Origin: Phenylobacterium sp.
GTDB lineage: Bacteria; Pseudomonadota; Alphaproteobacteria; Caulobacterales; Caulobacteraceae
DNA length: 64,000 bases
Reading direction: 5' to 3'
Assembly: GCF_004299445.1 (NCBI RefSeq)
Contig: NZ_SCTC01000063.1
Coordinates: forward strand, 93,300 to 157,299
Part shown: positions 1 to 64,000 of the stretch, in pieces
Position numbering within the stretch: the first letter of the stretch is position 1
Layout: each line of letters begins with the position of its first letter
Program-made: the position numbers and the translations under genes
The notes under the pieces: model-generated
What the model saw: only the letters and a program-made list of their open reading frames with translations
Database searches by the model: none
Told to the model about the DNA's origin: nothing

Positions 1-75
1 GCTGCGACCCAGCACGCCCGCGGCGCGGACGCGCGCGACCTGTTTAGCCAGGGCCGTTGCCTGTTCCTCGTACAT
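1..75 (-). CDS. Partial CDS, N-terminus only (possible regulator)
   Basis: Reading leftward, an ATG at 75 opens 25 codons without a stop (MYEEQATALAKQVARVRAAG...) before the window edge. The short peptide resembles the N-terminus of soluble TPR or winged-helix-type regulators, where a phrase like RVRASGVLGRS is common, but this is a weak recollection and too little is present to assign a function. It is divergent from the TonB receptor at 218, which would make it a candidate local regulator. The ~140-base gap between them carries two CTGTAAC direct repeats and a small ACGGT/ACCGT inverted repeat that could be control sites. Confidence 0.45.
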   Translation of the reverse strand, partial: MYEEQATALAKQVARVRAAGVLGRS

Positions 76-217
76 ACCCGACTTTCGACGCCTGAGGGTG
101 GCTGTAACCCCCTGTAACGGTCCTGGAAACCGTAAAGTACGGGCGCGCCACATGCACGCGCCTTAACGCCCGGTCCGACGCGGCGCGAAGACCGCGCGCA
201 CTTCGAGTTCGGGGGAC

Positions 218-2200
218 ATGGCGATGCGGATGAACAGTGTGGCCGCGCTGCTGGCGGCGTGTGCGGCCTCGGCGCTGGCGACCGGCGCCGCGGCGGCCGA
301 CGCTGAAGTGGACGAACTGGTGGTGCGCGGCGCCCGGCTGGACGAGACCCTGCCCCAGGATCTGGCCCGCTACGGCAGCGACCTGGCGGTCATCACCCCG
401 ACCGTCCTGCGCGACAATGTCTACGTCGATGTGTCCCAGGCCCTTCAGATGCAGACGCCCGGCGTCTTCGTCTCGCCGCGGAACGGGCCGTTCAGCTATG
501 TCGACATTTCCGTCCAGGGCGCGCGCACGGGCGACGTGCTGTGGCTGGTTGACGGCGTGCGGATCAACAACCGCCTCTATACGTCCACAAGCCCGGCCGA
601 CACGCTGCCGGCCAGCATGGTCGAGCGCATCGAGGTTCTGAAGGGCGGTCAGAGCCTGTTCTACGGGACCCAGGCCGTGGCCGGCGCGATCAACGTGGTG
701 ACCAGGCCCTACGCCGACGAACTGGGCGGCACGTTCACCCTGGGCGGCCACACCAACCAGGGCGTCCACGCCGACCTGCTGGTCCGCGGCCCCGCCGGAC
801 CGGCGCGGTTCGTGGCCTGGGTGTCGAAGGACGAGGCCGAGGGCTACCGCACGTTCGACGTCTTCCAGCCCAGCGCCACCGCCCGGAAGCGCGGCTACGA
901 CGTGGTCAGCTTCGGCGGCAAGCTGGGCCTCGACCTGTCGGAAGATCTGGCGCTGAACCTCTACTACCAGCACACCGACGCCCACCTGGACTATCCCGGC
1001 CCGCGCCTCACCCGCCTGTCGTTCAACGACCGCGACGAGGAGATCGGCAGCCTCAGCCTGGACTGGACCGCCAGCGACCAGCTGCAGCTGTCGGTGAAGG
1101 GCTACTATCACGACTGGGACAGCGTCTATTCGACGGTCAACAACGTGCCGTCCAACATCGCGGGTCCCGGTGTCATCATCGATGACCTGACCTTCTGGGG
1201 CTATGAGGACTACGGCGTCTCGGTGCTGGCCAGGCTGAACCTGCACCGCGGGTTCGAGTACCAGCTGGGCTACGACTACCAGAACTTCAACGGCCGCGAC
1301 GACGTTCTGCTGATCGCCCAGCAGACCGAGAAGGTTCACGCCCTCGTCGCCCAGGTGCGAACCAACGACGACCTGATCCGGAACGCCCACTTCGCCGCCG
1401 GCGTCCGCTACAACAAGACCGACGAGAGCGAGAAGGCGATCTGGAACCTCTCGGGCCGCTGGGACGTCACGCCGGACGTCTACGTCGAGGGCATGCTGGG
1501 CACGTCGTTCATCCTGCCCAGCGCGGAGCAGCTGTTCGGGATCGACCCCTGCTGCGCCGCCGGCAACCCCGACCTGAAACCAGAGGAGAGCCTGAACGGC
1601 AACGTCTCGGTCGGTGGCCAGACCGACCGCTTCACCTGGCAGGTGACGGGCTTCGCGCGGAAGATCGACAATCTGATCGCCGAAGGCGCGGCCCGCCCGG
1701 GCTTCCCGGAGGGTCTCTACGTCAACACGCCGGGCGAGGTGAAGAGCCGCGGCTTCGAGGTCCAGGCCACGGCGCGGCTCACCCAGGCGCTCAGCGCCAC
1801 TGGCTCCTTCGCCCATACCCGCACCCGCGCCGAAGGGGCGGGCCGCCAGTTCGACCGTATTCCCGAGTCCCAGGCCAAGGCCGCCCTGGTCTACGAACCT
1901 GCGGATCGTCCGTTCGGCGCCTCGGCGACCGTGTTGTGGACCGGCGACGTCTACCAGCAGGTGACCGCCTTCGGCCGCCAGAACTACGGCGACTACGCCG
2001 TCGTCGACCTGGCCGCCCACGTCTACATCGACGGCGACAGGCGCAAGCACCGCCTTACGGCGCGTCTCGAGAACGCCCTGGACGAGGACTACGCCACGCG
2101 GGTGAACTCGGCGCTGGTCGACCTGTCGACCCAGCGGTTCCTCTATCGGTTCCGAGGCGTGCCCCGGACCCTGCACATGAGCTACGCCTATTCCTTCTGA
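218..2200 (+). CDS. TonB-dependent outer membrane receptor
   Basis: A 660-residue outer-membrane receptor of the TonB-dependent family, importing a ligand such as a metal chelate across the outer membrane. It has a signal peptide (about residues 1-26, ending AAAA/DAEVDE), a TonB-box-like segment (VDELVVRG), a plug domain (~50-170, with LWLVDGVRINN and IEVLKGGQSLFYGTQAVAGAINVV) and a long beta-barrel ending in the C-terminal phenylalanine typical of outer-membrane proteins (SYAYSF). ATGs at 218, 224 and 230 are in frame; the GGGGGA at 211-216 is better spaced for 224 than for 218. The PepSY membrane protein 41 bases downstream suggests an operon for iron or another metal. Substrate cannot be read from sequence. 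Confidence 0.93.
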   Translation: MAMRMNSVAALLAACAASALATGAAAADAEVDELVVRGARLDETLPQDLARYGSDLAVITPTVLRDNVYVDVSQALQMQTPGVFVSPRNGPFSYVDISVQGARTGDVLWLVDGVRINNRLYTSTSPADTLPASMVERIEVLKGGQSLFYGTQAVAGAINVVTRPYADELGGTFTLGGHTNQGVHADLLVRGPAGPARFVAWVSKDEAEGYRTFDVFQPSATARKRGYDVVSFGGKLGLDLSEDLALNLYYQHTDAHLDYPGPRLTRLSFNDRDEEIGSLSLDWTASDQLQLSVKGYYHDWDSVYSTVNNVPSNIAGPGVIIDDLTFWGYEDYGVSVLARLNLHRGFEYQLGYDYQNFNGRDDVLLIAQQTEKVHALVAQVRTNDDLIRNAHFAAGVRYNKTDESEKAIWNLSGRWDVTPDVYVEGMLGTSFILPSAEQLFGIDPCCAAGNPDLKPEESLNGNVSVGGQTDRFTWQVTGFARKIDNLIAEGAARPGFPEGLYVNTPGEVKSRGFEVQATARLTQALSATGSFAHTRTRAEGAGRQFDRIPESQAKAALVYEPADRPFGASATVLWTGDVYQQVTAFGRQNYGDYAVVDLAAHVYIDGDRRKHRLTARLENALDEDYATRVNSALVDLSTQRFLYRFRGVPRTLHMSYAYSF

Positions 2201-2240
2201 CGTAAACTCCGTCCGCAAACCGTGGGCGCCAAAGTGGCTG

Positions 2241-3632
2241 GTGGTGACCCATCGCTACGTGGGCGTCGTCATGGGCCTGCTGATGCTGCTGTGGTTCGCG
2301 AGCGGCGTCGTGATGCTCTTCGTCCACTGGCCCGAGGTGTCCGACGAGGAGCGGGCGCAGGGCCTGGCGCCGATCGCCTGGGCGCAGTGCTGCCGGTTCG
2401 GCGAGACCCAGGACGTTCAGCAGGTGGATCACGCCACGGTCGAGGACCTGGCCGGGCGACCGGTGCTGCGCTTCGACGGCGGGGTGATCGACCTGGCGAC
2501 CGGGCAGGCGATCCACCGGATCTCGTCGGCCGAGGCCGCTATGGCGGCGGCGACCTACGCCCGAGCGCACGGGATCGCGGGACGTCCGGGCGCGCCGGAA
2601 GCGGTGGAGCGCGACCAGTGGACGGTCACGGGGTACTTCAACAAACGTCGGCCCTTCTATCTCTTCCAGTTCGACGACCCAGCCCGCACCGACGTCTACG
2701 TCTCGGCCCATACGGGCGCGGTGAGCCAGGTGGTGACCGCGCGCGAGAAGGTGCTGAACTGGCTGGGGCCGATCCCGCACTGGCTATACTTCGAGGGGCT
2801 TCGCGCCGACACGAGGCTCTGGACGCAGGTGGTGATCTGGACGTCGATCGTCGGCGTCTTCCTGACGGTCACCGGGCTCTACCTGGGCGTCGTCGCCTGG
2901 CGGCCATGGCGCGACGCGCGGCTCACGCCGTTCCGCGGCTGGATGGCCTGGCATCACCTGACGGGCCTGGCGGCGGGCGTGCTGACCCTGACCTGGGTGG
3001 CCAGCGGCCTGGTCTCGATGAATCCGTGGGGCTTCCTGGAAAGCGCGCCCGACGAGCGGCCGGAGCAGATGACCGGGTTCGTTTCGTTCGGCGACGTGCG
3101 GCAGGCTGTCGAGGCGGCGAAGGCGCAGGGCGTGGCCTCGCGGCGGATCACTGTCGCCCCGCTGGGGGGGCGTCTGTACCTGATGGCCGACGGCCGGCGT
3201 CTCGACGCGGCGGCGAGGCCGGCGCCGCTGGGTCCACGTGAGCTGGCCGAGGCGACGCGGCGGCTGGGCGCCGTCGCCCGGCAGGGCCTGATCACGGAGG
3301 AAGACGCGTACTACTTCGGCCACCACGAGCCGGTCGCGCTGCCGGCCTGGCGCGTGGAGATGACGGATGGGGTGCTGTTCTATCTCGATCCGACGTCAGG
3401 TCGTCTCCTCGAGCGCGCCGACGCCGCGAGGCGCGGCTTCCGCTGGCTGTTCGAGGCGCCGCACCGCATGGACTTCATACGAGGCTTCGACCGCGGCGGC
3501 GGCTGGGCGGCCGTCGTGACGTTGCTGCTGGTCCTGACCAGCACCGGCGTCGCGACCGGCGTGTGGCTGGGCTGGCGCAGGGCCCGCGCCGACCTGACCC
3601 GACTCACGAAGAAGGCCCCGAAGCTCGGCTGA
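2241..3632 (+). CDS. PepSY-associated transmembrane protein
   Basis: A 463-residue inner-membrane protein of the PepSY_TM type, found next to siderophore/TonB receptors and thought to act in ferric-chelate reduction or uptake. It has four hydrophobic segments: at the N-terminus (GVVMGLLMLLWFASGVV), near residues 195-220 (VVIWTSIVGVFLTVTGLYLGVV), ~240-260 and near the C-terminus (AVVTLLLVLTSTGVATGVWLGW). Soluble PepSY-like parts lie between them. It follows the TonB receptor in the same direction. The start is uncertain: the GTG at 2241 is the first usual start codon in a frame that opens at 2181, but the codons just upstream read RKPWAPKWLV, which looks like genuine family N-terminus. Confidence 0.85.
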   Translation: MVTHRYVGVVMGLLMLLWFASGVVMLFVHWPEVSDEERAQGLAPIAWAQCCRFGETQDVQQVDHATVEDLAGRPVLRFDGGVIDLATGQAIHRISSAEAAMAAATYARAHGIAGRPGAPEAVERDQWTVTGYFNKRRPFYLFQFDDPARTDVYVSAHTGAVSQVVTAREKVLNWLGPIPHWLYFEGLRADTRLWTQVVIWTSIVGVFLTVTGLYLGVVAWRPWRDARLTPFRGWMAWHHLTGLAAGVLTLTWVASGLVSMNPWGFLESAPDERPEQMTGFVSFGDVRQAVEAAKAQGVASRRITVAPLGGRLYLMADGRRLDAAARPAPLGPRELAEATRRLGAVARQGLITEEDAYYFGHHEPVALPAWRVEMTDGVLFYLDPTSGRLLERADAARRGFRWLFEAPHRMDFIRGFDRGGGWAAVVTLLLVLTSTGVATGVWLGWRRARADLTRLTKKAPKLG

Positions 3633-3642
3633 GCCCGGGGCC
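3614..3642 (-). terminator. Intrinsic terminator hairpin
   Basis: A perfect 7-bp GGCCCCG/CGGGGCC stem (3614-3620 with 3636-3642) spans the stop codon of the PepSY gene. Read on the minus strand it is followed by TTCTTCG, so it best serves the lipoprotein genes coming from the right; it may also terminate the + transcript. Confidence 0.6.
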
Positions 3643-3665
3643 TCCTCCAGTCGGAACAGTAGCCG

Positions 3666-3965
3666 CTAGTGCTTCTCTTCCATCTTCTTCTCGACCTCGT
3701 CGGCCTTCTTCTCACCAGCCTCCTTTACAGCCTCGGCCTTGGCCTCGAGCTGTTCGGCGGTCTCCGCCGCGGCGGTCTGTGCAGCATCCGAACCCGCCTC
3801 GGCGGCGGCCTTCGCCGCGTCGGCGGCCGCCTGCATCTGGGCGGCGGTGGCGTTGGCCTGGGCCTCGACCGCGTCACCCGCGGACTTGGCGGCCTCTTCC
3901 TGCTTGCTGCACGCGCCCAGGCTGAGAAGCCCGATGGCGGACACGGCGGTGATCAGAAGACGCAT
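3666..3965 (-). CDS. Small Ala/Glu/Lys-rich lipoprotein
   Basis: A 99-residue protein with a lipoprotein signal peptide (lipobox LGAC, Cys19), so predicted to be lipid-anchored in the envelope. The rest is almost entirely Ala, Glu, Lys and Gln in a heptad-like pattern, expected to form one long helix or coiled coil in the manner of small Lpp-like or LEA-like envelope proteins. It lies 5 bases downstream of a second lipoprotein of the same make-up (3971-4234), so the two are probably co-transcribed and arose by duplication. A terminator hairpin follows. The molecular role is unknown. Confidence 0.75.
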   Translation of the reverse strand: MRLLITAVSAIGLLSLGACSKQEEAAKSAGDAVEAQANATAAQMQAAADAAKAAAEAGSDAAQTAAAETAEQLEAKAEAVKEAGEKKADEVEKKMEEKH

Positions 3966-3970
3966 AGGGG

Positions 3971-4234
3971 TCAGTCCTTCTTGCCTGCTTGCTGCTCGAT
4001 GGCGTCAGCCTTGGCGTCGGCGGCGTTCTCGACCGCATCGGCCTGCTTGTTCAGTTGGGTCTCGGCGGCCTCGTTCGAGGTGGCCGCAGCCTGGCTCTCC
4101 AGGGCGTCGGCCTTGGCTTCGCCCGTCGCTTCGACGGCGTCGGCCTGCTTTTCGGCGGTCTTGTCGGCGGGGCTTTCGCAAGCGGCCAGGCTAAGGGCGC
4201 CGAGGGCGGCGACAACGGCGATCATGGTGCGCAT
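3971..4234 (-). CDS. Small helical lipoprotein, paralogue of neighbour
   Basis: An 87-residue predicted lipoprotein (lipobox SLAAC, Cys19) whose mature part repeats blocks of the form KQADAVE-ATGEAKADALE and KQADAVENAADAKADAIE, i.e. a degenerate internal repeat of about 40 residues that should form an amphipathic helix. It is the first gene of a two-gene unit with 3666-3965. A GGAGAG ribosome binding site sits just upstream of the ATG. No catalytic domain is present; a structural or stress-envelope role is a guess. Confidence 0.75.
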   Translation of the reverse strand: MRTMIAVVAALGALSLAACESPADKTAEKQADAVEATGEAKADALESQAAATSNEAAETQLNKQADAVENAADAKADAIEQQAGKKD

Positions 4235-4318
4235 AGGTCTCTCCAGAATGAAGTGCCATGCGAGAGCGCACGAAAGCGTGATTGGTTCACGGGAACGCGA
4301 TCACAAATCACCGGAGGG

Positions 4319-5233
4319 TCACCAGGCGGGTCGAGATCCGGGCTTCAGCTTAAGCGCAGGACGCTCGATGAGGAACCAGCTCATTACGGCAAATGGCACG
4401 ACGGCCAGAACGGCCGTTGCGACATTCAGCTGACCGTAGGCCGCCAGCAGTTGCTGCAACGGGAAGGCGTAGATGTATATCCCGTAGCTGAGGTCGGCCG
4501 GCAGCTTGCCGGGCCGCGCCAGGCCCAGCACCGCGGTCGGTAGCGCGAGGGGCCCGAGGAAAGGGAACGCCACGACCGATCCCGCGCCCAGCCACACCGG
4601 GATCCGCCATCCCAGCAGCTGCACCGCCGCGCCCGCGAAGAACAGCATGCCGTTGCGGGCCGCCAGGAAGATGATGCGCGTCACCCGGTCGTCGGCCCAG
4701 TTGGGGTGGGTGAACGTCATCACCACGAATACGGCCGCGCAGGCGCCCAGCAGCGTCAGCACCAGCGATTGCCGAGCCCGGATGGCCCACAGCACCAGGT
4801 AGAAAGTGAATTCCAGCCGCAGGGTCCAGAGCACGCCGTTGACCACTCCGGCCATCGCAAGGCCTTCGAACACGCCGGGCAACTCGTAGGTGGCGGGGTA
4901 GAGCAGGGCGTTGCGCACGATGTACAGCGCACCCTCGCGCCAGTACTCGGCCTGCGGCGCGGTGGTGACGAACGACAACAGGACGACCGTCACCACCAGC
5001 GAGGCGATCAGCCCGGGCTCGATCCGCAGCACGCGCTTCAGCAGATACGACTTCGGGTCGCGGACGTAGCTCGCCGCCACCAGATAGCCGCTGATCACGA
5101 AGAACACCGAGACGCCCAGCGCCCCCAGGTCCTCGACACCGCGGATCGTGAAGGCGGGCTGGCCAGCGAGCGGAAACGTGTGGCTCACCACCACCAGCAG
5201 CGCCGCGATCAGCCGCATGACGTCGAAGTTCAT
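4319..5233 (-). CDS. Acyltransferase family 3 (OafA-like) membrane protein
   Basis: A 304-residue multi-pass inner-membrane O-acyltransferase of the acyltransferase-3 family, whose members transfer acetyl or other acyl groups onto surface sugars or lipids. The N-terminus has the family signature (DVMRLIAALLVVVSHTFPL, with the catalytic-type His of the R-x10-H motif) and GVSVFFVISGYLVAASY, followed by about eight further hydrophobic segments. It is somewhat shorter than the usual 340-380 residues but looks complete. It lies downstream of the molybdenum-hydroxylase genes on the same strand, separated by a strong hairpin, and is probably a separate unit. The acceptor is unknown. Confidence 0.85.
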   Translation of the reverse strand: MNFDVMRLIAALLVVVSHTFPLAGQPAFTIRGVEDLGALGVSVFFVISGYLVAASYVRDPKSYLLKRVLRIEPGLIASLVVTVVLLSFVTTAPQAEYWREGALYIVRNALLYPATYELPGVFEGLAMAGVVNGVLWTLRLEFTFYLVLWAIRARQSLVLTLLGACAAVFVVMTFTHPNWADDRVTRIIFLAARNGMLFFAGAAVQLLGWRIPVWLGAGSVVAFPFLGPLALPTAVLGLARPGKLPADLSYGIYIYAFPLQQLLAAYGQLNVATAVLAVVPFAVMSWFLIERPALKLKPGSRPAW

Positions 5234-5248
5234 GCGGTGGGTCGTACC

Positions 5249-5273
5249 TCCCTTCCCGCCAAGCGGGAAGGGA
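5249..5273 (-). terminator. Perfect 11-bp hairpin, possible terminator
   Basis: TCCCTTCCCGC and its exact complement are separated by only CAA, between the end of the molybdenum-hydroxylase large subunit and the acyltransferase start. No T-tract follows, so termination is uncertain; it could instead be an intergenic palindromic repeat. Confidence 0.4.
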
Positions 5274-5279
5274 AGGGCT

Positions 5280-7478
5280 CTACGCCTTCACGAACGGCTG
5301 GCTCAGCGTCGGCTGGCCGGTGATCGCAAGGAGCGCGTTCGCCACGGCCGGCCCGATCACCGGGGTCCCCGGCTCGCCGACGCCCGAAGGCTTGTTGGTC
5401 GATGGCACGATATAGGTCTCGACCGTCGGGGCTTCCGAGTTGCGCAGCACGCGGTAAGTGTCGAAGTTGGCCTGATCGACCACGCCGCCGGTGAGGGTGA
5501 CGTTCCCGAACAGCGCCGCCGACAGGCCGTAGCAGGTGCCGCCCTCCATCTGCGCCGCGATCTGATTGGGCGAGATGGCCGTGCCGCAGTCGATGGCGGT
5601 GACAACGCGGCCCACCTTCGGAACCCCGTTCTCGACCTTGACCTCGGCCACCTGGGCCACCACCGAGCCGAAGCTCTCGTGGACGGCCACGCCGCGGGTC
5701 CAGCCGGCGGGCGCCGGCGTGGACCAGCCGGCCTTTTCGGCGGCCAGGTTCAGCACCGCCAGGTGACGGTTGGCGCCGGCCTTCGTGTACAGCGCACGAC
5801 GATACTCCACCGGGTCCTTGGCCGCGCGCTTCGCCAGCTGATCGATGGTGTGCTCCATCACATAGGCCGTGTGGGTCGCGCCCACCGAGCGCCACCACAG
5901 CACCGGAACGCCCACGTCGGGCGTCAGCAACTGGGCGTCCACCACCGGCGTCGCCTTCAGGTAGGGCGAGCCCATCACGCCCTCGACCGCCGTGAAGTCG
6001 ACCCCCTTGCCGCCGGGTGCGCCGGGAGGCGCCCCCTTCAGGATCGACTGGGTGACGATCCGATGGCGCCACGTGGCCGGGAAGCCGTCCTTGTCGGTGG
6101 TCACGCGCACCGCGTGGTGCGTCAGGGGCCGGAAGTAGCCGGCGCGCTGATCGTCCTCGCGGGTCCAGACCAGTTTCACGGGCCGTCCCTTGCCCACCTT
6201 CTTGGCGATCTGGACGCACTCGACCACGTAGTCGGACTGGAAGTTGGAGCGGCGACCGAACGAGCCGCCCGCGAACAGGGTCTCGATTTCCACCGAGCCG
6301 GGCAGCGCCAGGGCGACGCGGGCCGTATTCATCTGGTCCAGCGTCGGCGTCTGCGAGCCGAAGATCAGCTTGGGCGGACCCTTGCCGACCATCGCCACGC
6401 AGTTCATCGGCTCCATGGTGGCGTGCGCCAGATAGGGGAAGTCGTAGGCGACCTCGAGCGCGTTCGCGCCCGCGGCCGCCTGTGCCGCCGGGCCCTTGGA
6501 GTCGAAGCCGCCCCATTTCACCTTCTCGGGCGCGGCCTTCTTGCCCGAGGCGTAGTCCTTGAACTCCGCCAGGATCTGGGCCGAGCCGCGCTTCTCGGCC
6601 TTGGCGTCGTCCCATTCCACCTTCAGCGCGTCACGCCCCAGCTTGGCGGCGTAGGTGGAGTTGGCGACCACGGCCACGCCGCTCGGGATCTTGAAGACGT
6701 CAGTCACGCCCGGGACCTTCTTGGCCTCCGTCGCATCGAAGGACTTCACGGTCGCGCCGAACTTCGGCGGGTGGGCCACCATGGCGATCAGCATGTCGGG
6801 CAGCTGGACGTCCTGGGTGTACTTCGCCGTTCCGTTGCTCTTGGCCTGGCTGTCCTTGCGGCGCACCCGGTCCTGGCCGATCAGGGTGAAGGTCTTGGGG
6901 TCCTTCAGCTTGGGTTCGGCCGGCGGCGCCACCTTGGCCGCCTCGTCGATCAGCTCGCCGAAGCCGGCCTGCTTGCCCGAGGCGTGGCTGAGCACGCCGT
7001 TCAGCACGGTGATCTCGCCCGCCGGCACGCCCCACTTGGCGGCCGCCGCGCTCACGAACATCGCACGCGCCGCGGCGCCGGCCGTGCGCAGCTGCATCCA
7101 CGAGTTGGAAACGGCCGATGAGCCGCCGGTGCCTTGTGTCCCGCCCATCAGGCGGTTGCCGTACAGCTTGGCGTTGGCCGGAGCCTGCTCGACTTTGACC
7201 GTGGTCCAGTCGGCGTCCAACTCCTCGGCGGCGATGGCCGCCAGGCCGGCGTGGTTCCCCTGGCCGAACTCGATGTGCTTGGAGACGACGGTGACCGTGC
7301 CGTCCTTGGCGAACTTCAGGAACGGTCCAAACGCGCCGGGCTCCACCTTGGAGCCGGCCGAGAGCACTTCGGGAAGCGAGCAGCCGACCAGCAGGCTGGA
7401 GCCGGCCAGCGTGGCGCCCACGACGAGGACTTCGCGCCGAGAAGCGGCGGCGGTGATGGTCTTCAGAGGCTTGTTCAT
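5280..7478 (-). CDS. Molybdopterin-binding aldehyde/isoquinoline oxidoreductase large subunit
   Basis: A 732-residue catalytic subunit of the xanthine-oxidase family, IorB/CoxL-like, that would hydroxylate an aldehyde or N-heterocycle using water. The start is the ATG at 7478 with GAGGAG upstream; the ORF track's longer version is an overlap with the neighbour's frame. An N-terminal Tat/lipoprotein-like leader is present (SRREVLVVGATLAGSSLLVGC), pointing to a periplasmic enzyme. Cofactor regions include FGQGNHAGLA, FAGGSFGRRSNF and the C-terminal GVGEPGTPVIGPAVANAL, where the glutamate of GVGEPG is the usual catalytic base. It follows the 2Fe-2S subunit by 11 bases. The physiological substrate is not evident. 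Confidence 0.9.
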   Translation of the reverse strand: MNKPLKTITAAASRREVLVVGATLAGSSLLVGCSLPEVLSAGSKVEPGAFGPFLKFAKDGTVTVVSKHIEFGQGNHAGLAAIAAEELDADWTTVKVEQAPANAKLYGNRLMGGTQGTGGSSAVSNSWMQLRTAGAAARAMFVSAAAAKWGVPAGEITVLNGVLSHASGKQAGFGELIDEAAKVAPPAEPKLKDPKTFTLIGQDRVRRKDSQAKSNGTAKYTQDVQLPDMLIAMVAHPPKFGATVKSFDATEAKKVPGVTDVFKIPSGVAVVANSTYAAKLGRDALKVEWDDAKAEKRGSAQILAEFKDYASGKKAAPEKVKWGGFDSKGPAAQAAAGANALEVAYDFPYLAHATMEPMNCVAMVGKGPPKLIFGSQTPTLDQMNTARVALALPGSVEIETLFAGGSFGRRSNFQSDYVVECVQIAKKVGKGRPVKLVWTREDDQRAGYFRPLTHHAVRVTTDKDGFPATWRHRIVTQSILKGAPPGAPGGKGVDFTAVEGVMGSPYLKATPVVDAQLLTPDVGVPVLWWRSVGATHTAYVMEHTIDQLAKRAAKDPVEYRRALYTKAGANRHLAVLNLAAEKAGWSTPAPAGWTRGVAVHESFGSVVAQVAEVKVENGVPKVGRVVTAIDCGTAISPNQIAAQMEGGTCYGLSAALFGNVTLTGGVVDQANFDTYRVLRNSEAPTVETYIVPSTNKPSGVGEPGTPVIGPAVANALLAITGQPTLSQPFVKA

Positions 7479-7489
7479 GCTGGGGCTCC

Positions 7490-7990
<501 letters not shown>

Positions 7991-8125
7991 CGGGCGTCTC
8001 CGTACTGATTTGGCCGCGATCCTAACGTTGTTCAGACAGCGCCGTAAGTCCGAGGTTGGGTCAAGGCGGTGTTGAAGGCTATTGCGTACCGTATTTACGA
8101 ATTTCGCCGATCTTCAGGAGTGACT

Positions 8126-8464
8126 ATGCTTCGCACGACTGCCGCCGCCATCGCCCTCACCCTCGCGGCGGGCCCCGCCCTGGCTCAGGACGGAGCGCAG
8201 CTTTTCAACATGCAGTGCAAGATGTGCCACGGCGGCTCGCCCATGGGCCCGGCGCTGGGCGGCGTGGCCGGCGGCCCGGTTGCGGCGAAAGCGTTCGCCT
8301 ACTCGCCCGGCCTGAAGAACAAGGGTGGGACCTGGACCGACGCCAATCTCGACGCCTTCCTGAAGGCGCCGTCGGCGTTCGCACCCGGCACGAAGATGCT
8401 GATCTCGGTGCCGGCGGACGGCAACCGCAAGGCCATCATCGAGTATCTGAAGACCCTGAAGTAG
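8126..8464 (+). CDS. Small periplasmic c-type cytochrome
   Basis: A 112-residue class I cytochrome c. The signal peptide (MLRTTAAAIALTLAAGPALAQ) exports it to the periplasm, the single heme site is QCKMCH, and the likely distal Met is in GTKMLISVP. The start is set at 8126, where CAGGAG lies 5 bases upstream and the signal peptide begins; the longer ORF adds 19 residues before it. It is divergent from the molybdenum hydroxylase, so it may take electrons from that enzyme, as cytochromes do in related Ior/Cox-like systems (inference from position). The next gene starts 5 bases after its stop. Confidence 0.9.
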   Translation: MLRTTAAAIALTLAAGPALAQDGAQLFNMQCKMCHGGSPMGPALGGVAGGPVAAKAFAYSPGLKNKGGTWTDANLDAFLKAPSAFAPGTKMLISVPADGNRKAIIEYLKTLK

Positions 8465-8469
8465 CCGCG

Positions 8470-9354
8470 ATGGACTCGTTTCCCGCCTTCTTTCCGCTAG
8501 CCGGCCGTTCGGTGGTGATCGCGGGCGAGGGCGAGGCGGCCGAGGCCAAGGCGCGCCTGTTCGTGGGTTCGCCGGCCACGATCGTGCGGCTGACCGGGGC
8601 GGCGGCGCTGGACCCGGGGTCATACGCTGGAATGGCGCTGGCGTTCATCGCCGGCCCCGACGACCAGTGGGCCGCCGCCGCCGCTGAGGCCGCGCGCGCC
8701 GCCCACGTGCCCGTGAACGTGGTCGACCGTCCCGTGCTGTGCGACTTCACCACACCCGCCGTGATCGACCGCGGCGAGGTGGTGGCCGCGATCGGCACCG
8801 GCGGCGCATCGCCCATGCTGGCGACCATGCTGCGCCACGATATCGAGGCCCGCGTGCCCGAGGGCACGGGCCGGGTGGCGGCCCTGTTTCGATCAATGCA
8901 GGACGAGGTGCGCGCGGCTCTGCCTGAGGCGCATGCCCGCCGCCGATTCCTCCGGGCCGCGCTCACGGGCCCCGCCGCCGAGGCCGCCATGCACGGTGAC
9001 ATGGAGGGCGCGAAGGACCGCCTTCGCGCGGCGTTGTCGGACTCGCCCCTGCTGCTGGGCGCGGTTCAGTACATCGACGCCCGCGGCCCTGCCGAGCTGC
9101 TGACGCTGCGCGCCGCCCGCGCGCTGTCGGTGGCCGACGTGCTGGTCTGCGACGCGGGCGCTCACGCCGACGTGCTGGCCCTGGCGCGCCGCGACGCCGA
9201 GCGGCTGGACGGACGCACCGTCGACCAATTGGCCGAACTCGCCGGGGCGGGTCTCACCGTCGCGCGCTTGGTCACCGGCCCGGCCTGGCGCACGGAGCAG
9301 GCCGCCCTCGACGCCCGCGGCGTCAGCACCGTGGTCCTGCCGATCGCTGGCTGA
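8470..9354 (+). CDS. Precorrin-2 dehydrogenase/ferrochelatase-like protein (CysG N-terminal) with degenerate SUMT tail
   Basis: A 294-residue protein. Residues 1-~160 match the bifunctional dehydrogenase/ferrochelatase part of siroheme synthase: a Rossmann start (VVIAGEGEAAEAKARLF) and the typical PVNVVDRPVLCDFTTPAVIDRGEVVAAIGTGGASPMLA region. Siroheme is the prosthetic group of sulfite and nitrite reductases. The C-terminal ~100 residues begin like the uroporphyrinogen methyltransferase domain (GPAELLTLRAARALSVADVLVCD) but the GAGPG loop has become DARGPA and the rest of the domain is absent. So this looks like CysG with a decayed, truncated methyltransferase half. It starts 5 bases after the cytochrome gene. 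Confidence 0.85.
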   Translation: MDSFPAFFPLAGRSVVIAGEGEAAEAKARLFVGSPATIVRLTGAAALDPGSYAGMALAFIAGPDDQWAAAAAEAARAAHVPVNVVDRPVLCDFTTPAVIDRGEVVAAIGTGGASPMLATMLRHDIEARVPEGTGRVAALFRSMQDEVRAALPEAHARRRFLRAALTGPAAEAAMHGDMEGAKDRLRAALSDSPLLLGAVQYIDARGPAELLTLRAARALSVADVLVCDAGAHADVLALARRDAERLDGRTVDQLAELAGAGLTVARLVTGPAWRTEQAALDARGVSTVVLPIAG

Positions 9355-9530
9355 CGGTCGCCTGATCGCCGATCATGTAACTGGTCAGTATCCCGGCGGC
9401 CGGCGCCCTAACCTGCGCAATCCGTCATCGCCCCGAGAATTGCAGCCGACGGCGGTCCGCCATCGCTTGCGCCAACCCGCGGCGCTCCTGACCCCTCGCA
9501 TCCCAGGGCCGCCGCAAGAAGGGTACGGGG

Positions 9531-11858
9531 ATGCAAAAGACGACTTGGTTCGCCACGGTGGCAGGGGTGGGCGTCCTGCTGGGATCGATGGCCGGCGAAG
9601 CTGCGGCCCAGGCCAGGGGCCCGGAGGTCGAGGAACTCGTCGTCACGGGCAGCCGAGTGTCGGAGGCGAAGGTGGCCATCGGCACGGACGAGCCCACGGC
9701 CACGGTCTCGATCACCAGCGACGCGCTGCTCTCGGCGCCGGCCGGCATCACCGGCCTGAAGATGCTGGAGAGCCTGCCGGGCTTCAACGTCCAGGCCAAC
9801 GACGCGCTGGGCATGTACGAGTTCGGCAACTCTGTCTCGGTGCGCGCCTTCAACTTCCAGCAGATCGGCTTCCTGCTGGACGACGTGCCGATGGGCCGGT
9901 CCGACCAGTTCGGCGGCTCGCCGATCTATCGCTATGTCGACAACGAGAACCTGGCGCGGGTCACCGCGTCCTCGGGGGCTGGCGACGTCGCGCTGGCCAG
10001 CTATGCCTCGCTGGGGCCGATCGTCAGCTACATCAGCCGCGGGCCGGCCGAGACCTTCGGCGGCCGGGTCAGCTATAGCCGCGGTTCGGACGAACTGCTT
10101 CGCGCCTTCGGGCGGATCGATACGGGCGAGCACAACGGCTTCTCGGCCTTCGTCAGCGCCTCGACCGTTTCTGGCGAGCTGTGGCGCGGGCCGGGCACCA
10201 TCGACCGCGACCACTATGAAGGCCAGGCGCGCTACCGCTGGAGCACGGGCGGCTCGCTGACCTTCCAGACCGTCCACAACAAGTACTTCGACTACGACAG
10301 CCCCTCGATCACCAAGGCCCAGTACGCCGGGACGGCCGGCGACATCTTCGGGCGCAGCGGGCGTGAGTTCGCCTACATCGGCTATGTGCCGGTTCCCGGA
10401 GCGGCCGGGACGCCGGCCACCGCGACGTCGCTGCCGATCACGACGGCCGGGATCCCGTATTCGAACACGGCCTACAACCAGTACTACAAGTTCGCGGTAA
10501 ACAGCCGGGAGGACCACCTCTACGCGCTGACCCTGAAGACCCCGATCGGAGAGAACGTCGACGTCTCGGTCACCGGCTACTACGAGGACAAGAAGGGCTA
10601 CGGCGTCTCGCCCGAGGCCTACGCCACCTCGCTGGCCAGCCACAATGCCGAGCGCCTGATCGTACCGGGCCTGTTCGCGCCGCGCGGCATCCAGTACGGC
10701 CTGTCCACCATCGACGGGAAGCGCAAGGGCCTGACGGGCAACGCCGTCTGGCGCTGGACCATCCACACCGTCCAGGCCGGGGCCTGGTACGAGGACGACG
10801 ACTATCACCGCACCCAGCAGCGCTACAACGTCGCCAACGGCAACCCCGACGGGGCCCCCCTGCTCAACGAGCCGGTCCACCTGCAGCGCAACTACACGTC
10901 CAATCGCAAGACGACGCAGATCTTCCTGAAGGACACCATCAGCCTGCTGGACGGCCAGCTGAAGGTGGACGTGGGCTTCAAGGGTCTCGACATCGACTAC
11001 GAGATTTCGGGCTATCGGAACCCCGGGGACTTCATCAACCGGCGCACGCCCACCATCACCGACAAATGGAAGGACCTGTTCCTGCCCCAGGTGGGCGCGG
11101 TGTGGTCGGTGACCAGCCGCGACCAGGTGTTCGTGTCATACTCCGAGAACATGGCCCTGCCGCGCGGCGCCGATGACATCTTCTCGGCGGCGAGTCCCCT
11201 GGCGCCCGGACCGGACGCCGAGAAGGCGAAGAACTACGAACTGGGCGTGCGCACCAACCGGCCGACGTTCAACGCCTCGCTCGTGGCCTACTTCACCAAG
11301 TTCGACAACCGGCTGCAGTCGTTCGCCTCGCCGGTGCCCGGCAGCACGACGACCGAGACCTTCTTCCAGAACGTGGGGTCGGTGGAGGCCCACGGCGCCG
11401 AGTTCAGCGGCCAGTGGAAGCCGGAGTTCCTCGGCGGCAAGGTCTATTTCAATACCAACCTGTCGTACAACATCTCGGAATTTAAGGACAATTTCGCCAC
11501 CTTCGCGATTACCGGCAACCGCGTGCCCGACTTCCCTAAGTGGCTCTTCCAGGGCGGCGTCACCTTCGAGCCGACCCCCGGCGCGATCCTGAACCTGTCG
11601 GCGCGCACGATCTCCAAGCGCTACACCAACTTCCTCAACACCGAGACCACCGGCGGCTACACGATCCTGGCGGCCTACCTCGATCTGGGTGACGGGGTGG
11701 ACTGGGGCTACCTCAAGAACGTCAAGGCGCGGATCAACGTCGACAACCTGCTGGACGAGGACTACCTCGGCACGATCTCGACCACGATCAACACCCCGGC
11801 GAGTTTCCGGCCCGGCCCTCGGCGCACCGTGCAGGTCACTCTGTCGACCGAGTTCTAG
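9531..11858 (+). CDS. TonB-dependent outer membrane receptor
   Basis: A 775-residue TonB-dependent receptor with a signal peptide (MQKTTWFATVAGVGVLLGSMAGEAAAQA), a TonB-box-like start (PEVEELVVTGSRVSEA), a plug domain (to about residue 180, including GFNVQANDALG) and a beta-barrel ending in TVQVTLSTEF, with the terminal Phe. The plug lacks the common VEVLKGP string and reads LARVTASSGAGD instead, a divergent form frequent in Caulobacterales. It is 71 bases upstream of a membrane dipeptidase on the same strand, suggesting uptake of peptides or peptide-like compounds; that is inference from context only. Confidence 0.92.
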   Translation: MQKTTWFATVAGVGVLLGSMAGEAAAQARGPEVEELVVTGSRVSEAKVAIGTDEPTATVSITSDALLSAPAGITGLKMLESLPGFNVQANDALGMYEFGNSVSVRAFNFQQIGFLLDDVPMGRSDQFGGSPIYRYVDNENLARVTASSGAGDVALASYASLGPIVSYISRGPAETFGGRVSYSRGSDELLRAFGRIDTGEHNGFSAFVSASTVSGELWRGPGTIDRDHYEGQARYRWSTGGSLTFQTVHNKYFDYDSPSITKAQYAGTAGDIFGRSGREFAYIGYVPVPGAAGTPATATSLPITTAGIPYSNTAYNQYYKFAVNSREDHLYALTLKTPIGENVDVSVTGYYEDKKGYGVSPEAYATSLASHNAERLIVPGLFAPRGIQYGLSTIDGKRKGLTGNAVWRWTIHTVQAGAWYEDDDYHRTQQRYNVANGNPDGAPLLNEPVHLQRNYTSNRKTTQIFLKDTISLLDGQLKVDVGFKGLDIDYEISGYRNPGDFINRRTPTITDKWKDLFLPQVGAVWSVTSRDQVFVSYSENMALPRGADDIFSAASPLAPGPDAEKAKNYELGVRTNRPTFNASLVAYFTKFDNRLQSFASPVPGSTTTETFFQNVGSVEAHGAEFSGQWKPEFLGGKVYFNTNLSYNISEFKDNFATFAITGNRVPDFPKWLFQGGVTFEPTPGAILNLSARTISKRYTNFLNTETTGGYTILAAYLDLGDGVDWGYLKNVKARINVDNLLDEDYLGTISTTINTPASFRPGPRRTVQVTLSTEF

Positions 11859-11929
11859 GTCGTCTCGTCGCGGCGTTGACGCGCCGCGGCGGCTCTGCAA
11901 GCTCAGGCGCTCCTGGGGAAGGCGATACG

Positions 11930-13234
11930 ATGAAGCGTAGAATTCTGGTGGGCTGCACGGCGCTGGCCCTGGCGCTTGGCGGCGCGGCTCACGCCCAGCC
12001 TGACGATGCGAAGATCAAGGCGCGCGTCGACAAGGTGCTGGCGAAGACTCCTCTGATCGACGGCCACAACGACGTGCCCTGGGGGCTACGCCAGCGCGTG
12101 GGAATCAACCCCGGCAAGCTGGACCTGTCGGTCGACACCACCGGCCTCAAGGAAGAGGGCGGTCCCGGCATGATGACCGACATCCCGCGCCTCAAGGCCG
12201 GCAAGGTGGGCGGCCAGTTCTGGAGCGTGTTCATCCCGTCCACCTTCGACGGTCCGGTCGCTGTGCAGATGACGCTCGAGCAGATCGACATCGTGAAGGG
12301 CCTGGCCCAGCGCTATCCCACGACGTTCGAGATGGCCTACACGGCCGACGACGTGGTGCGCATCCACAAGGCGGGCCGGGTCGCCTCGCTGGTCGGGATC
12401 GAAGGCGGCCACCAGATCAACGACAGCCTGCCGGTGCTGCGCCAGATGTACGCCGCCGGCGCGCGCTACATGACGCTGACCCACGCCATCAACACCCGCT
12501 GGGCCGACAGCGCCACGGCCAACCCGGCGCACGATGGCCTCACGCCCTTCGGTCGCGCGGTGGTGGGCGAGATGAACCGGCTGGGCATGCTGGTCGACCT
12601 CAGCCACGTGTCGGAAGGCACGATGCTGGACGCCCTGGAGGCGGCTCAGGCGCCGGTGATCTTTTCGCATTCGGGCGCCGACGGCGTGGCCGATCACGCC
12701 CGCAACGTCTCGGACGCGGTATTGGCCAAGGTGAAGGCCAACCGCGGCGTGGTGATGGTCAACTTCCTGCCGAACTACGTCAGCCGCGCGCGCATGGAGT
12801 GGGCGGCCAACCGCTCGGCCGAGCAGGCCCGCTACAACGCCCCGCCCTTCGGCGGCCTATACATCGGCCAGCCCGACCGGGCCAAGGACGCGCTGGCCGC
12901 CTGGGACAAGGCCAACCCCAAGCCGCCCGTGACGCTGGCGATGGTGGCCGACCACGTGGATTACCTGGCCAAGGTGTGCGGCGTGGACTGTGTGGGCATC
13001 GGCTCGGACTTCGACGGCATCGGCGACACGCCGGTAGGCCTGGAAGGCGTCGACAAGTTCCCCGATCTCCTGGCCGAACTGGCTCGCCGCGGCTGGAGCG
13101 ACGAGGACCTGGGCAAGGTGGCCGGCGGCAACGTCCTGCGCGTGTTGCGGGAGGCGGAGGCGATCGCAAAGAAGCTGCAGGCTACGACTGCGCCGTCCTA
13201 CGCGACGCTGGCCGAGCTGGACGGGAAGCGCTGA
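11930..13234 (+). CDS. Membrane (renal-type) dipeptidase, peptidase family M19
   Basis: A 434-residue zinc dipeptidase. It has a signal peptide (MKRRILVGCTALALALGGAAHAQ) and the M19 metal-binding signature near the N-terminus (LIDGHNDVPWG, the HxD pair), followed by the bridging-glutamate region GIEGGHQIND, a histidine-rich VDLSHVSEG and the IFSHSGAD segment; a GIGSDFDG motif lies near residue 363. The start at 11930 is chosen over the longer ORF because a GGGGAAGG ribosome site and a proper signal peptide begin there. Located after a TonB receptor, it probably hydrolyses dipeptides in the periplasm. Confidence 0.93.
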   Translation: MKRRILVGCTALALALGGAAHAQPDDAKIKARVDKVLAKTPLIDGHNDVPWGLRQRVGINPGKLDLSVDTTGLKEEGGPGMMTDIPRLKAGKVGGQFWSVFIPSTFDGPVAVQMTLEQIDIVKGLAQRYPTTFEMAYTADDVVRIHKAGRVASLVGIEGGHQINDSLPVLRQMYAAGARYMTLTHAINTRWADSATANPAHDGLTPFGRAVVGEMNRLGMLVDLSHVSEGTMLDALEAAQAPVIFSHSGADGVADHARNVSDAVLAKVKANRGVVMVNFLPNYVSRARMEWAANRSAEQARYNAPPFGGLYIGQPDRAKDALAAWDKANPKPPVTLAMVADHVDYLAKVCGVDCVGIGSDFDGIGDTPVGLEGVDKFPDLLAELARRGWSDEDLGKVAGGNVLRVLREAEAIAKKLQATTAPSYATLAELDGKR

Positions 13235-13244
13235 GCGCGTCGCC

Positions 13245-13541
13245 TCAGAGCTCGATCTCGACGGCGACGGTCACGACGTCGCCCGTGGCGATCCGTTCGC
13301 GCTGACGCACCTCGGCCTTCAGCGGGAGCAGGAAGCCGCCGCTCTTGCTGTCGGGGAAGATCGACGTGCGCCACGTCGTGGCGCCGATGGTCGCGGCCAC
13401 GCGCAGCGAGCCCCAGCCTCCCGTGCGTGGTCCGCTAAGCCGGCGGATGCCGTGGCAGACCTCGGGCGGCAGGGTGACGAAGCGCCAGGACGCCTTGCCC
13501 CCGGTCCAGAGCCAGACTTCGGCCTCGATCTCGTAGCGCAT
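13245..13541 (-). CDS. DUF1905 domain protein
   Basis: A 98-residue soluble protein matching the small DUF1905 beta-barrel family by its pattern (EAEVWLWTGGKASWRFVTLPPE...GWGSLRVAATIG...TSIFPDSKSGGFLLPLKAEVR). The biochemical role of this family is not established. It is 8 bases downstream of the MFS transporter gene on the same strand, so probably co-transcribed, and converges on the dipeptidase gene 10 bases away. Confidence 0.8.
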   Translation of the reverse strand: MRYEIEAEVWLWTGGKASWRFVTLPPEVCHGIRRLSGPRTGGWGSLRVAATIGATTWRTSIFPDSKSGGFLLPLKAEVRQRERIATGDVVTVAVEIEL

Positions 13542-13549
13542 GCCGCGCG

Positions 13550-15211
13550 TCAGCCGTCGAGCCGCTTACCCTTGGTCTCAGGCAGCAGCAGGAAGCAGAC
13601 GACCACCGACAGCGCCGTGAAGGCGAACGGGTACCAGAGGCCAGAGTAGAGTTCGCCGGTGGCGGTCACGATGGCGAAGGCGGTGAAGGGTACGAAGCCG
13701 CCGACCCACCCGGTGCCGATGTGATAGGGCAGCGACAGCGCCGTATAGCGCACCCGCGTCGGGAACAGCTCCACCAGGCAGGCGGCGATCGGTCCGTAGA
13801 GCGCCGTCGCCGCCACCACGAACACCAGCAGCACGCCGAACGCCCCCAGCAGGTTCATCCGCGCGGGGTCGGCCTTCGCCGGGTAGCCGGCCTGGGTCAG
13901 CGCCGTCTTGATCCGGGTCTCGACGCTGGTCTTCACCGCCTTGGCGACCTCGGGCGACAGGCCCTCGGCGCTGGTCGATGGGATGGTCTGGCTGCCCACG
14001 CGCACCATGGCCGGGCGGCCGGGCACGCCCGCCTCGCTGGCGTAGGAAACCCCGGCGTTGGCCAGGGTCGACTTGGCGATGTCGCACGAAGACAGGAATG
14101 CGGCCTTGCCCACGGGATCGAACTGCAGCGAGCAGTCGGCGGGGTCGGCGATCACGATCACCGGGGTCGCGGCGGCCGCTTCGGCCATGGCGGGGTTCAG
14201 CGTGCGCGACAGCATGTGGAAGCCGGGGAAATAGGCCGCCAGCATCAGCACCATCCCGAACAGCATCACCGTCTTGCGGCCGATGCGATCCGAGAGCCAG
14301 CCGAAGAAGACGTAGAACACCGCGCTGGCCGCGGTGGCCGACAGCATCAGGATGTTGATGGTCTCGGGGCTGACCTTCAGGAACCGCTCCATGAAAGTCT
14401 GCACGTAGAAGAAGGCCGTGTACCAGACGGCGCCCTGGGCGAACATCACGCCCACCAGGGCGATCAGCACCAGCTTGAGGTTGGGCCACTCGCCGAAGGC
14501 TTCCTTGAAGGGGGCCTGGCTCTGCTTGCCCTCGGCCTTCAGTTTGGCGAACTCGGGGCTCTCGGTGAGCTTCAGGCGCATCCAGATCGAGATCGCCAGC
14601 AGCACGCCCGAGAACAGGAACGGGATGCGCCAGCCCCAGGCGTCGAAGGCCTCGTTGCCGACGGCCAGGCGAGTGACCAGGATCACGATCAGCGCCCCGA
14701 AAAGGCCGAACGCCGCCGAGGTCTGGATCCAGCTGGTGGCCCTGCCGCGCCCATTGGCCGGGGCGTGCTCGGCGACATAGATCGCCGCGCCGCCATATTC
14801 GCCGCCCAGGGCGAAGCCCTGGATGATCCGCATGAGGATCAGCAGGATCGGGCCGATGATGCCGGCCTGGGTGTAGCTGGGCAGCAGGCCGATCGCGACC
14901 GTCGCGCCGCCCATCAGCAGCACCGTGGCCAGGAAGGCGCCCTTGCGGCCGGCCTGATCGCCGATGCGGCCGAACACCAGCGCGCCCAGCGGACGGAACA
15001 GGAAGCCCGTCCCGAACAGCGCCAGCGCCGCCGCCAGCGCCGCCGTCTCGGGCAGGCCGGTGAAGAAAGTCTTGGAGATGACGCCGGTCAGGCTGCCGAA
15101 GACAAAGAAGTCATACCACTCGAAGGTGGTCCCGGCGGACGAAGCGGCCACGACCGTGCGAAGAGACGTGCCCTCCTTCTCCGGCGTGTCCGATGCGGCG
15201 ACTTCCGCCAT
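13550..15211 (-). CDS. MFS transporter, metabolite:H+ symporter type
   Basis: A 553-residue major-facilitator transporter of the metabolite:H+ symporter subfamily. The N-terminal half has the typical AGTTFEWYDFFVFGSL start, GALVFGRIGDQAGRK between TM2 and TM3, and QGFALGGEYGGAAIYVAEHAP. A loop of about 100 residues (roughly 330-440) is inserted between two late membrane segments, making it longer than the usual ~430 residues; the insert has two cysteines (DPADCSLQF, LSSCDIAK) and may be periplasmic. The C-terminus carries PETKGKRLDG. Substrates of such carriers are organic acids, betaines or dipeptide-like compounds; here unknown. The neighbouring peptidases hint at amino-acid or peptide-derived substrates. 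Confidence 0.9.
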   Translation of the reverse strand: MAEVAASDTPEKEGTSLRTVVAASSAGTTFEWYDFFVFGSLTGVISKTFFTGLPETAALAAALALFGTGFLFRPLGALVFGRIGDQAGRKGAFLATVLLMGGATVAIGLLPSYTQAGIIGPILLILMRIIQGFALGGEYGGAAIYVAEHAPANGRGRATSWIQTSAAFGLFGALIVILVTRLAVGNEAFDAWGWRIPFLFSGVLLAISIWMRLKLTESPEFAKLKAEGKQSQAPFKEAFGEWPNLKLVLIALVGVMFAQGAVWYTAFFYVQTFMERFLKVSPETINILMLSATAASAVFYVFFGWLSDRIGRKTVMLFGMVLMLAAYFPGFHMLSRTLNPAMAEAAAATPVIVIADPADCSLQFDPVGKAAFLSSCDIAKSTLANAGVSYASEAGVPGRPAMVRVGSQTIPSTSAEGLSPEVAKAVKTSVETRIKTALTQAGYPAKADPARMNLLGAFGVLLVFVVAATALYGPIAACLVELFPTRVRYTALSLPYHIGTGWVGGFVPFTAFAIVTATGELYSGLWYPFAFTALSVVVCFLLLPETKGKRLDG

Positions 15212-15319
15212 GCCCGATATCTCCCCGCTGCTTCTTGTCTCGATGTAGCCGAATTCTCGCGCCGGGCCATTGCCCTTCGAAATGGCCGGCCCTGCGGCGT
15301 CGCCTCGCCTGCGGCGTCG

Positions 15320-16729
15320 CTACTTCGCCCCGACGTAGGCCTTCACCAGGTCGAACAGGTAGTCGCGGCCGGCGTAGAGCGAGCTCACGCGGATGCGCTC
15401 GTTCAGGCCGTGGGCGCCGTTGCCGTCGGGGTCGCCGAAGATGCCGGGCACGCCGTAGACGTACATCTTGGCCGGGCCGAAGTAGCGGCCGTCGGTGGCC
15501 CCCGACGACATCGACGGGATCACCGGCACGCCCGGGAAGTGCTTGGCCGCGACGGCCTTCATGGGCCCGACGACCTTGGGGTCTAGCGGCGGGTTGATGG
15601 CGATGGGCCGCACGGGCGGGATCACCTCGATCTTCACGCCCGGATCTCCGACCACCTTGTTCAAGGTCTCCAGCGTGCCTTCCACCGTCTCGCCGGGGAA
15701 GATGCGGCAGTTGATCACCGCCGTCGCCCGCTGGGGCAGGGCGTTGTTGGCGTGTCCGGCGTCCAGGCGCGTGGTCACGCAGTTGGTGTGCAGGATCGAA
15801 TTCACGTTGACGTCGGTCGCCGCCACCTTCGCCGCCTCGGCGTCGTTGGGATTGGCCAGCAGGGTCTTCAGCGCGGCGCCGACCGCATCAGCCCGCTGGG
15901 CGCGCATCTCCAGGCCAAACCGCGTCGTGTCGGTCATCTTCGCCGGGAAGACGTACGCCCTCACCTTCAGCAGCGCCTCGGCCAGCTGGTAGATGGCGTT
16001 GTCGGGCCGCGGCCGCGACGAGTGGCCGCCTGGGTTGGTGACGGTGACCAGGTAGCTCTGCGCCGCTTTCTCTCCCACCTGGATCGACAGCGACTCACGC
16101 TTGCCGTCGGCGCTGAGCCGCCCGCCGCCGCCCTCGTTAAGCACGAAGTCGGCCGCGATCAGCGGGCCATGATTCTTCACCAGATAGTCGGCGCCGTTGA
16201 ACGCCTCGGCGGTCTCCTCGCCGCAGGTCAGCGCCATCTTCAGCGTGGCCTTGGGCGGGGTCTTGGCCTGCTTCAGCCGGATCAGGGTGTCGACCCAGAT
16301 GGCGTCCAGGCCCTTCATGTCGGCCGTGCCGCGGCCGTAGAAGTAGCCGTCCTCCTCGATCAGCGTGAACGGATCGCGGGTCCAGTCCTCACGCCGCGCC
16401 TCGACCACGTCGATGTGGCCAAGCAGCAGCACCGCGCCGGCCTTGGGGTCGGACCCCTTCAGCACGGCCACCAGGCTGCCCTCCTTGGGGTTGGACGGCG
16501 CGGTGATGTGGTGCAGGTCGGCGTCGGCGAAGCCCGCCGCCTTCAGGCGCGCGCCCATCTTGGCGGCAGCCTCGGTGCAGCTGCCCACGGACAGCGCGGT
16601 GTTGGTCTCGACCAACTCCTCGAAGATCTCGCGGAACGCCAGCTGGTCGGGCCGCGGGGCCTGGGCCTGCGCGGTGGTCGCGGCTCCCATCATCAACAGA
16701 CCGAAAAATCCCGCGGCGACCTTGCGCAT
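15320..16729 (-). CDS. Secreted M20-family zinc peptidase
   Basis: A 469-residue metallopeptidase of the M20/M25/M40 group (carboxypeptidase/aminoacylase-like), predicted periplasmic from its signal peptide (MRKVAAGFFGLLMMGAATTAQAQ). Metal and catalytic motifs are visible: LLGHIDVVEA (His ligand and Asp), GRGTADMKG (bridging Asp) and TCGEETAE (catalytic and metal Glu). A dimerisation-type middle domain follows, and the late MSSGATDGRYF region supplies the last ligand area. The start at 16729 has GGAGAG upstream; the longer ORF is unlikely. Its position beside an MFS transporter and dipeptidase suggests peptide salvage. Confidence 0.92.
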   Translation of the reverse strand: MRKVAAGFFGLLMMGAATTAQAQAPRPDQLAFREIFEELVETNTALSVGSCTEAAAKMGARLKAAGFADADLHHITAPSNPKEGSLVAVLKGSDPKAGAVLLLGHIDVVEARREDWTRDPFTLIEEDGYFYGRGTADMKGLDAIWVDTLIRLKQAKTPPKATLKMALTCGEETAEAFNGADYLVKNHGPLIAADFVLNEGGGGRLSADGKRESLSIQVGEKAAQSYLVTVTNPGGHSSRPRPDNAIYQLAEALLKVRAYVFPAKMTDTTRFGLEMRAQRADAVGAALKTLLANPNDAEAAKVAATDVNVNSILHTNCVTTRLDAGHANNALPQRATAVINCRIFPGETVEGTLETLNKVVGDPGVKIEVIPPVRPIAINPPLDPKVVGPMKAVAAKHFPGVPVIPSMSSGATDGRYFGPAKMYVYGVPGIFGDPDGNGAHGLNERIRVSSLYAGRDYLFDLVKAYVGAK

Positions 16730-16798
16730 GCACTCTCTCCAAACCCGGAAGCGGCGCACTCAAGCACGCGGAATCCGGACACGGAATAGCCCGCGCGA

Positions 16799-17743
16799 TC
16801 AGAGACGCAGCAACACGCGACCCTGCTTGCCCCGTGTCTCGAAGCGGTCGAACGCCGCGTCGGCCTCTTCCAGGGGAAAGACGCTGTCGACGACCGGCCG
16901 CAGCGCGCCCTCGTCGGCGAGGGCTGCCAGCCGTCCGAGGCGGCGGGGATCTGTCTTCAGCATCATGAGATAGCCCGCCCGCCGGGACGACAGGGCCGCC
17001 CGCGCGAAGCCCGCCAGGTCGGCGGTCGGATTACTGGACACGTACATCCCGCGCCGAGACAGGAACGTCTCGGCTTCGCGGAACGAGAGCCGCGCCGGGG
17101 TGTCGATAATCAGGTCGTAGGCGTCATCGGGCTGGGTGGCGGGTTCGGTCTCATAGGGCCGCACCGCTGCAGCGCCCTGCGCCAGCACCCAGGCGGCGTT
17201 GGCCGCCGAGGCGACTGCGGTCACCTCGCGGCCCTGACGGGCCGCCAACTGCACCGCGTAGGCGCCGAAGCCGCCAGCGGCGCCGATGATCAGGCAGCGC
17301 TGGCCGGCGGTCGCCGGGCATATGTGTTCCAGCACCTCGATCGCCGTCAGTCCCATGACGGTGAGCGCCGCGCCGGCTTCGTCGCTGAGCGTGGCCGGGA
17401 TAGCCAGCAGCGCTCGCTCGTCGATGATGGCGAACTCCGCGTGGCAGCGGGGCCCGTTCAGCACCGGAGAATAGCCGATCACGCGCTGACCGGCGCGTAT
17501 GCGGCGTCCGTCGGTGCGCGCGATCCCCGCCAGTTCGAACCCGGTCAGGACGGGCCCGTCCTTGCGGAACCGCTTCACCTGGCCGGCCCAGCCGCCCTTG
17601 CGCACCTCGACGTCCATCTCGTTGACGCCGGCGACCTTGACCTCGACCAGGATCTGTCCGGGCCTTGGCGTCGGGATCGGCGCCTCGACGATGAACGACG
17701 CCTGTCGGGCCGCATCGACCGCCAGCGCGCGCATCGTGCTCAT
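16799..17743 (-). CDS. Zinc-independent MDR oxidoreductase (quinone-reductase-like)
   Basis: A 314-residue medium-chain dehydrogenase/reductase. The N-terminal GroES-like fold (PRPGQILVEVKVAGVNEMDVEVRKGG) and an NAD(P)-binding Rossmann motif (CLIIGAAGGFGAYAVQLAARQG, AxGGxG type) are clear; the cysteine-rich zinc loop of alcohol dehydrogenases is absent, which fits the quinone oxidoreductase branch. It is the third gene of an operon with overlapping start/stop codons (4-base overlap with the saccharopine-dehydrogenase-like gene). The operon is probably controlled by the divergent TetR regulator. Substrate unknown; an NADPH-dependent enone or quinone reduction is likely. Confidence 0.88.
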   Translation of the reverse strand: MSTMRALAVDAARQASFIVEAPIPTPRPGQILVEVKVAGVNEMDVEVRKGGWAGQVKRFRKDGPVLTGFELAGIARTDGRRIRAGQRVIGYSPVLNGPRCHAEFAIIDERALLAIPATLSDEAGAALTVMGLTAIEVLEHICPATAGQRCLIIGAAGGFGAYAVQLAARQGREVTAVASAANAAWVLAQGAAAVRPYETEPATQPDDAYDLIIDTPARLSFREAETFLSRRGMYVSSNPTADLAGFARAALSSRRAGYLMMLKTDPRRLGRLAALADEGALRPVVDSVFPLEEADAAFDRFETRGKQGRVLLRL

Positions 17744-18726
17744 GTGGCGCTCTCGATTTGCACGCCGAAGGTCGTGAGCCGTGTCAGCGCGCGGTCGATG
17801 TCGAGCAGGGTCTCGGGGAAGTGCAATCCGGCGGCCGGCGGCGCCGCGCCGTCCAGGCCCAGGACGCGTTCCGCGCCGATCAGCACGCCCAAAGCCGTCA
17901 GGTGCGCCTGGCCCGCGGGATCGCTGACGATGGTCTGCTTCGTAGACACCGCGCCGCTCGCGTTGCGGCCGGTGACGTCGATGTAGATGTCGTGAGAGGC
18001 CCCGCCGCCCGCCGCCGTTCCTCGCGACTCGCCGGTCCCGAGGTCGAAGCGAACATCCGGCGCTCCGGTCACCGCCGCCAGCGCCGGCGTGTCCAGCACG
18101 CTCATCGGCAGGGCGTCGAACGCGGACTGCCCCGGCCGGGCGACTGAGCGTCCGTGCTGGGTCGCGTCAAGGTAGGTCCAGGCCCCGCCCCGCCGGATCT
18201 GCGCCTGGCCCACGAAGCCGCCGGCGTCGGCCACGGTCATCGGGCCAATGGGGTCGGCGTAGTCGTATAGGGCGGCCATCTCGACCCGCTCGACCACCGC
18301 GAACGTGCGCGCCGTCGCCAGCGCCACCACCGTCGTCACGCCCGCTTGCCAGTGCCCGAGCATCAGCGCCGGCCGTCTCGCCAGCGCCGCCGCGGCGATG
18401 GCGGTCGAGGCCATGCTGTCCGGGCCTCGCACGATGCCGATGTGGCCGGCGCCGGCGCGCAGGGCGGTCATCAGTAGATTGTCGCCCGGGTCCTGCAAGG
18501 CAGCGATCACCAGGTCGACCGGTCCCGCCTCGGCGAGTCCGGGCGCAGGGTCGTTCACACCAAGGCGGACGGTGCGCGCACCCAACGTCTTGGCCAGCTC
18601 GGCGCCGCTTTCGGGATTGCGGCCGCCCAGCACCAGCTCGAGGTCGTGCCCGGCCTCCCGGATCAGGCGGGCGACCGCGCCGCCGACCACGCCCCAGCCG
18701 CCGGCGATCAGGATGCGCGGGCTCAC
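17740..18726 (-). CDS. Saccharopine dehydrogenase-like NAD(P)-binding protein
   Basis: A 328-residue protein with an N-terminal Rossmann fold of the saccharopine-dehydrogenase/short-chain type (ILIAGGWGVVGGAVARLIREAG, then LVLGGRNPESG). The following PVDLVIAALQDPGDNLLMTALRAG is typical of this group, which removes or adds groups at an imine-like carbon or acts as a reductase of unknown substrate. It shares 4-base overlaps with both neighbours (GNAT upstream, MDR downstream), so the three proteins are translated from one mRNA. The exact reaction is not known. Confidence 0.85.
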   Translation of the reverse strand: MSPRILIAGGWGVVGGAVARLIREAGHDLELVLGGRNPESGAELAKTLGARTVRLGVNDPAPGLAEAGPVDLVIAALQDPGDNLLMTALRAGAGHIGIVRGPDSMASTAIAAAALARRPALMLGHWQAGVTTVVALATARTFAVVERVEMAALYDYADPIGPMTVADAGGFVGQAQIRRGGAWTYLDATQHGRSVARPGQSAFDALPMSVLDTPALAAVTGAPDVRFDLGTGESRGTAAGGGASHDIYIDVTGRNASGAVSTKQTIVSDPAGQAHLTALGVLIGAERVLGLDGAAPPAAGLHFPETLLDIDRALTRLTTFGVQIESAT

Positions 18727-19373
18727 AGGGTCACCGCCATGCGGTACTCGGCCGGGAAGCCGTGGTCGCGGGTGAGTTCGGGCGAGCGGATCTCGGCGAG
18801 GATCGAGAGGCCGTTGGCCTGGTAGAAGCCCACCGCCGGATTGTCGGCCAGGACGTCCAGCTGCAGTTCGCGGTAGCCCGCCTTCTTCGCCCGCGCGATC
18901 GCGGCCGCCAGCAGCGCCTTGCCGACGCCCTTTCCGCGATGTTGCGGGAAGGTCGAGAGCGCATGCAGATAGTAGACATCCTCGGGGACGTGGGCGTTCA
19001 GGTAGCTGGCTTTGGCCGCCCGCTGCGTCAGCCCCACCAGCTGGTCATGGGTCACTGCCCCCCGCTCGATCAGGCCGGGCGCCAGCGCCGCCAGGTTGGT
19101 CTTGAACGCGTAGAACTTCGGACCTTCGAACCCCAGCTCGATCCCCAGCAGCTCGCCCTCGGCGCCCACCGCCGCGGTCGTGCAGGCGGCGCAGAACAGG
19201 GTGTCGGGCGCGGTCCACGAGGCCGTCACCAGCCGCTCCAGGAGGTCGTCGGTCCCAAACTGGTAGCCGTAGCTGACCGGGCCGGTCGCCCGGATCAGAC
19301 CGGGGATCAGGGGCGCGAACCGCCCGATCTGGAGGGCGTCCGGCGCCCCCAGTTGCATGGTGTCGGCCGACAT
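18723..19373 (-). CDS. GNAT-family N-acetyltransferase
   Basis: A 216-residue acetyl-CoA-dependent N-acetyltransferase. The acetyl-CoA loop is in FPQHRGKGVGKALLAAAIARAKKAGY (Q/RxxGxG/A motif), followed by LQLDVLADNPAVGFYQANG, the classic motif B. The ATG at 19373 is preferred over 19379 because GAGGAG is six bases in front of it. It is the first gene of the TetR-controlled operon, immediately downstream of an inverted-repeat operator. The acceptor is unknown; such an arrangement is common for detoxification or antibiotic/amine-modification modules. Confidence 0.87.
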   Translation of the reverse strand: MSADTMQLGAPDALQIGRFAPLIPGLIRATGPVSYGYQFGTDDLLERLVTASWTAPDTLFCAACTTAAVGAEGELLGIELGFEGPKFYAFKTNLAALAPGLIERGAVTHDQLVGLTQRAAKASYLNAHVPEDVYYLHALSTFPQHRGKGVGKALLAAAIARAKKAGYRELQLDVLADNPAVGFYQANGLSILAEIRSPELTRDHGFPAEYRMAVTL

Positions 19374-19400
19374 GGTCATCTCCTCGCGTTCTTACCGTTA

Positions 19401-19431
19401 GTAAGTTACGATAAGTAACTTACGTATCGTA
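19401..19431. promoter_or_regulatory. TetR operator: two overlapping inverted repeats
   Basis: The divergent promoter region holds a perfect palindrome GTAAGTTAC-gataa-GTAACTTAC (19401-19423) overlapped by a second one, TACGATA-N11-TATCGTA (19407-19413 with 19425-19431). The stretch is clearly AT-richer than its surroundings. Position between a tetR gene and its divergent operon makes it the expected binding site for that repressor, with autoregulation of both transcripts. Confidence 0.75.
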
Positions 19432-19453
19432 GGTTTGAAGTCAAGGAGGACCC

Positions 19454-20029
19454 GTGTCCGGCAAACGGCTGCCGCGTGATGAGCGCAGGCTGCAGCTCCT
19501 GGAGACCGCGGCCGCGATCGTTCGCGCCGAGGGCACCGACGCGCTCACCCTGGCCCGCGTGGCCGAGCAGGCGGGAGTGACGAAGCCCATCGCCTACGAG
19601 CACTTCGAGACCCGCGCTGGTCTGCTCGTGGCTCTCTATCGCCACTTCGATGCGCGCCAGGGGGATGCCGCCCGCGCGGCGCTGGAGAGCCGTGCGCACA
19701 CGCTGGAGGACGCCGTGGCGATCCTGGCCGCGGCCTATGTGGACTGCGCCCTCGAGGCTGGCCGCGAGTTCGGCGCCATCACCGCGGCGCTCTCGGCCAC
19801 CGAGGAGATGGACGACTTCCGCCACGCCCAGCGCGAGGCCTACGCCGATCTCTACCGCAAGGCCCTGAGCCGCTTCACGCCGCTGCCGGCCAAGGGCGGA
19901 AAGGCCCTGTTCCTCGGCCTCATCGGAGCTGCCGACACCCTCGCCAACGCCGCCGCCGCCGGTCGGATGTCTCGCAAGGACGCCATCGACGCGCTCGTGC
20001 GCATCATGTTGGGCGCGCTCAAGGTCTAG
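19454..20029 (+). CDS. TetR/AcrR-family transcriptional regulator
   Basis: A 191-residue repressor with an N-terminal helix-turn-helix (residues ~10-55: LLETAAAIVRAEGTDALTLARVAEQAGVTKPIAYEHFETRAGLLVALY) and a variable ligand-binding C-terminal half. The start is GTG at 19454 with AAGGAGGA upstream. It is divergent from the GNAT/saccharopine-dehydrogenase-like/MDR operon and an inverted-repeat operator lies between them. Its stop codon overlaps that of the convergent EamA gene: the bases CTAG at 20026-20029 serve both strands. Inducer unknown. Confidence 0.9.
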   Translation: MSGKRLPRDERRLQLLETAAAIVRAEGTDALTLARVAEQAGVTKPIAYEHFETRAGLLVALYRHFDARQGDAARAALESRAHTLEDAVAILAAAYVDCALEAGREFGAITAALSATEEMDDFRHAQREAYADLYRKALSRFTPLPAKGGKALFLGLIGAADTLANAAAAGRMSRKDAIDALVRIMLGALKV

Positions 20030-20454
20030 CGCGCCAGCATCAACGCGCCGCCGGCGATCAGGCCGACGCCGGCCCAGTGGCGCAGGCTCAGGTGTTCGCC
20101 CAGGAAGGCCACGCCGAAGATCGCCACCAGCACGATGCTGAGCTTGTCCAGCGGGGCCACGCGTGAAGCATCGCCCAGCTGCAGCGCGCGATAGTAGCAG
20201 ACCCAGGAGGCTCCGGTGGCCACGCCCGAGAGACCCAGGAACAGCCAGGTCCGCGGTCCGATCCCCTCGATCGGCTGGAACTGTCGCGTCGCCGCCAGGA
20301 AGGCGGCCAGGACGATCAGGATCACCACGGTTCGGATCAGGGTGGCGAAGTCGCTGTTCACCCCCTCGACCCCCACCTTGCCGAAGATGGCGGTCAGCGC
20401 GGCGAACGCCGCGGACAGCAGGGCCCAGGCCTGCCAGGGCAGAGCGGCTTGCAT
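20026..20454 (-). CDS. Half-size EamA/DMT-superfamily transporter
   Basis: A 142-residue membrane protein with about five hydrophobic helices corresponding to a single EamA repeat (ALLSAAFAALTAIFGKVGVEGV ... APLDKLSIVLVAIFGVAFLGEHLS). Typical EamA exporters carry two such repeats (~290 residues); single-repeat members exist and would work as dimers. The reading frame and both termini look intact, so I do not call it a fragment. It is convergent with tetR and follows the large hybrid kinase on the same strand 33 bases away. Substrate unknown. Confidence 0.85.
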   Translation of the reverse strand: MQAALPWQAWALLSAAFAALTAIFGKVGVEGVNSDFATLIRTVVILIVLAAFLAATRQFQPIEGIGPRTWLFLGLSGVATGASWVCYYRALQLGDASRVAPLDKLSIVLVAIFGVAFLGEHLSLRHWAGVGLIAGGALMLAR

Positions 20455-20487
20455 CGGTGATCCTCGCCTCGGAAACGAGGCGTCAGG

Positions 20488-22839
20488 TTAGGCCGCGGCC
20501 GCCTCGGCATCCATCGCTTCGGCGCGGCGGTTCGCGGCGGCGACGATTTCGGTGACCAGCGCGTCCGGCGCGATCGGTTTGCCGACCACCCCGTCCATCC
20601 CGGCGTCGAGATAGGACGCACGCTGGTGGGCCAGCACGTTGGCGGTCAGGGCGACGATGGGCGTCGCCGCCGTCATGCCGCCCATGGCGCGGATGCGGCG
20701 AGCGGACTCAACGCCGTCGATGCCCGGCATCTGGATGTCCATAAGGATCAGGTCGAAGCCGCCCCGCTGGGCAGCCTCGACGCCGGCGTAGCCATCGTCC
20801 GCGGTCTCGACATCGGCCCCGAGATTCTCGAGCAGCTTGGTGGCGATCAGACGGTTGGTGGCGTTGTCCTCGACCACCAGGACCCGGACGCCGTCGAGCA
20901 CGCTGGCGGCCGCCTGGACCGGTTCGGCCGGCGCTGCGGTCGTCTCGGCGCGCACCTCGATCCAGAACGTCGAGCCGTGACCCTCGACCGACGTGAAGCC
21001 CACGTCGCCATGCATCAACTCAGCCAGCCGCCGCGTGATCGCAAGGCCCAGGCCCGAGCCGCCGAACCGCCGCGTCGTGGACGCGTCGGCCTGGTTGAAC
21101 CGCTCGAACAGCCGCGCCTGCGCCGCCGCCGGAATGCCGACGCCGCTGTCCTCGACCTCGAAGCGCAGCACGCCCGGGGCGGGCTGCAACGTGCGGACCA
21201 GGACATGGCCAGTCTCGGTGAACTTCACCGCGTTGCCGATCAGGTTGAACAGCGCCTGACGCAGCCGAACCGGATCGGACGTCACCCAGCCGACGCCCGG
21301 GTCGCACTGGACGACGAGCCGCAGATCCTTGGCCCGAGCCTGCGGCTCGAGAAGGCGGACGACGCCCGCCACCAGGGCGCCTGGATCGACCGGCTCGCAC
21401 GCCATCTCCAGCCGGCCGGCCTCGATCTTCGAGAAGTCGATGACGTCGTTGAGCAGTTCCGAAAGCATGGCGCCGCACGACAGCGCCTCGGACAAGAGAG
21501 CACGTCCGTCCTCGGTCAGGTTCTCGGTCTTCAGCAGGTGCAGCACGCCCATCACGCCATTCATCGGCGTGCGGATTTCGTGGCTCATGTTGGCCAGGAA
21601 GGCGGCCTTGGCCTCTGCGCCCGCCTCGGCGGCCCGCTGGGCCTCCTTCAACGCCAGCTCCTGGCGCTTGAGAATGTCGCAGTCCTGAACCAGGCCCACG
21701 GCCTTAAGCCAGCGGCCGTTCTGGGTGACCTGCAGGTGGTGGAAGACGCGCACCCAGCGCTCGGTCCCGTCAGGCCGGATGATGCGGGCCTCGAAGCTCT
21801 CGCCTGACTGCTTGTCGCCCCGGTGCAGCGCCCGGAACGAGGCCCGCACGTGCGGCAGGTCGTCGGGGTGGAAGCCGGGATAGCGAAGGTCGATGGCCTC
21901 GTCGTAGTCCGAGTTCTTTTGCCCGGTGATCCGCTCGAATTCGGGCGAGCACCAGAAGGTCTTCCGGACGTGGTCGATCTCATAGACGCCCGCCTCGGCC
22001 GCCTCGAGGGCGAGGTTCAGGCGCGCGGCGTTCATCGCGATATCGCGCCGGGCCTTCTTCATCTGCTGCTCACCCTTGCGCGCGGCGTCGCGCGCGGCGG
22101 CCAGTTCGGTGATGTCCTCGGACATGCCCTTTAGAAGGTAGACGCCTTCGGACAGGCGCTCGGGCTGCACGGTCACGCGCATCGTCAGCCAGACGTCGCG
22201 GGCCCGGATGCGGTGCTCGAACTTCTGAGGCTCGCCCCGCATGACGGCCCGGCTGAGCTGCTTGCGCAGCCGTTCACGATCGCGGGGTTGGATGAACTCG
22301 TAGAAGCGCTCGGCGGGCCAGGTCTCCTCTTTGAAACCGAGCAGGTCGCGGATCTCGTCCGACCACCAGATCGAGTTGGCGCGCGGGTCGAACTCCCAGA
22401 TGCCGAGGCCCGCCGAGGCGCCCAGCAGTTTGCGGGTCTTGCGCGCATTTTCCAGTTCCTGGGCGCGGGCGCGTTCGGCTGCGGCGTCCCGCATGGTCAC
22501 GATGAAGCAGCCGTCTTCCAGCTTCTGGGTGCGGGCGGCCATCCAGAGCAGGCGACCGTCTTTCGTGCGAATCCTCGCGTCGCGCTCGGCGACGACGCCC
22601 GGAACCATCTCCCGCAGCCGGGCCGCCGCCTCTGCGCCGTCATCCGTGACGAAGAAGTCGAGGGCCGGAGCTCCGATGATCTCAGTTTCGGCGTAGCCGG
22701 TGAGCCGCGTCCAGGCTGGGTTCACAAGGAGCATGACGCCCTTGGAATCGACCACGTGCATCAGGTCGCTGCTGTGTTCGAACAGCGCCTGGATCATTTC
22801 GGCCTTGTCGGCGGCGCGTGTCGCGCTCTTCCGAGTCAT
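20488..22839 (-). CDS. PAS-domain hybrid sensor histidine kinase
   Basis: A 783-residue cytoplasmic hybrid kinase without obvious membrane helices. Order: three PAS/PAC units (about 15-130, 140-255, 275-395), a HisKA dimerisation domain with the phospho-accepting His in FLANMSHEIRTPMNG (~residue 410), an HATPase domain (N box LFNLIGNAVKFTETGHV, G boxes DSGVGIP and GGSGLGLAI) and a C-terminal receiver (VLVVEDNATNRLIATKLL; Asp in LILMDIQMPGIDG; conserved Lys in VGKP). The start is the ATG at 22839 behind GGGGAAG. It is an orphan; its output partner is not adjacent. A phosphorelay through an Hpt protein such as ChpT is possible but not shown. Confidence 0.92.
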   Translation of the reverse strand: MTRKSATRAADKAEMIQALFEHSSDLMHVVDSKGVMLLVNPAWTRLTGYAETEIIGAPALDFFVTDDGAEAAARLREMVPGVVAERDARIRTKDGRLLWMAARTQKLEDGCFIVTMRDAAAERARAQELENARKTRKLLGASAGLGIWEFDPRANSIWWSDEIRDLLGFKEETWPAERFYEFIQPRDRERLRKQLSRAVMRGEPQKFEHRIRARDVWLTMRVTVQPERLSEGVYLLKGMSEDITELAAARDAARKGEQQMKKARRDIAMNAARLNLALEAAEAGVYEIDHVRKTFWCSPEFERITGQKNSDYDEAIDLRYPGFHPDDLPHVRASFRALHRGDKQSGESFEARIIRPDGTERWVRVFHHLQVTQNGRWLKAVGLVQDCDILKRQELALKEAQRAAEAGAEAKAAFLANMSHEIRTPMNGVMGVLHLLKTENLTEDGRALLSEALSCGAMLSELLNDVIDFSKIEAGRLEMACEPVDPGALVAGVVRLLEPQARAKDLRLVVQCDPGVGWVTSDPVRLRQALFNLIGNAVKFTETGHVLVRTLQPAPGVLRFEVEDSGVGIPAAAQARLFERFNQADASTTRRFGGSGLGLAITRRLAELMHGDVGFTSVEGHGSTFWIEVRAETTAAPAEPVQAAASVLDGVRVLVVEDNATNRLIATKLLENLGADVETADDGYAGVEAAQRGGFDLILMDIQMPGIDGVESARRIRAMGGMTAATPIVALTANVLAHQRASYLDAGMDGVVGKPIAPDALVTEIVAAANRRAEAMDAEAAAA

Positions 22840-22937
22840 CGGCTTCCCCCGCACGCCTCACGTCCAGGTAAGCAGGATTTGAGGCGAGCAAAGGCATAGG
22901 TTGTAAGTGTAAATTTTGAGTTGTGCGTCAGAACGGC

Positions 22938-22969
22938 GCTCGCGAGGCGCGCCGTAGCGCCCCGCGAGC
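22938..22969 (-). terminator. Nested hairpin after the acyl-CoA dehydrogenase gene
   Basis: GCTCGCG-a-GGCGC-gccgta-GCGCC-c-CGCGAGC forms a 12-bp interrupted stem just beyond the stop of the dehydrogenase gene. No T-tract follows on the minus strand, so it is a possible transcript-end hairpin rather than a clear intrinsic terminator. Confidence 0.4.
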
Positions 22970-22986
22970 CGAACCGTTGTGACGTC

Positions 22987-24177
22987 CTAGAACGCGCTTT
23001 CGCCCGTGATCGCGCGCCCCAGGATCAGCGCGTGCACGTCATGCGCGCCTTCGTAGGTATTGACGGTCTCGAGGTTCGAGGCGTGGCGCATCACGTGGTA
23101 CTCGCCCGAAATCCCGTTGCCACCGTGCATGTCGCGCGCGACGCGGGCGATATCCAGCGCCTTGCCGCAGTTGTTGCGCTTCAGCATCGAAATGGCTTCC
23201 GGCACCCACGCGCCTTCGTCGATCAGCCGGCCCAGGGCCAGGGCGCCCTCGAAGCCCAGCGCGATCTCGGTGGACATATCGGCCAGCTTCTTCTGCACCA
23301 GCTGGCGCGAGGCCAGGGTGCGGCCGAACAGGCTGCGGCTGGACACATAGTCGCGCGACGCGTGCAGGCAGAACTCGGCCGCGCCCATGGCCCCCCAGGC
23401 GATGCCGTACCGCGCCTTGTTCAGGCACGAGAACGGCCCCCGAAGGCCCTCCACGCCCGGCAGCATGGCGTCTTCCGGCACGTGGACGTCGGTCAGCGAG
23501 ATCTCGCCCGTCACCGAGGCGCGCAGGCTGAGCTTGTTGAGGATCTTGGGGGTCTCGAACCCCTTCGTCCCGCGCTCGACCAGGAAGCCCCGGATCTTGC
23601 CGTCCAGCTTGGCCCACACCAGCGCCACGTCGCTCACCGGCGAGTTCGTGATCCACATCTTCGCACCGTTCAGCACGTAGCCGTCCGAGACCTTCCTCGC
23701 GGTCGTGCGCATCGACGCGGGGTCCGAGCCGCCGTCGGGCTCGGTCAGGCCGAAGCAGCCGATGATCCGGCCGGCGGCCATGCCGGGGAGATACTTGCGC
23801 TTCTGCTCTTCCGACCCGAACGCATAGATCGGATACATCACCAGCGAGGACTGCACGCTCATGGCCGAGCGATAGCCGCTGTCGATCGCCTCGATCTCGC
23901 GAGCGATCAGGCCGTAGGCCACGTGGTTCACCCCGGCGCAGCCGTATTCTTCCGGGAGCGTCGGGCCCAGGAAGCCCAGTTCGCCCATCTCGGTCATGAT
24001 CTCGCGGTCGAAGCGCTCCTCGGCGTAGGCCGAGACCACGCGGGGCAGGAGTTTCTCGCGCGAGTACTGGCGGGCGGCGTCCCACACCATGCGCTCCTCC
24101 TCCGAGAGGCGCGAAGACATGTCCAGGGGGTCGTCCCAGCGGTAGGTCTTCTGGGGCGCGCCAGCGTCGAGCGGCAT
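22987..24177 (-). CDS. gcdH: Glutaryl-CoA dehydrogenase (acyl-CoA dehydrogenase family)
   Basis: A 396-residue flavin-dependent acyl-CoA dehydrogenase, best matched to glutaryl-CoA dehydrogenase, which oxidises and decarboxylates glutaryl-CoA to crotonyl-CoA in lysine, tryptophan and aromatic degradation. Supporting motifs: [20 protein letters not shown] near the start, the FAD/substrate segment [18 protein letters not shown], and the catalytic glutamate in [20 protein letters not shown], a C-terminus characteristic of this enzyme. The ATG at 24177 has AAGGAG six bases upstream and is preferred to the TTG at 24192. The enoyl-CoA hydratase gene lies 44 bases upstream on the same strand, consistent with crotonyl-CoA hydration as the next step. 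Confidence 0.9.
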
Positions 24178-24221
24178 GGGGAACTCCTTCAAGATCAGTC
24201 GCGCGCGGGCTTACCGGGTTT

Positions 24222-25046
24222 TCAGGAGCCCGTGTAGACGCCTTTGCGTTTCTCGCGGAACGCGGCCTGGGATTCCTGGACGTCGTTGCGAGCCCGGCGC
24301 GAGAATTCCAGGCCCAGCGTCTCGTAGCGCAGCGCCTCGTCGAGGCCGGCATCCTGGTTGTGTTGCAGCACCCGCTTGGACATCCGCAGCGCCAACGGCG
24401 GCCAGCCGGCCATTTCCTCGGCATAGGCGACCGCTGCATCGACCAGCTGGTCGGCGGCCACCACACGATTGAGCAGGCCAAGCCTCAGCGCCTCCTCGGC
24501 CCCCACCGCGCGGCTGGTGAAGATCATGTCGGCCGCCGCCGCATAGCCCACCACGCGCGGCAGGAAGAACGACAGGCCGCTGTCGGGCGACAGGTTGCGC
24601 TCGATGAAGACGCTCTTGAACCGGGCGTGCTCGGAGCCGATCCGCACGTCGCAGGCCAGGGCGGTCGAAAGGCCCGCGCCCGCCGCTACGCCGTTGATGG
24701 CTCCGATCACCGGCTTGTCGAAATGGGCCCACATCGACGCCCAGCGGCCGACCCAGCCCATGCCGTCGATGCGCTCGTTCTGGTTCTTCCGCGCGATGCC
24801 GCCCTCGGCCATCACAGCGGCGCCGGCCTGCAGATCGGCGCCCGAGCAAAACCCGCGGCCCGCGCCCGTGAGCACCAGGCAGCGCAGATCGTCGTCGGCG
24901 TGAGCCGCCTCGAGAACGCCCGTCACCTCGTCGCGCATCGCCTGCGACAGCGCGTTCAGCCGGTCAGGCTTGTTGAGCGTCAGCACGCCCACCTGGCCTC
25001 GCCGCTCCCAGAGGATGTGCTCCAACACCTGCGTCCCGTCGGCCAT
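24222..25046 (-). CDS. Enoyl-CoA hydratase/isomerase
   Basis: A 274-residue crotonase-fold enzyme. Oxyanion-hole segments are visible: RCLVLTGAGRGFCSGADLQ (first) and KPVIGAINGVAAGAGLSTALACDVRIG (second). The usual second catalytic Glu position reads SPDSGLSFFLPRVVG, i.e. a PDSG/PDxG pattern as in PaaG/isomerase-like members, so a hydratase or an isomerase are both possible. The start is taken at 25046 (MADGTQVLEH) behind GGGGGA; the ORF track version adds 45 unlikely residues. It is the upstream partner of glutaryl-CoA dehydrogenase. Confidence 0.88.
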   Translation of the reverse strand: MADGTQVLEHILWERRGQVGVLTLNKPDRLNALSQAMRDEVTGVLEAAHADDDLRCLVLTGAGRGFCSGADLQAGAAVMAEGGIARKNQNERIDGMGWVGRWASMWAHFDKPVIGAINGVAAGAGLSTALACDVRIGSEHARFKSVFIERNLSPDSGLSFFLPRVVGYAAAADMIFTSRAVGAEEALRLGLLNRVVAADQLVDAAVAYAEEMAGWPPLALRMSKRVLQHNQDAGLDEALRYETLGLEFSRRARNDVQESQAAFREKRKGVYTGS

Positions 25047-25187
25047 CGCGCGTCCCCCGTCCCGTTGTGTCCGAGACAGTCGCGCCGAACGGGCGACAAG
25101 TCGAATCGGGGAAGCGAAGTCAGCGGGGGGCTCGTGGAGAGCCTTCCCCCGAATCGGCGGCCCGGCGGCCGCTCCGTTCAATTCGCC

Positions 25188-27347
25188 TCAGAAGCTGGCG
25201 TTCAACGACACCCGCACCGCGCGGGGAGCGCCCGGCAGGATATTGTTGTCGCCGTGGCTCGTCGGGAAGTAGCGTTTGTCGAACAGGTTCTCGATGTTGA
25301 CCTGGGCCCGGAGGTTGTCGGTCAGGCGCACATAGGCGGCCGCGTCCGCGCGCGTGAAGCCCGGGAGCGTCACGGCGTTCGAGATCGAGGTGAACATCTT
25401 CGTCTGGTGGATCACGCCCAGGCCGACGCCAAAACGGTCGTTCAGGTCGTACTTGTTCCAGAGCGAGAAGGTGTGCTCGGGCACGAGCGCGACCTCGCGC
25501 CCAGCCGGCGCCGCCGACGTGGTGCTGGTGATCTCGGCGTTCTGCCAAGCGTAGCCGCCTGCGATCTCCCAGCGTTCCGTGATCCGCCCGCTCAGGCCGG
25601 CCTCGAAGCCCTCGGTGCGCTGCGCCCCGGTCAGCACGACCTGGCCCGGTCGGGTGGGGTCAGGCGACGTCGTGTTCTCGCGATCCAGTCGGTAGAGGGC
25701 CGCCGTCATCAGCAGGTTCGGCGTCATCTCCCACTTCAGCCCGACCTCGAGGTTCTCGAACTCCTCGGGCTTCAGCGTCTCGCTGGTGGCGTTCAGCGAG
25801 GAGAACTGGTCGCCCGAACTGGGCAGATACGAGACGCTGTAGCTCGCGTAGACCGATAGAGGCTCCATCGGCTTGAACACCACGCCGACACGCGGCGACC
25901 ACATCTCGTCCTTGCGCGAGAAATCCCGGCGGCCCGTGACCGAGGCCCGACGGTCGAAAAAGTCGACGTCGAAGCTGTCGAAACGCAGCCCAGCGATGAG
26001 CTGGAGCTGCTCCGTGATCTCAATCTGGTCCTGCACGTAGGCGGCCGCCACCGTGGCCTTCACCCGGTTGTTTGCGTCTGTGCCGCTGTTGGCGAAAACG
26101 ATCGGAAGACCACGGCGGGTGGGGTCGGCGAACGGTTGCCCGGTCAGCGTGGTGGGCCCGGCAGGCGCGTTGAACCGGCCGGTTCGGCGCTGGTTCGACG
26201 TCTTCTGGCGGCCGAGTTCCACACCGGCCAGGACGGTGTGCTTCATGCCGCCGAACTCGGCCTTCCAGACGACGTCCGTCTGGTTGAACAGGTTCTCGCG
26301 GGGGCTGCCGTTCTGATAGGCCGAGACGCCATAGGTCGCTGGCGCGCCCGTTGGACCCGCCACGGCGGCGCTGCCTGCGAACACGTTGGCGTAAAACTTG
26401 TCGTAGTCGCCGTAGAGCGTGCGATTTCGAAGGGTCAGGGAGTCCGAGACGGCGTACTCGACCCCGAGGTTGACGATATCGACATTGGTGCGCGCATAGC
26501 TGCGCTCAGGATCGCCAAAGAAAGCGTCGCGCGGCGCAGGCGAAGGGCGGCCCGCAAAGGACGGGATGCCCCGATCGGTGGTGCGGTCGTCCTCGAAGTG
26601 CTCGTACGCCAGGGACGCCGTCAGGCCGGCGTTGTTGCGCCAGGCGATCGACGGGTTCACGCCCCAGCGCTCCAGGTTGACGAAGTCACGGAAGCTCTCC
26701 GAACGCTCGTAGAGTCCGACGATGCGACCGGAAACAGTATCGTCCAGGGGCTGTCCGAGATCTGCGGTGACGCGACGATGGCTCCACGAGCCCAGCTCGA
26801 TCGTGGCCGAGCGTTCGGTCGACCAGTCCGCCTTCTTCATGACGCGGTTGATCACGCCCCCGCCGCCCCCGCGACCGAAGATCATGGCGTTGGGACCCTT
26901 GAGCACCTCGACCCGTTCGACGTTGTAGAGGTCGCGGAAGTACTGGACGTCGTCGCGGACGCCGTCGATGTAGAAATCGGCCGTGCTGGCGTTGCCCCGC
27001 AGGGTCGGGGCGTCGCGATGGCCCTCACCCTGTCCCATGGTGACCCCGGGGACATAGCGGATGACGTCGGCCATTGTCTGCATGGCCTGGTCGCGGATCA
27101 GTTCGTCTGTGATCACGGTGACGGCCTGGGGCACATCGCGAAGCGGTGTGTCGGTCTTGGTGGCCGTTGCGGTGGTCTTGGCCTGATAGGTGTCATCACG
27201 CCGACCAATGACAGTGACGCCGCTTATCTCGCCTGCCGCCTCGGCAGCTGCCTCAGCGGCCGCGTCATCGGCCCGGGCGTCGTGGCTGGCGAGGGCCAGG
27301 AGGAGCGGGCCGAGCGCGATGGCGGCGAAGTATGGACGGGCAGACAC
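25188..27347 (-). CDS. TonB-dependent siderophore receptor (catecholate/Fiu type)
   Basis: A 719-residue ferric-siderophore receptor. It has a signal peptide ending around ASHDARA, a plug with the siderophore-receptor hallmarks (TPLRDVPQAVTVITDELIRDQ, NASTADFYIDGVRDDVQYFRDLYNVERVEVLKGPNAMIFGRGGGGGVINRV) and a barrel ending in VRVSLNASF. The plug wording with a string of glycines matches the Fiu-like catecholate group. A GCAATGATAATTGC palindrome 62 bases upstream looks like a Fur site, and a PepSY protein is encoded immediately upstream on the same strand; both fit iron-regulated uptake. Confidence 0.93.
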   Translation of the reverse strand: MSARPYFAAIALGPLLLALASHDARADDAAAEAAAEAAGEISGVTVIGRRDDTYQAKTTATATKTDTPLRDVPQAVTVITDELIRDQAMQTMADVIRYVPGVTMGQGEGHRDAPTLRGNASTADFYIDGVRDDVQYFRDLYNVERVEVLKGPNAMIFGRGGGGGVINRVMKKADWSTERSATIELGSWSHRRVTADLGQPLDDTVSGRIVGLYERSESFRDFVNLERWGVNPSIAWRNNAGLTASLAYEHFEDDRTTDRGIPSFAGRPSPAPRDAFFGDPERSYARTNVDIVNLGVEYAVSDSLTLRNRTLYGDYDKFYANVFAGSAAVAGPTGAPATYGVSAYQNGSPRENLFNQTDVVWKAEFGGMKHTVLAGVELGRQKTSNQRRTGRFNAPAGPTTLTGQPFADPTRRGLPIVFANSGTDANNRVKATVAAAYVQDQIEITEQLQLIAGLRFDSFDVDFFDRRASVTGRRDFSRKDEMWSPRVGVVFKPMEPLSVYASYSVSYLPSSGDQFSSLNATSETLKPEEFENLEVGLKWEMTPNLLMTAALYRLDRENTTSPDPTRPGQVVLTGAQRTEGFEAGLSGRITERWEIAGGYAWQNAEITSTTSAAPAGREVALVPEHTFSLWNKYDLNDRFGVGLGVIHQTKMFTSISNAVTLPGFTRADAAAYVRLTDNLRAQVNIENLFDKRYFPTSHGDNNILPGAPRAVRVSLNASF

Positions 27348-27408
27348 GTTTAATCTCTGAACTGCGACTGAAAGTGAGAAGCGTTCTTAGAATTCTCGCG
27401 TTGCCTTG

Positions 27409-27422
27409 GCAATGATAATTGC
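27409..27422 (-). promoter_or_regulatory. Fur-box-like palindrome upstream of siderophore receptor
   Basis: GCAAT-GATA-ATTGC is a perfect inverted repeat containing the ATGATAAT core common to Fur sites, placed 62 bases upstream of the receptor start. A second repeat, GAGAA-N12-TTCTC (27376-27397), lies between it and the gene. Fur control is inferred from motif and gene type. Confidence 0.5.
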
Positions 27423-27428
27423 TCGCAA

Positions 27429-28568
27429 CTAGCCTTGCCCGTGCTGCATCGCCCGGCGACGGGCTCGCCGACGCAGCCACATGACGATGCCCGTGATCCC
27501 GAGCAGGGCCGGCGCGAGGCCCGCGACGAAAATCACGGCCTGCCAGACGATCCCCATCTCGTTGCCGTCATGGATTCTACGCATGAGCGGCGAGATCTCG
27601 TCGGTCCTGGCGCGCGGTCCGCGGCTGGCCTCGCGGTCGCCGCGTCCGGCCGTCACCTGGCCGGTGGCGTCCACGACCTGCACGATCCTGGGCCGCTCCT
27701 GCCCGGCGACCTTCAGGCCAACTCGCCATGTGGGCTCCTTGCCCCGGGTAGGCACGTTGACTTCAGCTACGGCGGCGTCCGGCTGGGTCGCCTGGGCCGT
27801 GGCCACAGCCTGCTGCAACGTCAGCTGAGTCTGCGGCAGCGGCGGGGCGAAGCGGCCCGGCGCATTGCGCGGCGGCGGTTGGGGTAGGCCGAACAGAGCC
27901 CGGCTGGTCTGCGGGAACGAGATGTAGACGCCCGTCAGCGACAGCACGGCCAGTGGGATGCAGACCCAGATGCCGACCATGTGGTGCAGGTTGAACAGGG
28001 TCGACGCCCCGCGATTCCAGCGCAGGCCCTTGAGGAACCCGCCGTGGCGGGGCCACCACAGCCAAAGTCCCGTCGCGCAGGAGGCGAACATCGCCCAGCC
28101 CAGCCAGCCCACGACCTTGCGGCCCACCTCGGGAATCATGAGCGAGCCATGCACCCGGTGCAGGATCATGGTCGGTTCCCGAGCCACCTCTGCGGTGTCC
28201 AACACCTTGGCCGTCGGAGGGTCGATCCAGGCGTTCAGCGTGCGCGGGCGACCGCCGGGGCCCGGCTCCCCGGGGATGCGGCCGACCGCCACCACCGGGT
28301 CCCCGGCCTCCTGCGGCAGGCGCACCTGGGTCAGCCGGGCGCGGTCGCCGAACGCGGCTTGCGCGGCCCGCGCATAGTCATCGACCGGTCGTGAAGCCGA
28401 TGGCCCGGATGTTGCGTACCTATGGGCATAGAGGGTGCGATCGATCGGATCGTGCCAGACCAGGAGTGACCCGGTGACGCTCAACGGTATCAGCGCGATC
28501 AGGAGCCCCGCGCCGATCCAGAGGTGCACGTCGAGCCAGAGCCGGCGGAGCCTCGTGAGCAGGGTCAT
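27429..28568 (-). CDS. PepSY-associated transmembrane protein (iron-uptake type)
   Basis: A 379-residue PepSY_TM inner-membrane protein. It begins with the family pattern TRLRRLWLDVHLWIGAGLLIALIPLSVTGSLLVWHD, has further membrane segments near residues 140-165 (VVGWLGWAMFASCATGLWLWWP), 190-210 (MVGIWVCIPLAVLSLTGVYIS) and 335-360, and soluble PepSY regions between. Such proteins often accompany siderophore receptors and are proposed ferric-siderophore reductases. It lies upstream of the catecholate-type receptor on the same strand, and a GCGAA-CCA-TTCGC palindrome is found 50 bases before its start. The ATG at 28568 is preferred to the upstream TTG. Confidence 0.88.
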   Translation of the reverse strand: MTLLTRLRRLWLDVHLWIGAGLLIALIPLSVTGSLLVWHDPIDRTLYAHRYATSGPSASRPVDDYARAAQAAFGDRARLTQVRLPQEAGDPVVAVGRIPGEPGPGGRPRTLNAWIDPPTAKVLDTAEVAREPTMILHRVHGSLMIPEVGRKVVGWLGWAMFASCATGLWLWWPRHGGFLKGLRWNRGASTLFNLHHMVGIWVCIPLAVLSLTGVYISFPQTSRALFGLPQPPPRNAPGRFAPPLPQTQLTLQQAVATAQATQPDAAVAEVNVPTRGKEPTWRVGLKVAGQERPRIVQVVDATGQVTAGRGDREASRGPRARTDEISPLMRRIHDGNEMGIVWQAVIFVAGLAPALLGITGIVMWLRRRARRRAMQHGQG

Positions 28569-28617
28569 GGCAGGGGGTCGCTCCAAGCGCGGCCACGTCG
28601 CCGCACTTCCTGCTAAT

Positions 28618-28630
28618 GCGAACCATTCGC
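28618..28630 (-). promoter_or_regulatory. Palindrome GCGAA-CCA-TTCGC (possible Fur site)
   Basis: A perfect 5-3-5 inverted repeat within AATGCGAACCATTCGCG, in the divergent region between the PepSY gene and the small membrane-protein gene. The TGCGAA...TTCGC layout resembles alphaproteobacterial Fur sites; assignment rests on the iron-related gene it precedes. Confidence 0.4.
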
Positions 28631-28651
28631 GAAAACAAGCGCCGACCTTGG

Positions 28652-28677
28652 GGAAACCGGTCTTCGCGACGTCCGTT
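28652..28677 (+). promoter_or_regulatory. Weak EcfG-like promoter (GGAAA-N17-CGTT)
   Basis: GGAAA, 17 bases, CGTT, differing from the GGAAC consensus at one base, located 43 bases before the small membrane-protein gene at 28720. The spacing equals that of the clear EcfG promoters found near 37 kb, but with one mismatch a chance match cannot be excluded. Confidence 0.3.
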
Positions 28678-28719
28678 GACTATCCGGTAACCGGCGCAAT
28701 CCAGCCTCAGCTCACGAAC

Positions 28720-28908
28720 ATGGACATCCTCAAGCCCTACCTGCTCCTGGCCTGTGTGGCCTTCACCATCGGGTTCGTGGGCTATTGGGCGTTGGGCCGG
28801 GCGCTGGCGCCGGCCTACGATACCGTTCAGGACAGCTACAACGCCCCGCAGGCTCCCATCGCGACCTCGGCCCCTGAGCCGGCGCTGGCTGATGGCAAGC
28901 ACATCTAG
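28720..28908 (+). CDS. Small single-pass membrane protein
   Basis: A 62-residue protein starting at the internal ATG (MDILKPYLLLACVAFTIGFVGYWALG), with one N-terminal membrane helix and a short soluble tail (APAYDTVQDSYNAPQAPIATSAPEPALADGKHI). The longer ORF track version extends into the divergent promoter region and is not believable. No family is recognised. It is divergent from the PepSY gene and may have a stress-type promoter. Confidence 0.6.
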   Translation: MDILKPYLLLACVAFTIGFVGYWALGRALAPAYDTVQDSYNAPQAPIATSAPEPALADGKHI

Positions 28909-28961
28909 CGCCGAGGCCGCCCGCGGCTGTGTGGCGCGATCCTGACGGGCCTTCGGCAGGC

Positions 28962-29750
28962 CTAGCCGCCGCGCGCCACGAACCAGCCGTTCCGGAAGCC
29001 GTCCTGCGCCTTGCCGTACACGAAGGGCTTACCTTCCGGAGTCAGCACCGTTCCCCCGGCCGCCTCCAGCACGGCGTGGCCGGCGCAGACGTCCCACTCC
29101 ATCGTGGGCCCGTGTCGGGGATAGATGTCGCAGCCGCCCTCGGCGATTCGACAGAACTTGATCGACGAGTCCATCGGCTCGGGGACCTCGAAGCCGTACT
29201 CGGCCATCAGCTTCTGCTTGGTCTCATCCTTCATGGTGTGGCTGACCAGGGCGATGGCGCCGCTCTTGGGCCAGGGCCGTACGTGGACCGGCGCCGCCGG
29301 GCCGCCCTTGGTTCGCTTCATCGTCTTGCCGCCGCTGGTGAACCAGGTCTCGCCTGTGGGCGGCGCGCAGACGGCGCCGGCGACCGGCCGCCCGTTCTCG
29401 ACCAGGCCGATGTTGACGGTCCAGTTCGGGTCGCCGCGGACAAAGGCCTTGGTGCCATCCACGGGGTCCACCAGGAAGAAGCGCGGGCCGATGGCGTCGG
29501 GCGTCCCGAATTCGCTGGCGTGCTCTTCCGAGATCACAGGCACGCCGGGGAAAAGGCGCGCCAGATGCTCCAGGATCAGTTTCTCGCCACGCTGATCGGC
29601 GACGGTCACCGGGCTTTCGTCGGCCTTCGTCAGCACTTCCAGGCCCGAGCGCCACAGCGGGAGGACCAGTTCGGCGGCGATCTCGCAGATGTCGGCCAGC
29701 GTCGCGCCGATGTCGTTGTCGTTGCTCAATTCACCCTCGCGGATCGTCAC
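28962..29750 (-). CDS. cysQ: 3'(2'),5'-bisphosphate nucleotidase CysQ / inositol-monophosphatase family
   Basis: A 262-residue Mg-dependent phosphatase. Family motifs: PVTVADQRGEKLI, EEHASE (metal ligands), the signature FLVDPVDGTKAFVRGDPNWTVNIGLV, and near the end MEWDVCAGHAVLEAAGG. The N-terminal arrangement (DICEIAAELVLPLWRSGLEVLTKADESPVTVAD) matches CysQ, which clears PAP formed in sulfate assimilation. Two starts are possible: GTG at 29750, overlapping the DUF3553 gene by 20 bases, or TTG at 29729, 2 bases after that gene's stop with GAGGG in front. Either way the two genes are translationally linked. Confidence 0.87.
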   Translation of the reverse strand: MTIREGELSNDNDIGATLADICEIAAELVLPLWRSGLEVLTKADESPVTVADQRGEKLILEHLARLFPGVPVISEEHASEFGTPDAIGPRFFLVDPVDGTKAFVRGDPNWTVNIGLVENGRPVAGAVCAPPTGETWFTSGGKTMKRTKGGPAAPVHVRPWPKSGAIALVSHTMKDETKQKLMAEYGFEVPEPMDSSIKFCRIAEGGCDIYPRHGPTMEWDVCAGHAVLEAAGGTVLTPEGKPFVYGKAQDGFRNGWFVARGG

Positions 29751-29922
29751 CCACGAACACCAGGCTCACGACGCTGACGTCGATCGTCTGCTTGCCCGCA
29801 CTCTCGAAGTTCACGGTGACCTTCCGTCCCGCCACCGACTGCACCTGGCCCAGGCCCCATTCGGCAGCGGTGGGGTGACGCACCAGGACGCCCGGCTCCA
29901 GGAACGGATCCCACAACTCCAT
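29731..29922 (-). CDS. DUF3553 domain protein
   Basis: A 63-residue protein, MELWDPFLEPGVLVRHPTAAEWGLGQVQSVAGRKVTVNFESAGKQTI..., matching the DUF3553 pattern (LVRHP...WGxGQVQS...VNFE.AGK). This small beta-rich fold also occurs attached to UvrD-type helicases; alone its role is unknown. It is upstream of and overlaps or abuts cysQ. Confidence 0.85.
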   Translation of the reverse strand: MELWDPFLEPGVLVRHPTAAEWGLGQVQSVAGRKVTVNFESAGKQTIDVSVVSLVFVGDDPRG

Positions 29923-30018
29923 GGGGCCTCTTTAGAGAGACGTCCCCAGGGGGCAAAGCCGTTTCGAAGGCGCAAAGCCGATTCCACTTTGGCGGGATGT
30001 GCTCTAGTCATTCCCGGC

Positions 30019-30672
30019 ATGACTGAGACCGCCACGGCCGCGCCCGTCCGTCCCGCCGAGATCGCCGCCTATCTGGCCGCGCGCATGTGTCACGACTTCA
30101 TCAGCCCCGCGAGCGCGATCTCATCGGGCCTCGACCTGCTGGACGACCCCTCCGCGCAGGACATGCGCGAGGAGGCGATGGGCCTGATCACGTCTTCGGC
30201 GCGCAAGCTCGCCGATCTGCTGTCGTTCTGCCGCGTCGCCTTCGGCGCTTCGGCCTCGGCCGAGACCTTCGACGTGCGCGACCTGGAGAAACTGTCGCGA
30301 GGCGTGTTCGAACACATGCGGGCCTCCCTGGAATGGGCCGTCGACGCACCCGCCGTGAACAAGCCCGCCGCCCGCGCCCTGCTCAACCTGGCGCAGATGG
30401 CCGGGGCGGCCCTGCCCACCGGCGGCGTGGCCAAGGTGCGCGCCGTGGACGAAGGGGGCTCGATCGCGATCGCCATCGAGGCCGCCGGCCCCCGGGCCCG
30501 GCTGCGCCCCGAGGTCCTCGCCGGCCTGCAGGGGCTGCCACTAGGCGAAGGCCTGCACGGCCACTGGGTCCAGGCGTACTACACGTACCTCTTCATCACC
30601 GACGCCGGCGGTCGCGTCTTCGCCGACGTGCAGGAAGAGAAGGTCGTGTTCGCCGCGACGATCCCGGCATAG
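30019..30672 (+). CDS. chpT: Histidine phosphotransferase ChpT
   Basis: A 217-residue phosphotransferase that in Caulobacter passes phosphoryl groups from the cell-cycle kinase CckA to CtrA and CpdR. The protein has the ChpT hallmarks: a dimerisation helix with the phospho-accepting His in LAARMCHDFISPASAISSGLDLL, then SSARKLADLLSFCRVAFGASASAE, and a degenerate ATPase-like fold with GPRARLRPEVLAGLQGLPL and GHWVQAYYTYLF. The match to ChpT is from memory of the Caulobacter protein. The ATG at 30019 is used; the ORF track starts 110 codons too early. It is not far from the stress locus, as in Caulobacter, supporting the taxonomic call. Confidence 0.93.
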   Translation: MTETATAAPVRPAEIAAYLAARMCHDFISPASAISSGLDLLDDPSAQDMREEAMGLITSSARKLADLLSFCRVAFGASASAETFDVRDLEKLSRGVFEHMRASLEWAVDAPAVNKPAARALLNLAQMAGAALPTGGVAKVRAVDEGGSIAIAIEAAGPRARLRPEVLAGLQGLPLGEGLHGHWVQAYYTYLFITDAGGRVFADVQEEKVVFAATIPA

Positions 30673-30744
30673 CCCGAGGCGCGCATGCGGCCGCGGAACG
30701 CGAGATGATTTTGACGCCCGACGCCTGACGCCTAAGCTCTGCCG

Positions 30745-32805
30745 ATGTTGCGTCTTCTCAAGTCCGTGGCGGCCGCTGTCGCCGGCCTCGTCCTCATCGC
30801 CGGGGCCGTCGAGGCGCGGCCATTCACCGCCCGCGACCTGGCGATGCTGGACCGGGTCAGCGATCCGCAGCTGTCGCCGGACGGCCGCTATCTCGCCTAC
30901 ACCGTGCGCGCCACCGACTGGGCCAACAACCGGGGCCTGTCCACACTGTGGCTGCTGGACCGCCGCAGCCCAAGCCTGCCGCGAGTCCTGGCGGTGTCGG
31001 AAAAGATCGCGAGTTCGCCGCGCTGGTCGTCGGATGGCCGCAGCCTCTACTTTCTTTCAGCGCGAACGGGACTGCAGCAGGTCTGGCGCACCGACCCCGA
31101 CGGCGCGATCGCGATCCAGGTGACCAACCTGCCAATCCACGTCACCAGCTATCGGTTCTCGCCCGACGGCCGCTCGCTGGTGGTGGCCGCCCACGCCGAT
31201 CCCAGCTGCGACACGCTGGCCTGCAGCAAGCAGAAGGCCGACGCGCGGCGCACCAGCCCGGTCTCGGCCCAGGTCTACGACAAGCTGCCGATGTTCATCT
31301 GGGACGACTGGCAGGACGCGGAGAGGGCCCAGCTGTTCGCCTTTCGGCTTGACGACGCCGGCGCCGCCTCGGGCGAGCCCGTTCGACTGCTGAAGGGCCT
31401 GGACGCCGAGGCGCCGGACAAGCCGTTCGGTGACGACAGCGACTATGCGGTGTCGAACGACCGGGTGTTCTTCTCGGCCCTCGAGCCCGGCGCCTCGTGG
31501 GGCGTTTCGGCGCACTATAAGCTCTATGCCGCCCCTCTGGACGGCGCGTCGCCGCCAGTCGCGCTGGAGCCCCTGGACCCGGCCTCGGCCACCAAGCCCA
31601 CCCTGTCGCCCGACGGCGCACGCCTCGCCTACCTGCGGCGCAAGGCAGCGCGCGAGGACCAGCGGCCGGAGATCCTGGTGCGCGACCTGGCGACCGGTGC
31701 GCAGGTCGATGTTTCGGGGGGATTCGACCGCTCGGCCGAGGCCATCCGCTGGAGCGGCGATGGACGCAGGTTGTACGCCACCATGGCCGACACCGGCCGG
31801 ACCCGCCTGTTCGCCATCGATGTCGCAGCGCGGCGCGTCACCCCGCTGACCCGCAACGGAACGGTGACCGCCTTCTCGGCCGCCGCCGATCGTCTCGTGG
31901 CCGTGCGCGACAGCCTGGCGGGACCGGGGCAACTGTACGAGGTGGGCCGCAGCGGGGCCGAGACCATGCTGGCCCGACACAACGTCGCCTCGATGCGCGA
32001 CTTCGAACTCTCGCCAGCCGAGCAGTTCTCCTTCAAGGGCTGGAACGACGAGACGGTCTACGGCTGGGTGCTGCCGCCACAAGGCTACCAGCCGGGCCGG
32101 AAGTACCCTGTCGCCTTCCTGATCCACGGTGGCCCGCACGGCAGCTTCGGCGATGCCTGGAGCTATCGCTGGAACCCGCAGATCTGGACCGGCATGGGCT
32201 ACGCGGTTGTCATGATCGATTTCCATGGGTCGGCTGGCTACGGCGAGGCTTTCGCCCAATCGATCGTCGGCCATTGGGGCGACCGGCCGCTGGAGGACCT
32301 GCAGAAGGGTTGGGCAGCAGCGTTGGCCCGCTACGCCTATCTCGACGGCGACAAGGCCTGCGCCCTGGGCGGCAGCTACGGCGGCTACATGGTGGCCTGG
32401 ATCGCGGGAGCGTGGAACACGCCGTGGAAGTGCCTAGTGAACCACGACGGCATCGTCGAGACGCGCACCATGGCCCTGACCACCGACATTCCCAGCTTCT
32501 CGGAGTACGAGACCGGGGGGCCGGTCTGGGAGGCGGGTGAGGCGTACGAGCGCTTCAATCCGCTCAACAAGCTGGCGGACTGGAAGGTCCCCATGCTGGT
32601 GATCCATGGCGGCCGCGACTATCGCGTACCCTTGTCACAGGGCGTGGCGGCCTTCACGGCGGCGCAGCGCAAGGGCGTGCCGTCCCGGATGGTCTACTAT
32701 CCCGACGAGAATCACTGGGTCCTCAAGCCGCAGAACTCGGTGGAATGGTACCGGCAGGTCGAGGCCTGGATGCGCCGTTGGGTCGACGAACCCGCGCCGA
32801 AGTGA
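30745..32805 (+). CDS. Secreted S9-family (prolyl oligopeptidase-type) peptidase
   Basis: A 686-residue serine peptidase with signal peptide (LKSVAAAVAGLVLIAGAVEA), an N-terminal seven-bladed propeller region rich in SPDGR repeats (LSPDGRYLAYTV, FSPDGRSLVVAA, LSPDGARLAYLR) and a C-terminal alpha/beta-hydrolase domain. The catalytic triad can be placed: Ser in GGSYGGYMV (~543), Asp in HGGRDYRVP, His in DENHWVLKP. It would remove dipeptides or cleave short peptides in the periplasm. It sits between chpT and the CheY/CheR-like pair without evident functional link. Confidence 0.93.
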   Translation: MLRLLKSVAAAVAGLVLIAGAVEARPFTARDLAMLDRVSDPQLSPDGRYLAYTVRATDWANNRGLSTLWLLDRRSPSLPRVLAVSEKIASSPRWSSDGRSLYFLSARTGLQQVWRTDPDGAIAIQVTNLPIHVTSYRFSPDGRSLVVAAHADPSCDTLACSKQKADARRTSPVSAQVYDKLPMFIWDDWQDAERAQLFAFRLDDAGAASGEPVRLLKGLDAEAPDKPFGDDSDYAVSNDRVFFSALEPGASWGVSAHYKLYAAPLDGASPPVALEPLDPASATKPTLSPDGARLAYLRRKAAREDQRPEILVRDLATGAQVDVSGGFDRSAEAIRWSGDGRRLYATMADTGRTRLFAIDVAARRVTPLTRNGTVTAFSAAADRLVAVRDSLAGPGQLYEVGRSGAETMLARHNVASMRDFELSPAEQFSFKGWNDETVYGWVLPPQGYQPGRKYPVAFLIHGGPHGSFGDAWSYRWNPQIWTGMGYAVVMIDFHGSAGYGEAFAQSIVGHWGDRPLEDLQKGWAAALARYAYLDGDKACALGGSYGGYMVAWIAGAWNTPWKCLVNHDGIVETRTMALTTDIPSFSEYETGGPVWEAGEAYERFNPLNKLADWKVPMLVIHGGRDYRVPLSQGVAAFTAAQRKGVPSRMVYYPDENHWVLKPQNSVEWYRQVEAWMRRWVDEPAPK

Positions 32806-32889
32806 GCGTCCAGTCGTAAACCCTCGTTATGTTGGTCGGGCGTTAACCACCGGGGCGCGAGAGATAGCTCGTCAGAGCCCGGAGCGCCC

Positions 32890-33258
32890 GTGAAGACCTG
32901 CCTCGTCGTCGATGACAGCCGCGTGATCCGCAAGGTCTCGCGCCGCATCCTCGAGGACCTCGGCTTCGAGGTCGCCGAGGCGGCGGACGGCGTCGAGGCG
33001 ATGGCATGGTGCACGGCGGTCATGCCAGACGTCATCCTTCTGGACTGGCAGATGCCGGTGATGGACGGGCTTCAGTTCGTGAAGCGGTTGCGGAGCGAGC
33101 CGGGCGGAGATCGCCCCAAGGTCGTCTTCTGCACCGTCGAAAACAGCCTCGAGCGCATCAGCGAGGCGCTGAACGCCGGCGCCGACGAATACATCATGAA
33201 ACCGTTCGACGGCTCCATCGTGGCTGGCAAGCTGGAGTATCTGGGGCTCTGCGCATGA
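32890..33258 (+). CDS. CheY-like single-domain response regulator
   Basis: A 122-residue receiver domain with all key residues: acidic pair (LVVDDSR), phospho-accepting Asp (ILLDWQMPVMDG), Thr (VVFCTVEN) and Lys (YIMKPFDG). It has no output domain. Its stop overlaps the start of the CheR-like gene by 4 bases, so the two are made together. Caulobacter carries a similar pair near its stress locus (recollection). The partner could be ChpT, a local kinase, or chemotaxis-type signalling. Confidence 0.93.
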   Translation: MKTCLVVDDSRVIRKVSRRILEDLGFEVAEAADGVEAMAWCTAVMPDVILLDWQMPVMDGLQFVKRLRSEPGGDRPKVVFCTVENSLERISEALNAGADEYIMKPFDGSIVAGKLEYLGLCA

Positions 33259-34049
33259 TCGAACCGGTCGACCGCGAGTTCCTGAGCGCCCTCTGTCTGG
33301 CACGGGCGGGCCTCCGGCTCGACGCCGACAAGTCGTACCTGATCGAGAGCCGCCTCGGGCCGGTCGCTCGGCGCGAAGGCTATGTGTCGCCCGAGGCCTT
33401 TATCGGGGCTCTGCGCGAAGGCGCGGATGAGCGGCTGACGTGGGCCGCGGTGGAGGCGATGGCTCTGCCCGAGTCCGAATTCTTCCGCGACCGCGCCGTC
33501 TTCCATCATGTGGTCGAGGTCATGTTGCCGGCGATGGTGAAGGCGCGTCGCGACCAGCCGGTCCGCGTCTGGTGCAACGCGTGCGGAACGGGGCAGGAGG
33601 TCTATTCTCTGGCCATGCTTCTGGCCGATGCGCCGGGGCTCGCCGGCCAGGTCGAGCTCTATGCCTCCGACCTGTCCGAGCGCTGCCTTGAGAAGGCGCA
33701 GGCCGGCATCTACTCGCAGTTCGAAGTCCAGCGCGGCCTGCCGGCCCGGATGCTCGTCCGCCACTTCGAAAAGCGCGGTGAATCCTTCCAGCTGTCGCCC
33801 CGGATCCGCCAGATGCTGCGCTGGCGGCGCGTGAACCTGATGGACGACCTGAGCCCTTTCGGCCAGTTCGATCTGGTGCTGTGCCGCAGTCTTCTGGGTC
33901 AGCTGGCGCCTGACGCGTTGGCGCATGTTCAGGGTCAGCTTAAGCGCGCGCTGACGCCCGGGGGCCGGCTGGTGTTGGGCCTCAAGGACCCTACCGGCGA
34001 TCTGGCCCCCGTCGCCGCCGCGCCCGGTGTCTTCGCCCTCGCCGCGTAA
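33255..34049 (+). CDS. CheR-type methyltransferase, divergent
   Basis: A 264-residue protein with the CheR layout: an all-helical N-terminal domain, ESEFFRDRAVF (usual FFRD motif), the SAM-binding segment VRVWCNACGTGQEVYSLAMLL (cf. WSAACSTGEEPYS), LYASDLSERCLEKAQAGIYS, and a late FDLVLCRSLLGQL. Canonical CheR proteins read CRNVLIYF at that last site; the Asn is replaced by Ser and the aromatic end is lost. Together with Thr-Gly-Gln replacing Thr-Gly-Glu, this suggests altered activity or loss of the methylation role. The start is the ATG at 33255, overlapping the response regulator. A terminator follows. Confidence 0.88.
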   Translation: MIEPVDREFLSALCLARAGLRLDADKSYLIESRLGPVARREGYVSPEAFIGALREGADERLTWAAVEAMALPESEFFRDRAVFHHVVEVMLPAMVKARRDQPVRVWCNACGTGQEVYSLAMLLADAPGLAGQVELYASDLSERCLEKAQAGIYSQFEVQRGLPARMLVRHFEKRGESFQLSPRIRQMLRWRRVNLMDDLSPFGQFDLVLCRSLLGQLAPDALAHVQGQLKRALTPGGRLVLGLKDPTGDLAPVAAAPGVFALAA

Positions 34050-34055
34050 AGAAAA

Positions 34056-34075
34056 GGCCCCGTCGAAACGGGGCC
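34056..34075 (-). terminator. Bidirectional intrinsic terminator
   Basis: GGCCCCG-tcgaaa-CGGGGCC. On the minus strand the stem is followed by TTTTC, making it a good terminator for the entericidin-like gene; on the plus strand it sits 7 bases after the CheR stop. Confidence 0.75.
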
Positions 34076-34100
34076 TCGTCAGACATTTGGAACGCCAAGG

Positions 34101-34238
34101 CTACTTCTTGGCGTCCTCCGCCGTGTCGGTGACGGCGGCGCCGGCCGAGGCGACATCCTTGCCGGCGCCAGAGACGGTGTTGCAGGCCGCGGTCGCCATG
34201 CTGGCGGCCAGGACGGCGAACAGGAAAACTTTGCGCAT
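34101..34238 (-). CDS. Entericidin-like small lipoprotein (absent from ORF track)
   Basis: A 45-residue protein translated by hand: MRKVFLFAVLAASMATAACN followed by TVSGAGKDVASAGAAVTDTA and a short acidic/Lys tail. The lipobox TAAC (Cys19) and the CNTVSGAGKDV segment match the entericidin A/B family of tiny envelope lipoproteins, which in other bacteria are stress-induced. GGGAG lies 6 bases before the ATG. It is flanked by a terminator and by a clear EcfG-type promoter inside the 3' end of phyK, so it is probably a member of the general stress regulon. Confidence 0.85.
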   Translation of the reverse strand: MRKVFLFAVLAASMATAACNTVSGAGKDVASAGAAVTDTAEDAKK

Positions 34239-34274
34239 CAGAGAAACTCCCGAGGTTCGATAGGGCCTCAGCGC

Positions 34275-34300
34275 AACGGCTCAGGCTGCGGCCCGGTTCC
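34275..34300 (-). promoter_or_regulatory. EcfG-type promoter for the entericidin-like gene
   Basis: On the minus strand: GGAAC (34296-34300), 17 bases, CGTT (34275-34278), 36 bases before the start codon. It lies mostly within the last codons of phyK. This is exactly the form of the nepR-ecfG promoter. Confidence 0.75.
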
Positions 34301-35990
34301 CCGGCGGAGTCGGTTGGACCCGTTCGATCGCCGGAGTCGGGAAGATCAGCTTGGCGGTGACCCCTCCGGCGGCGTTGCGGGTGATCTCGGCGCGGCCGCG
34401 CAGCTGGCGCGCAAAGGCCGTCATCAGCGTACGGCCGACGCCCGACGAGACCAGCGCGCTCTCCTCGACCTCGCCATCATCCGAGATCTCGAGCTCGGCC
34501 TCTTCACCCCGAACGCTGAAGTTCAGCCGTAGCGTGCCCCCCCGGCCGGCAAAGGCGTGCTTCTGGGCGTTGGTGATGGCCTCCACGGCGAACAGGGCCA
34601 GCGGCGCGAGGCGGTCGGGGTCGATGACCAGAGGGTCCACTCTCAGCTCAGTGCGCACCGCCAACCCATGGGCCAGCTCGCCATTGATCAGCTGGGCCGT
34701 GAGCTCTTCCAGGAACGGTCGGAGATCGACCCGCTTCAGGTCGGGGCCCTGGTAGAGGGCGCGGTAGATCAGCGCCAGGGCCGTGATCCGCTGGCGCGTA
34801 TCGCTCATCGCCGAGCGCGCCGCCGGGTCGGACAGGGCGCGCTGCTGCATGTTCAGGAGGCTCGAGATGACCTGCAGGTTGTTCTTCACCCGGTGATGGA
34901 TCTCGCGCATCAGCGCGTCCTTCTGCGCCAGGCTGTCGCGCAGCGACGCGTCGCGCCCCACGATGGCGTCGGCCATGTCCTCCAGCGTCTCGGCCAGTTC
35001 GCGGATCTCGGGGGGCATCTGTTCAGCCTGAACCGGGCGCACCGACAGCCGTCCACGGGCGTAGAGCGCCGCGATCCGCTGCAGGTAGGCGATCCAGCGG
35101 ATCACCACCCGCTCGGCCATCGCCGTCACGGCGATCAGCGCCAGCACGAACGTCAGCAACGGGAAGACGATGCCGGTCAGGGGGTTCAGCCGCGCCCAAG
35201 ACAGGATGCCCGGCGACTGGGCCGAGAGTACGACATAGACCTCGTCGCCGATCACGGGCGCGGCGGAGTAGACGCGCCGCCGGTCCTTGCCGTCGCGGCC
35301 GTACCAGACAAGGGTTCCGCGCGCCTCCACCTTGGCGCGCCAGTCCGTCGGCAGGCGCGGGAAGGCGCCGGGGTCGGTGGTGGTGATGTAACGGCCCGCC
35401 TTGTCCACCAGCCCCACTTCCGCGCCCTTCGGCAGCGTGGGGTCGCCGACCCGGGGCTGCAGGCTGCTCAGCGATATCACCGCGGCGAAGGCCCCGTCGA
35501 AGGCGCCGTCGGGGCCGGTGGCGCGGGCGGCGGTCAGGAGCGTGGGTTCGTTGGCGTAGGCCAAACCCGGCTCGCGCGTGATGGTGAAGTTGCGACCGCC
35601 GGCCAGATCGCTGAACCAGGGCCGCGAGGCCCGCTGCGGGTCGCCCGGCACCGTACCTGCCGCACAGACCACACGTCCCAGTCGGTCGAAGCGCACGAGG
35701 TTGAGGTAGCCCGGGATGCGCGAGACCACGTCGCCCAGTCGCTGGGCGCATTGATACCCCACGGCGCCCGGGGCCAGCGTCTGCAGCAGAACGTCGGCGC
35801 TCTCCATCCGCGCGCGCGCCGTGGCGGCGCTGCGTTCCGCGGCGAAGCCCAGGTTCTGGCGCAAAACCTGACCTTCGCGCTGGAAGCCGATCGCCGACTG
35901 CAGCGCGCCCAGGAGCAGCACGGGGAGCAGCGCGACCGCGAGGGCCGCGATCAGGCGCACCCGGATCGTGCTTAAGGAACTCCCGGGCAC
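34281..35990 (-). CDS. phyK: PhyK-type sensor histidine kinase of the general stress response
   Basis: A 569-residue membrane kinase expected to phosphorylate PhyR. It has an N-terminal membrane helix (LIAALAVALLPVLLLGAL), an extracytoplasmic sensor of about 240 residues (CHASE/Cache-like), a second helix (~285-305, GIVFPLLTFVLALIAVTAM), a HAMP-like stretch, and a HisKA_2-type dimerisation domain with the phospho-His in MREIHHRVKNNLQVISSLL, followed by a HATPase domain. The HRVKNNLQV box is diagnostic for the HWE/HisKA_2 group that acts on PhyR. It lies downstream of nepR-ecfG on the same strand, separated by 118 bases with a strong hairpin, and opposite phyR, as in other Caulobacterales. Confidence 0.92.
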   Translation of the reverse strand: MPGSSLSTIRVRLIAALAVALLPVLLLGALQSAIGFQREGQVLRQNLGFAAERSAATARARMESADVLLQTLAPGAVGYQCAQRLGDVVSRIPGYLNLVRFDRLGRVVCAAGTVPGDPQRASRPWFSDLAGGRNFTITREPGLAYANEPTLLTAARATGPDGAFDGAFAAVISLSSLQPRVGDPTLPKGAEVGLVDKAGRYITTTDPGAFPRLPTDWRAKVEARGTLVWYGRDGKDRRRVYSAAPVIGDEVYVVLSAQSPGILSWARLNPLTGIVFPLLTFVLALIAVTAMAERVVIRWIAYLQRIAALYARGRLSVRPVQAEQMPPEIRELAETLEDMADAIVGRDASLRDSLAQKDALMREIHHRVKNNLQVISSLLNMQQRALSDPAARSAMSDTRQRITALALIYRALYQGPDLKRVDLRPFLEELTAQLINGELAHGLAVRTELRVDPLVIDPDRLAPLALFAVEAITNAQKHAFAGRGGTLRLNFSVRGEEAELEISDDGEVEESALVSSGVGRTLMTAFARQLRGRAEITRNAAGGVTAKLIFPTPAIERVQPTPPGNRAAA

Positions 35991-36013
35991 CGGCCCTCCT
36001 AGGCCTGAATCCC

Positions 36014-36036
36014 CGGCGGTTCTTTCCGAACCGCCG
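36014..36036 (-). terminator. Strong hairpin between ecfG and phyK
   Basis: CGGCGGTTC-tttcc-GAACCGCCG, a perfect 9-bp stem in the 118-base gap. It lacks a T-tract on the minus strand (GGGGATTC follows), so it may partly terminate ecfG transcription, protect the message end, or attenuate phyK. Confidence 0.5.
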
Positions 36037-36108
36037 ACGGATCAGACGCTTGCGTTACGGTCGACCATTCGTCGCGAGCAGAATGATCCATCCGTTGCGA
36101 TGGTTGGT

Positions 36109-36717
36109 CTAGCGGATGCTCGAGAGGCGCTCCGCATCGGCCAGGATTGACCGCATGGCGTCGCCCGCCGACCCGCCGTCTCGCGCATAGTCGCCAGCCT
36201 CGAGAATGGCGTGCAAGGCGCGGCGTGCGCGGCTGACCCGGCTCTTCACGGTACCGACCGCGCAGTTGCAGATATCGGCCGCTTCCTCGTAGGCGAACCC
36301 GCCGGCCCCGACCAGGATCAGGGCTTCACGCTGTTCAGGCGGCAGCATGGCCAGGCCCAGCCGCAGTTCGTCCAGGGCCACGGGGGCCTCGGGATCGTCC
36401 ACGGCCACCAGGGTCCGCTCGGCGGCTTCCTGATCGAGCTGGCTCTGTCGCCAGGAGCGGCGCTTTTCCGAATAGAACTGGTTGCGCAGGATCATGAAGG
36501 TCCAGGCCTTCATGTTCGTGCCCATCTGGAAGCTGGCCCGGGCGTCCCAGGCCTTCATCATCGCATCCTGCGCCAGATCGTCGGCCGCGGTCGCGTCACC
36601 GCAGAGGGTGCGCGCGAAGGCGCGCAGGTGAGGGATGAGCTGGACGAGGTCGCGCTTGAACACGGCGTCGTCGGCGGCGGTGCGCTCCTGACGCGGCTTG
36701 ATCTCGACGGTTTCCAT
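36109..36717 (-). CDS. ecfG: EcfG-type ECF sigma factor (general stress sigma)
   Basis: A 202-residue sigma factor, the output of the PhyR-NepR partner switch (called SigT in Caulobacter). Sigma2 is in residues ~15-85 (LIPHLRAFARTLCGDATAADDLAQDAMMKAWDARASF, then MKAWTFMILRNQFYSEKRR) and sigma4 in ~120-185 (LAMLPPEQREALILVGAGGFAYEEAADICNCAVGTVKSRVSRARRAL). The ATG overlaps the nepR stop by one base (TGATG), so both proteins are made in a coupled way. Transcription comes from the EcfG-type promoter in front of nepR, giving autoregulation. Confidence 0.95.
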   Translation of the reverse strand: METVEIKPRQERTAADDAVFKRDLVQLIPHLRAFARTLCGDATAADDLAQDAMMKAWDARASFQMGTNMKAWTFMILRNQFYSEKRRSWRQSQLDQEAAERTLVAVDDPEAPVALDELRLGLAMLPPEQREALILVGAGGFAYEEAADICNCAVGTVKSRVSRARRALHAILEAGDYARDGGSAGDAMRSILADAERLSSIR

Positions 36718-36905
36718 CAAGACTTCCCCGAGCCACGTTCGTCGGCGCGACGCAGGATTTCGAGAAACTCCGCGGGGATTTCCTCGTTCACCACTTCGTC
36801 GAACATCTGACGCAGGCGAACGCCGATCGCCTGCTGCCGCAGGCGGGCCTCATCCAGGGCTGCGGAGGCCTTACGGCGCTCCGGTAAGGGACGCTGTTCG
36901 ATCAT
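36717..36905 (-). CDS. nepR: Anti-sigma factor NepR
   Basis: A 62-residue anti-sigma factor that holds EcfG until phosphorylated PhyR takes it away. The conserved NepR core is visible: IGVRLRQMFDEVVNEEIPAEFLEILRRAD, made of two helices. The ORF track starts at a TTG (36965), but that codon overlaps the -10 element of the promoter at 36964-36989; the ATG at 36905 (MIEQRPLPERR) gives the usual ~60-residue protein and a 5' leader of about 50 bases. First gene of the nepR-ecfG operon, divergent from phyR. Confidence 0.92.
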   Translation of the reverse strand: MIEQRPLPERRKASAALDEARLRQQAIGVRLRQMFDEVVNEEIPAEFLEILRRADERGSGKS

Positions 36906-36963
36906 TTCATCGGCGCTCCGCTCGCGCGAAGTCCGCCCCCTCTCGTGATCCTCGTCGCCGCTC

Positions 36964-36989
36964 AACGTCCTCGCCCTGTCCCCGGTTCC
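36964..36989 (-). promoter_or_regulatory. EcfG-type promoter of nepR-ecfG
   Basis: On the minus strand GGAAC (36985-36989), 17-base spacer, CGTT (36964-36967), matching the known EcfG/SigT consensus. It gives a positive feedback loop on the sigma factor operon. Confidence 0.88.
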
Positions 36990-37029
36990 ATGGATTGGCT
37001 GACGAGGATGATGAAAACTTGGCCGTAAG

Positions 37030-37054
37030 GGAACCGGTTCCCCGAAAAGACGTT
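37030..37054 (+). promoter_or_regulatory. EcfG-type promoter of phyR
   Basis: GGAAC (37030-37034), 16-base spacer, CGTT (37051-37054). The -35 is half of a perfect palindrome GGAACCGGTTCC (37030-37041); the other half points back toward nepR but has no CGTT at the right distance. Confidence 0.85.
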
Positions 37055-37135
37055 TTCAGGTCATCATGGGACCTGTCAGGGAGCGATCCGCCCTGCGGGT
37101 TTCCAGGTCTGATGAAAACACGGGAGGGGTCACCC

Positions 37136-37933
37136 TTGAGTCTTCTAGCCCGACTGGCGCCGCACTTGCCTTATGTGCGCCGATACGCGCGCGCGTTGAC
37201 CGGCGATCAGTCTACCGGCGACCATTACGTTCGCGTCGCACTCGAGGCCCTGGCGGCCGGAGAGCGGACACTTGCCGACGACATGACGCCGCGCGTGGCT
37301 CTCTATCATGTCTTTCACGCCATCTGGTGCACCTCGGGCGCTCAGCTTGAGAGCCCGGCCGACGACGACTATGCGGACGACGCCACCCGTCGCCTGATGC
37401 GGATCGCGCCGCGGTCGCGGCAGGCGTTCCTGCTCACGGCTCTGGAAGGCTTCACGCCGTCCGAGGCGGCCCAGATCCTGGGGTCCGATTTCTCCGAGGT
37501 GGACAAGCTGATCGCCGAGGCCCAGTCCGAGATCGACGCCGAGCTTGCGACCGACGTCCTGATCATCGAGGACGAACCGGTTATCGCCGCGGACATTGAG
37601 GCCCTGGTCACCGAGCTGGGCCATTCCGTGGTCGATATCGCCGCGACCCGAACCGAGGCGGTGGACGCCGTCGCCCGGCGGACGCCCGGGCTGGTGCTGG
37701 CCGACATCCAGCTGGCCGACGGCTCTTCGGGCATCGATGCGGTGAAGGACATCCTGCAGCGCTACGACGTGCCGGTCATCTTCATCACGGCCTTCCCCGA
37801 GCGCCTGCTTACCGGCGAGCGGCCCGAGCCCACCTTCCTGATCACCAAGCCCTTCCAGCCGGAGACGGTGAAGGCGGCGATCGGTCAGGCGCTGTTCTTC
37901 CATCCGCGCAAGTCTGCGAAGCAGGCTGCCTGA
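37136..37933 (+). CDS. phyR: Anti-anti-sigma response regulator PhyR
   Basis: A 265-residue protein in which an EcfG-like domain (residues ~1-125, LLARLAPHLPYVRRYARALTGDQ... EGFTPSEAAQILG) is followed by a receiver (~140-255, LIIEDEPVIAADIEALV; phospho-Asp in LVLADIQLADGSSG; Thr in VIFITAFPE; Lys in ITKPFQPE). On phosphorylation it binds NepR and frees EcfG. The start is taken at TTG 37136, which has GGAGGGG 8 bases upstream and gives the usual SLLARLAPHLPY N-terminus; an in-frame ATG at 37112 would add MKTREGSP. The ORF track version (from 36698) runs back across the nepR gene and is not real. Confidence 0.92.
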   Translation: MSLLARLAPHLPYVRRYARALTGDQSTGDHYVRVALEALAAGERTLADDMTPRVALYHVFHAIWCTSGAQLESPADDDYADDATRRLMRIAPRSRQAFLLTALEGFTPSEAAQILGSDFSEVDKLIAEAQSEIDAELATDVLIIEDEPVIAADIEALVTELGHSVVDIAATRTEAVDAVARRTPGLVLADIQLADGSSGIDAVKDILQRYDVPVIFITAFPERLLTGERPEPTFLITKPFQPETVKAAIGQALFFHPRKSAKQAA

Positions 37934-37958
37934 TCGGATCGCCACCGACAAAGAAAAC

Positions 37959-37982
37959 GGGCGTCGCTGTGAAGCGGCGCCC
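37959..37982. terminator. Bidirectional terminator between phyR and the convergent membrane-protein operon
   Basis: GGGCGTCGCT-gtga-AGCGGCGCCC, a 10-bp stem with one T:G pair. On the minus strand it is followed by GTTTTCTTTG, on the plus strand by ACTTTCG. Confidence 0.75.
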
Positions 37983-38012
37983 ACTTTCGTTGGGAAGTGT
38001 CCGCGCCCCTGC

Positions 38013-38267
38013 CTAGGGCGCCTGGCGGGTCGCCGTCGGCGGCGCGGGCGTGTCGAAGGTCTGCGCCTGCTGCTGCTCCTCAAGGCGCGTCGGCTCGCTG
38101 GATGCGAGGTCCGGCGCTTTCCAGGACCAGGCCGCAAACATGCCCAGCGCCGCCAGCAGGGTTCCGAACACCAGCACCCAGAAGATGTGACGTCCCCAGC
38201 GGCCCTGGCGCGCGCGCGTGGCGTTGAGGGTTGGCGGCGGCCGATCAGTCTCTCGAGAAAACGTCAT
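38013..38267 (-). CDS. Small single-pass membrane protein in stress island
   Basis: An 84-residue protein with an Arg-rich N-terminal part, one membrane helix (IFWVLVFGTLLAALGMFAAWSW) and a Glu/Gln/Thr/Pro-rich tail, so probably cytoplasm-in with a periplasmic C-terminus. No family recognised. Second gene of a two-gene unit, 9 bases after 38277-38480, under an EcfG-type promoter. Confidence 0.7.
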   Translation of the reverse strand: MTFSRETDRPPPTLNATRARQGRWGRHIFWVLVFGTLLAALGMFAAWSWKAPDLASSEPTRLEEQQQAQTFDTPAPPTATRQAP

Positions 38268-38276
38268 GAAGGTCTC

Positions 38277-38480
38277 CTACTCGGATGGGAAATAGCTGAA
38301 CGGGCCGGTGCGCATGTCGGACGGGCCGGCTGGCGCTGTGAGGTAGCCCATCAGGCTGCCCGCCAGCGCCAACGCCGCAACCGCGCCGACGACAGCCCAC
38401 CGCCTGCGCGCGGCGTCGATGCGCACGCTAGGACCGCGAACCAACTTGAGACCCTTCGTGGATGCCAGGGAACTGCGCAT
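38277..38480 (-). CDS. Small single-pass membrane protein, EcfG-controlled
   Basis: A 67-residue protein with a basic N-terminus (MRSSLASTKGLKLVRGP, RRRWA) and one membrane helix (VVGAVAALALAGSLMGYL), then a short tail ending SYFPSE. No family recognised. It is preceded, 51 bases before its ATG, by a perfect EcfG-type promoter, and leads a two-gene unit with 38013-38267. Confidence 0.7.
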   Translation of the reverse strand: MRSSLASTKGLKLVRGPSVRIDAARRRWAVVGAVAALALAGSLMGYLTAPAGPSDMRTGPFSYFPSE

Positions 38481-38530
38481 GGCGGGATGCCCTTTCCGCG
38501 GGCCGCGCGGAGGCGTCGGCCACTCCGGTT

Positions 38531-38556
38531 AACGCGGTTGGCCAAGGCGGCGTTCC
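38531..38556 (-). promoter_or_regulatory. EcfG-type promoter for 38480-38013 operon
   Basis: On the minus strand GGAAC (38552-38556), 17 bases, CGTT (38531-38534) followed by AA. About 44 bases of leader before the first ATG. Confidence 0.8.
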
Positions 38557-38606
38557 GGGCGATGGCTCTGGCGCCAAGGGTCAGCCAAAAAAATCGAATA
38601 GCGTTC

Positions 38607-38631
38607 GGAACGCCTCTGAAGCGCGCGTGTT
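38607..38631 (+). promoter_or_regulatory. EcfG-like promoter of the candidate sRNA
   Basis: GGAAC (38607-38611), 16 bases, TGTT (38628-38631): the same spacing as phyR with one -10 mismatch that keeps GTT. The -35 is embedded in a GCGTTC-g-GAACGC palindrome. Confidence 0.65.
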
Positions 38632-38635
38632 CTAT

Positions 38636-38756
38636 GTCTGCGGAGGCGGCGACGCCCCCCCCGACTTGAGACTGGCGAGCATGCCAGTCTGCCGTCTCCG
38701 CACCCTTTTCTCGATGATGCACACTCGGCGGGCCTCACTGGCCCGCCGTTTCTTTT
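38636..38756 (+). ncRNA. Structured small RNA, candidate GsrN-like stress sRNA
   Basis: No protein gene fits the 346-base gap 38481-38826. From about 38636 to 38756 the + strand reads as a folded RNA. A 12-bp basal stem pairs TGCGGAGGCGGC (38639-38650) with GCCGTCTCCGCA (38691-38702), one G:U. An 8-bp inner hairpin pairs AGACTGGC with GCCAGTCT (38669-38690). An unpaired 18-base bulge contains eight consecutive C (38655-38662). A single-stranded linker CCCTTTTCTCGATGATGC follows, then an intrinsic terminator. An EcfG-like promoter sits at the right distance upstream. The C-rich exposed loop, sigma dependence and location next to ecfG/phyR recall GsrN, the SigT-dependent sRNA of Caulobacter; homology is inferred, not tested. 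Exact 5' end unknown. Confidence 0.75.
38727..38756 (+). terminator. Intrinsic terminator of the candidate sRNA
   Basis: GGCGGGCC-tcact-GGCCCGCC followed by GTTTCTTTT: 8-bp perfect stem plus T-rich tail, with no upstream protein gene on this strand to account for it. Confidence 0.85.
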
Positions 38757-38826
38757 CGGCCGCCACGGGAGAACACAGGGCCAGGGCAGATCGCGCGAGG
38801 CGCCCGGGCAAAACCGTGAGCTGCGC

Positions 38827-39270
38827 CTACTTCATCACCGACAGCTTGATCGTAACGTCCGCCCGCCGCCGCACGGGAGCCTGGCCCGCCGCTGTCACGG
38901 AGCCCGCCTGGCCGACGGCCGACATCTCGAACTCGGCGTCGGGCAGGCCCGCCCTCCGGATCGCCGCCGCCACGGAGGCCGCACGCTTCTTCGACAGTTC
39001 GAGATTCGCGGCGGGATCACCGGCCGCGTCGGCCAGACCCAGCACCCGAACCTCGTCCACCTTGCAGCCCTTCGCCTGCGCCGCGCCGGCGACAATGGCG
39101 CGCCGGCCGTCGCGGGTGACTTGGGCGTCGTTCGGCTCGAAATAGACCGGCAGGGTGAGATCCTCACAGAGCCGGGGCGCCCGCACCATCCTCTCTCGTC
39201 GGCTGGTCGTGCTGCAGGCCGAAAGGCCGACCGCCAGCATGACGCCGGCTGCGATCAAGATTCGGGTCAT
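38827..39270 (-). CDS. OmpA-family lipoprotein
   Basis: A 147-residue predicted lipoprotein (lipobox LSAC, Cys19) with an OmpA-C-like peptidoglycan-binding fold: LPVYFEPNDAQVTRDGR at the start and NLELSKKRAASVAAAIRRAGL, the usual N-x2-LS-x2-RA-x2-V motif, near the end. It would tether the outer membrane to the cell wall. The ATG at 39270 has GGAGGGG upstream; the longer start lies inside the terminator of the preceding gene. It is in the stress island but no EcfG promoter is seen directly in front. Confidence 0.85.
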   Translation of the reverse strand: MTRILIAAGVMLAVGLSACSTTSRRERMVRAPRLCEDLTLPVYFEPNDAQVTRDGRRAIVAGAAQAKGCKVDEVRVLGLADAAGDPAANLELSKKRAASVAAAIRRAGLPDAEFEMSAVGQAGSVTAAGQAPVRRRADVTIKLSVMK

Positions 39271-39283
39271 TGTCCCCTCCAAC

Positions 39284-39318
39284 AAAAAAGGGCGGCCGGA
39301 TCTGGTCCAACCGCCCTT
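39284..39318 (-). terminator. Intrinsic terminator of glycine-zipper gene
   Basis: On the minus strand AAGGGCGG-N15-CCGCCCTT followed by TTTTG, 25 bases after the glycine-zipper gene stop and just before the OmpA-like gene. Confidence 0.8.
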
Positions 39319-39342
39319 GTTTCACGAGCTCGGCGCGCCGCC

Positions 39343-39684
39343 TCAGCGGGGCGTGCCGTTTTCCCAATAGTACCGGCCCGCGCCTGGATCGTAGTAGTAA
39401 TAGCGACCCGCGCGCTCATCGTAGTACTGCCTGCGGTTGGGCGAAGACGCGCCGCAGCCGCCGTCTTCACGGCAGCCCTTTACCGAGCCCGCGACCGCGC
39501 CAACACCGGCGCCAATGGCCGCGCCCGTGCCCACGCCCACGTCGCCCGAGACTGCGCCGATGGCCGCCCCGGTCAGCGCGCCAAGGGCTGCGCCGCCGAC
39601 GGCGTTGCGCTCGGTATTGCCGGTAGTGGTGCAGGCGCTGGCCAGCAGACCGGCTCCCACGATGGCGATGATTGGCTTGAACAT
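39343..39684 (-). CDS. Glycine-zipper lipoprotein with Tyr-rich tail
   Basis: A 113-residue predicted lipoprotein (lipobox ASAC, Cys18). Residues ~28-68 form a glycine zipper (GGAALGALTGAAIGAVSGDVGVGTGAAIGAGVGAVAG), a pattern that inserts into or oligomerises on membranes. The C-terminal ~30 residues are tyrosine-rich with a repeated RYYYYDPGAGRYYW-like unit, which is unusual. GGAG lies 11 bases upstream of the ATG, and an EcfG-type promoter precedes it, shared back to back with the + strand operon at 39828. Confidence 0.8.
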   Translation of the reverse strand: MFKPIIAIVGAGLLASACTTTGNTERNAVGGAALGALTGAAIGAVSGDVGVGTGAAIGAGVGAVAGSVKGCREDGGCGASSPNRRQYYDERAGRYYYYDPGAGRYYWENGTPR

Positions 39685-39738
39685 GCCGATGGCTCTCCTT
39701 TGGGATGTCCCCGAGTTCTGGCGTCCCTTAGGCCGAAC

Positions 39739-39764
39739 AACGCGCTTGGCTCAGGCCCAGTTCC
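39739..39764 (-). promoter_or_regulatory. EcfG-type promoter of glycine-zipper gene
   Basis: On the minus strand GGAAC (39760-39764), 17 bases, CGTT (39739-39742). Confidence 0.8.
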
Positions 39765-39769
39765 GATCC

Positions 39770-39794
39770 GGAACCAAGGGGCCCCCGCACCGTT
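39770..39794 (+). promoter_or_regulatory. EcfG-type promoter of 39828 operon
   Basis: GGAAC (39770-39774), 16 bases, CGTT (39791-39794). Its -35 is only 5 bases from the divergent one, giving the symmetric block GTTCC-GATCC-GGAAC. Confidence 0.8.
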
Positions 39795-39827
39795 GCTTCG
39801 GCGGCACTTCACCCGGAGACCTCAGCC

Positions 39828-40151
39828 GTGACCTCTTTAAGCGACCGCGAGCACGAGAGCAGTGACCTGCGTCAGGCCTATGAGATGGGCCGCCGGGACG
39901 CCCGCCGCACCCGAAAGCGCCACCCCGTCCTGATGACCTTCACGATCATCGCGGCCGCTGTCGGCGTCATCGTGCTGGCGCTTGCGGCGGTGAACGGCTC
40001 GTTCAGCACCGCGGGCGTGGTGGTGGATCAAAACCTTGCCACGGCGGCCGACCAGGCCGAGCCTGTGGTCCGTGACGCCGCGAGCGGCGCCGGCGACGCG
40101 CTCCGCGACGCCACCACCACCGATCGGACCGAAACGCCTGCCGTCAACTAG
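39828..40151 (+). CDS. Single-pass membrane protein, EcfG-controlled
   Basis: A 107-residue protein: a charged N-terminus (LRQAYEMGRRDARRTRKRHP), one membrane helix (VLMTFTIIAAAVGVIVLALAAV) and a soluble Ala/Asp-rich tail. The start is GTG at 39828 with GGAG upstream. Family not recognised. It leads a probable operon with the lipid-kinase-like gene 13 bases downstream, driven by the EcfG-type promoter at 39770. Confidence 0.75.
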   Translation: MTSLSDREHESSDLRQAYEMGRRDARRTRKRHPVLMTFTIIAAAVGVIVLALAAVNGSFSTAGVVVDQNLATAADQAEPVVRDAASGAGDALRDATTTDRTETPAVN

Positions 40152-40164
40152 GGTCAGCTCCAAC

Positions 40165-41040
40165 GTGATAGACCGACCCCGCCTCGCCAGCATCGAGGTG
40201 GTGATCAATGTCGCCTCGGGCAGCGTCGGGCCCGGCGCGCCCGAAGAGATGGCGCGCCTGCTGCTTGAGCATGGCGTGAAGGCGCAGATTCACGCCTGCC
40301 AGCCCGCTGAGCTCATGGAACAACTCAGGGCTAGCGTGGACGCCGCGCCTGACCTGCTGATCACTCTGGCCGGTGACGGCACCGTGCGTGCGGCCGCCGA
40401 ACTCTGCGGTCGCGATGGCCCGGTCATCGCGCCCCTGCCGGGTGGAACGATGAACATGCTGCCGCATGCCGTATACGGTGTCCGGCCGTGGCCTGAGGCG
40501 CTGAAACTGGCCCTGGAGACAGGCAGCGTCCGTGATCTCGGCGGCGGGTGCATCGATGGGAGCCGCTTTCTCTGCGCCGCGATTCTGGGCTCGCCCGCCC
40601 GCCTGGCCAAGGTGCGCGAATCCGCGCGCCAAGGGCAGTTTCGCGTGGCGTTCGATCACCTGCGCAGCGCCGTCCAGAAGGCGTTCACCGGGCGGCTCCG
40701 CTACCAGCTCGACGGCCGGCCTCGCGAGAAGGCCGAAGCTGTGATCCTGATCTGTCCCATCGCCTCGAAGGTCATGGACGCTCAGGAGCCGCAACTGGAA
40801 GCCGCGGCGCTCAATCCTACCGGTGTGGTGGAAATCCTGCGGCTGGGTGTGAACGCGGTGATCCGGGACTGGCGGGTGGACCCCGCCGTAGACAGCCAGT
40901 TCTGCAAGCGCGTTCGGGTCTGGTCGGCCCGGCGCATTCCGGCGCTGCTCGACGGCGAAACCGTGGTGCTGAAGGCCAACACGCTGATCCGCTACGATCC
41001 CAGGATCTGCCGGGTGCTGATGCCGCCCGGGGAGGCTTGA
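40165..41040 (+). CDS. Diacylglycerol/sphingosine kinase-like lipid kinase
   Basis: A 291-residue protein of the DAGK catalytic-domain family (YegS/DgkB-like), which phosphorylates lipids with ATP. Diagnostic motifs: DLLITLAGDGTVRAAAE (GDGT nucleotide loop) and VIAPLPGGTMNMLPH (GGTxN). The chosen start is GTG at 40165 (MIDRPRLASIEVVINVASG), the usual short N-terminus. It follows the membrane protein gene closely and its stop overlaps the next start by one base, so all three are probably co-transcribed from an EcfG promoter, linking membrane-lipid modification with stress. Confidence 0.88.
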   Translation: MIDRPRLASIEVVINVASGSVGPGAPEEMARLLLEHGVKAQIHACQPAELMEQLRASVDAAPDLLITLAGDGTVRAAAELCGRDGPVIAPLPGGTMNMLPHAVYGVRPWPEALKLALETGSVRDLGGGCIDGSRFLCAAILGSPARLAKVRESARQGQFRVAFDHLRSAVQKAFTGRLRYQLDGRPREKAEAVILICPIASKVMDAQEPQLEAAALNPTGVVEILRLGVNAVIRDWRVDPAVDSQFCKRVRVWSARRIPALLDGETVVLKANTLIRYDPRICRVLMPPGEA

Positions 41041-41834
41041 TGAAGATCAGGCTGGCGCACCTTTCGGACATCCATTTCGGCGGTGAGAACGTGGCTGCGG
41101 TGGCGGGCGCCGCCGATCGCATCCGGGCGGGCGGCTTCGACCTGACCATCGTGTCCGGCGACCTGACCCGCTACGCCGAGAAGCCCGAGTTCGAGCTGGC
41201 GAAGGCCTGGCTCGAGGCTCTGCCGGGCCCGCGGCTGGTGACGCCCGGCAATCATGACGCGCCCTACCTCGCCTGGGCCGAACGCATCTTCGCGCCCTTC
41301 CGCCGCTACGAGCACTATATCGGTCCGGCGCCGTACCAGGCCTGGCGCGGTCCTGGGGTCGCGGTGCGCGGCATCAACACCGCGCGGGGCGCCCAGCCAC
41401 GGCTAAACTGGTCGAAGGGTCAGATCTCGGTGACCCAGGCCAAGGCCGCGGCCGAGTGGTTCGAGCCGAGCGACCACCTGAGGATCGTGGTCGTGCATCA
41501 CCCCCTGATCGAAATGATCGGCGGGCCGATGACGGCGCGGGTCTGGGGCGGACCGCGCGCGGCCGAGGTGCTGACCGAGGCGCAGGTGGACCTGGTGCTT
41601 TCAGGGCATATCCACGCGCCCTTCACCTGGCCCTATCCGCACGGCGATGGCCGCACCTACGCCGTGGGCTGCGGCACCCTCTCGGTGCGTGAGCGGGGCG
41701 TGCCGCCCAGCTTCAACGAGGTCGAGGTGGCGGGCGCTTCCATCCGCGTCACCGCTCTCGCGTGGACAGGCTCTCACTACGAGCCTTACCGGACGTGGTC
41801 GCTCGACCGGCGGACTGACCAGGCCAATCCCTAG
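41040..41834 (+). CDS. Calcineurin-like metallophosphoesterase
   Basis: A 264-residue metal-dependent phosphoesterase with the full motif set: HLSDIHFGG (DxH), VSGDLTRYAE (GD), VTPGNHDAPY (GNHD), VVVHHPL (H) and LSGHIHAPF (GHxH). Such enzymes cleave cyclic nucleotides, pyrophosphates or phospholipid-derived phosphodiesters. Its ATG overlaps the lipid-kinase stop (TGATG), so the two act in one translational unit; a combined lipid kinase/phosphoesterase function is plausible but not shown. Confidence 0.9.
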   Translation: MKIRLAHLSDIHFGGENVAAVAGAADRIRAGGFDLTIVSGDLTRYAEKPEFELAKAWLEALPGPRLVTPGNHDAPYLAWAERIFAPFRRYEHYIGPAPYQAWRGPGVAVRGINTARGAQPRLNWSKGQISVTQAKAAAEWFEPSDHLRIVVVHHPLIEMIGGPMTARVWGGPRAAEVLTEAQVDLVLSGHIHAPFTWPYPHGDGRTYAVGCGTLSVRERGVPPSFNEVEVAGASIRVTALAWTGSHYEPYRTWSLDRRTDQANP

Positions 41835-41847
41835 CGCAGGCCGACCG

Positions 41848-42249
41848 CTATTTTCCGGGGGGCGGCGGCTTGGCCGCGTTGCCGGCGATCACCCCACTCA
41901 GCAGCGCCGATACCAGAGCCGGGTTGCGCGCCAGCACGAAGGCCGCGACGGCGCCGACGCCAAGGGCCATCAGCGGGCGCTCCTTCGCCAAGCCGATCAC
42001 CTTCTCGACCGGCGTCTCGGGCGGCGGCGCGCCTCTGACCGGCTTCGGAACCACCTTCCGGGTGGCGATCCAGGCGACCAGCACGGCGATCAGGGCGAAC
42101 ACCGCCGCCACCACGGCCGCAGCGCCGGCGGGCGTCAGCCACAAGTCGGCCAGCGCATAGACCGCGTACGAGGCCGCGACGATGCAGACGGCCACGGCGG
42201 CCGCCACCGCGGCGATCGCCGCGGCCAGGTTCAGGACGCGCCCGAGCAC
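41848..42249 (-). CDS. Phage-holin-like (YqjE-type) membrane protein
   Basis: A 133-residue membrane protein with two close helices (LAAAIAAVAAAVAVCIVAASYAVYALADLW and AAAVVAAVFALIAVLVAWIA) and a later hydrophobic segment (PLMALGVGAVAAFVLARNPALVSALLSGVI). This matches the Phage_holin_3_6/YqjE-like family, often paired with a DUF883/YqjD protein, which is what lies 8 bases upstream. Despite the name it is chromosomal envelope material, not phage. Confidence 0.75.
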   Translation of the reverse strand: MLGRVLNLAAAIAAVAAAVAVCIVAASYAVYALADLWLTPAGAAAVVAAVFALIAVLVAWIATRKVVPKPVRGAPPPETPVEKVIGLAKERPLMALGVGAVAAFVLARNPALVSALLSGVIAGNAAKPPPPGK

Positions 42250-42257
42250 TTAGGGGA

Positions 42258-42563
42258 TCAACGCCGCGAGGCGAGCAGCATGCCGATCAGGACGCCGACG
42301 CCCAGCGCCACGCCCGTGGCGGCCAGCGGCCGGGCGCGGATCTGTTCGCTGGCCGCGCGGGCGGCTTCGTCGAGCTGTTCGCCGGCCACATCCGCATAGA
42401 CGCGGCTCTGGGCGCGGAGTTGCTCCAGGCCCTGCTGGACCGTCGCTTCGATCCGCTTGGCGGCGTCGGCGACAGCCTTTTGCGCGTCGGCGGCGATCTT
42501 GGCGGCGGTGTCAGCTGCAGCGACCGCATCCTGCGTCGTCACGGGGCTGGCCTTGGGGGGCAT
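42258..42563 (-). CDS. DUF883/YqjD-like membrane-anchored protein
   Basis: A 101-residue protein. A long Ala-rich amphipathic helix (DTAAKIAADAQKAVADAAKRIEATVQQGLEQLRAQS) is followed by the conserved RARPLAATGVALGVGVLIGMLLASRR C-terminal membrane anchor of the ElaB/YqjD/DUF883 group. In E. coli such proteins are stationary-phase induced and bind ribosomes. The ATG at 42563 has GGAG upstream; the longer ORF is unlikely. First gene of a two-gene unit with the YqjE-like protein. Confidence 0.85.
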   Translation of the reverse strand: MPPKASPVTTQDAVAAADTAAKIAADAQKAVADAAKRIEATVQQGLEQLRAQSRVYADVAGEQLDEAARAASEQIRARPLAATGVALGVGVLIGMLLASRR

Positions 42564-42727
42564 GTGTCGTCTCCGAACGATAGCGGTTCCCCAACTTGGG
42601 GACCTCGACTGTAAGCCACGCAACATAGGGCCTTGAACGCCCCGCCGCAAAGAGGCCCGCTAAGGACAACGAAACTTCGATCCTCTTGCCGGTCGCATGC
42701 CCCGAAGCATTCTCATATGTTGACGGA

Positions 42728-44140
42728 ATGACTCGCGATCTGGGCGACAGCTCGAGCCGAGAGCGTCTTGGACTCGCCCTCCAGGTCGCGGGCCTTGGCG
42801 AATTTCAGTGGGACTACGACCGCGACGTGTTCATCGTGAGCCCGCGGATGGCCGCCATCACCGGCATACCCGCCGGCGAGCGGCCGGCCCGAGGCGGAGC
42901 TGCGCTGGACGAGTACGTGCACCCCGACGACGTCGAGGCCTTTCGGGCAAGCCGGGCTGCTGATCTTGCAGCATCGAACAGTTTCTCCACCGTCTTCCGT
43001 AACATCCGCCCCGACGATGGCCGCACGATCTGGGTTCGTGTCAGCGCCAGCATCGAACGCGACGCCGATGGGAGCCCGAAGGTGCTCATGGGCATCGTGC
43101 AGGATGTTTCCGAACTGCGCCGGGAGGACGAGCGGCGCCATCACCTGATGGCCGAGCTGGACCACCGCGTGAAGAATGTGCTGGCCGCGGTGCAGGCCCT
43201 GGCCCAGCAGACCGCCAAGCGCACGACCTCGCTGGACGCGTTCCTGACCACCTTCAGCGGCCGGCTGAAGTCGATGGCCAGCGCCAATGAACTCCTGACA
43301 GCCGCACGCTGGCGGGGCGCCGCCATCGATCACCTGGCCTCGGCCGAACTGGGCGCCATCGCGCCCGGCCAGACGCGCTGGGAGGGGCCCGAGCTGTTCC
43401 TGACGCCGCGCGCGGCCAATGCCCTGTCGCTGGCGCTGCACGAGTTGGCCACCAACGCGGTGAAATTCGGCGCGCTGTCTGTCGAGACGGGCCACGTCGA
43501 CGTGCGCTGGACGGCGAAGCGGTCGGGCGGGTTCGAGCTCACCTGGACCGAGAGCGGTGGTCCCACGGTCAGCGCGCCGGTCCGCCGCGGGTTCGGTTCG
43601 ACGTTGCTGGAACAGGTGACGCCGCGCGAACTGAACGGCGACGTGAAGGTCGACTACCGTCCGGCCGGCGTCACGGTGAGCCTCACAGCCGGCCCGCAAG
43701 CGGTCGCCGAGCGTCCCGACGTGGTGCCCGAGGTCACTGCAAGCCGCGTCACCGAGACCGTGCCCACGTCGCGCGGCCCCACCAGCCTGAAGGGCGCACG
43801 GGTGCTGATCGTGGAGGACGCCGTGCTGCTGGCGCTGGAGCTCGAGACCGGACTGTCCGACGCCGGCGCCGAGGTGGTGGGCCCGGCCTACGAACTCGAG
43901 GAGGCGATGGCGCTCCTGGATCGGCCGATCGACGCGGCGGTGCTCGATGCCAACCTGAACGGCCACTCGGTGACGCCCGTCGCCGAGGTGCTCTTCCAGC
44001 GCAAGATTCCCTTCGTCTTCGCGACCGGCTACGGGGAGACGGGCGGCGCGCCGGGTGGTTTCGACGCGCCCGTGATCCGCAAGCCCTACGACGTCACACA
44101 GGTGGCCGCCGCCGTCGCCGAGCTTCTCGCAGAACGTTGA
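42728..44140 (+). CDS. PAS-HWE sensor kinase with C-terminal receiver domain
   Basis: A 470-residue soluble kinase. A PAS/PAC sensor (~20-140, ALQVAGLGEFQWDYDRDVFIVSPRMAAITGIPA) is followed by an HWE-type catalytic domain (phospho-His in LMAELDHRVKNVLAAVQALAQQT; ATPase N box ALHELATNAVKFGALS) and a C-terminal receiver (VLIVEDAVLLALELETGL; phospho-Asp in AAVLDANLNGHS; Lys in VIRKPYD). This layout resembles kinases that feed the PhyR stress pathway or LovK/LovR-like systems. The start is put at ATG 42728 (MTRDLGDSSSRERLGL), 14 codons after the ORF-track start. Close to the stress island, so a role in it is plausible. Confidence 0.9.
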   Translation: MTRDLGDSSSRERLGLALQVAGLGEFQWDYDRDVFIVSPRMAAITGIPAGERPARGGAALDEYVHPDDVEAFRASRAADLAASNSFSTVFRNIRPDDGRTIWVRVSASIERDADGSPKVLMGIVQDVSELRREDERRHHLMAELDHRVKNVLAAVQALAQQTAKRTTSLDAFLTTFSGRLKSMASANELLTAARWRGAAIDHLASAELGAIAPGQTRWEGPELFLTPRAANALSLALHELATNAVKFGALSVETGHVDVRWTAKRSGGFELTWTESGGPTVSAPVRRGFGSTLLEQVTPRELNGDVKVDYRPAGVTVSLTAGPQAVAERPDVVPEVTASRVTETVPTSRGPTSLKGARVLIVEDAVLLALELETGLSDAGAEVVGPAYELEEAMALLDRPIDAAVLDANLNGHSVTPVAEVLFQRKIPFVFATGYGETGGAPGGFDAPVIRKPYDVTQVAAAVAELLAER

Positions 44141-44357
44141 TTTTATTTACTATACGCTGCGCTGCAATGCCGCGCGGCGAGAGCGCGCTGAGACAAGGCG
44201 CCACCTGCGCAAGCGCGAACGGAGGCCCTAACTGTCCCCCCCACGAGGTCCTGCGGCGTGCTCGCGGGGGTCAGTCCGGTGGCCTTGGGAACTCGCCCGG
44301 AACAGGCGATCTGAACCTCGGCGTTCGGTCCGCGGCAGAGGCCGCGGGCCGGTCGCT

Positions 44358-45563
44358 TCAGATCACGCCCTTCGCCCGCAACTCGGCAAGGCGCTCGGGC
44401 GTGCAGCCCGCGCGCGCGGCCAGCACTTCGTCGGTATGCTGTCCCAGTGTCGGCCCCGGCCAGCGCACGCGGCCAGGCGTCGCCGACAGCTTCGGGAAGG
44501 CGTTCTGCATCTTCACCGGCCCGAAAACCGGATGCTCCACCGTAACGATGGCGTCGCGCGCGGCGAACTGAGGGTCCTCCAGCATGTCGGGCGCCCGGAA
44601 CACCCGGCTGCACGGCACGCCCTTGGCCTCAAGCAACGCCAGCAGGTCGCCCAGCGCGAACCCCGAGGTCCATTCGGCGATGATCGCGTCCAGCTCCTGC
44701 TGGTTTTCGCCCCGCGCCGCATGGCTGACGAACTTGGGGTCGGTCTTCAGGTCGTCGCGGCCCATCGCTTCGGTCAGTCGCGCATAGACGTTGTCGCCGT
44801 TCCCCCCGATCAGGATCATCTCGCCGTTCCGGCAGGGATAGGCGTTCGACGGCGCGATCCCCGGGAGGATCGAGCCCGAGCGCTCACGGACATAACCGGT
44901 CAGATCGTACTCGGTGACCAGGTTCTCCATCACCGCCAGCACGCTCTCGTACAGCGCCGCGTCGATCACCTGGCCCTTGCCGGTGCGCTCGCGGGCGTGC
45001 AGCGCCATGGTGATCCCCATCACCGCGTGCATGGCCGCCAGACTGTCTCCGATCGAGATGCCCGCGCGCGCCGGAGGTCGGTCGGGCTCGCCGGTCACGT
45101 GCCGCAGGCCGCCCATCGCCTCGCCGATCAGGCCGTAGCCTGCACGCTGCGAGTAGGGTCCCGTCTGCCCGAAGCCCGACACGCGGGCCATGATCAGCCG
45201 CGGGTTCTCGGCGGCCAGGGACTCGTAGCTCAGCCCCCACTTCTCCATCGCGCCCGGGCGGAAGTTCTCGATCAGCACGTCGGCTTGTGAAATCAGCCGG
45301 CGCGCCAGCGCCTGCCCCTCCTTCTGGCGAAGGTCGACGCCCACCGACTTCTTGTTGCGACCGATCACGGGCCACCAGGGTGAAAGGCCCTGCGGCAGGC
45401 TGCGGCCCCACTGGCGCATAGGATCGCCCACCTTGGGGTCTTCCACCTTGATCACTTCGGCGCCGAAGTCGCCCAGGATCTGGCCGCAGAACGGGCCGGC
45501 GATGAGGGTGCCCAGCTCGACGACGACAAGGTCTGAGAGCGGGCCGGGGGCGGTCTCGGTCAT
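44358..45563 (-). CDS. CaiB/BaiF-family CoA transferase
   Basis: A 401-residue class III CoA-transferase that moves CoA between carboxylic acids. Signature features: VVVELGTLIAGPFCGQILGDFGAEVIKVEDP at the N-terminus, SVGVDLRQKEGQALARRLI, ENFRPGAMEKWGL, and the catalytic Asp region ISIGDSLAAMHAVMGI. It is followed on the same strand, upstream, by a MaoC-type hydratase, so both may take part in fatty- or dicarboxylic-acid breakdown. The 217 bases between it and the kinase gene (44141-44357) hold no gene I can support. Confidence 0.92.
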   Translation of the reverse strand: MTETAPGPLSDLVVVELGTLIAGPFCGQILGDFGAEVIKVEDPKVGDPMRQWGRSLPQGLSPWWPVIGRNKKSVGVDLRQKEGQALARRLISQADVLIENFRPGAMEKWGLSYESLAAENPRLIMARVSGFGQTGPYSQRAGYGLIGEAMGGLRHVTGEPDRPPARAGISIGDSLAAMHAVMGITMALHARERTGKGQVIDAALYESVLAVMENLVTEYDLTGYVRERSGSILPGIAPSNAYPCRNGEMILIGGNGDNVYARLTEAMGRDDLKTDPKFVSHAARGENQQELDAIIAEWTSGFALGDLLALLEAKGVPCSRVFRAPDMLEDPQFAARDAIVTVEHPVFGPVKMQNAFPKLSATPGRVRWPGPTLGQHTDEVLAARAGCTPERLAELRAKGVI

Positions 45564-45649
45564 GGCGGAGGCTTAGCGGGGATGACGTAGGGCGGGGAAG
45601 GCCAGAATAATTTGCGGCTCCGGCAACCGGAATTGTTCGGTCGCTTGGC

Positions 45650-46102
45650 CTAGCTCTTCGCCGGCCGCCGGCGCCGGGGCACGCGGACGGTCGCCTCGCC
45701 GTCCATCACCAGCTCGTCGTTCACATGGATGGTGCAGCTCAGGACGACGCGCGCCGCCGCCTCATCGATCGAGGCCACGGTCACCCGCGCCACGGCGACG
45801 TCGCCGATCCGCACGGGCTTGTGGAAGTTCAGGGTCTGCCCCAGGTAGATCGCCCCGGCCCCCGGCAGGATCGTACCCACGACCGCCGACCCGAACGACG
45901 CCGACAGCAGCCCGTGTGCGATCCGCCCGCGATAGGCTGTGCGCGATGCGAACGCCTCGTCCATGTGGACGGGATTGAAGTCGTCCGACGCCTCGGCGAA
46001 CTGGGCGATGCGCTCTTCGGTGACCGCCACGCGCTTCTCGGCGCTCATGCCGACCGAGAGTTCTTCCAGGATGTAGCCGCCGGACGGATGAGGTTCGACC
46101 AT
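45650..46102 (-). CDS. MaoC-like (R)-hydratase/dehydratase
   Basis: A 150-residue single hot-dog-domain protein. The hydratase pattern is visible: RIAQFAEASDDFNPVHMDEAFASRT (catalytic Asp and His in D-x4-H) and IAHGLLSASFGSAVVGT. It would hydrate an enoyl-CoA in the (R) sense. It is next to the CaiB-type transferase, with an 86-base gap, on the same strand. Confidence 0.92.
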   Translation of the reverse strand: MVEPHPSGGYILEELSVGMSAEKRVAVTEERIAQFAEASDDFNPVHMDEAFASRTAYRGRIAHGLLSASFGSAVVGTILPGAGAIYLGQTLNFHKPVRIGDVAVARVTVASIDEAAARVVLSCTIHVNDELVMDGEATVRVPRRRRPAKS

Positions 46103-46177
46103 GCGACCGCCAGTAGTCTCAGGGCCGTTCCTCCGCCAGCAGAAAAACGAAGGCCGGCGAGCCCCTCGACGCGTCGC

Positions 46178-47104
46178 CTAGACCGAACGCTGGGCCAAGA
46201 CGTAGTCGAGAGCCGCACACACCGCCGCCACCTGGGCGTCCTCGCACTGCTGCGCCGTCGCCCGCGGACTGTCCGGGTAGACCTCAGTGGTGGTGGTGTA
46301 CTGTGCGCCTGTGATCGAGGGGCACATCCCGTAAGCCCGCTGTGGATACGCGATGATCCCGTGGGCGATGACCGGGCATCCGATGATCTGGCCGGTCTCG
46401 TCCGGCGGCGCGATATGCGTCACCGCTTCCACGGCCGTGATGATCGCCTGCTGGAACGCCAGTTGTGGGTCCTCGGCGTCGGCCACCAGATAGAACCCGT
46501 CCGGCACGAGGCCAGGCTCGAAGGGCTTTCCGTCGCGGGCCGCCAGGGCAGGGCGGAACTCGCTTTCGTCGCTATCCGTGGTCTCGTGCAGGTCGATGTG
46601 GAGCACGAACCGCCCCCGTCGCGGCTGCACCAGCGCCATCAGGCTTGTCGCCTCGCGCGACGGACCGTCGATGCGGAAATTCCGGTTAGGATCCACGGCG
46701 TCAAAATTCCACCGGTTGACCCGCTCATAGCCCCACGGACTCACACAGGGCGCGACCAGGAGGTTGACCCGACCGGCATAGTCCGCCGCCCGCCTCTCCA
46801 GGAACGCCAAGGCTCCCGTCACCCCGCTGGTCTCGTATCCGTGAACCCCGCCGGTCACCAGCGCCGCGGGCAGTGCAGGGTCCCATTCCCGATGGCTCAG
46901 CGCCCATAGGTCATAGGCCTCGCCCGCATAGTCGAGCCGGCCATAGCAGACCCGTTCGAACCGATCCTCCAACCGCTCGATCCGCGGCAGCACATCGCGA
47001 TCATAGCGCCGATGGCGCACCTGCCGCGCCCGCCACTGGTCCCGCTCCGCCTCGTTCCACGGATGTCCCGGGCGCCCCACGGGGTAAGCGACTGAATCGG
47101 TCAT
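46178..47104 (-). CDS. M14-family zinc carboxypeptidase-like protein
   Basis: A 308-residue cytoplasmic-looking protein with no signal peptide. Zinc ligands of M14 carboxypeptidases are present: GGVHGYETSG (H-x2-E) and FVLHIDLHET (third His), with VDPNRNFRIDG matching the DPNRNF arginine region and TEVYPDSP carrying a late Glu. It may cleave a C-terminal residue or act on a peptide-like or amide substrate; the DUF2817-type branch is also possible. Confidence 0.85.
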   Translation of the reverse strand: MTDSVAYPVGRPGHPWNEAERDQWRARQVRHRRYDRDVLPRIERLEDRFERVCYGRLDYAGEAYDLWALSHREWDPALPAALVTGGVHGYETSGVTGALAFLERRAADYAGRVNLLVAPCVSPWGYERVNRWNFDAVDPNRNFRIDGPSREATSLMALVQPRRGRFVLHIDLHETTDSDESEFRPALAARDGKPFEPGLVPDGFYLVADAEDPQLAFQQAIITAVEAVTHIAPPDETGQIIGCPVIAHGIIAYPQRAYGMCPSITGAQYTTTTEVYPDSPRATAQQCEDAQVAAVCAALDYVLAQRSV

Positions 47105-47192
47105 CGCGCCTCAATAGGCCGAATGGCGGGCGCCGTCAGCGCCGCCGATCCGATCCTTGTTGCGACGGCTACGCACCCATGGGCCGTGAGAG

Positions 47193-49058
47193 TCACCTCT
47201 GCCCGCCGAGGGCGAGGATCTGCCGGCACTCGGCTCTGAAGTCATAGGGCAGGCCGCTGTCATCGGCGCAGTCCGGCCAGCGGCCGGACGAGGTCCAGTA
47301 GTCGACCAGGCCCAACCGAGCGCAGATGCGCACGAAGCGCTTGTCCGCGGTCATGGGACGGTTCGCGGCGAGGAAGAGGATGGCCGGCGTCCAGCGGCCG
47401 AGCACCTGGCCTTCCCGTTCGAACAGGTGCGCGAACGAGGCGCGCTCGGCGGTTTCGAAGGCATCGTCGACCGCTCCGAGCTGGTGCAGTCGGACGATAT
47501 CCACCAGCGAGGCTTGGCCATCGCGCTTCAGCCGCCGGGCCACGGCCTCGCGATGCAAGGCCAGGAAGCTCGGGTCGCGGTCACGGCGATTACGCTGGGC
47601 CTCCACGAACTCGTTGAAGGCGGGATTGTCGAGACCCCGACGCCGCCCGGCCTCGGCCAGCCGTTCCAGCCGATCCCAGTCGCCGGCGTTGGCGGCCGCC
47701 GCGATGGCCTCGCCGACCAGGGGCTGCACGTCTGGCCAGCGGGCGATGTAGGCGTCCCACAGCCCTGCCGTCTCGTCGTGACGACCCATCGCATCCATAA
47801 GGCCGGCGTACCACTGCGCCGCCGGCCAGTAGAGCGGATCCAAGGCTAGCGCCTGGCGAGCATGGTTCAGGGCCTCGCCCAGTCGCCCGACCTCGGCGCA
47901 GAACTGACCCGCCTGGTTCAGCACTTCCGGATCGTTGGGCGCGGCCGCCACGGCGCGTCGCTGGCGATCTTCCCGCGCCGCATAGTCGGCGAGGGGCTCG
48001 AGGTAGCTCAGCGCCTGATGGGCCAGGCCAAGGCTCGGATCCAGCCTCAGCGCCGTCTCGGCGGCCTCGGCCGCATTGGCAGGGGTCAGCTCCGGGAAAT
48101 CCGAGCGTTCGAAGCGTCGCAGGCAGATCACGCGTCGCATGGCGAGTTCCGCCCAGGCGCGCGCAAAGCCCGGTGCGCGGGCGGTCACCTGCCCCAGCAG
48201 CCTCAGGGCCCGGCGGTGTTGGGTTGCATCCCCGGATCCGCCGATGCCGCCCAACGGCGTGCGCGCCTGCAGATAGATATCGTAGGCGTCGGGATCGAGG
48301 GGCTCGCTCCGGGAGGTCGGCGCGAACGTCAGGCTGAGCGCCTCGGCGACGGCCGCGGCGATCTCGTCCTGGACGAGGAACGCGTCGGTCATGTCGCGCT
48401 CGAACGTCCGTGACCAAAGCGTGACGCCGCGAGCGGTCTCCATGAGGTGGGCTGTGATGCGGAACCGGTCGCCCGCCCGCCGAACGGCGCCGTCGAGCAC
48501 GTGGCTGACGCCCAGTTCGGCGCCGACATTGCCTGCCGCCTTCGCGGCGCCGCGGAACTGGAAGCTGGAGCCCTGCCCGATCACCTTCACGCTGGCTCCG
48601 CTGGCGACGGCCTGCAAGATCTCCACCGAGAGTCCGTCAGAGAACCAGCCCAGCGCGTGGTCGTCAGACAGATTGTCGAACGCCAGCACGGCCAGCGTCG
48701 CCCCGTCCGCCTCGCGCGACGGTCGGGCGGTCTCGTCCAGGCGGTAGCCCAGGCCCTTTATGGTGCGGATGGTGAAGCCGCCGCGCGCCAGCGCCAGTTT
48801 TCGCAGGGCCTGGATGCAGCGGTTTATCGCGTCCTCGCCCACGGCTCGGCCGCCCCAGCATTCCGTGACGAGATCGCTGCGGGAAACGACCGAGCCGCGC
48901 CGCTGCGCCAGCAAGGCCAGGACCTGCATGACGCGCGGCTCCAGCACGTCGGAGCCCCCCGCACAGATGACCTCGCGCGTGGCCGGACGCACCTGCAGGC
49001 CGCCCAGTTCGAACGGCCGTCGCCCGGCAAGTCGTACCGCGCCTTCCAATACCGTCAT
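47193..49058 (-). CDS. Winged-helix (OmpR/CadC-type) regulator with TPR region
   Basis: A 621-residue regulator. Residues ~10-110 form an OmpR-type winged helix (GGLQVRPATREVICAGGSDVLEPRVMQVLALLAQ... VSRSDLVTECWGGRAVGEDAINRCIQALRKLA... TIRTIKGLGYRL). A TolB-like segment (LAVLAFDNLSDDHALGWFSDGLSVEILQAVA) and a long TPR-type helical array follow. No membrane helix is seen, unlike CadC. Such proteins often sense a small molecule via the helical part. ATGs at 49112 and 49058 are both possible; the latter begins nearer the conserved fold. It is divergent from the P450/SDR cluster at 49190 and may control it. Confidence 0.88.
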   Translation of the reverse strand: MTVLEGAVRLAGRRPFELGGLQVRPATREVICAGGSDVLEPRVMQVLALLAQRRGSVVSRSDLVTECWGGRAVGEDAINRCIQALRKLALARGGFTIRTIKGLGYRLDETARPSREADGATLAVLAFDNLSDDHALGWFSDGLSVEILQAVASGASVKVIGQGSSFQFRGAAKAAGNVGAELGVSHVLDGAVRRAGDRFRITAHLMETARGVTLWSRTFERDMTDAFLVQDEIAAAVAEALSLTFAPTSRSEPLDPDAYDIYLQARTPLGGIGGSGDATQHRRALRLLGQVTARAPGFARAWAELAMRRVICLRRFERSDFPELTPANAAEAAETALRLDPSLGLAHQALSYLEPLADYAAREDRQRRAVAAAPNDPEVLNQAGQFCAEVGRLGEALNHARQALALDPLYWPAAQWYAGLMDAMGRHDETAGLWDAYIARWPDVQPLVGEAIAAAANAGDWDRLERLAEAGRRRGLDNPAFNEFVEAQRNRRDRDPSFLALHREAVARRLKRDGQASLVDIVRLHQLGAVDDAFETAERASFAHLFEREGQVLGRWTPAILFLAANRPMTADKRFVRICARLGLVDYWTSSGRWPDCADDSGLPYDFRAECRQILALGGQR

Positions 49059-49189
49059 CGGGTTCTCATCGGTTTGGCATCGGGTTGTGGCTGTGGTTCC
49101 CGCCAGGTCCATCCCTCAAGGTTCTTACCACATCTCATTGGCGCGCTTGCGTTCTGTGAACGGCGTCAGGTGATGTCTCGGGGGGCGCT

Positions 49190-50536
49190 ATGAAGACAAG
49201 CACGATGACGGGCGCTGCGCCCGTTGACGCCGATCTGGTTCTGCCGCGACGTCTGGAGGACGTCGACGCGGCCTTCATGACCGACATCCTGCGGCGCAGC
49301 GGCGCAATTTCGCCGACCAATCGCGTGATCAGCCAGTCCGAGCAGGGCGTCGGCATGACCGCGGGCTACTTCTCCTCGATCAAGAAGGTGCGGTGCGCCT
49401 ACGCGGAGCCCGCCGATGCGCCGACCGACTTCGTGGTCAAGGCCTGGCCGTCGCTGGAGATCGCGCCCAAGGACCGCATCGCGGCGATGTTCATCAAGGA
49501 CATCCACGGCTACCGCATCCCCCCCGAGCGGTTCTATCCGCGCCCCCGGACCTATCTGGCCGCCTTCGACGAGGCCCAGAGCCGCTTTGCCCTGGTCATG
49601 GAGGACGTGGGCGTCTTCGCCACCCAGAAGGTGCATGAGCACGAGCTGAGCTTCGACGAGGTCATGCGGATGATCCCCGCCCTGGTCGACGTGGCTGTGG
49701 CCTGGGAAGGCTGCGACCGGGGCGAGAAGGCGGCCGAGCTGGCTGCCATGGATGTCCACCACTGGACCGCGCCCGCCAATCTCGACAGCTTCAAGGCGGC
49801 GATGCCGGGCGGCGCCAAGCTGATCGATCGCATCTCGGATTGCGACAGCTCGCCGCTTTTCGCCAGTGGCACGTGGAAGGCGCGCCTTGGCGTCTCCGAC
49901 CTCAACGCCCGCATGACCACCCGGCTCGACGCCTTCTTCGCCCCGACGCGGCCGGAGAACGGCGCCACCTGCACCCTCACTCATGGCGACATGCGGGGCG
50001 ACAACTTCTTCTTCTGCGAGGATCGACCCGACCACCCGCACGGCTGGCTCTGCATCGACTTCCAGCAGATGTTCTCCGGCCCGGTGCCCTCCGATCTCGG
50101 CTACCTCCTCAACTCCGGCACCGTCCTGCCCGAAGTCTATGCCCGGGAGAGCCAGCTCAAGATCCTGCGCGCGTTCTACGACCGGTTCATGCAGAAGACG
50201 CGGGCCTATCCCGACTACAGCTGGGACCAGTTCCTCAACGAATACCGAATGATGTCGACCGTCCAATGGCTTTACTACGTGGCCTATGGATCGGTGATCG
50301 CGCAGGCCGGCGCCTTCGATAACAACCTCGGCATGCGCATCGAACTCGGCGGCAAGGGCGCCACGCTCGCCGATCTCCCGCCCGAAGAGATCCGCCAGCG
50401 CATGTGGTGGGCCAAGGCCTTCGCCAACTTCACCGAGACCTTCGACGCCTTTGGCCTCGTCGACCACCTGGCCGCGCTGCCGGAAAGCCACGAAGGCCTC
50501 GGCGCCTGGGTCGAGCTTCCCGATCATCTGAAGTGA
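49190..50536 (+). CDS. Phosphotransferase of the aminoglycoside/ecdysteroid kinase-like fold
   Basis: A 448-residue protein with kinase-fold motifs: the catalytic loop CTLTHGDMRGDNFFFC (HGD-x4-N) and metal Asp in LCIDFQQMFSGP; an ATP-anchoring Lys is in FVVKAWPSL. The length and the CIDFQ motif fit the ecdysteroid-kinase/CHK-like branch, whose members phosphorylate small alcohols or steroids. It is the first gene of a tight cluster with two SDRs, an acyl-CoA ligase and a P450; the next gene starts 11 bases later. Confidence 0.87.
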   Translation: MKTSTMTGAAPVDADLVLPRRLEDVDAAFMTDILRRSGAISPTNRVISQSEQGVGMTAGYFSSIKKVRCAYAEPADAPTDFVVKAWPSLEIAPKDRIAAMFIKDIHGYRIPPERFYPRPRTYLAAFDEAQSRFALVMEDVGVFATQKVHEHELSFDEVMRMIPALVDVAVAWEGCDRGEKAAELAAMDVHHWTAPANLDSFKAAMPGGAKLIDRISDCDSSPLFASGTWKARLGVSDLNARMTTRLDAFFAPTRPENGATCTLTHGDMRGDNFFFCEDRPDHPHGWLCIDFQQMFSGPVPSDLGYLLNSGTVLPEVYARESQLKILRAFYDRFMQKTRAYPDYSWDQFLNEYRMMSTVQWLYYVAYGSVIAQAGAFDNNLGMRIELGGKGATLADLPPEEIRQRMWWAKAFANFTETFDAFGLVDHLAALPESHEGLGAWVELPDHLK

Positions 50537-50547
50537 GTGAGACCGCC

Positions 50548-51321
50548 ATGACCCAATTCAAAGACAAGGTGATCCTAATCACCGGCGCCACCTCCGGTCT
50601 CGGCGCCAGCGCAGCCGTCACCCTGGCGGCCCAGGGGGCCAAGGTGGCGATCACCGGACGGCGCGAAGAGCAGGGCGAGGCGGTCGTCGCCAGAATGAAG
50701 GCCGCGGGCGGCGAAGGCCTGTTCATCCGCGCGGACGTCACCGTGCGGGCCGACGTCGAGGCCATGGTCTCCAGGACCGTCGCGCGCTTTGGGCGGCTCG
50801 ACGGGGCGGTCAACAACGCGGGCATCACCAGCGATCCTTTCCTGGCGGTCGCCGACACGCCCGATGAAAGCTGGCACGCCGTCATCAGCACCAACCTCAC
50901 CGCCGTCTTCATGTGCATGAAGTCCGAGATCCCGGCGATCCTCGCCGCCGGCGGCGGCGCGATCGTCAACATCTCCTCGATCTATGGCTTCAAGGGCAGC
51001 GATATCGGCACCAGCGCCTACGCCGCCGCCAAGCACGGCGTCATCGGTCTCACCAAGTCCGCGGCGATCGACTACGCGCAGCAGGGGCTCCGAGTGAACG
51101 CGCTCTGCCCCGGCTACTGCCACTCCGAGATGGTCGACCCCTATGTCGAGGCCGAGCCGGATCTGTTCGTGAAGATCATCGCCCGCCACAGCGCCATGGA
51201 CCGGCTGGGCGAATCTCAGGAAGCGGCCGACGCCATCGCCTACCTGCTCTCCGACAAGTCCAGCTTCATCAACGGCGTCGCCCTGCCGCTCGACGGCGGC
51301 CCGACGACGCGGCTGTACTAG
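50548..51321 (+). CDS. Short-chain dehydrogenase/reductase, copy 1
   Basis: A 257-residue classical SDR. It has the cofactor motif TGATSGLGAS, NNAG, the catalytic Ser in IVNISSIYG and YxxxK in SAYAAAKHG. It is roughly 80% identical by eye to the SDR at 54629-55402, same length and same MTQF- start and PTTRLY end, so the two come from a recent duplication either side of the ligase and P450 genes. Substrate likely an alcohol or ketone group of the compound degraded here. Confidence 0.93.
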   Translation: MTQFKDKVILITGATSGLGASAAVTLAAQGAKVAITGRREEQGEAVVARMKAAGGEGLFIRADVTVRADVEAMVSRTVARFGRLDGAVNNAGITSDPFLAVADTPDESWHAVISTNLTAVFMCMKSEIPAILAAGGGAIVNISSIYGFKGSDIGTSAYAAAKHGVIGLTKSAAIDYAQQGLRVNALCPGYCHSEMVDPYVEAEPDLFVKIIARHSAMDRLGESQEAADAIAYLLSDKSSFINGVALPLDGGPTTRLY

Positions 51322-51336
51322 GGGCGATCGACCAGA

Positions 51337-51747
51337 ATGCCCACCCAGGACTTCGACGCCGCCGTCGCCGCCAGCCGGGCGGCTGTTCAGGCCATGGGTC
51401 AGGGCGATCCCGAACCGAGCCTCGCCCTTTGGACACGCCGCGGCGACGCTGTCCTGGCCAACCCCCTCAAGCCCGCAGTCGTGGGTTGGGCGCAAATCGA
51501 GGCCGAGGTCCGGCGGGTGGCCGCATCGTTCACGGGCGCCGCCCCGCCCATGACCTTCGAGGAGGTCGCGCGGTTCGTCACCCCCGACATGGGCTACGTC
51601 ATCGCCTTCGAGCGCGCCCGCGTCCGGCGGGTGGGATCGGAGGATCTGGTCCCGCTGTCGCTCCGCGTCACGACCGTGTTCCGGCGGGAACTGGAAGGCT
51701 GGAAGCTGGTCCTCCGGCACGCCGACCGCCTCCCGGCCGATGCATGA
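51337..51747 (+). CDS. SnoaL/NTF2-like protein
   Basis: A 136-residue small alpha+beta-cone protein (FDAAVAASRAAVQAMGQGDPEPSLALWTRRGDAVLANPLKPAVVGWAQIEAEVRRVAASF... GWKLVLRHADRLP), matching the SnoaL/DUF4440-like pattern. Members are hydratases, isomerases or binding proteins. It is in the middle of the P450 cluster. Confidence 0.82.
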   Translation: MPTQDFDAAVAASRAAVQAMGQGDPEPSLALWTRRGDAVLANPLKPAVVGWAQIEAEVRRVAASFTGAAPPMTFEEVARFVTPDMGYVIAFERARVRRVGSEDLVPLSLRVTTVFRRELEGWKLVLRHADRLPADA

Positions 51748-51780
51748 ACAAGCCCAGGACGGTCTGAGCGGAGGACACCC

Positions 51781-53391
51781 ATGTACAAGGTCGCCCTTGC
51801 CGAATCCCACTTCCCCGCGCAGCAGGACGACGTCGTCCTGCCTCTGACCGTCGGCGGCGGCCTGCGCGCCCAGGCGCGCGCCACGCCGGACGCCCCCGCT
51901 CTGGTCGAGACCGACGCCGCCGGCGAGCTTGGCCGCCGCTGGACCTACGGCGAGTTGCTGGCCGACGCCCAACGCCTGGCCGGCGCGTTGCTCTCCCGTT
52001 ACCGGCCCGGCGAACGCATCGCCGTCTGGGCGCCCAACATCCCGGAGTGGGTGATCATCGAGTACGCCGCAGCCCTCGCGGGGCTTGTGCTGGTGACGGT
52101 CAACCCCGCCTACAGGCCCCGTGAGCTGAAGTTCGTGCTGGAGCAGTCACGCAGCGCCGGCCTGTTCCTGGTTCGCGAGTTCCGCGGCAATCCGATGGCC
52201 GAAACCGCTGCGGCGGTGGTGGCAGAGCTGCCGGGCGTGCGCGAGGTCGTCGACCTGGCTGATCCGGCCGCCCTCTACGCCGGCCACGACATCCCCTGCG
52301 AGCTGCCGGACGTGCAGCCCGATGATGCGGTCCAGATCCAGTACACCTCGGGCACCACCGGCTTCCCCAAGGGCGCGGTGCTGCATCACCGGGGCATCAT
52401 GAACAATCCCCGGTTCTTCATGGCGCGGTTCGCGATGCCAAGCGGCGGCAAGACCGTCTGCATCATGCCCATGTTCCACACCTCCGGCTGTGTCGGTGGA
52501 ACCCTGGGTTCCCTTCTGACCGGAGGGGTCCTGATTCTCCCGCCCGCGTTCGATCCGGCCTGCGTGCTGGACCTTTTCGCTCGCGAACGGCCCGGCGCCT
52601 TCATCGGCGTGCCGACAATGTTGGTCGCCATCCTGGCGGAACAGGAGGCCCGCCCGCGCGACGTCTCCTCGATCCGGTTCATGTACTCCGGGGGATCGAT
52701 GGTGCCGCCGGAGCTGATCCGCCGGATCAAGGCGACCTTCGGCTGCGACTTCGCCACCGTTTACGGCCAGACCGAGACCTCGCCGCTGCTGACGACGACC
52801 TATCGAGACGACAATCTCGAGGACAGCAGCGAGACCATCGGCCAGGCGCTCCCACACACGGAGCTCTCGATCCGCGATCCTGCCACCAACACCGTGGTCC
52901 CCATCGGCCAGGTCGGAGAGATCTGCGCCCGGGGCTACGCCCTCATGCTTGGCTACAACGATAATCCCGAGGCCACCGCCGCCACGATCGACGCCGAGGG
53001 CTGGCTGCACACCGGCGATCTCGGGACCATGGATGCGCGGGGTTATCTCAGGATCACCGGTCGGGTGAAGGAGATGATCATCCGGGGCGGCGAGAACCTG
53101 TTCCCGGCCGAGATCGAGAACGCGATGCTCGAACATCCCGACATCGTGGAGATCGCCGTCGTCGGCATTCCGGACGAAAAGTGGGGCGAGATCGTCGCCT
53201 GCTTCCTGCGCCTGCGTCCCGGCGCTGTGTTGGATCGCGCCGCCATGGTCGCCCATTGCCGGGAACGCCTCGCCGCGCCCAAGACCCCCGCCCACTGGAT
53301 CGAGGTCCAGGACTGGCCTCTCACCGGCTCGGGCAAGATCCAGAAGTTCGTCCTCCGCGACCAGTTCGTCGCCGGCGTCTTTCAATCCTGA
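51781..53391 (+). CDS. Acyl-CoA synthetase (AMP-binding family)
   Basis: A 536-residue ANL-family ligase activating a carboxylic acid with ATP and CoA. Key motifs: P-loop-like QYTSGTTGFPKGAVLHH, TVYGQTETSPLL, GWLHTGDLGTMDARGYLRITGRVKEMIIRGGENLFPAEIE, and the C-terminal Lys in LTGSGKIQKF. It opens the degradation of a fatty, steroid-side-chain or aromatic acid; the neighbours (P450, SDRs) suggest a cyclic or terpenoid substrate, which is inference. Confidence 0.93.
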   Translation: MYKVALAESHFPAQQDDVVLPLTVGGGLRAQARATPDAPALVETDAAGELGRRWTYGELLADAQRLAGALLSRYRPGERIAVWAPNIPEWVIIEYAAALAGLVLVTVNPAYRPRELKFVLEQSRSAGLFLVREFRGNPMAETAAAVVAELPGVREVVDLADPAALYAGHDIPCELPDVQPDDAVQIQYTSGTTGFPKGAVLHHRGIMNNPRFFMARFAMPSGGKTVCIMPMFHTSGCVGGTLGSLLTGGVLILPPAFDPACVLDLFARERPGAFIGVPTMLVAILAEQEARPRDVSSIRFMYSGGSMVPPELIRRIKATFGCDFATVYGQTETSPLLTTTYRDDNLEDSSETIGQALPHTELSIRDPATNTVVPIGQVGEICARGYALMLGYNDNPEATAATIDAEGWLHTGDLGTMDARGYLRITGRVKEMIIRGGENLFPAEIENAMLEHPDIVEIAVVGIPDEKWGEIVACFLRLRPGAVLDRAAMVAHCRERLAAPKTPAHWIEVQDWPLTGSGKIQKFVLRDQFVAGVFQS

Positions 53392-53404
53392 TCGGAACCG
53401 CCAT

Positions 53405-54601
53405 ATGGCCGAACCCACGATCCCGGACTTCTTCAACATGCCCCCGGTTGAGGTCCGCGCCTGGACGCGGCGCGCAGCGGCTGAGGGGCCAACCCTGATC
53501 GACGAGGCGACGGGGGCGGTCATCGTGCTGCGCCATGCCGATGTCGAACGGCTCCTGACCGACACCCGCATGGTGGGCTTGGGCCTCTCGTTCTTTGACA
53601 TCCTGGGGATCAAGGATGGCCCGCTGCGGGATTGGTACGGGTCGATCATGTTCACCAATGAGGGGCAGACGCACCACCGCATGCGCGCCCTCGTGGGCAA
53701 GGCCTTTTCGCCCCGCTCCGTCGAGGCCCTCCGGCCGGTCGCCGCCGAGGTGATCCGTGAGCGCCTGGCCAGGATCAAGGCCCAGGGTGAGGGCGATCTG
53801 GTGGCCGCCCTGGCGGATGCGCCGACGCAGGTGATGTGCCGTCTTCTGGGCGTGCCGCTGGCCGACGGCCCGGTCTTTACGGCCTGGGTCGGAGCCCTTT
53901 CCCCGGTGTTCCTGCTCATGAGCCCCGAGCAGATCGCCGCCGCCACCGACGCGATCGAGAAGCTGCTGGCCTACACGGCTGACCTCTGCGCCCGCCGCGA
54001 GGCCGCTCCCGGAGACGATCTGATCTCGGCCCTGATCGCCGTGGAGCATGACGGCGAGCGGCTCACCCGCGCGGAAACCGCCGCCATGGTCGCCAATCTG
54101 CTGGTCGCGGGCCACGACACCACCGCCAGCCAGAGCGCCTGCACGTTCCTGACCCTGCTGGCCCAGCCGGACCTGCTGGCCGAAGCCCGTAGCGATCCTG
54201 GCCTGATCTCGGCGATCGTCACGGAATCCATTCGTCTGGAGCCCAGCATCGGGATCATCGGCCGCACGCTGATCGAACCGGCTGAGATCTGCGGCGTGCT
54301 CCGGCCGGCCGGAGCGATGATCGTGCTGAACACGCTCAGCGCCAACACCGACCCCGCCGTCTGGCGCGACGCGGACGTGTTCGATCCGCGCCGTTTCTCA
54401 GACCCGGACGCGCCGCGCATGCTCACCTTCGGCGGCGGCGTGCATGCGTGCCTCGGAACCTGGCTGGCGCGCGTCACCCTGGAAGAGATGGTCCGCGCCG
54501 TGGCCGAGCTCGCGCCCACGCTTACCGCGCCGAAGGCCGACATCTCCTGGACCCGCGTGCTGGGCGAAAATCCCGAGCGCCTCCCGGTCGCCGTTGGCTG
54601 A
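53405..54601 (+). CDS. Bacterial cytochrome P450
   Basis: A 398-residue soluble P450. Motifs: I-helix VAGHDTTASQSAC (oxygen activation), K-helix ESIRLEPS (ExxR), and the heme loop FGGGVHACLGTWLAR with the cysteine ligand. No membrane anchor or fused reductase is present, so it needs a separate ferredoxin, not seen in the window. It is 13 bases downstream of the ligase gene, in the cluster. Confidence 0.95.
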   Translation: MAEPTIPDFFNMPPVEVRAWTRRAAAEGPTLIDEATGAVIVLRHADVERLLTDTRMVGLGLSFFDILGIKDGPLRDWYGSIMFTNEGQTHHRMRALVGKAFSPRSVEALRPVAAEVIRERLARIKAQGEGDLVAALADAPTQVMCRLLGVPLADGPVFTAWVGALSPVFLLMSPEQIAAATDAIEKLLAYTADLCARREAAPGDDLISALIAVEHDGERLTRAETAAMVANLLVAGHDTTASQSACTFLTLLAQPDLLAEARSDPGLISAIVTESIRLEPSIGIIGRTLIEPAEICGVLRPAGAMIVLNTLSANTDPAVWRDADVFDPRRFSDPDAPRMLTFGGGVHACLGTWLARVTLEEMVRAVAELAPTLTAPKADISWTRVLGENPERLPVAVG

Positions 54602-54628
54602 ACCCACGCACCCGAAGGAACCCACACC

Positions 54629-55402
54629 ATGACCCAATTCCAAGACAAGGTGATCCTGATCACCGGCGGCACGTCGGGCCTGGGGGCCACCACCGCGGTG
54701 TCCCTGGCCAGTCAGGGCGCCAAGGTCGTCATCACCGGCCGCCGCGAGGCGCAGGGCCAGGCGGTGCTGGCGCAGATGAAGGCGGCCGGTGGCGAGGGCT
54801 TGTTCATCCAGGGCGATATCACCGTCCGCGCCGACGTCGCGGCGATGGTGTCCGGCACGGTGGCCCGCTTTGGCCGGCTCGACGGGGCGGTCAACAACGC
54901 CGGTATAGCGGGCGAGCCCTTCCACCAGGTCGCCGACATGCCCGAGGAGAACTGGCATGCGGTGATCAACACCAACCTCACCGCGGTCTTCATGAGCCTG
55001 AAGTTCGAGATCCCCGCAATGCTCGCTTCCGGCGGCGGCGCCATCGTCAACATCGCCTCGATCCTGGGCCTGGAGGGCAGCGACATCGGCCACTCGGCCT
55101 ACGCCGCCGCCAAGCACGGGGTCGTCGGCCTCACCAAGTCCGCCGCCGTAGACTATGGGCAGCAAGGCCTGCGGGTGAACGCGCTGTGTCCCGGCTACTG
55201 CCACTCGGAGATGGTCGATCCCTACGTCGAGGCCGAACCCGAGCTGTTCGTGAAGATCCTCGCGCGCCACAGCGCGATGAACCGGCTGGGCGAGTCCCAG
55301 GAAGTCGCCGACGCCATCGAGTACCTGCTTTCGGACAAATCCAGCTTCATCAACGGCGTCGCGCTGCCCCTCGACGGCGGCCCGACGACGCGCCTGTACT
55401 GA
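54629..55402 (+). CDS. Short-chain dehydrogenase/reductase, copy 2
   Basis: A 257-residue classical SDR, near-duplicate of 50548-51321. Cofactor motif TGGTSGLGAT, NNAG, Ser in IVNIASI (the usual Ser before the Ile is Ala-Ser here, IASI), and YxxxK in SAYAAAKHG. The copies differ mostly at the substrate-side loop (residues ~90-150), so they may act on different positions of one compound. Last gene of the cluster; the following 265 bases have no gene I can support. Confidence 0.93.
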   Translation: MTQFQDKVILITGGTSGLGATTAVSLASQGAKVVITGRREAQGQAVLAQMKAAGGEGLFIQGDITVRADVAAMVSGTVARFGRLDGAVNNAGIAGEPFHQVADMPEENWHAVINTNLTAVFMSLKFEIPAMLASGGGAIVNIASILGLEGSDIGHSAYAAAKHGVVGLTKSAAVDYGQQGLRVNALCPGYCHSEMVDPYVEAEPELFVKILARHSAMNRLGESQEVADAIEYLLSDKSSFINGVALPLDGGPTTRLY

Positions 55403-55667
55403 AGTGCGGCCGGAAGCGGGTAGGCGAGCCTGACGACATTCCTCCAGGCCCGCTAGCGCGACGTCGGCAAGGGGGCGATATCCACCGGCGCGGCCCGGAC
55501 GGAAAATGGGGCGTCGCCATCGACGGATGGAGCGCGGACGAGCCGCCAACTCGACCGTCGCGTGGGCGCCCGCAGGGCCCTTGTCGCGAGAGGAGGGTGT
55601 TGCGACGCCTCGACCCTTACCCAGCGCGGGGGTTCACAGCATGGGCCAGGGGGCCTAAAGGGCGCCG

Positions 55668-56348
55668 ATGGTCGAGTTCGCGCTTGCTCCGCCGCCCGTT
55701 CCTGTCGTGCCCGTCGAGGGCGAGGCAGGGGGCTTTCCGGTCCGCCGCATTCTCTGCGTGGGGCGCAACTATGCTGCCCACCGTAGGGAGATGGGGGGCG
55801 ATGACCGCGACCCGCCGTTCTTCTTCGCCAAGCCCGCGGACGCCGTGGTCCCGCCAGGACGCGACCCGGTCTACCCGCCGCGCACAGCCAACCTGCACCA
55901 TGAGATCGAGCTGGTGGTGGCGATCGGCGCCGCCGGCCGGGACGTGGCGGTGGGCGATGCGCTGGCGTTGGTCTACGGCTATGCGGTCGGCGTCGACCTG
56001 ACGCGCCGCGACCTGCAGAACGCGGCCAAGGACAAGGGCCAGCCCTGGGATTCATCGAAGGGGTTCGACGACAGCGCGCCGATCTCGGCGATCCGCCGCT
56101 GGTCGGGCGACCCGCCACAGGGCCGCATCTCCATCTCGGTGAATGGGACGGTGAAGCAGGACGCCACGGTCGCCGACATGATCTGGAACGTGGCCGAGAT
56201 CATTTCCGAGGCCTCGAAGCTGTGGGCGCTGGCGCCCGGCGATCTGATCTACACGGGCACGCCCGAGGGCGTCGGCCCCCTGGTCAGGGGCGACACGGTC
56301 GAGGGCGAGGTCGAGGGCGTGGGCCGGCTCGCCTTCCGGGTCGCCTGA
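55668..56348 (+). CDS. Fumarylacetoacetate/fumarylpyruvate hydrolase family protein
   Basis: A 226-residue FAH-family hydrolase. Visible motifs: FPVRRILCVGRNYAAHRREMG, FFFAKPADAVVPPG, LHHEIELVVAIG (metal-ligand Glu), YAVGVDLTRRDLQ, KGFDDSAPIS and LIYTGTPEGVGPL. The compact size fits fumarylpyruvate hydrolase (gentisate pathway) more than eukaryote-type fumarylacetoacetase. Its stop overlaps the zeta-GST start by one base, coupling the two as in gentisate/homogentisate ring-cleavage operons. Confidence 0.9.
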   Translation: MVEFALAPPPVPVVPVEGEAGGFPVRRILCVGRNYAAHRREMGGDDRDPPFFFAKPADAVVPPGRDPVYPPRTANLHHEIELVVAIGAAGRDVAVGDALALVYGYAVGVDLTRRDLQNAAKDKGQPWDSSKGFDDSAPISAIRRWSGDPPQGRISISVNGTVKQDATVADMIWNVAEIISEASKLWALAPGDLIYTGTPEGVGPLVRGDTVEGEVEGVGRLAFRVA

Positions 56349-57010
56349 TGGCGCTGACCCTGCATTCCGCGTGGCGGGCGACCGCCCCCTATCGCGTGCG
56401 CATCGGCCTGGCGCTGAAGGGCGTCGAGTACGGCTATCACCCCGTCGACCTGCTCGCGGGCGAGCAGCGCGAGCCCGCGTACAGGGCCGTGAACCCCCAG
56501 GGGCTTACGCCGGCGCTGGACCTGGGCGACGGCACGGTCTTGGCCCAAAGCCTGGCGATCCTGGAGTGGCTGGAGGAGACCCGGCCCCAGCCCCCGATCC
56601 TGCCGCGGTCTGCGCTGGACCGGGCCGTGGTGCGGCGCATGGCCGGGATCATCGCGTGCGATATCCATCCGCTGAACAACACCCGCGTTGGCAGGAAGCT
56701 CAAGGAACTGGGCGTGCCGGACGAGGTGGTCGCCACAGACTGGATTCAGGCCTGGATCCGCGACGGCTTCGACGCGTTGGAGCCGTTGGTCGCCCGGTAC
56801 GGCGGCAGGTTCGCGTTCGGCGATACGCCCACCATCGCCGACTGCTGTCTCGTTCCGCAGGTCTATTCGGCCCGCCGCTTCAAGCTGGACGTCACGCCGT
56901 GGCCCGGCCTGATCGGCGCCGCCGACCGCGCCGCCGAGCACCCGGCCTTCCAGGCCGCGCACCCCAACCGGCAGCCCGACGCTCAGCTTCCGGCGGGGGG
57001 GGCGCAATGA
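56348..57010 (+). CDS. Maleylpyruvate/maleylacetoacetate isomerase (zeta-class GST)
   Basis: A 220-residue glutathione-dependent isomerase converting maleyl to fumaryl intermediates. It has the zeta-class start LTLHSAWRATAPYRVRIGLALKG (SxxSxRVR-like; here the first Ser of SSxS is replaced: SAWRATAPYRVR), VNPQGLTPALDLGDGT and SLAILEWLEETRP. The loss of the strict SSCS motif is noted; a Ser or Thr may still activate glutathione. It overlaps the FAH-family gene upstream and the carbonic anhydrase downstream, giving a three-gene unit. Confidence 0.88.
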   Translation: MALTLHSAWRATAPYRVRIGLALKGVEYGYHPVDLLAGEQREPAYRAVNPQGLTPALDLGDGTVLAQSLAILEWLEETRPQPPILPRSALDRAVVRRMAGIIACDIHPLNNTRVGRKLKELGVPDEVVATDWIQAWIRDGFDALEPLVARYGGRFAFGDTPTIADCCLVPQVYSARRFKLDVTPWPGLIGAADRAAEHPAFQAAHPNRQPDAQLPAGGAQ

Positions 57011-57636
57011 CCCGCAAGACGCTCGACGACCTCAAGGCCAAGAACCGCGCCTGGGCCGCCGGCAAGGTCGCGGCCGATCCGGGCTTCTTCAAGCGCCTGG
57101 AGGGCCAGCAGGCGCCTGAGTACCTCTGGATCGGCTGCGCCGACAGCCGCGTGCCGGCCAACGAGATCGTGGGGCTGGATCCCGGCGAGCTGTTCGTCCA
57201 CCGAAACGTGGCCAACCTGGCCCCGCCCCAGGACGCCAACTACCTGTCCGTGCTGCAGTTTGCCGTGGACGTGATCCGCGTGAAGCACATCCTGGTGGTG
57301 GGCCACTACGGCTGCAGTGGCGTCGCCGCGGCCGTCGACGGCCAGCGCCGCGGCCTGGTCGACCACTGGCTCCACCCCATCCGCGAGGTCCACCACGAAC
57401 ACCGCCACGAACTGGCCGAACTGCCCGACGAGAAGACCAGGTGGGACCGGCTGGTCGAGCTGAACGTCATGCGCCAGGTCAAGAACGTGGCCTCGGACGT
57501 TTTCGTCATGGATGCGTGGCGCCGGGGGCAGCCGCTCAGTGTCCATGGCTGGGTCTATACGCTGGGCACCGGACTGGTGACCGACATGGGCGTGACCATC
57601 TCGGGTCCCGACGATCTGTCCGACTTCGTCGGCTGA
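57007..57636 (+). CDS. Beta-carbonic anhydrase
   Basis: A 209-residue beta-class carbonic anhydrase. Zinc ligands are in LWIGCADSRVPANE (Cys, with the Asp-Arg dyad) and VGHYGCSGV (His and Cys), with LFVHRNVANL between. It interconverts CO2 and bicarbonate in the cytoplasm. The ATG overlaps the stop of the isomerase gene by four bases. Link to ring cleavage is probably positional only. Confidence 0.95.
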   Translation: MTRKTLDDLKAKNRAWAAGKVAADPGFFKRLEGQQAPEYLWIGCADSRVPANEIVGLDPGELFVHRNVANLAPPQDANYLSVLQFAVDVIRVKHILVVGHYGCSGVAAAVDGQRRGLVDHWLHPIREVHHEHRHELAELPDEKTRWDRLVELNVMRQVKNVASDVFVMDAWRRGQPLSVHGWVYTLGTGLVTDMGVTISGPDDLSDFVG

Positions 57637-57662
57637 GGGTCGCCTTAAGCCGGCGCGAGGGC

Positions 57663-58616
57663 CTATGCCAGCTTGATCTCCCTCAACCGCTCCTGGAGGT
57701 ACGCGTCGGCCGTGATGGGCTGCGGGTAGCGGTCGGGGTTGGCGGCGTCGACGCAGCTGGGCAGCGTCCGGATCAGATAGTCCGAATTGAAGTGCAGGAA
57801 GAACGGCGTCGAGTAGCGCGGGAAACCGCGGCGCTCCGGGGCCGGGTTCACGACGCGGTGGGTCGTGGACGGCAGGCGGTGGTTCACCAGTCGCTGCAGC
57901 ATGTCGCCGATGTTGCAGACCAAGCTGCCGGCAGGGGGGTTGATGGCGATCCATCGGCCGTCGTGATCCTTCACCTCCAGCCCGGCCTCTTCGGCGCCGA
58001 GCAGAAGCGTGATGACGTTGATATCCTCGTGCGCCCCGGCGCGGATGTGCGGCCCGTCCTTGGGGACCGGCGGATAGTGCAGCAGGCGCAGGATCGAATT
58101 GCCCACGTCGACCTTGTCGTCGAAGAAGTGGCGGTCGAGGCCCAGGTAGGTGGCGATCGCCTCCAGGACCTTCAGGCCCATGGCGTCCAGCGCGTTGTAG
58201 AGCCACTGCACCTTCGCGTGGAACTCGGGCAGTTCCAGATCGGGCCACACGTTGTCGATCATGTGGTCGCGGAACCGATGGCCGGGCGGCAGGTCGCGGC
58301 CTACGTGCCAGAATTCCTTGAGGTCGTAGTGGGTGTGGCCCTTGGCGGTTTCGACGCCGAAGGGCGTGTAGCCGCGTTGGCCCGCCACGGGCAGCTTGTA
58401 CTTCATCTTCGCCGCCTCGGGCAGGGCGAAGAACTGCTTCATCTGGTCGATGGCCGCATCGACCTTGTCCTGCGGCATGCCGTGGTCGGAGATCACCGCG
58501 AACCCCCAGCGGGCGTAGCTGTCGCCCAGGGCCTGGGTGAAGGCGTTGAAGTCCTTGGCGAAGAGGTCGAACGAGACGGGCTCGATACGATCCTGGAGGG
58601 CGGTGGCTTGGCTCAT
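57663..58616 (-). CDS. 2-oxoglutarate/Fe(II)-dependent oxygenase, isopenicillin N synthase family
   Basis: A 317-residue non-heme iron enzyme. Fold-typical N-terminal segment (ARWGFAVISDHGMPQDKVDAAI), iron ligands HxD in GAHEDINVITLL and a distal His in STTHRVVNP with the substrate/cosubstrate Arg region (RYSTPFF, R-x-S-like). Related proteins are widespread in alphaproteobacteria, mostly of unknown substrate. It converges on the carbonic anhydrase gene and is divergent from nothing obvious upstream. Confidence 0.9.
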   Translation of the reverse strand: MSQATALQDRIEPVSFDLFAKDFNAFTQALGDSYARWGFAVISDHGMPQDKVDAAIDQMKQFFALPEAAKMKYKLPVAGQRGYTPFGVETAKGHTHYDLKEFWHVGRDLPPGHRFRDHMIDNVWPDLELPEFHAKVQWLYNALDAMGLKVLEAIATYLGLDRHFFDDKVDVGNSILRLLHYPPVPKDGPHIRAGAHEDINVITLLLGAEEAGLEVKDHDGRWIAINPPAGSLVCNIGDMLQRLVNHRLPSTTHRVVNPAPERRGFPRYSTPFFLHFNSDYLIRTLPSCVDAANPDRYPQPITADAYLQERLREIKLA

Positions 58617-58755
58617 TTCGGCGTTCTACACCTCTGCGCGCCGGCGTGCATCCCGGCAAGCGACTCCCCCGCTGGCGAAGGTCCGTCTGCGGGTTATGCA
58701 GGCTCTCGTGCCCGGCGACCGGCGGCGAGCTGGCTTCAGGCGCGCGCAAGCGGCT

Positions 58756-60633
58756 CTATCCGGCCTCCAGACGACGCTTGGCGGCGCGGTCGTTGTCTGC
58801 CTCCTCGGCTTCCTCCTTGGAGAGGCGGCGCATCTCTTCGGTCAGCAACTTCTCCATGGTCTCGCGGCTGTCGCGCACGGCCATCGCATACTGCTCCTCC
58901 TCGCCGTAGACCGGGGCCAGCTTCTTGAAGAGCGCCATGTCGTGCTCGCGGAAGACGGTGACCGCCTTGTTCGCGCGGCGGTCCGAAAGGCCCAGCCGAA
59001 GCAGGGCCTTCTTGCCGAACAGCATCGCGCTCTCGAACGTCTCGCGCACGACCTCATCGCCGCCCACCCGCACCAGTTCGTAAGCGTGCCGCCGGTCATA
59101 GGCGCGGGCCAGGATGGTCAGGTTGGGGAAGTAGTCGGTGGCCGCCTTCACCAGCTCGACCGCCTTGTCCTTGTCGTCGATGGCCACCAGCAGCAGCTTC
59201 GCCTTGTCGGCCCCCGCGGCGCGCAGGAGGTCCAGGCGCGTGGCGTCGCCGTAGTGCACGCGCCAGCCGAAGCGCCGGATCGTGTCGATCTGCTCGATGG
59301 ACGAGTCCAACAGCACCACCGAGAAGTCGTTGGCGGTGAGCAGGCGTGTGGCGATCTGGCCGAAGCGGCCGAAGCCGGCGACGATCACATCCGGGGCGCC
59401 GTCGTCGAAGGCCAGGCGCTCGGGCTCGGCCAGGCCTGTGGTGCGGTTGAGCACCAGCTTCTCGTAGAGCACGAAGGCGACGGGCGTCATCGCCATGGAG
59501 AGCGCCACCACCGCGGTCGCCAGGGCCGCGTCCTGGGCGGACAGCACCTGGGCGCCGGCGACGAAGGTCAACAGGACGAAGCAGAACTCACCGCCCTGGG
59601 CGAGAGAGACAGCCATGGTGGCGGCGTCTCGGTGGCTGTGGCGGAAGATCAGGCCGACAGCCCACATCGATGCGAACTTGGCGGTCATCAGACCCACGGT
59701 CAGCGAGATGACCAGCACCGGCTGAGCGGCCACGAGGCCCAGGTTCAGGCCTGCGCCAACGGTGATGAAGAACAGGCCCAGCAGCAGGCCGCGGAAGGGC
59801 TCGATGTCGGTCTCGAGCTCGCGGCGGAACTCGCTCTCGGCGAGCACTACGCCTGCCAGGAAGGCGCCCAGCGCGGGCGACAGCCCGACCAGCTCCATCA
59901 GCGCGGCCACGCCGACCACCAGCAGGAGGGCCGAGGCGGTGAAGATCTCGCGCAGGCGCGCGGCGGCGATAAACCGGAAGATGGGCCGTGTCAGATAGCG
60001 GCCGCCGATCACAACGCCGGCCACGGCGGCGAAGGTGGCCACGATGCGCACCCACTCAGGCTGGCCGGCCAGGATGCTGTGACCGTGCCCGGCGGCGGCG
60101 TCGACCCCGACGGGTGTGGCCGCCAAGAGCGGCAGGAAAGCGAAGAGGGGGATGACCGCCAGATCCTGGAACAGCAGCACACCGAACGCGGCTTGGCCGA
60201 CAGGGCCCTGCCGCAGGCCCTTCTCCTCCAGATTCTGCAGGACGATGGCCGTCGACGAGAGCGCCAGGATCAGGCCCACCGCCAGCGAAACGCGCCAGTC
60301 GGCGCCCAGGAACAAGGCGATGGCGCCTACGACGACGGCGCTCGCCAGCATTTGCGCCGCGCCCAGACCGAAGATCGAGGTGCGCATTTCCCATAGCAGC
60401 GCCGGCCTCACCTCCAGCCCGATCAGGAACAGCAGGATCACCACGCCGAACTCGGCGAAGGCCATCACGTCGGCCTGGTCGCCCACAAGGGACAGCGCGA
60501 AGGGGCCAACCAGCACCCCGGCGATGAGGTAGCCGAGGACGGAGCCCAGCCCGAGGCGCTTGGCGATGGGAACGGAGACGACACCGGCCGCCAGATAGAC
60601 CAGGGCCTGGATGAGGAGGGAGTCTGCGGTCAT
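58756..60633 (-). CDS. CPA2 monovalent cation:proton antiporter (KefB/KefC-like)
   Basis: A 625-residue K+/H+ or Na+/H+ antiporter. About 12 membrane helices (residues 1-~390) with family motifs RLGLGSVLGYLIAGVLVGPF and VGLILALSSTAIVLQNLEEKGL are followed by a TrkA-N domain (~410-530, DVIVAGFGRFGQIATRLLTANDFSVVLLDSS) for NAD binding and a charged C-terminal tail. Expected to protect against electrophile or osmotic/pH stress. Confidence 0.94.
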   Translation of the reverse strand: MTADSLLIQALVYLAAGVVSVPIAKRLGLGSVLGYLIAGVLVGPFALSLVGDQADVMAFAEFGVVILLFLIGLEVRPALLWEMRTSIFGLGAAQMLASAVVVGAIALFLGADWRVSLAVGLILALSSTAIVLQNLEEKGLRQGPVGQAAFGVLLFQDLAVIPLFAFLPLLAATPVGVDAAAGHGHSILAGQPEWVRIVATFAAVAGVVIGGRYLTRPIFRFIAAARLREIFTASALLLVVGVAALMELVGLSPALGAFLAGVVLAESEFRRELETDIEPFRGLLLGLFFITVGAGLNLGLVAAQPVLVISLTVGLMTAKFASMWAVGLIFRHSHRDAATMAVSLAQGGEFCFVLLTFVAGAQVLSAQDAALATAVVALSMAMTPVAFVLYEKLVLNRTTGLAEPERLAFDDGAPDVIVAGFGRFGQIATRLLTANDFSVVLLDSSIEQIDTIRRFGWRVHYGDATRLDLLRAAGADKAKLLLVAIDDKDKAVELVKAATDYFPNLTILARAYDRRHAYELVRVGGDEVVRETFESAMLFGKKALLRLGLSDRRANKAVTVFREHDMALFKKLAPVYGEEEQYAMAVRDSRETMEKLLTEEMRRLSKEEAEEADNDRAAKRRLEAG

Positions 60634-60741
60634 GCGGGGATTTCCATTCCCCGATCCGGGGGTGTGACCCCAATATCATCAATCGATGAATTTTTACGGC
60701 CGGGCCTTCCGGACCACCGTTTTGCGGCGTATCAGGCGGCC

Positions 60742-61452
60742 ATGGCTGACAAGGTTCGCAAAGACGCGGTCGAGGCGCTGCAAGGGCTGCTCTTCGACGG
60801 CATGACCATCATGGCGGGCGGCTTCGGGCTGTGCGGCATTCCCGAAACCCTGATCGCGGCGATCCGCCAGTCTGGCGTCAAGGACCTGACGGTTGTCTCG
60901 AACAACTGCGGCGTCGACGACTTCGGCCTGGGCGTGCTGCTGGCCGGCGGCCAGATCCGCAAGATGATCAGCTCCTACGTGGGCGAGAACAAACTGTTCG
61001 CCGAGCTCTATCTGTCGGGCAAGCTGGAGCTGGAGTTCAACCCGCAGGGCACCCTGGCCGAGCGCATCCGGGCCGGCGGCGCGGGCATCCCCGCGTTCTT
61101 CACCAAGACCGGCGTCGGCACCCTGGTGGCTGAGGGCAAGGAAGTCCGCGAGTTCGACGGCGAGCTCTATGTGATGGAACGCGGCCTCACCGCCGACCTG
61201 TCCATCGTCAAGGCCTGGAAGGGCGACGAGGAGGGCAACCTCGTCTATCGGATGACCGCGCGGAACTTCAATCCGATGATGGCGACCGCGGGCAAGGTGT
61301 GCGTGGCCGAGGTCGAAAAGATCGTCACCACCGGCACGCTCGATCCCGACAACATCCACACCCCCGGCATCTTCGTCGACCGCATCGTCGAGGGCGTTCA
61401 CGAGAAGCGCATCGAGCAGCGCACGACCCGTAAGCTTGAGGGAGCCGCCTGA
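60742..61452 (+). CDS. scoA: 3-oxoacid (succinyl-CoA:3-ketoacid) CoA-transferase subunit A
   Basis: A 236-residue alpha subunit. Motifs: [60 protein letters not shown] and [21 protein letters not shown]. With the B subunit it transfers CoA from succinyl-CoA to acetoacetate or 3-oxoadipate. The start at 60742 ([13 protein letters not shown]) is chosen over the track start, which runs into non-conserved codons. It overlaps the B subunit by one base. Confidence 0.93.
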
Positions 61453-62105
61453 TGGCCTGGACCCGCGACCAGATCGCCGCCCGCGCGGCCCAGGAGCTGC
61501 GCGACGGCTTCTACGTGAACCTCGGCATCGGGATCCCGACCCTGGTGGCCAACTACATCCCCGCCGGCATGAGCGTGACGCTGCAGAGCGAGAACGGGAT
61601 GCTGGGGATGGGTCCCTTCCCGATCGAGGGGCAGGAAGACGCCGACCTGATCAACGCCGGCAAGCAGACGATCACCGCCCTGCCGTCGAGCAGCTATTTC
61701 TCCAGCGCCGACAGTTTCGCAATGATCCGCGGCGGCCACATCGACCTGAGCATCCTGGGCGCCATGCAGGTGGCCGAGAACGGCGACCTCGCCAACTGGA
61801 TGGTCCCGGGGAAGATGGTGAAGGGCATGGGCGGCGCCATGGACCTGGTGGCGGGCGTGAAGCGCGTCGTCGTGGTCATGGAGCACACCGAGAAGACCGG
61901 CGCGCCCAAGCTGCTCAAGGCCTGCACCCTGCCCTTGACCGGCCAGGGGGTTGTCGACCTGGTGGTCACCGAACTGGGCGTGTTCGACGTCAACAGGGGC
62001 AAGTCGCCGCTGACGCTGCTGGAACTGGCGCCCGGCGTGACGCTGGATGAGGTCAAGGCCAAGACGGGCGCGGAACTCCGGGTCGCCGATACGGTGGCCG
62101 GCTAG
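61452..62105 (+). CDS. scoB: 3-oxoacid CoA-transferase subunit B
   Basis: A 217-residue beta subunit containing the catalytic glutamate in [14 protein letters not shown], preceded by [15 protein letters not shown] and followed by [14 protein letters not shown] and [16 protein letters not shown]. Together with subunit A it completes the ketone-body or 3-oxoacid activation step. The precise 3-oxoacid cannot be fixed from sequence. Confidence 0.94.
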
Positions 62106-62111
62106 CGGCGA

Positions 62112-63314
62112 CTATCGGCCGTAGGCCTTCAGCACTTTCGCAGGCGCGGTGGTGAACCAGGCGTAGCCGTTGCGGCGCTCGGCGCTGAGGTCGTGGACAT
62201 CGTCGTGGATCGTGCGGTCGCGGTCGCCGAAGATCGGGCGGCCGGTGGCGAGATCGTAGTAGCGGGCCCATAGCGGCGCCGCGCCGGGCTGGTCGACCAG
62301 GCGGCGGGCCTCGCCGGGGGCCGGAGCCCGCCAGGCCTTGTCGGCGATCGCTGCGCCCCGCAACCACGTCACGCCGCCGCCTATCGCGTGCGCCACCTCC
62401 GGCGGCGGGGTGGGGAAGGCTGTGATCAGATACGCCAGGATGCCGGCGCTTTCGGCGCTGGCCAGGGCGGCGGGCTCGAAGTTGCGGGCGCCGACGGGAG
62501 CCAGCGTCACCGCGTCGGCCTGCTGCGGCCAGCCTGTAGGGCGGCCATCCCTGACGACCTGTGATTTGAGAAGGGCGGCTAGGCCACGGCGCCAGGCCGC
62601 CTCGGCGTCGGCGCGCAGAGCGGGGGCTGCGAAGGCGTAGTCGCCCTGGCCTTTGGCGATGTCGCCCAGGAGGCTGAGCGCAGCCACCATGGCGTCGTCG
62701 TTGAAGGTGACCGCGTCGTGGTAGCCGCCCACCAGAGGCCAGACCTGGGGCCAGCCGCCGTTGGGATACTGCGCCGCCAGCAGCCAGCGGACGCCGCGCA
62801 CGAAGCTGTCGCGATAGGGCGCCTCGCCGCCCGCGGTGATGACGCGCGCCAGGAAGCGGAGCTCGGTGACGGTGGCGTCGTTGTCGAGGGTGCCGACGTA
62901 GTCCTTCTCCGCGGAGAACGGCTGGCCCGGCTGGCGTACGGCGGTGCGTGGCGCGTTCTTGCCCCAGCCGCCGGCGGGGCTCTGGAAGCTGACGATGACG
63001 TCGGCGATGTGTCGGGCCTCGGGCGTGGCGTACCAACGGGCGGGCTTGCTGAGCGGCATCGAGGCCGCGGCGTCGCCGGAGGTCGGGGGCGGGCCGTTGG
63101 TGGTTTCGGCGGCGTTCAGGCGGCGCGCCGCCTCGGAGCGGTCGAGATAGCTGGACCAAGCTGCGCGTTCGCCCGCAGGGATGTCGGCGAGGCGCTCGCG
63201 GGTGAGCGGCGGGGCCGGGGTCATCTGGCCGATGACCGCGGCCTGAGCCGACGTGGCGAGCAGGAGGGCGGCTGCGACGGCGGCGCGGATCATGGTGCGA
63301 GAGTGCCGTGTCAT
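62112..63314 (-). CDS. Secreted pectate lyase, polysaccharide lyase family 10 type
   Basis: A 400-residue secreted enzyme with a signal peptide (MIRAAVAAALLLATSAQA after a short basic head). The catalytic fold motifs of PL10 (Pel-15E type) are visible: QSPAGGWGKNAPR, KDYVGTLDNDATVTELRFLARV, NGGWPQVWPLVGGYHDAVTFNDDAM (the Asp/Glu calcium region), WPQQADAVTLAPVGARNFEP, and DRDRTIHDDVHDLSAERRNGYAWF (the lyase-typical Arg). It would cleave polygalacturonate from plant cell walls, indicating a plant-litter lifestyle. Starts at 63314 or 63293 are both possible. Confidence 0.9.
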   Translation of the reverse strand: MTRHSRTMIRAAVAAALLLATSAQAAVIGQMTPAPPLTRERLADIPAGERAAWSSYLDRSEAARRLNAAETTNGPPPTSGDAAASMPLSKPARWYATPEARHIADVIVSFQSPAGGWGKNAPRTAVRQPGQPFSAEKDYVGTLDNDATVTELRFLARVITAGGEAPYRDSFVRGVRWLLAAQYPNGGWPQVWPLVGGYHDAVTFNDDAMVAALSLLGDIAKGQGDYAFAAPALRADAEAAWRRGLAALLKSQVVRDGRPTGWPQQADAVTLAPVGARNFEPAALASAESAGILAYLITAFPTPPPEVAHAIGGGVTWLRGAAIADKAWRAPAPGEARRLVDQPGAAPLWARYYDLATGRPIFGDRDRTIHDDVHDLSAERRNGYAWFTTAPAKVLKAYGR

Positions 63315-63393
63315 GTCCCGTGATGCCTAGCTGAGAGCGTTGGACCTGCTCTTTCTCAGAGAGAGGAAGGCTTCGATCTCATGGGCGATGGGA

Positions 63394-63486
63394 GCCTGCT
63401 GGATCCGGTCACTCAAGGACCGGCCTCTGGCCGGCCGCCCCGCGGCGGCCCTCCGGGCCGTCCTTGACTGACCGGATCCAGCAGGC
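63394..63486. repeat. 27-bp inverted repeat with nested palindrome
   Basis: In the ~300-base gap between the lyase and the glyoxalase-like gene, 63394-63420 and 63460-63486 are inverted copies (26 of 27 bases match), enclosing a second GGCCGCC/GGCGGCC palindrome (63433-63450). No open frame or T-tract fits. It may be a palindromic repeat of the genome or a transcript-end structure; the rest of the gap holds nothing I can recognise. Confidence 0.7.
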
Positions 63487-63616
63487 AGGCTCGGAGCCAC
63501 GAGATAGACGCGCAAGCGCCGCCGCCGATCCCCCTGCGTTCGCCGGTGAATGGCCGGGAGGGGAGAGGAGGGTGAGCGCCGTGCCTTGGGCGCAGCGGCA
63601 AGGCTTGCGCCCCGCC

Positions 63617-63922
63617 TCAGGCGTAACTCACCACCTCGTATTCGATGCCGTCCGGGTCGAGGAAATAGAACCGCCGCCCCGGCTCGTAATCGCCATGCGA
63701 GAAGGGCGTGAGGCCGGCGGCCACCACGCGCGCCTCGGTCGCGTCCAGGTCGTCCACCTCGACGCCGATGTGGTTGAGCGGCCGGCCCTTGGCGAAGTCG
63801 TCGGCCGTGTAGGCGACGCCGGGGCCGGTGTAGAGGGCGATGTACTGCTGGGCTGTTCCCACGTGGATCGAAAGACCGCCGTCGCGCGCCGGGCCCTGCC
63901 AGCGGATCGGCCAGCCGAACAT
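63617..63922 (-). pseudogene. Glyoxalase/VOC-family protein, 5' part lost at inverted-repeat junction
   Basis: The minus frame 63617-63922 (101 codons) encodes the middle and end of a VOC-superfamily metal-binding protein: FGWPIRWQGPARDGGLSIHVG, YIALYTGPG, LNHIGVEVDDLDATEARVVAAG, GRRFYFLDPDGIEYEVVSYA. The first ~20 residues normal in the family (a LNHLxLxVxDxxxSxxFYxxxFGW start) are missing, because the sequence flips to an inverted copy of the gene's own middle at about 63918. So the gene is broken here, either truly or by misassembly; the ATG at 63922 is at the junction and may not be a true start. Confidence 0.6.
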
Positions 63923-64000
63923 CGCCCTCTACACCGGCCCCGGCGTCGCCTACACGGCCGACGACTTCGCCAAGGGCCGGCCGCTCAACCACATCGGCGT
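63762..64000. repeat. 82-bp perfect inverted duplication at window end
   Basis: Bases 63919-64000 are the exact reverse complement of 63762-63843, with a 75-base unique segment between. The match reaches the last base of the window, so it may be longer. It copies coding sequence of the VOC gene rather than an element with its own features, which suggests a fold-back rearrangement or an assembly/contig-end artefact. Confidence 0.9.

Follow-up and report, generated by a model that had tools for sequence, protein, structure and literature searches.

What is encoded in the gene-less gap that lies a short distance beyond phyR in this Phenylobacterium genome? The gap (38607-38756, plus strand) belongs to a 64-kb stretch of one contig, analyzed here in full and referred to as the window. 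A first-pass annotation had interpreted it as a structured stress-type small RNA resembling GsrN. We conclude, with a probability of about 0.97, that the element is gsrN, the general stress response small RNA of Caulobacteraceae, presumably transcribed by EcfG and equipped with a C-rich loop that would pair with mRNAs. As such, the element is already known: it belongs to an existing Rfam family and occurs in a genus with a published homolog, since Tien et al. 2018 (PMC5869019) described GsrN homologs from Phenylobacterium, typically located next to ecfG/nepR/phyR. Family membership, a covarying structure, conservation of the promoter and the loop, and synteny are each directly supported by the present analysis.

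The covariance search that the first-pass annotation had proposed strongly favors the GsrN interpretation. Across the whole window, the only Rfam match at the gathering threshold was RF01529 (“CC3552,” Caulobacter sRNA) at 38642-38748 (+), which scored 87.9 bits, 37.9 above the gathering score of 50 (E = 9.5e-13), and covered the model over its full length (positions 1-106). The source genome carries a single copy of this family. Matches to ncS16, rpsL_pseudo, and sucC at the same place scored 15-18 bits and were taken as chance.

The name CC3552 was not found in the literature searched, and the equation of RF01529 with GsrN therefore rests on sequence checks, of which there are three. When the RF01529 sequence of C. 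vibrioides DSM 9893 is numbered from GCGAAGG, C falls at 53 and T at 54 and 64, the loop contains six Cs, nucleotide 37 lies in the apical loop of the second hairpin (P2), and nucleotide 93 lies in the terminator loop; this numbering reproduces the published landmarks of GsrN, namely, the cleavage ends C53/T54 and T64, the length of 106 nt, the C6 loop, and the functional tag-insertion sites (PMC5869019). The GsrN interacting sequence given in Table 1 of the same paper, UCAAGUCGGGGC, is the reverse complement of GCCCCGACUUGA, the C-rich loop. Finally, C. crescentus gsrN is reported to lie away from the general stress locus, whereas other Caulobacteraceae typically have it nearby (PMC5869019), and the C. 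vibrioides copies of RF01529 are likewise distal: in one genome (G077), the copy and phyR are on different contigs, and in a close relative (G130), they are 83 kb apart. The label “GsrN-like” can give way to “GsrN ortholog.”

The predicted EcfG (sigma-T) promoter, GGAAC-N16-TGTT, occupies 38607-38631 (+). The -10 element TGTT departs from the consensus CGTT, which counts against the GsrN reading, although the same variant is common to 14 of 82 relatives. All of these 82 distinct Caulobacteraceae loci, which were chosen by loop and stem and not by promoter, have the GGAAC box at the corresponding position, with a spacer of 16 nt (72 loci) or 17 nt (10 loci) followed by CGTT (48), TGTT (14), GGTT (13), AGTT (6), or CATT (1). 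A degenerate EcfG pattern has eight matches in the window, where 1.9 would be expected; by itself, the promoter motif would thus be modest evidence, but it is conserved. The first-pass annotation placed the transcript start near 38636; alignment with the mapped 5' end of C. crescentus GsrN (PMC5869019) makes 38640 more likely. The probable transcript accordingly runs from 38640 to 38748-38755, with the gene at 38640-38748 (+) delimited by the RF01529 match and the aligned start. It ends in an intrinsic terminator (38726-38755) composed of an all-GC stem of 9 bp (38726-38748) followed by TTTCTTTT, a U-tract. On the plus strand, the gap is gene-less, and the flanking ORFs, a small one at 38277-38480 and an OmpA-family one at 38827-39285, are both on the minus strand. 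The gene boundaries are now fixed for annotation.

Within the RNA, a 12-bp closing stem (P1) pairs 38640-38651 with 38690-38701 and encloses a single-stranded target-recognition loop, ACGCCCCCCCCGACTTGA (38652-38669), with the C8 tract at 38655-38662, and the hairpin P2 (38670-38689; seven Watson-Crick pairs and one G:U). The first-pass annotation was right about the gene-less gap, the EcfG-like promoter, the exposed C8 tract, the 8-bp hairpin, the strong terminator, and the length of the 12-bp stem, for which it gave a single G:U pair where there are two. The predicted folding energy is -52.6 kcal/mol compared to -37.2 +/- 3.0 kcal/mol for shuffled sequences (z = -5.1; none of 200 shuffles as low). 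In an alignment of 50 sequences including C. vibrioides, 97.5% of the cells in the three helices are paired, and 14 of the 27 pairs show double changes, a number reached in none of 500 shuffles (mean 6.1), with slid structures yielding 1-5. P1 is paired in 99.0% of cells, with double changes at 2 of 12 pairs; because loci were filtered for the stem, the conserved 5' arm of P1 was favored, whereas P2 and the terminator helix are free of such selection. In these 50 sequences, P2 is paired in 100% of cells, with compensatory double changes at six of seven pairs, and the terminator helix in 93%, with six of eight tested pairs covarying. Since the loci obtained by pattern scanning were selected for the loop, so that invariant loop columns in the 50-sequence alignment overstate its conservation, the loop was judged on 30 loci fetched by RF01529 match alone; all 30 retain a C-tract of 6-8 followed by GAC. 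The exact-pattern scan of contigs also produced chance matches in unrelated phyla, which were removed by requiring the stem. Lack of conservation of stem and C-tract in related species, which would have spoken against a small RNA, is thus the opposite of what the comparison (run on Caulobacteraceae) revealed.

GC-rich DNA commonly contains inverted repeats, and the gap could in principle consist of DNA palindromes without an RNA product or of a leader or terminator element only. We consider this highly improbable: the helices covary through G:U intermediates, the promoter and terminator are conserved on one strand together with an unpaired loop, and no gene lies on the plus strand immediately past the terminator, both neighbors being on the minus strand. 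The first-pass view of an RNA rather than a DNA palindrome is supported. It is also very unlikely, if slightly less so, that a GsrN-like small RNA arose independently beside phyR as an analogue, in the manner proposed for Rhizobiaceae, where small RNAs with C-rich loops near the general stress locus have been put forward as looser relatives (PMC5869019). Such an origin is contradicted by full-length homology, given that the 87.9-bit match spans the whole 106-position model and the window RNA aligns end to end with the 50 sequences including C. vibrioides, and position and promoter are the same as in relatives.

As the first-pass annotation had stated, the element sits beside ecfG and phyR; indeed, the phyK-ecfG-nepR-phyR set next to gsrN is complete. 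It comprises the sensor histidine kinase gene phyK (34281-35990, -; NF051872, 2.1e-257, over the cut-off), the ECF sigma factor gene ecfG/sigT (36109-36720, -; Sigma70_r2/r4 domains), which adjoins the anti-sigma factor gene nepR (36717-36965, -; NF051865, 3.7e-33), and the gene for the anti-anti-sigma response regulator PhyR (37142-37933, +; NF006623, 1.4e-112), the upstream neighbor of gsrN, which begins 706 nt past the phyR stop. The closest relatives of the region among named records include three Phenylobacterium loci (L078, L100, and L106).

The window also contains six perfect EcfG motifs (GGAAC-N16/17-CGTT) against 0.73 expected: 34275-34300 (-), 36964-36989 (-), 37030-37054 (+), 38531-38556 (-), 39739-39764 (-), and 39770-39794 (+). 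Five are upstream of stress-locus genes, preceding nepR-ecfG, phyR, a 67-aa ORF, a glycine-zipper ORF, and a 107-aa ORF; the motif at 34275, located at the 3' end of phyK, may be due to chance. The minus strand between phyR and gsrN holds the 67-aa ORF (38277-38480, -), which sits behind its EcfG motif, and an 84-aa ORF (38013-38267, -). The predicted products of both gave no Pfam or NCBIfam match and are conserved among relatives (tblastn matches: 15 and 60, respectively).

Of 199 Caulobacteraceae genomes, 125 gave an RF01529 match, and in 105 of the 116 genomes with both genes listed, it follows phyR on the same strand no more than 3 kb away, the median gap being ~0.7 kb. GsrN and PhyR occur together in 123 genomes, GsrN alone in 2, PhyR alone in 28, and neither in 46 (Fisher p = 4e-23, a value that overstates independence, the genomes being related). 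The link is not absolute, as the 28 genomes with PhyR and without a detected RF01529 demonstrate. Three of the genomes in which PhyR is present and RF01529 went undetected (G103, G113, and G181) belong to the genus of the window, and the phyR region of G181 contained no RF01529 match even in a weak-threshold Rfam scan; GsrN has possibly been lost or has strongly diverged in these three. Four Brevundimonas genomes (G159, G078, G151, and G155) gave a second RF01529 match of 35-37 bits, below the gathering score. In G159 (locus L181, 1001-1117, +), this match has no C-tract (CGCCCATTTCGACC) and no U-tract terminator, and its reverse strand reads, by eye, like a coding gene. The second match is probably spurious.

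The EcfG dependence, processing, and mode of action of the window RNA are extrapolated from C. crescentus GsrN, for which EcfG-dependent transcription, an endonucleolytic cut yielding a stable 5' isoform of 51-54 nt, base pairing with the katG leader, and protection from peroxide or osmotic stress have been reported (PMC5869019). By analogy, under stress, PhyK and PhyR would free EcfG from NepR, and EcfG-RNA polymerase would initiate at ~38640 and transcribe ~107 nt up to the intrinsic terminator. The 12-bp stem and the small hairpin would expose the C8GACUUGA loop, which could base-pair with G-rich stretches in mRNA leaders and alter translation or stability. Cleavage of the RNA probably occurs in the 3' arm of P1 near 38696/38697, the alignment position equivalent to C53/T54 in C. 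crescentus GsrN, leaving a stable 5' piece of ~57 nt that would bear the loop.

Which mRNAs this loop might contact is a separate matter. That katG is the main target, as in C. crescentus, would be a narrower version of the GsrN ortholog reading, compatible with it, and we regard it as rather doubtful. The source genome has katG. In the katG leader, the stretches AGGUCGG and UUGGGG are complementary to portions of the loop and located close to where C. vibrioides has GUCGGGG. The predicted pairing, however, does not rise above the background of other leaders: among 101 window ORF leaders, 12% pair as well over 115 nt and 51% over the nearest 53 nt. Two katG leaders from the same genus (L170 and L172) had no matching G-tract by eye. 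Furthermore, in an 80-genome sample that includes some incomplete genomes, katG (TIGR00198) is absent in 17 of the 43 GsrN-bearing genomes (G006, G074, G022, G035, and 13 other Caulobacteraceae), so that katG cannot be the target of GsrN everywhere, and where it is missing, the conservation of GsrN must be due to other targets. In the source species, katG is a possible but unproven target, judging from leader complementarity. The same 17 genomes lead us to propose, tentatively, that this lineage keeps GsrN for targets not centered on katG, with an ancestral, unnamed target behind the conservation of the loop.

The general stress response of Phenylobacterium thus carries the same post-transcriptional arm as that of Caulobacter. 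The survey figures, that is, the presence of GsrN in 125 of 199 genomes, its co-occurrence with PhyR, and its uncoupling from katG in a sizeable minority, go beyond what is given in the available portion of PMC5869019. Compared to C. crescentus GsrN (CCNA_R0081) as described there, the window RNA shares the EcfG-type promoter, the ~106-nt length, the closing stem, the C-rich loop followed by GACUUGA, the second hairpin, and the intrinsic terminator, and differs in having C8 instead of C6, TGTT as the -10 element, and a place beside phyR instead of a distal one. Relative to the RF01529 (CC3552) model, its P2 loop is two bases longer. With the homologs described from Brevundimonas, Caulobacter, and Phenylobacterium (Figure 9 of PMC5869019), it has in common both the family and the genomic place near ecfG/nepR/phyR, and sequence drift is the only difference found.
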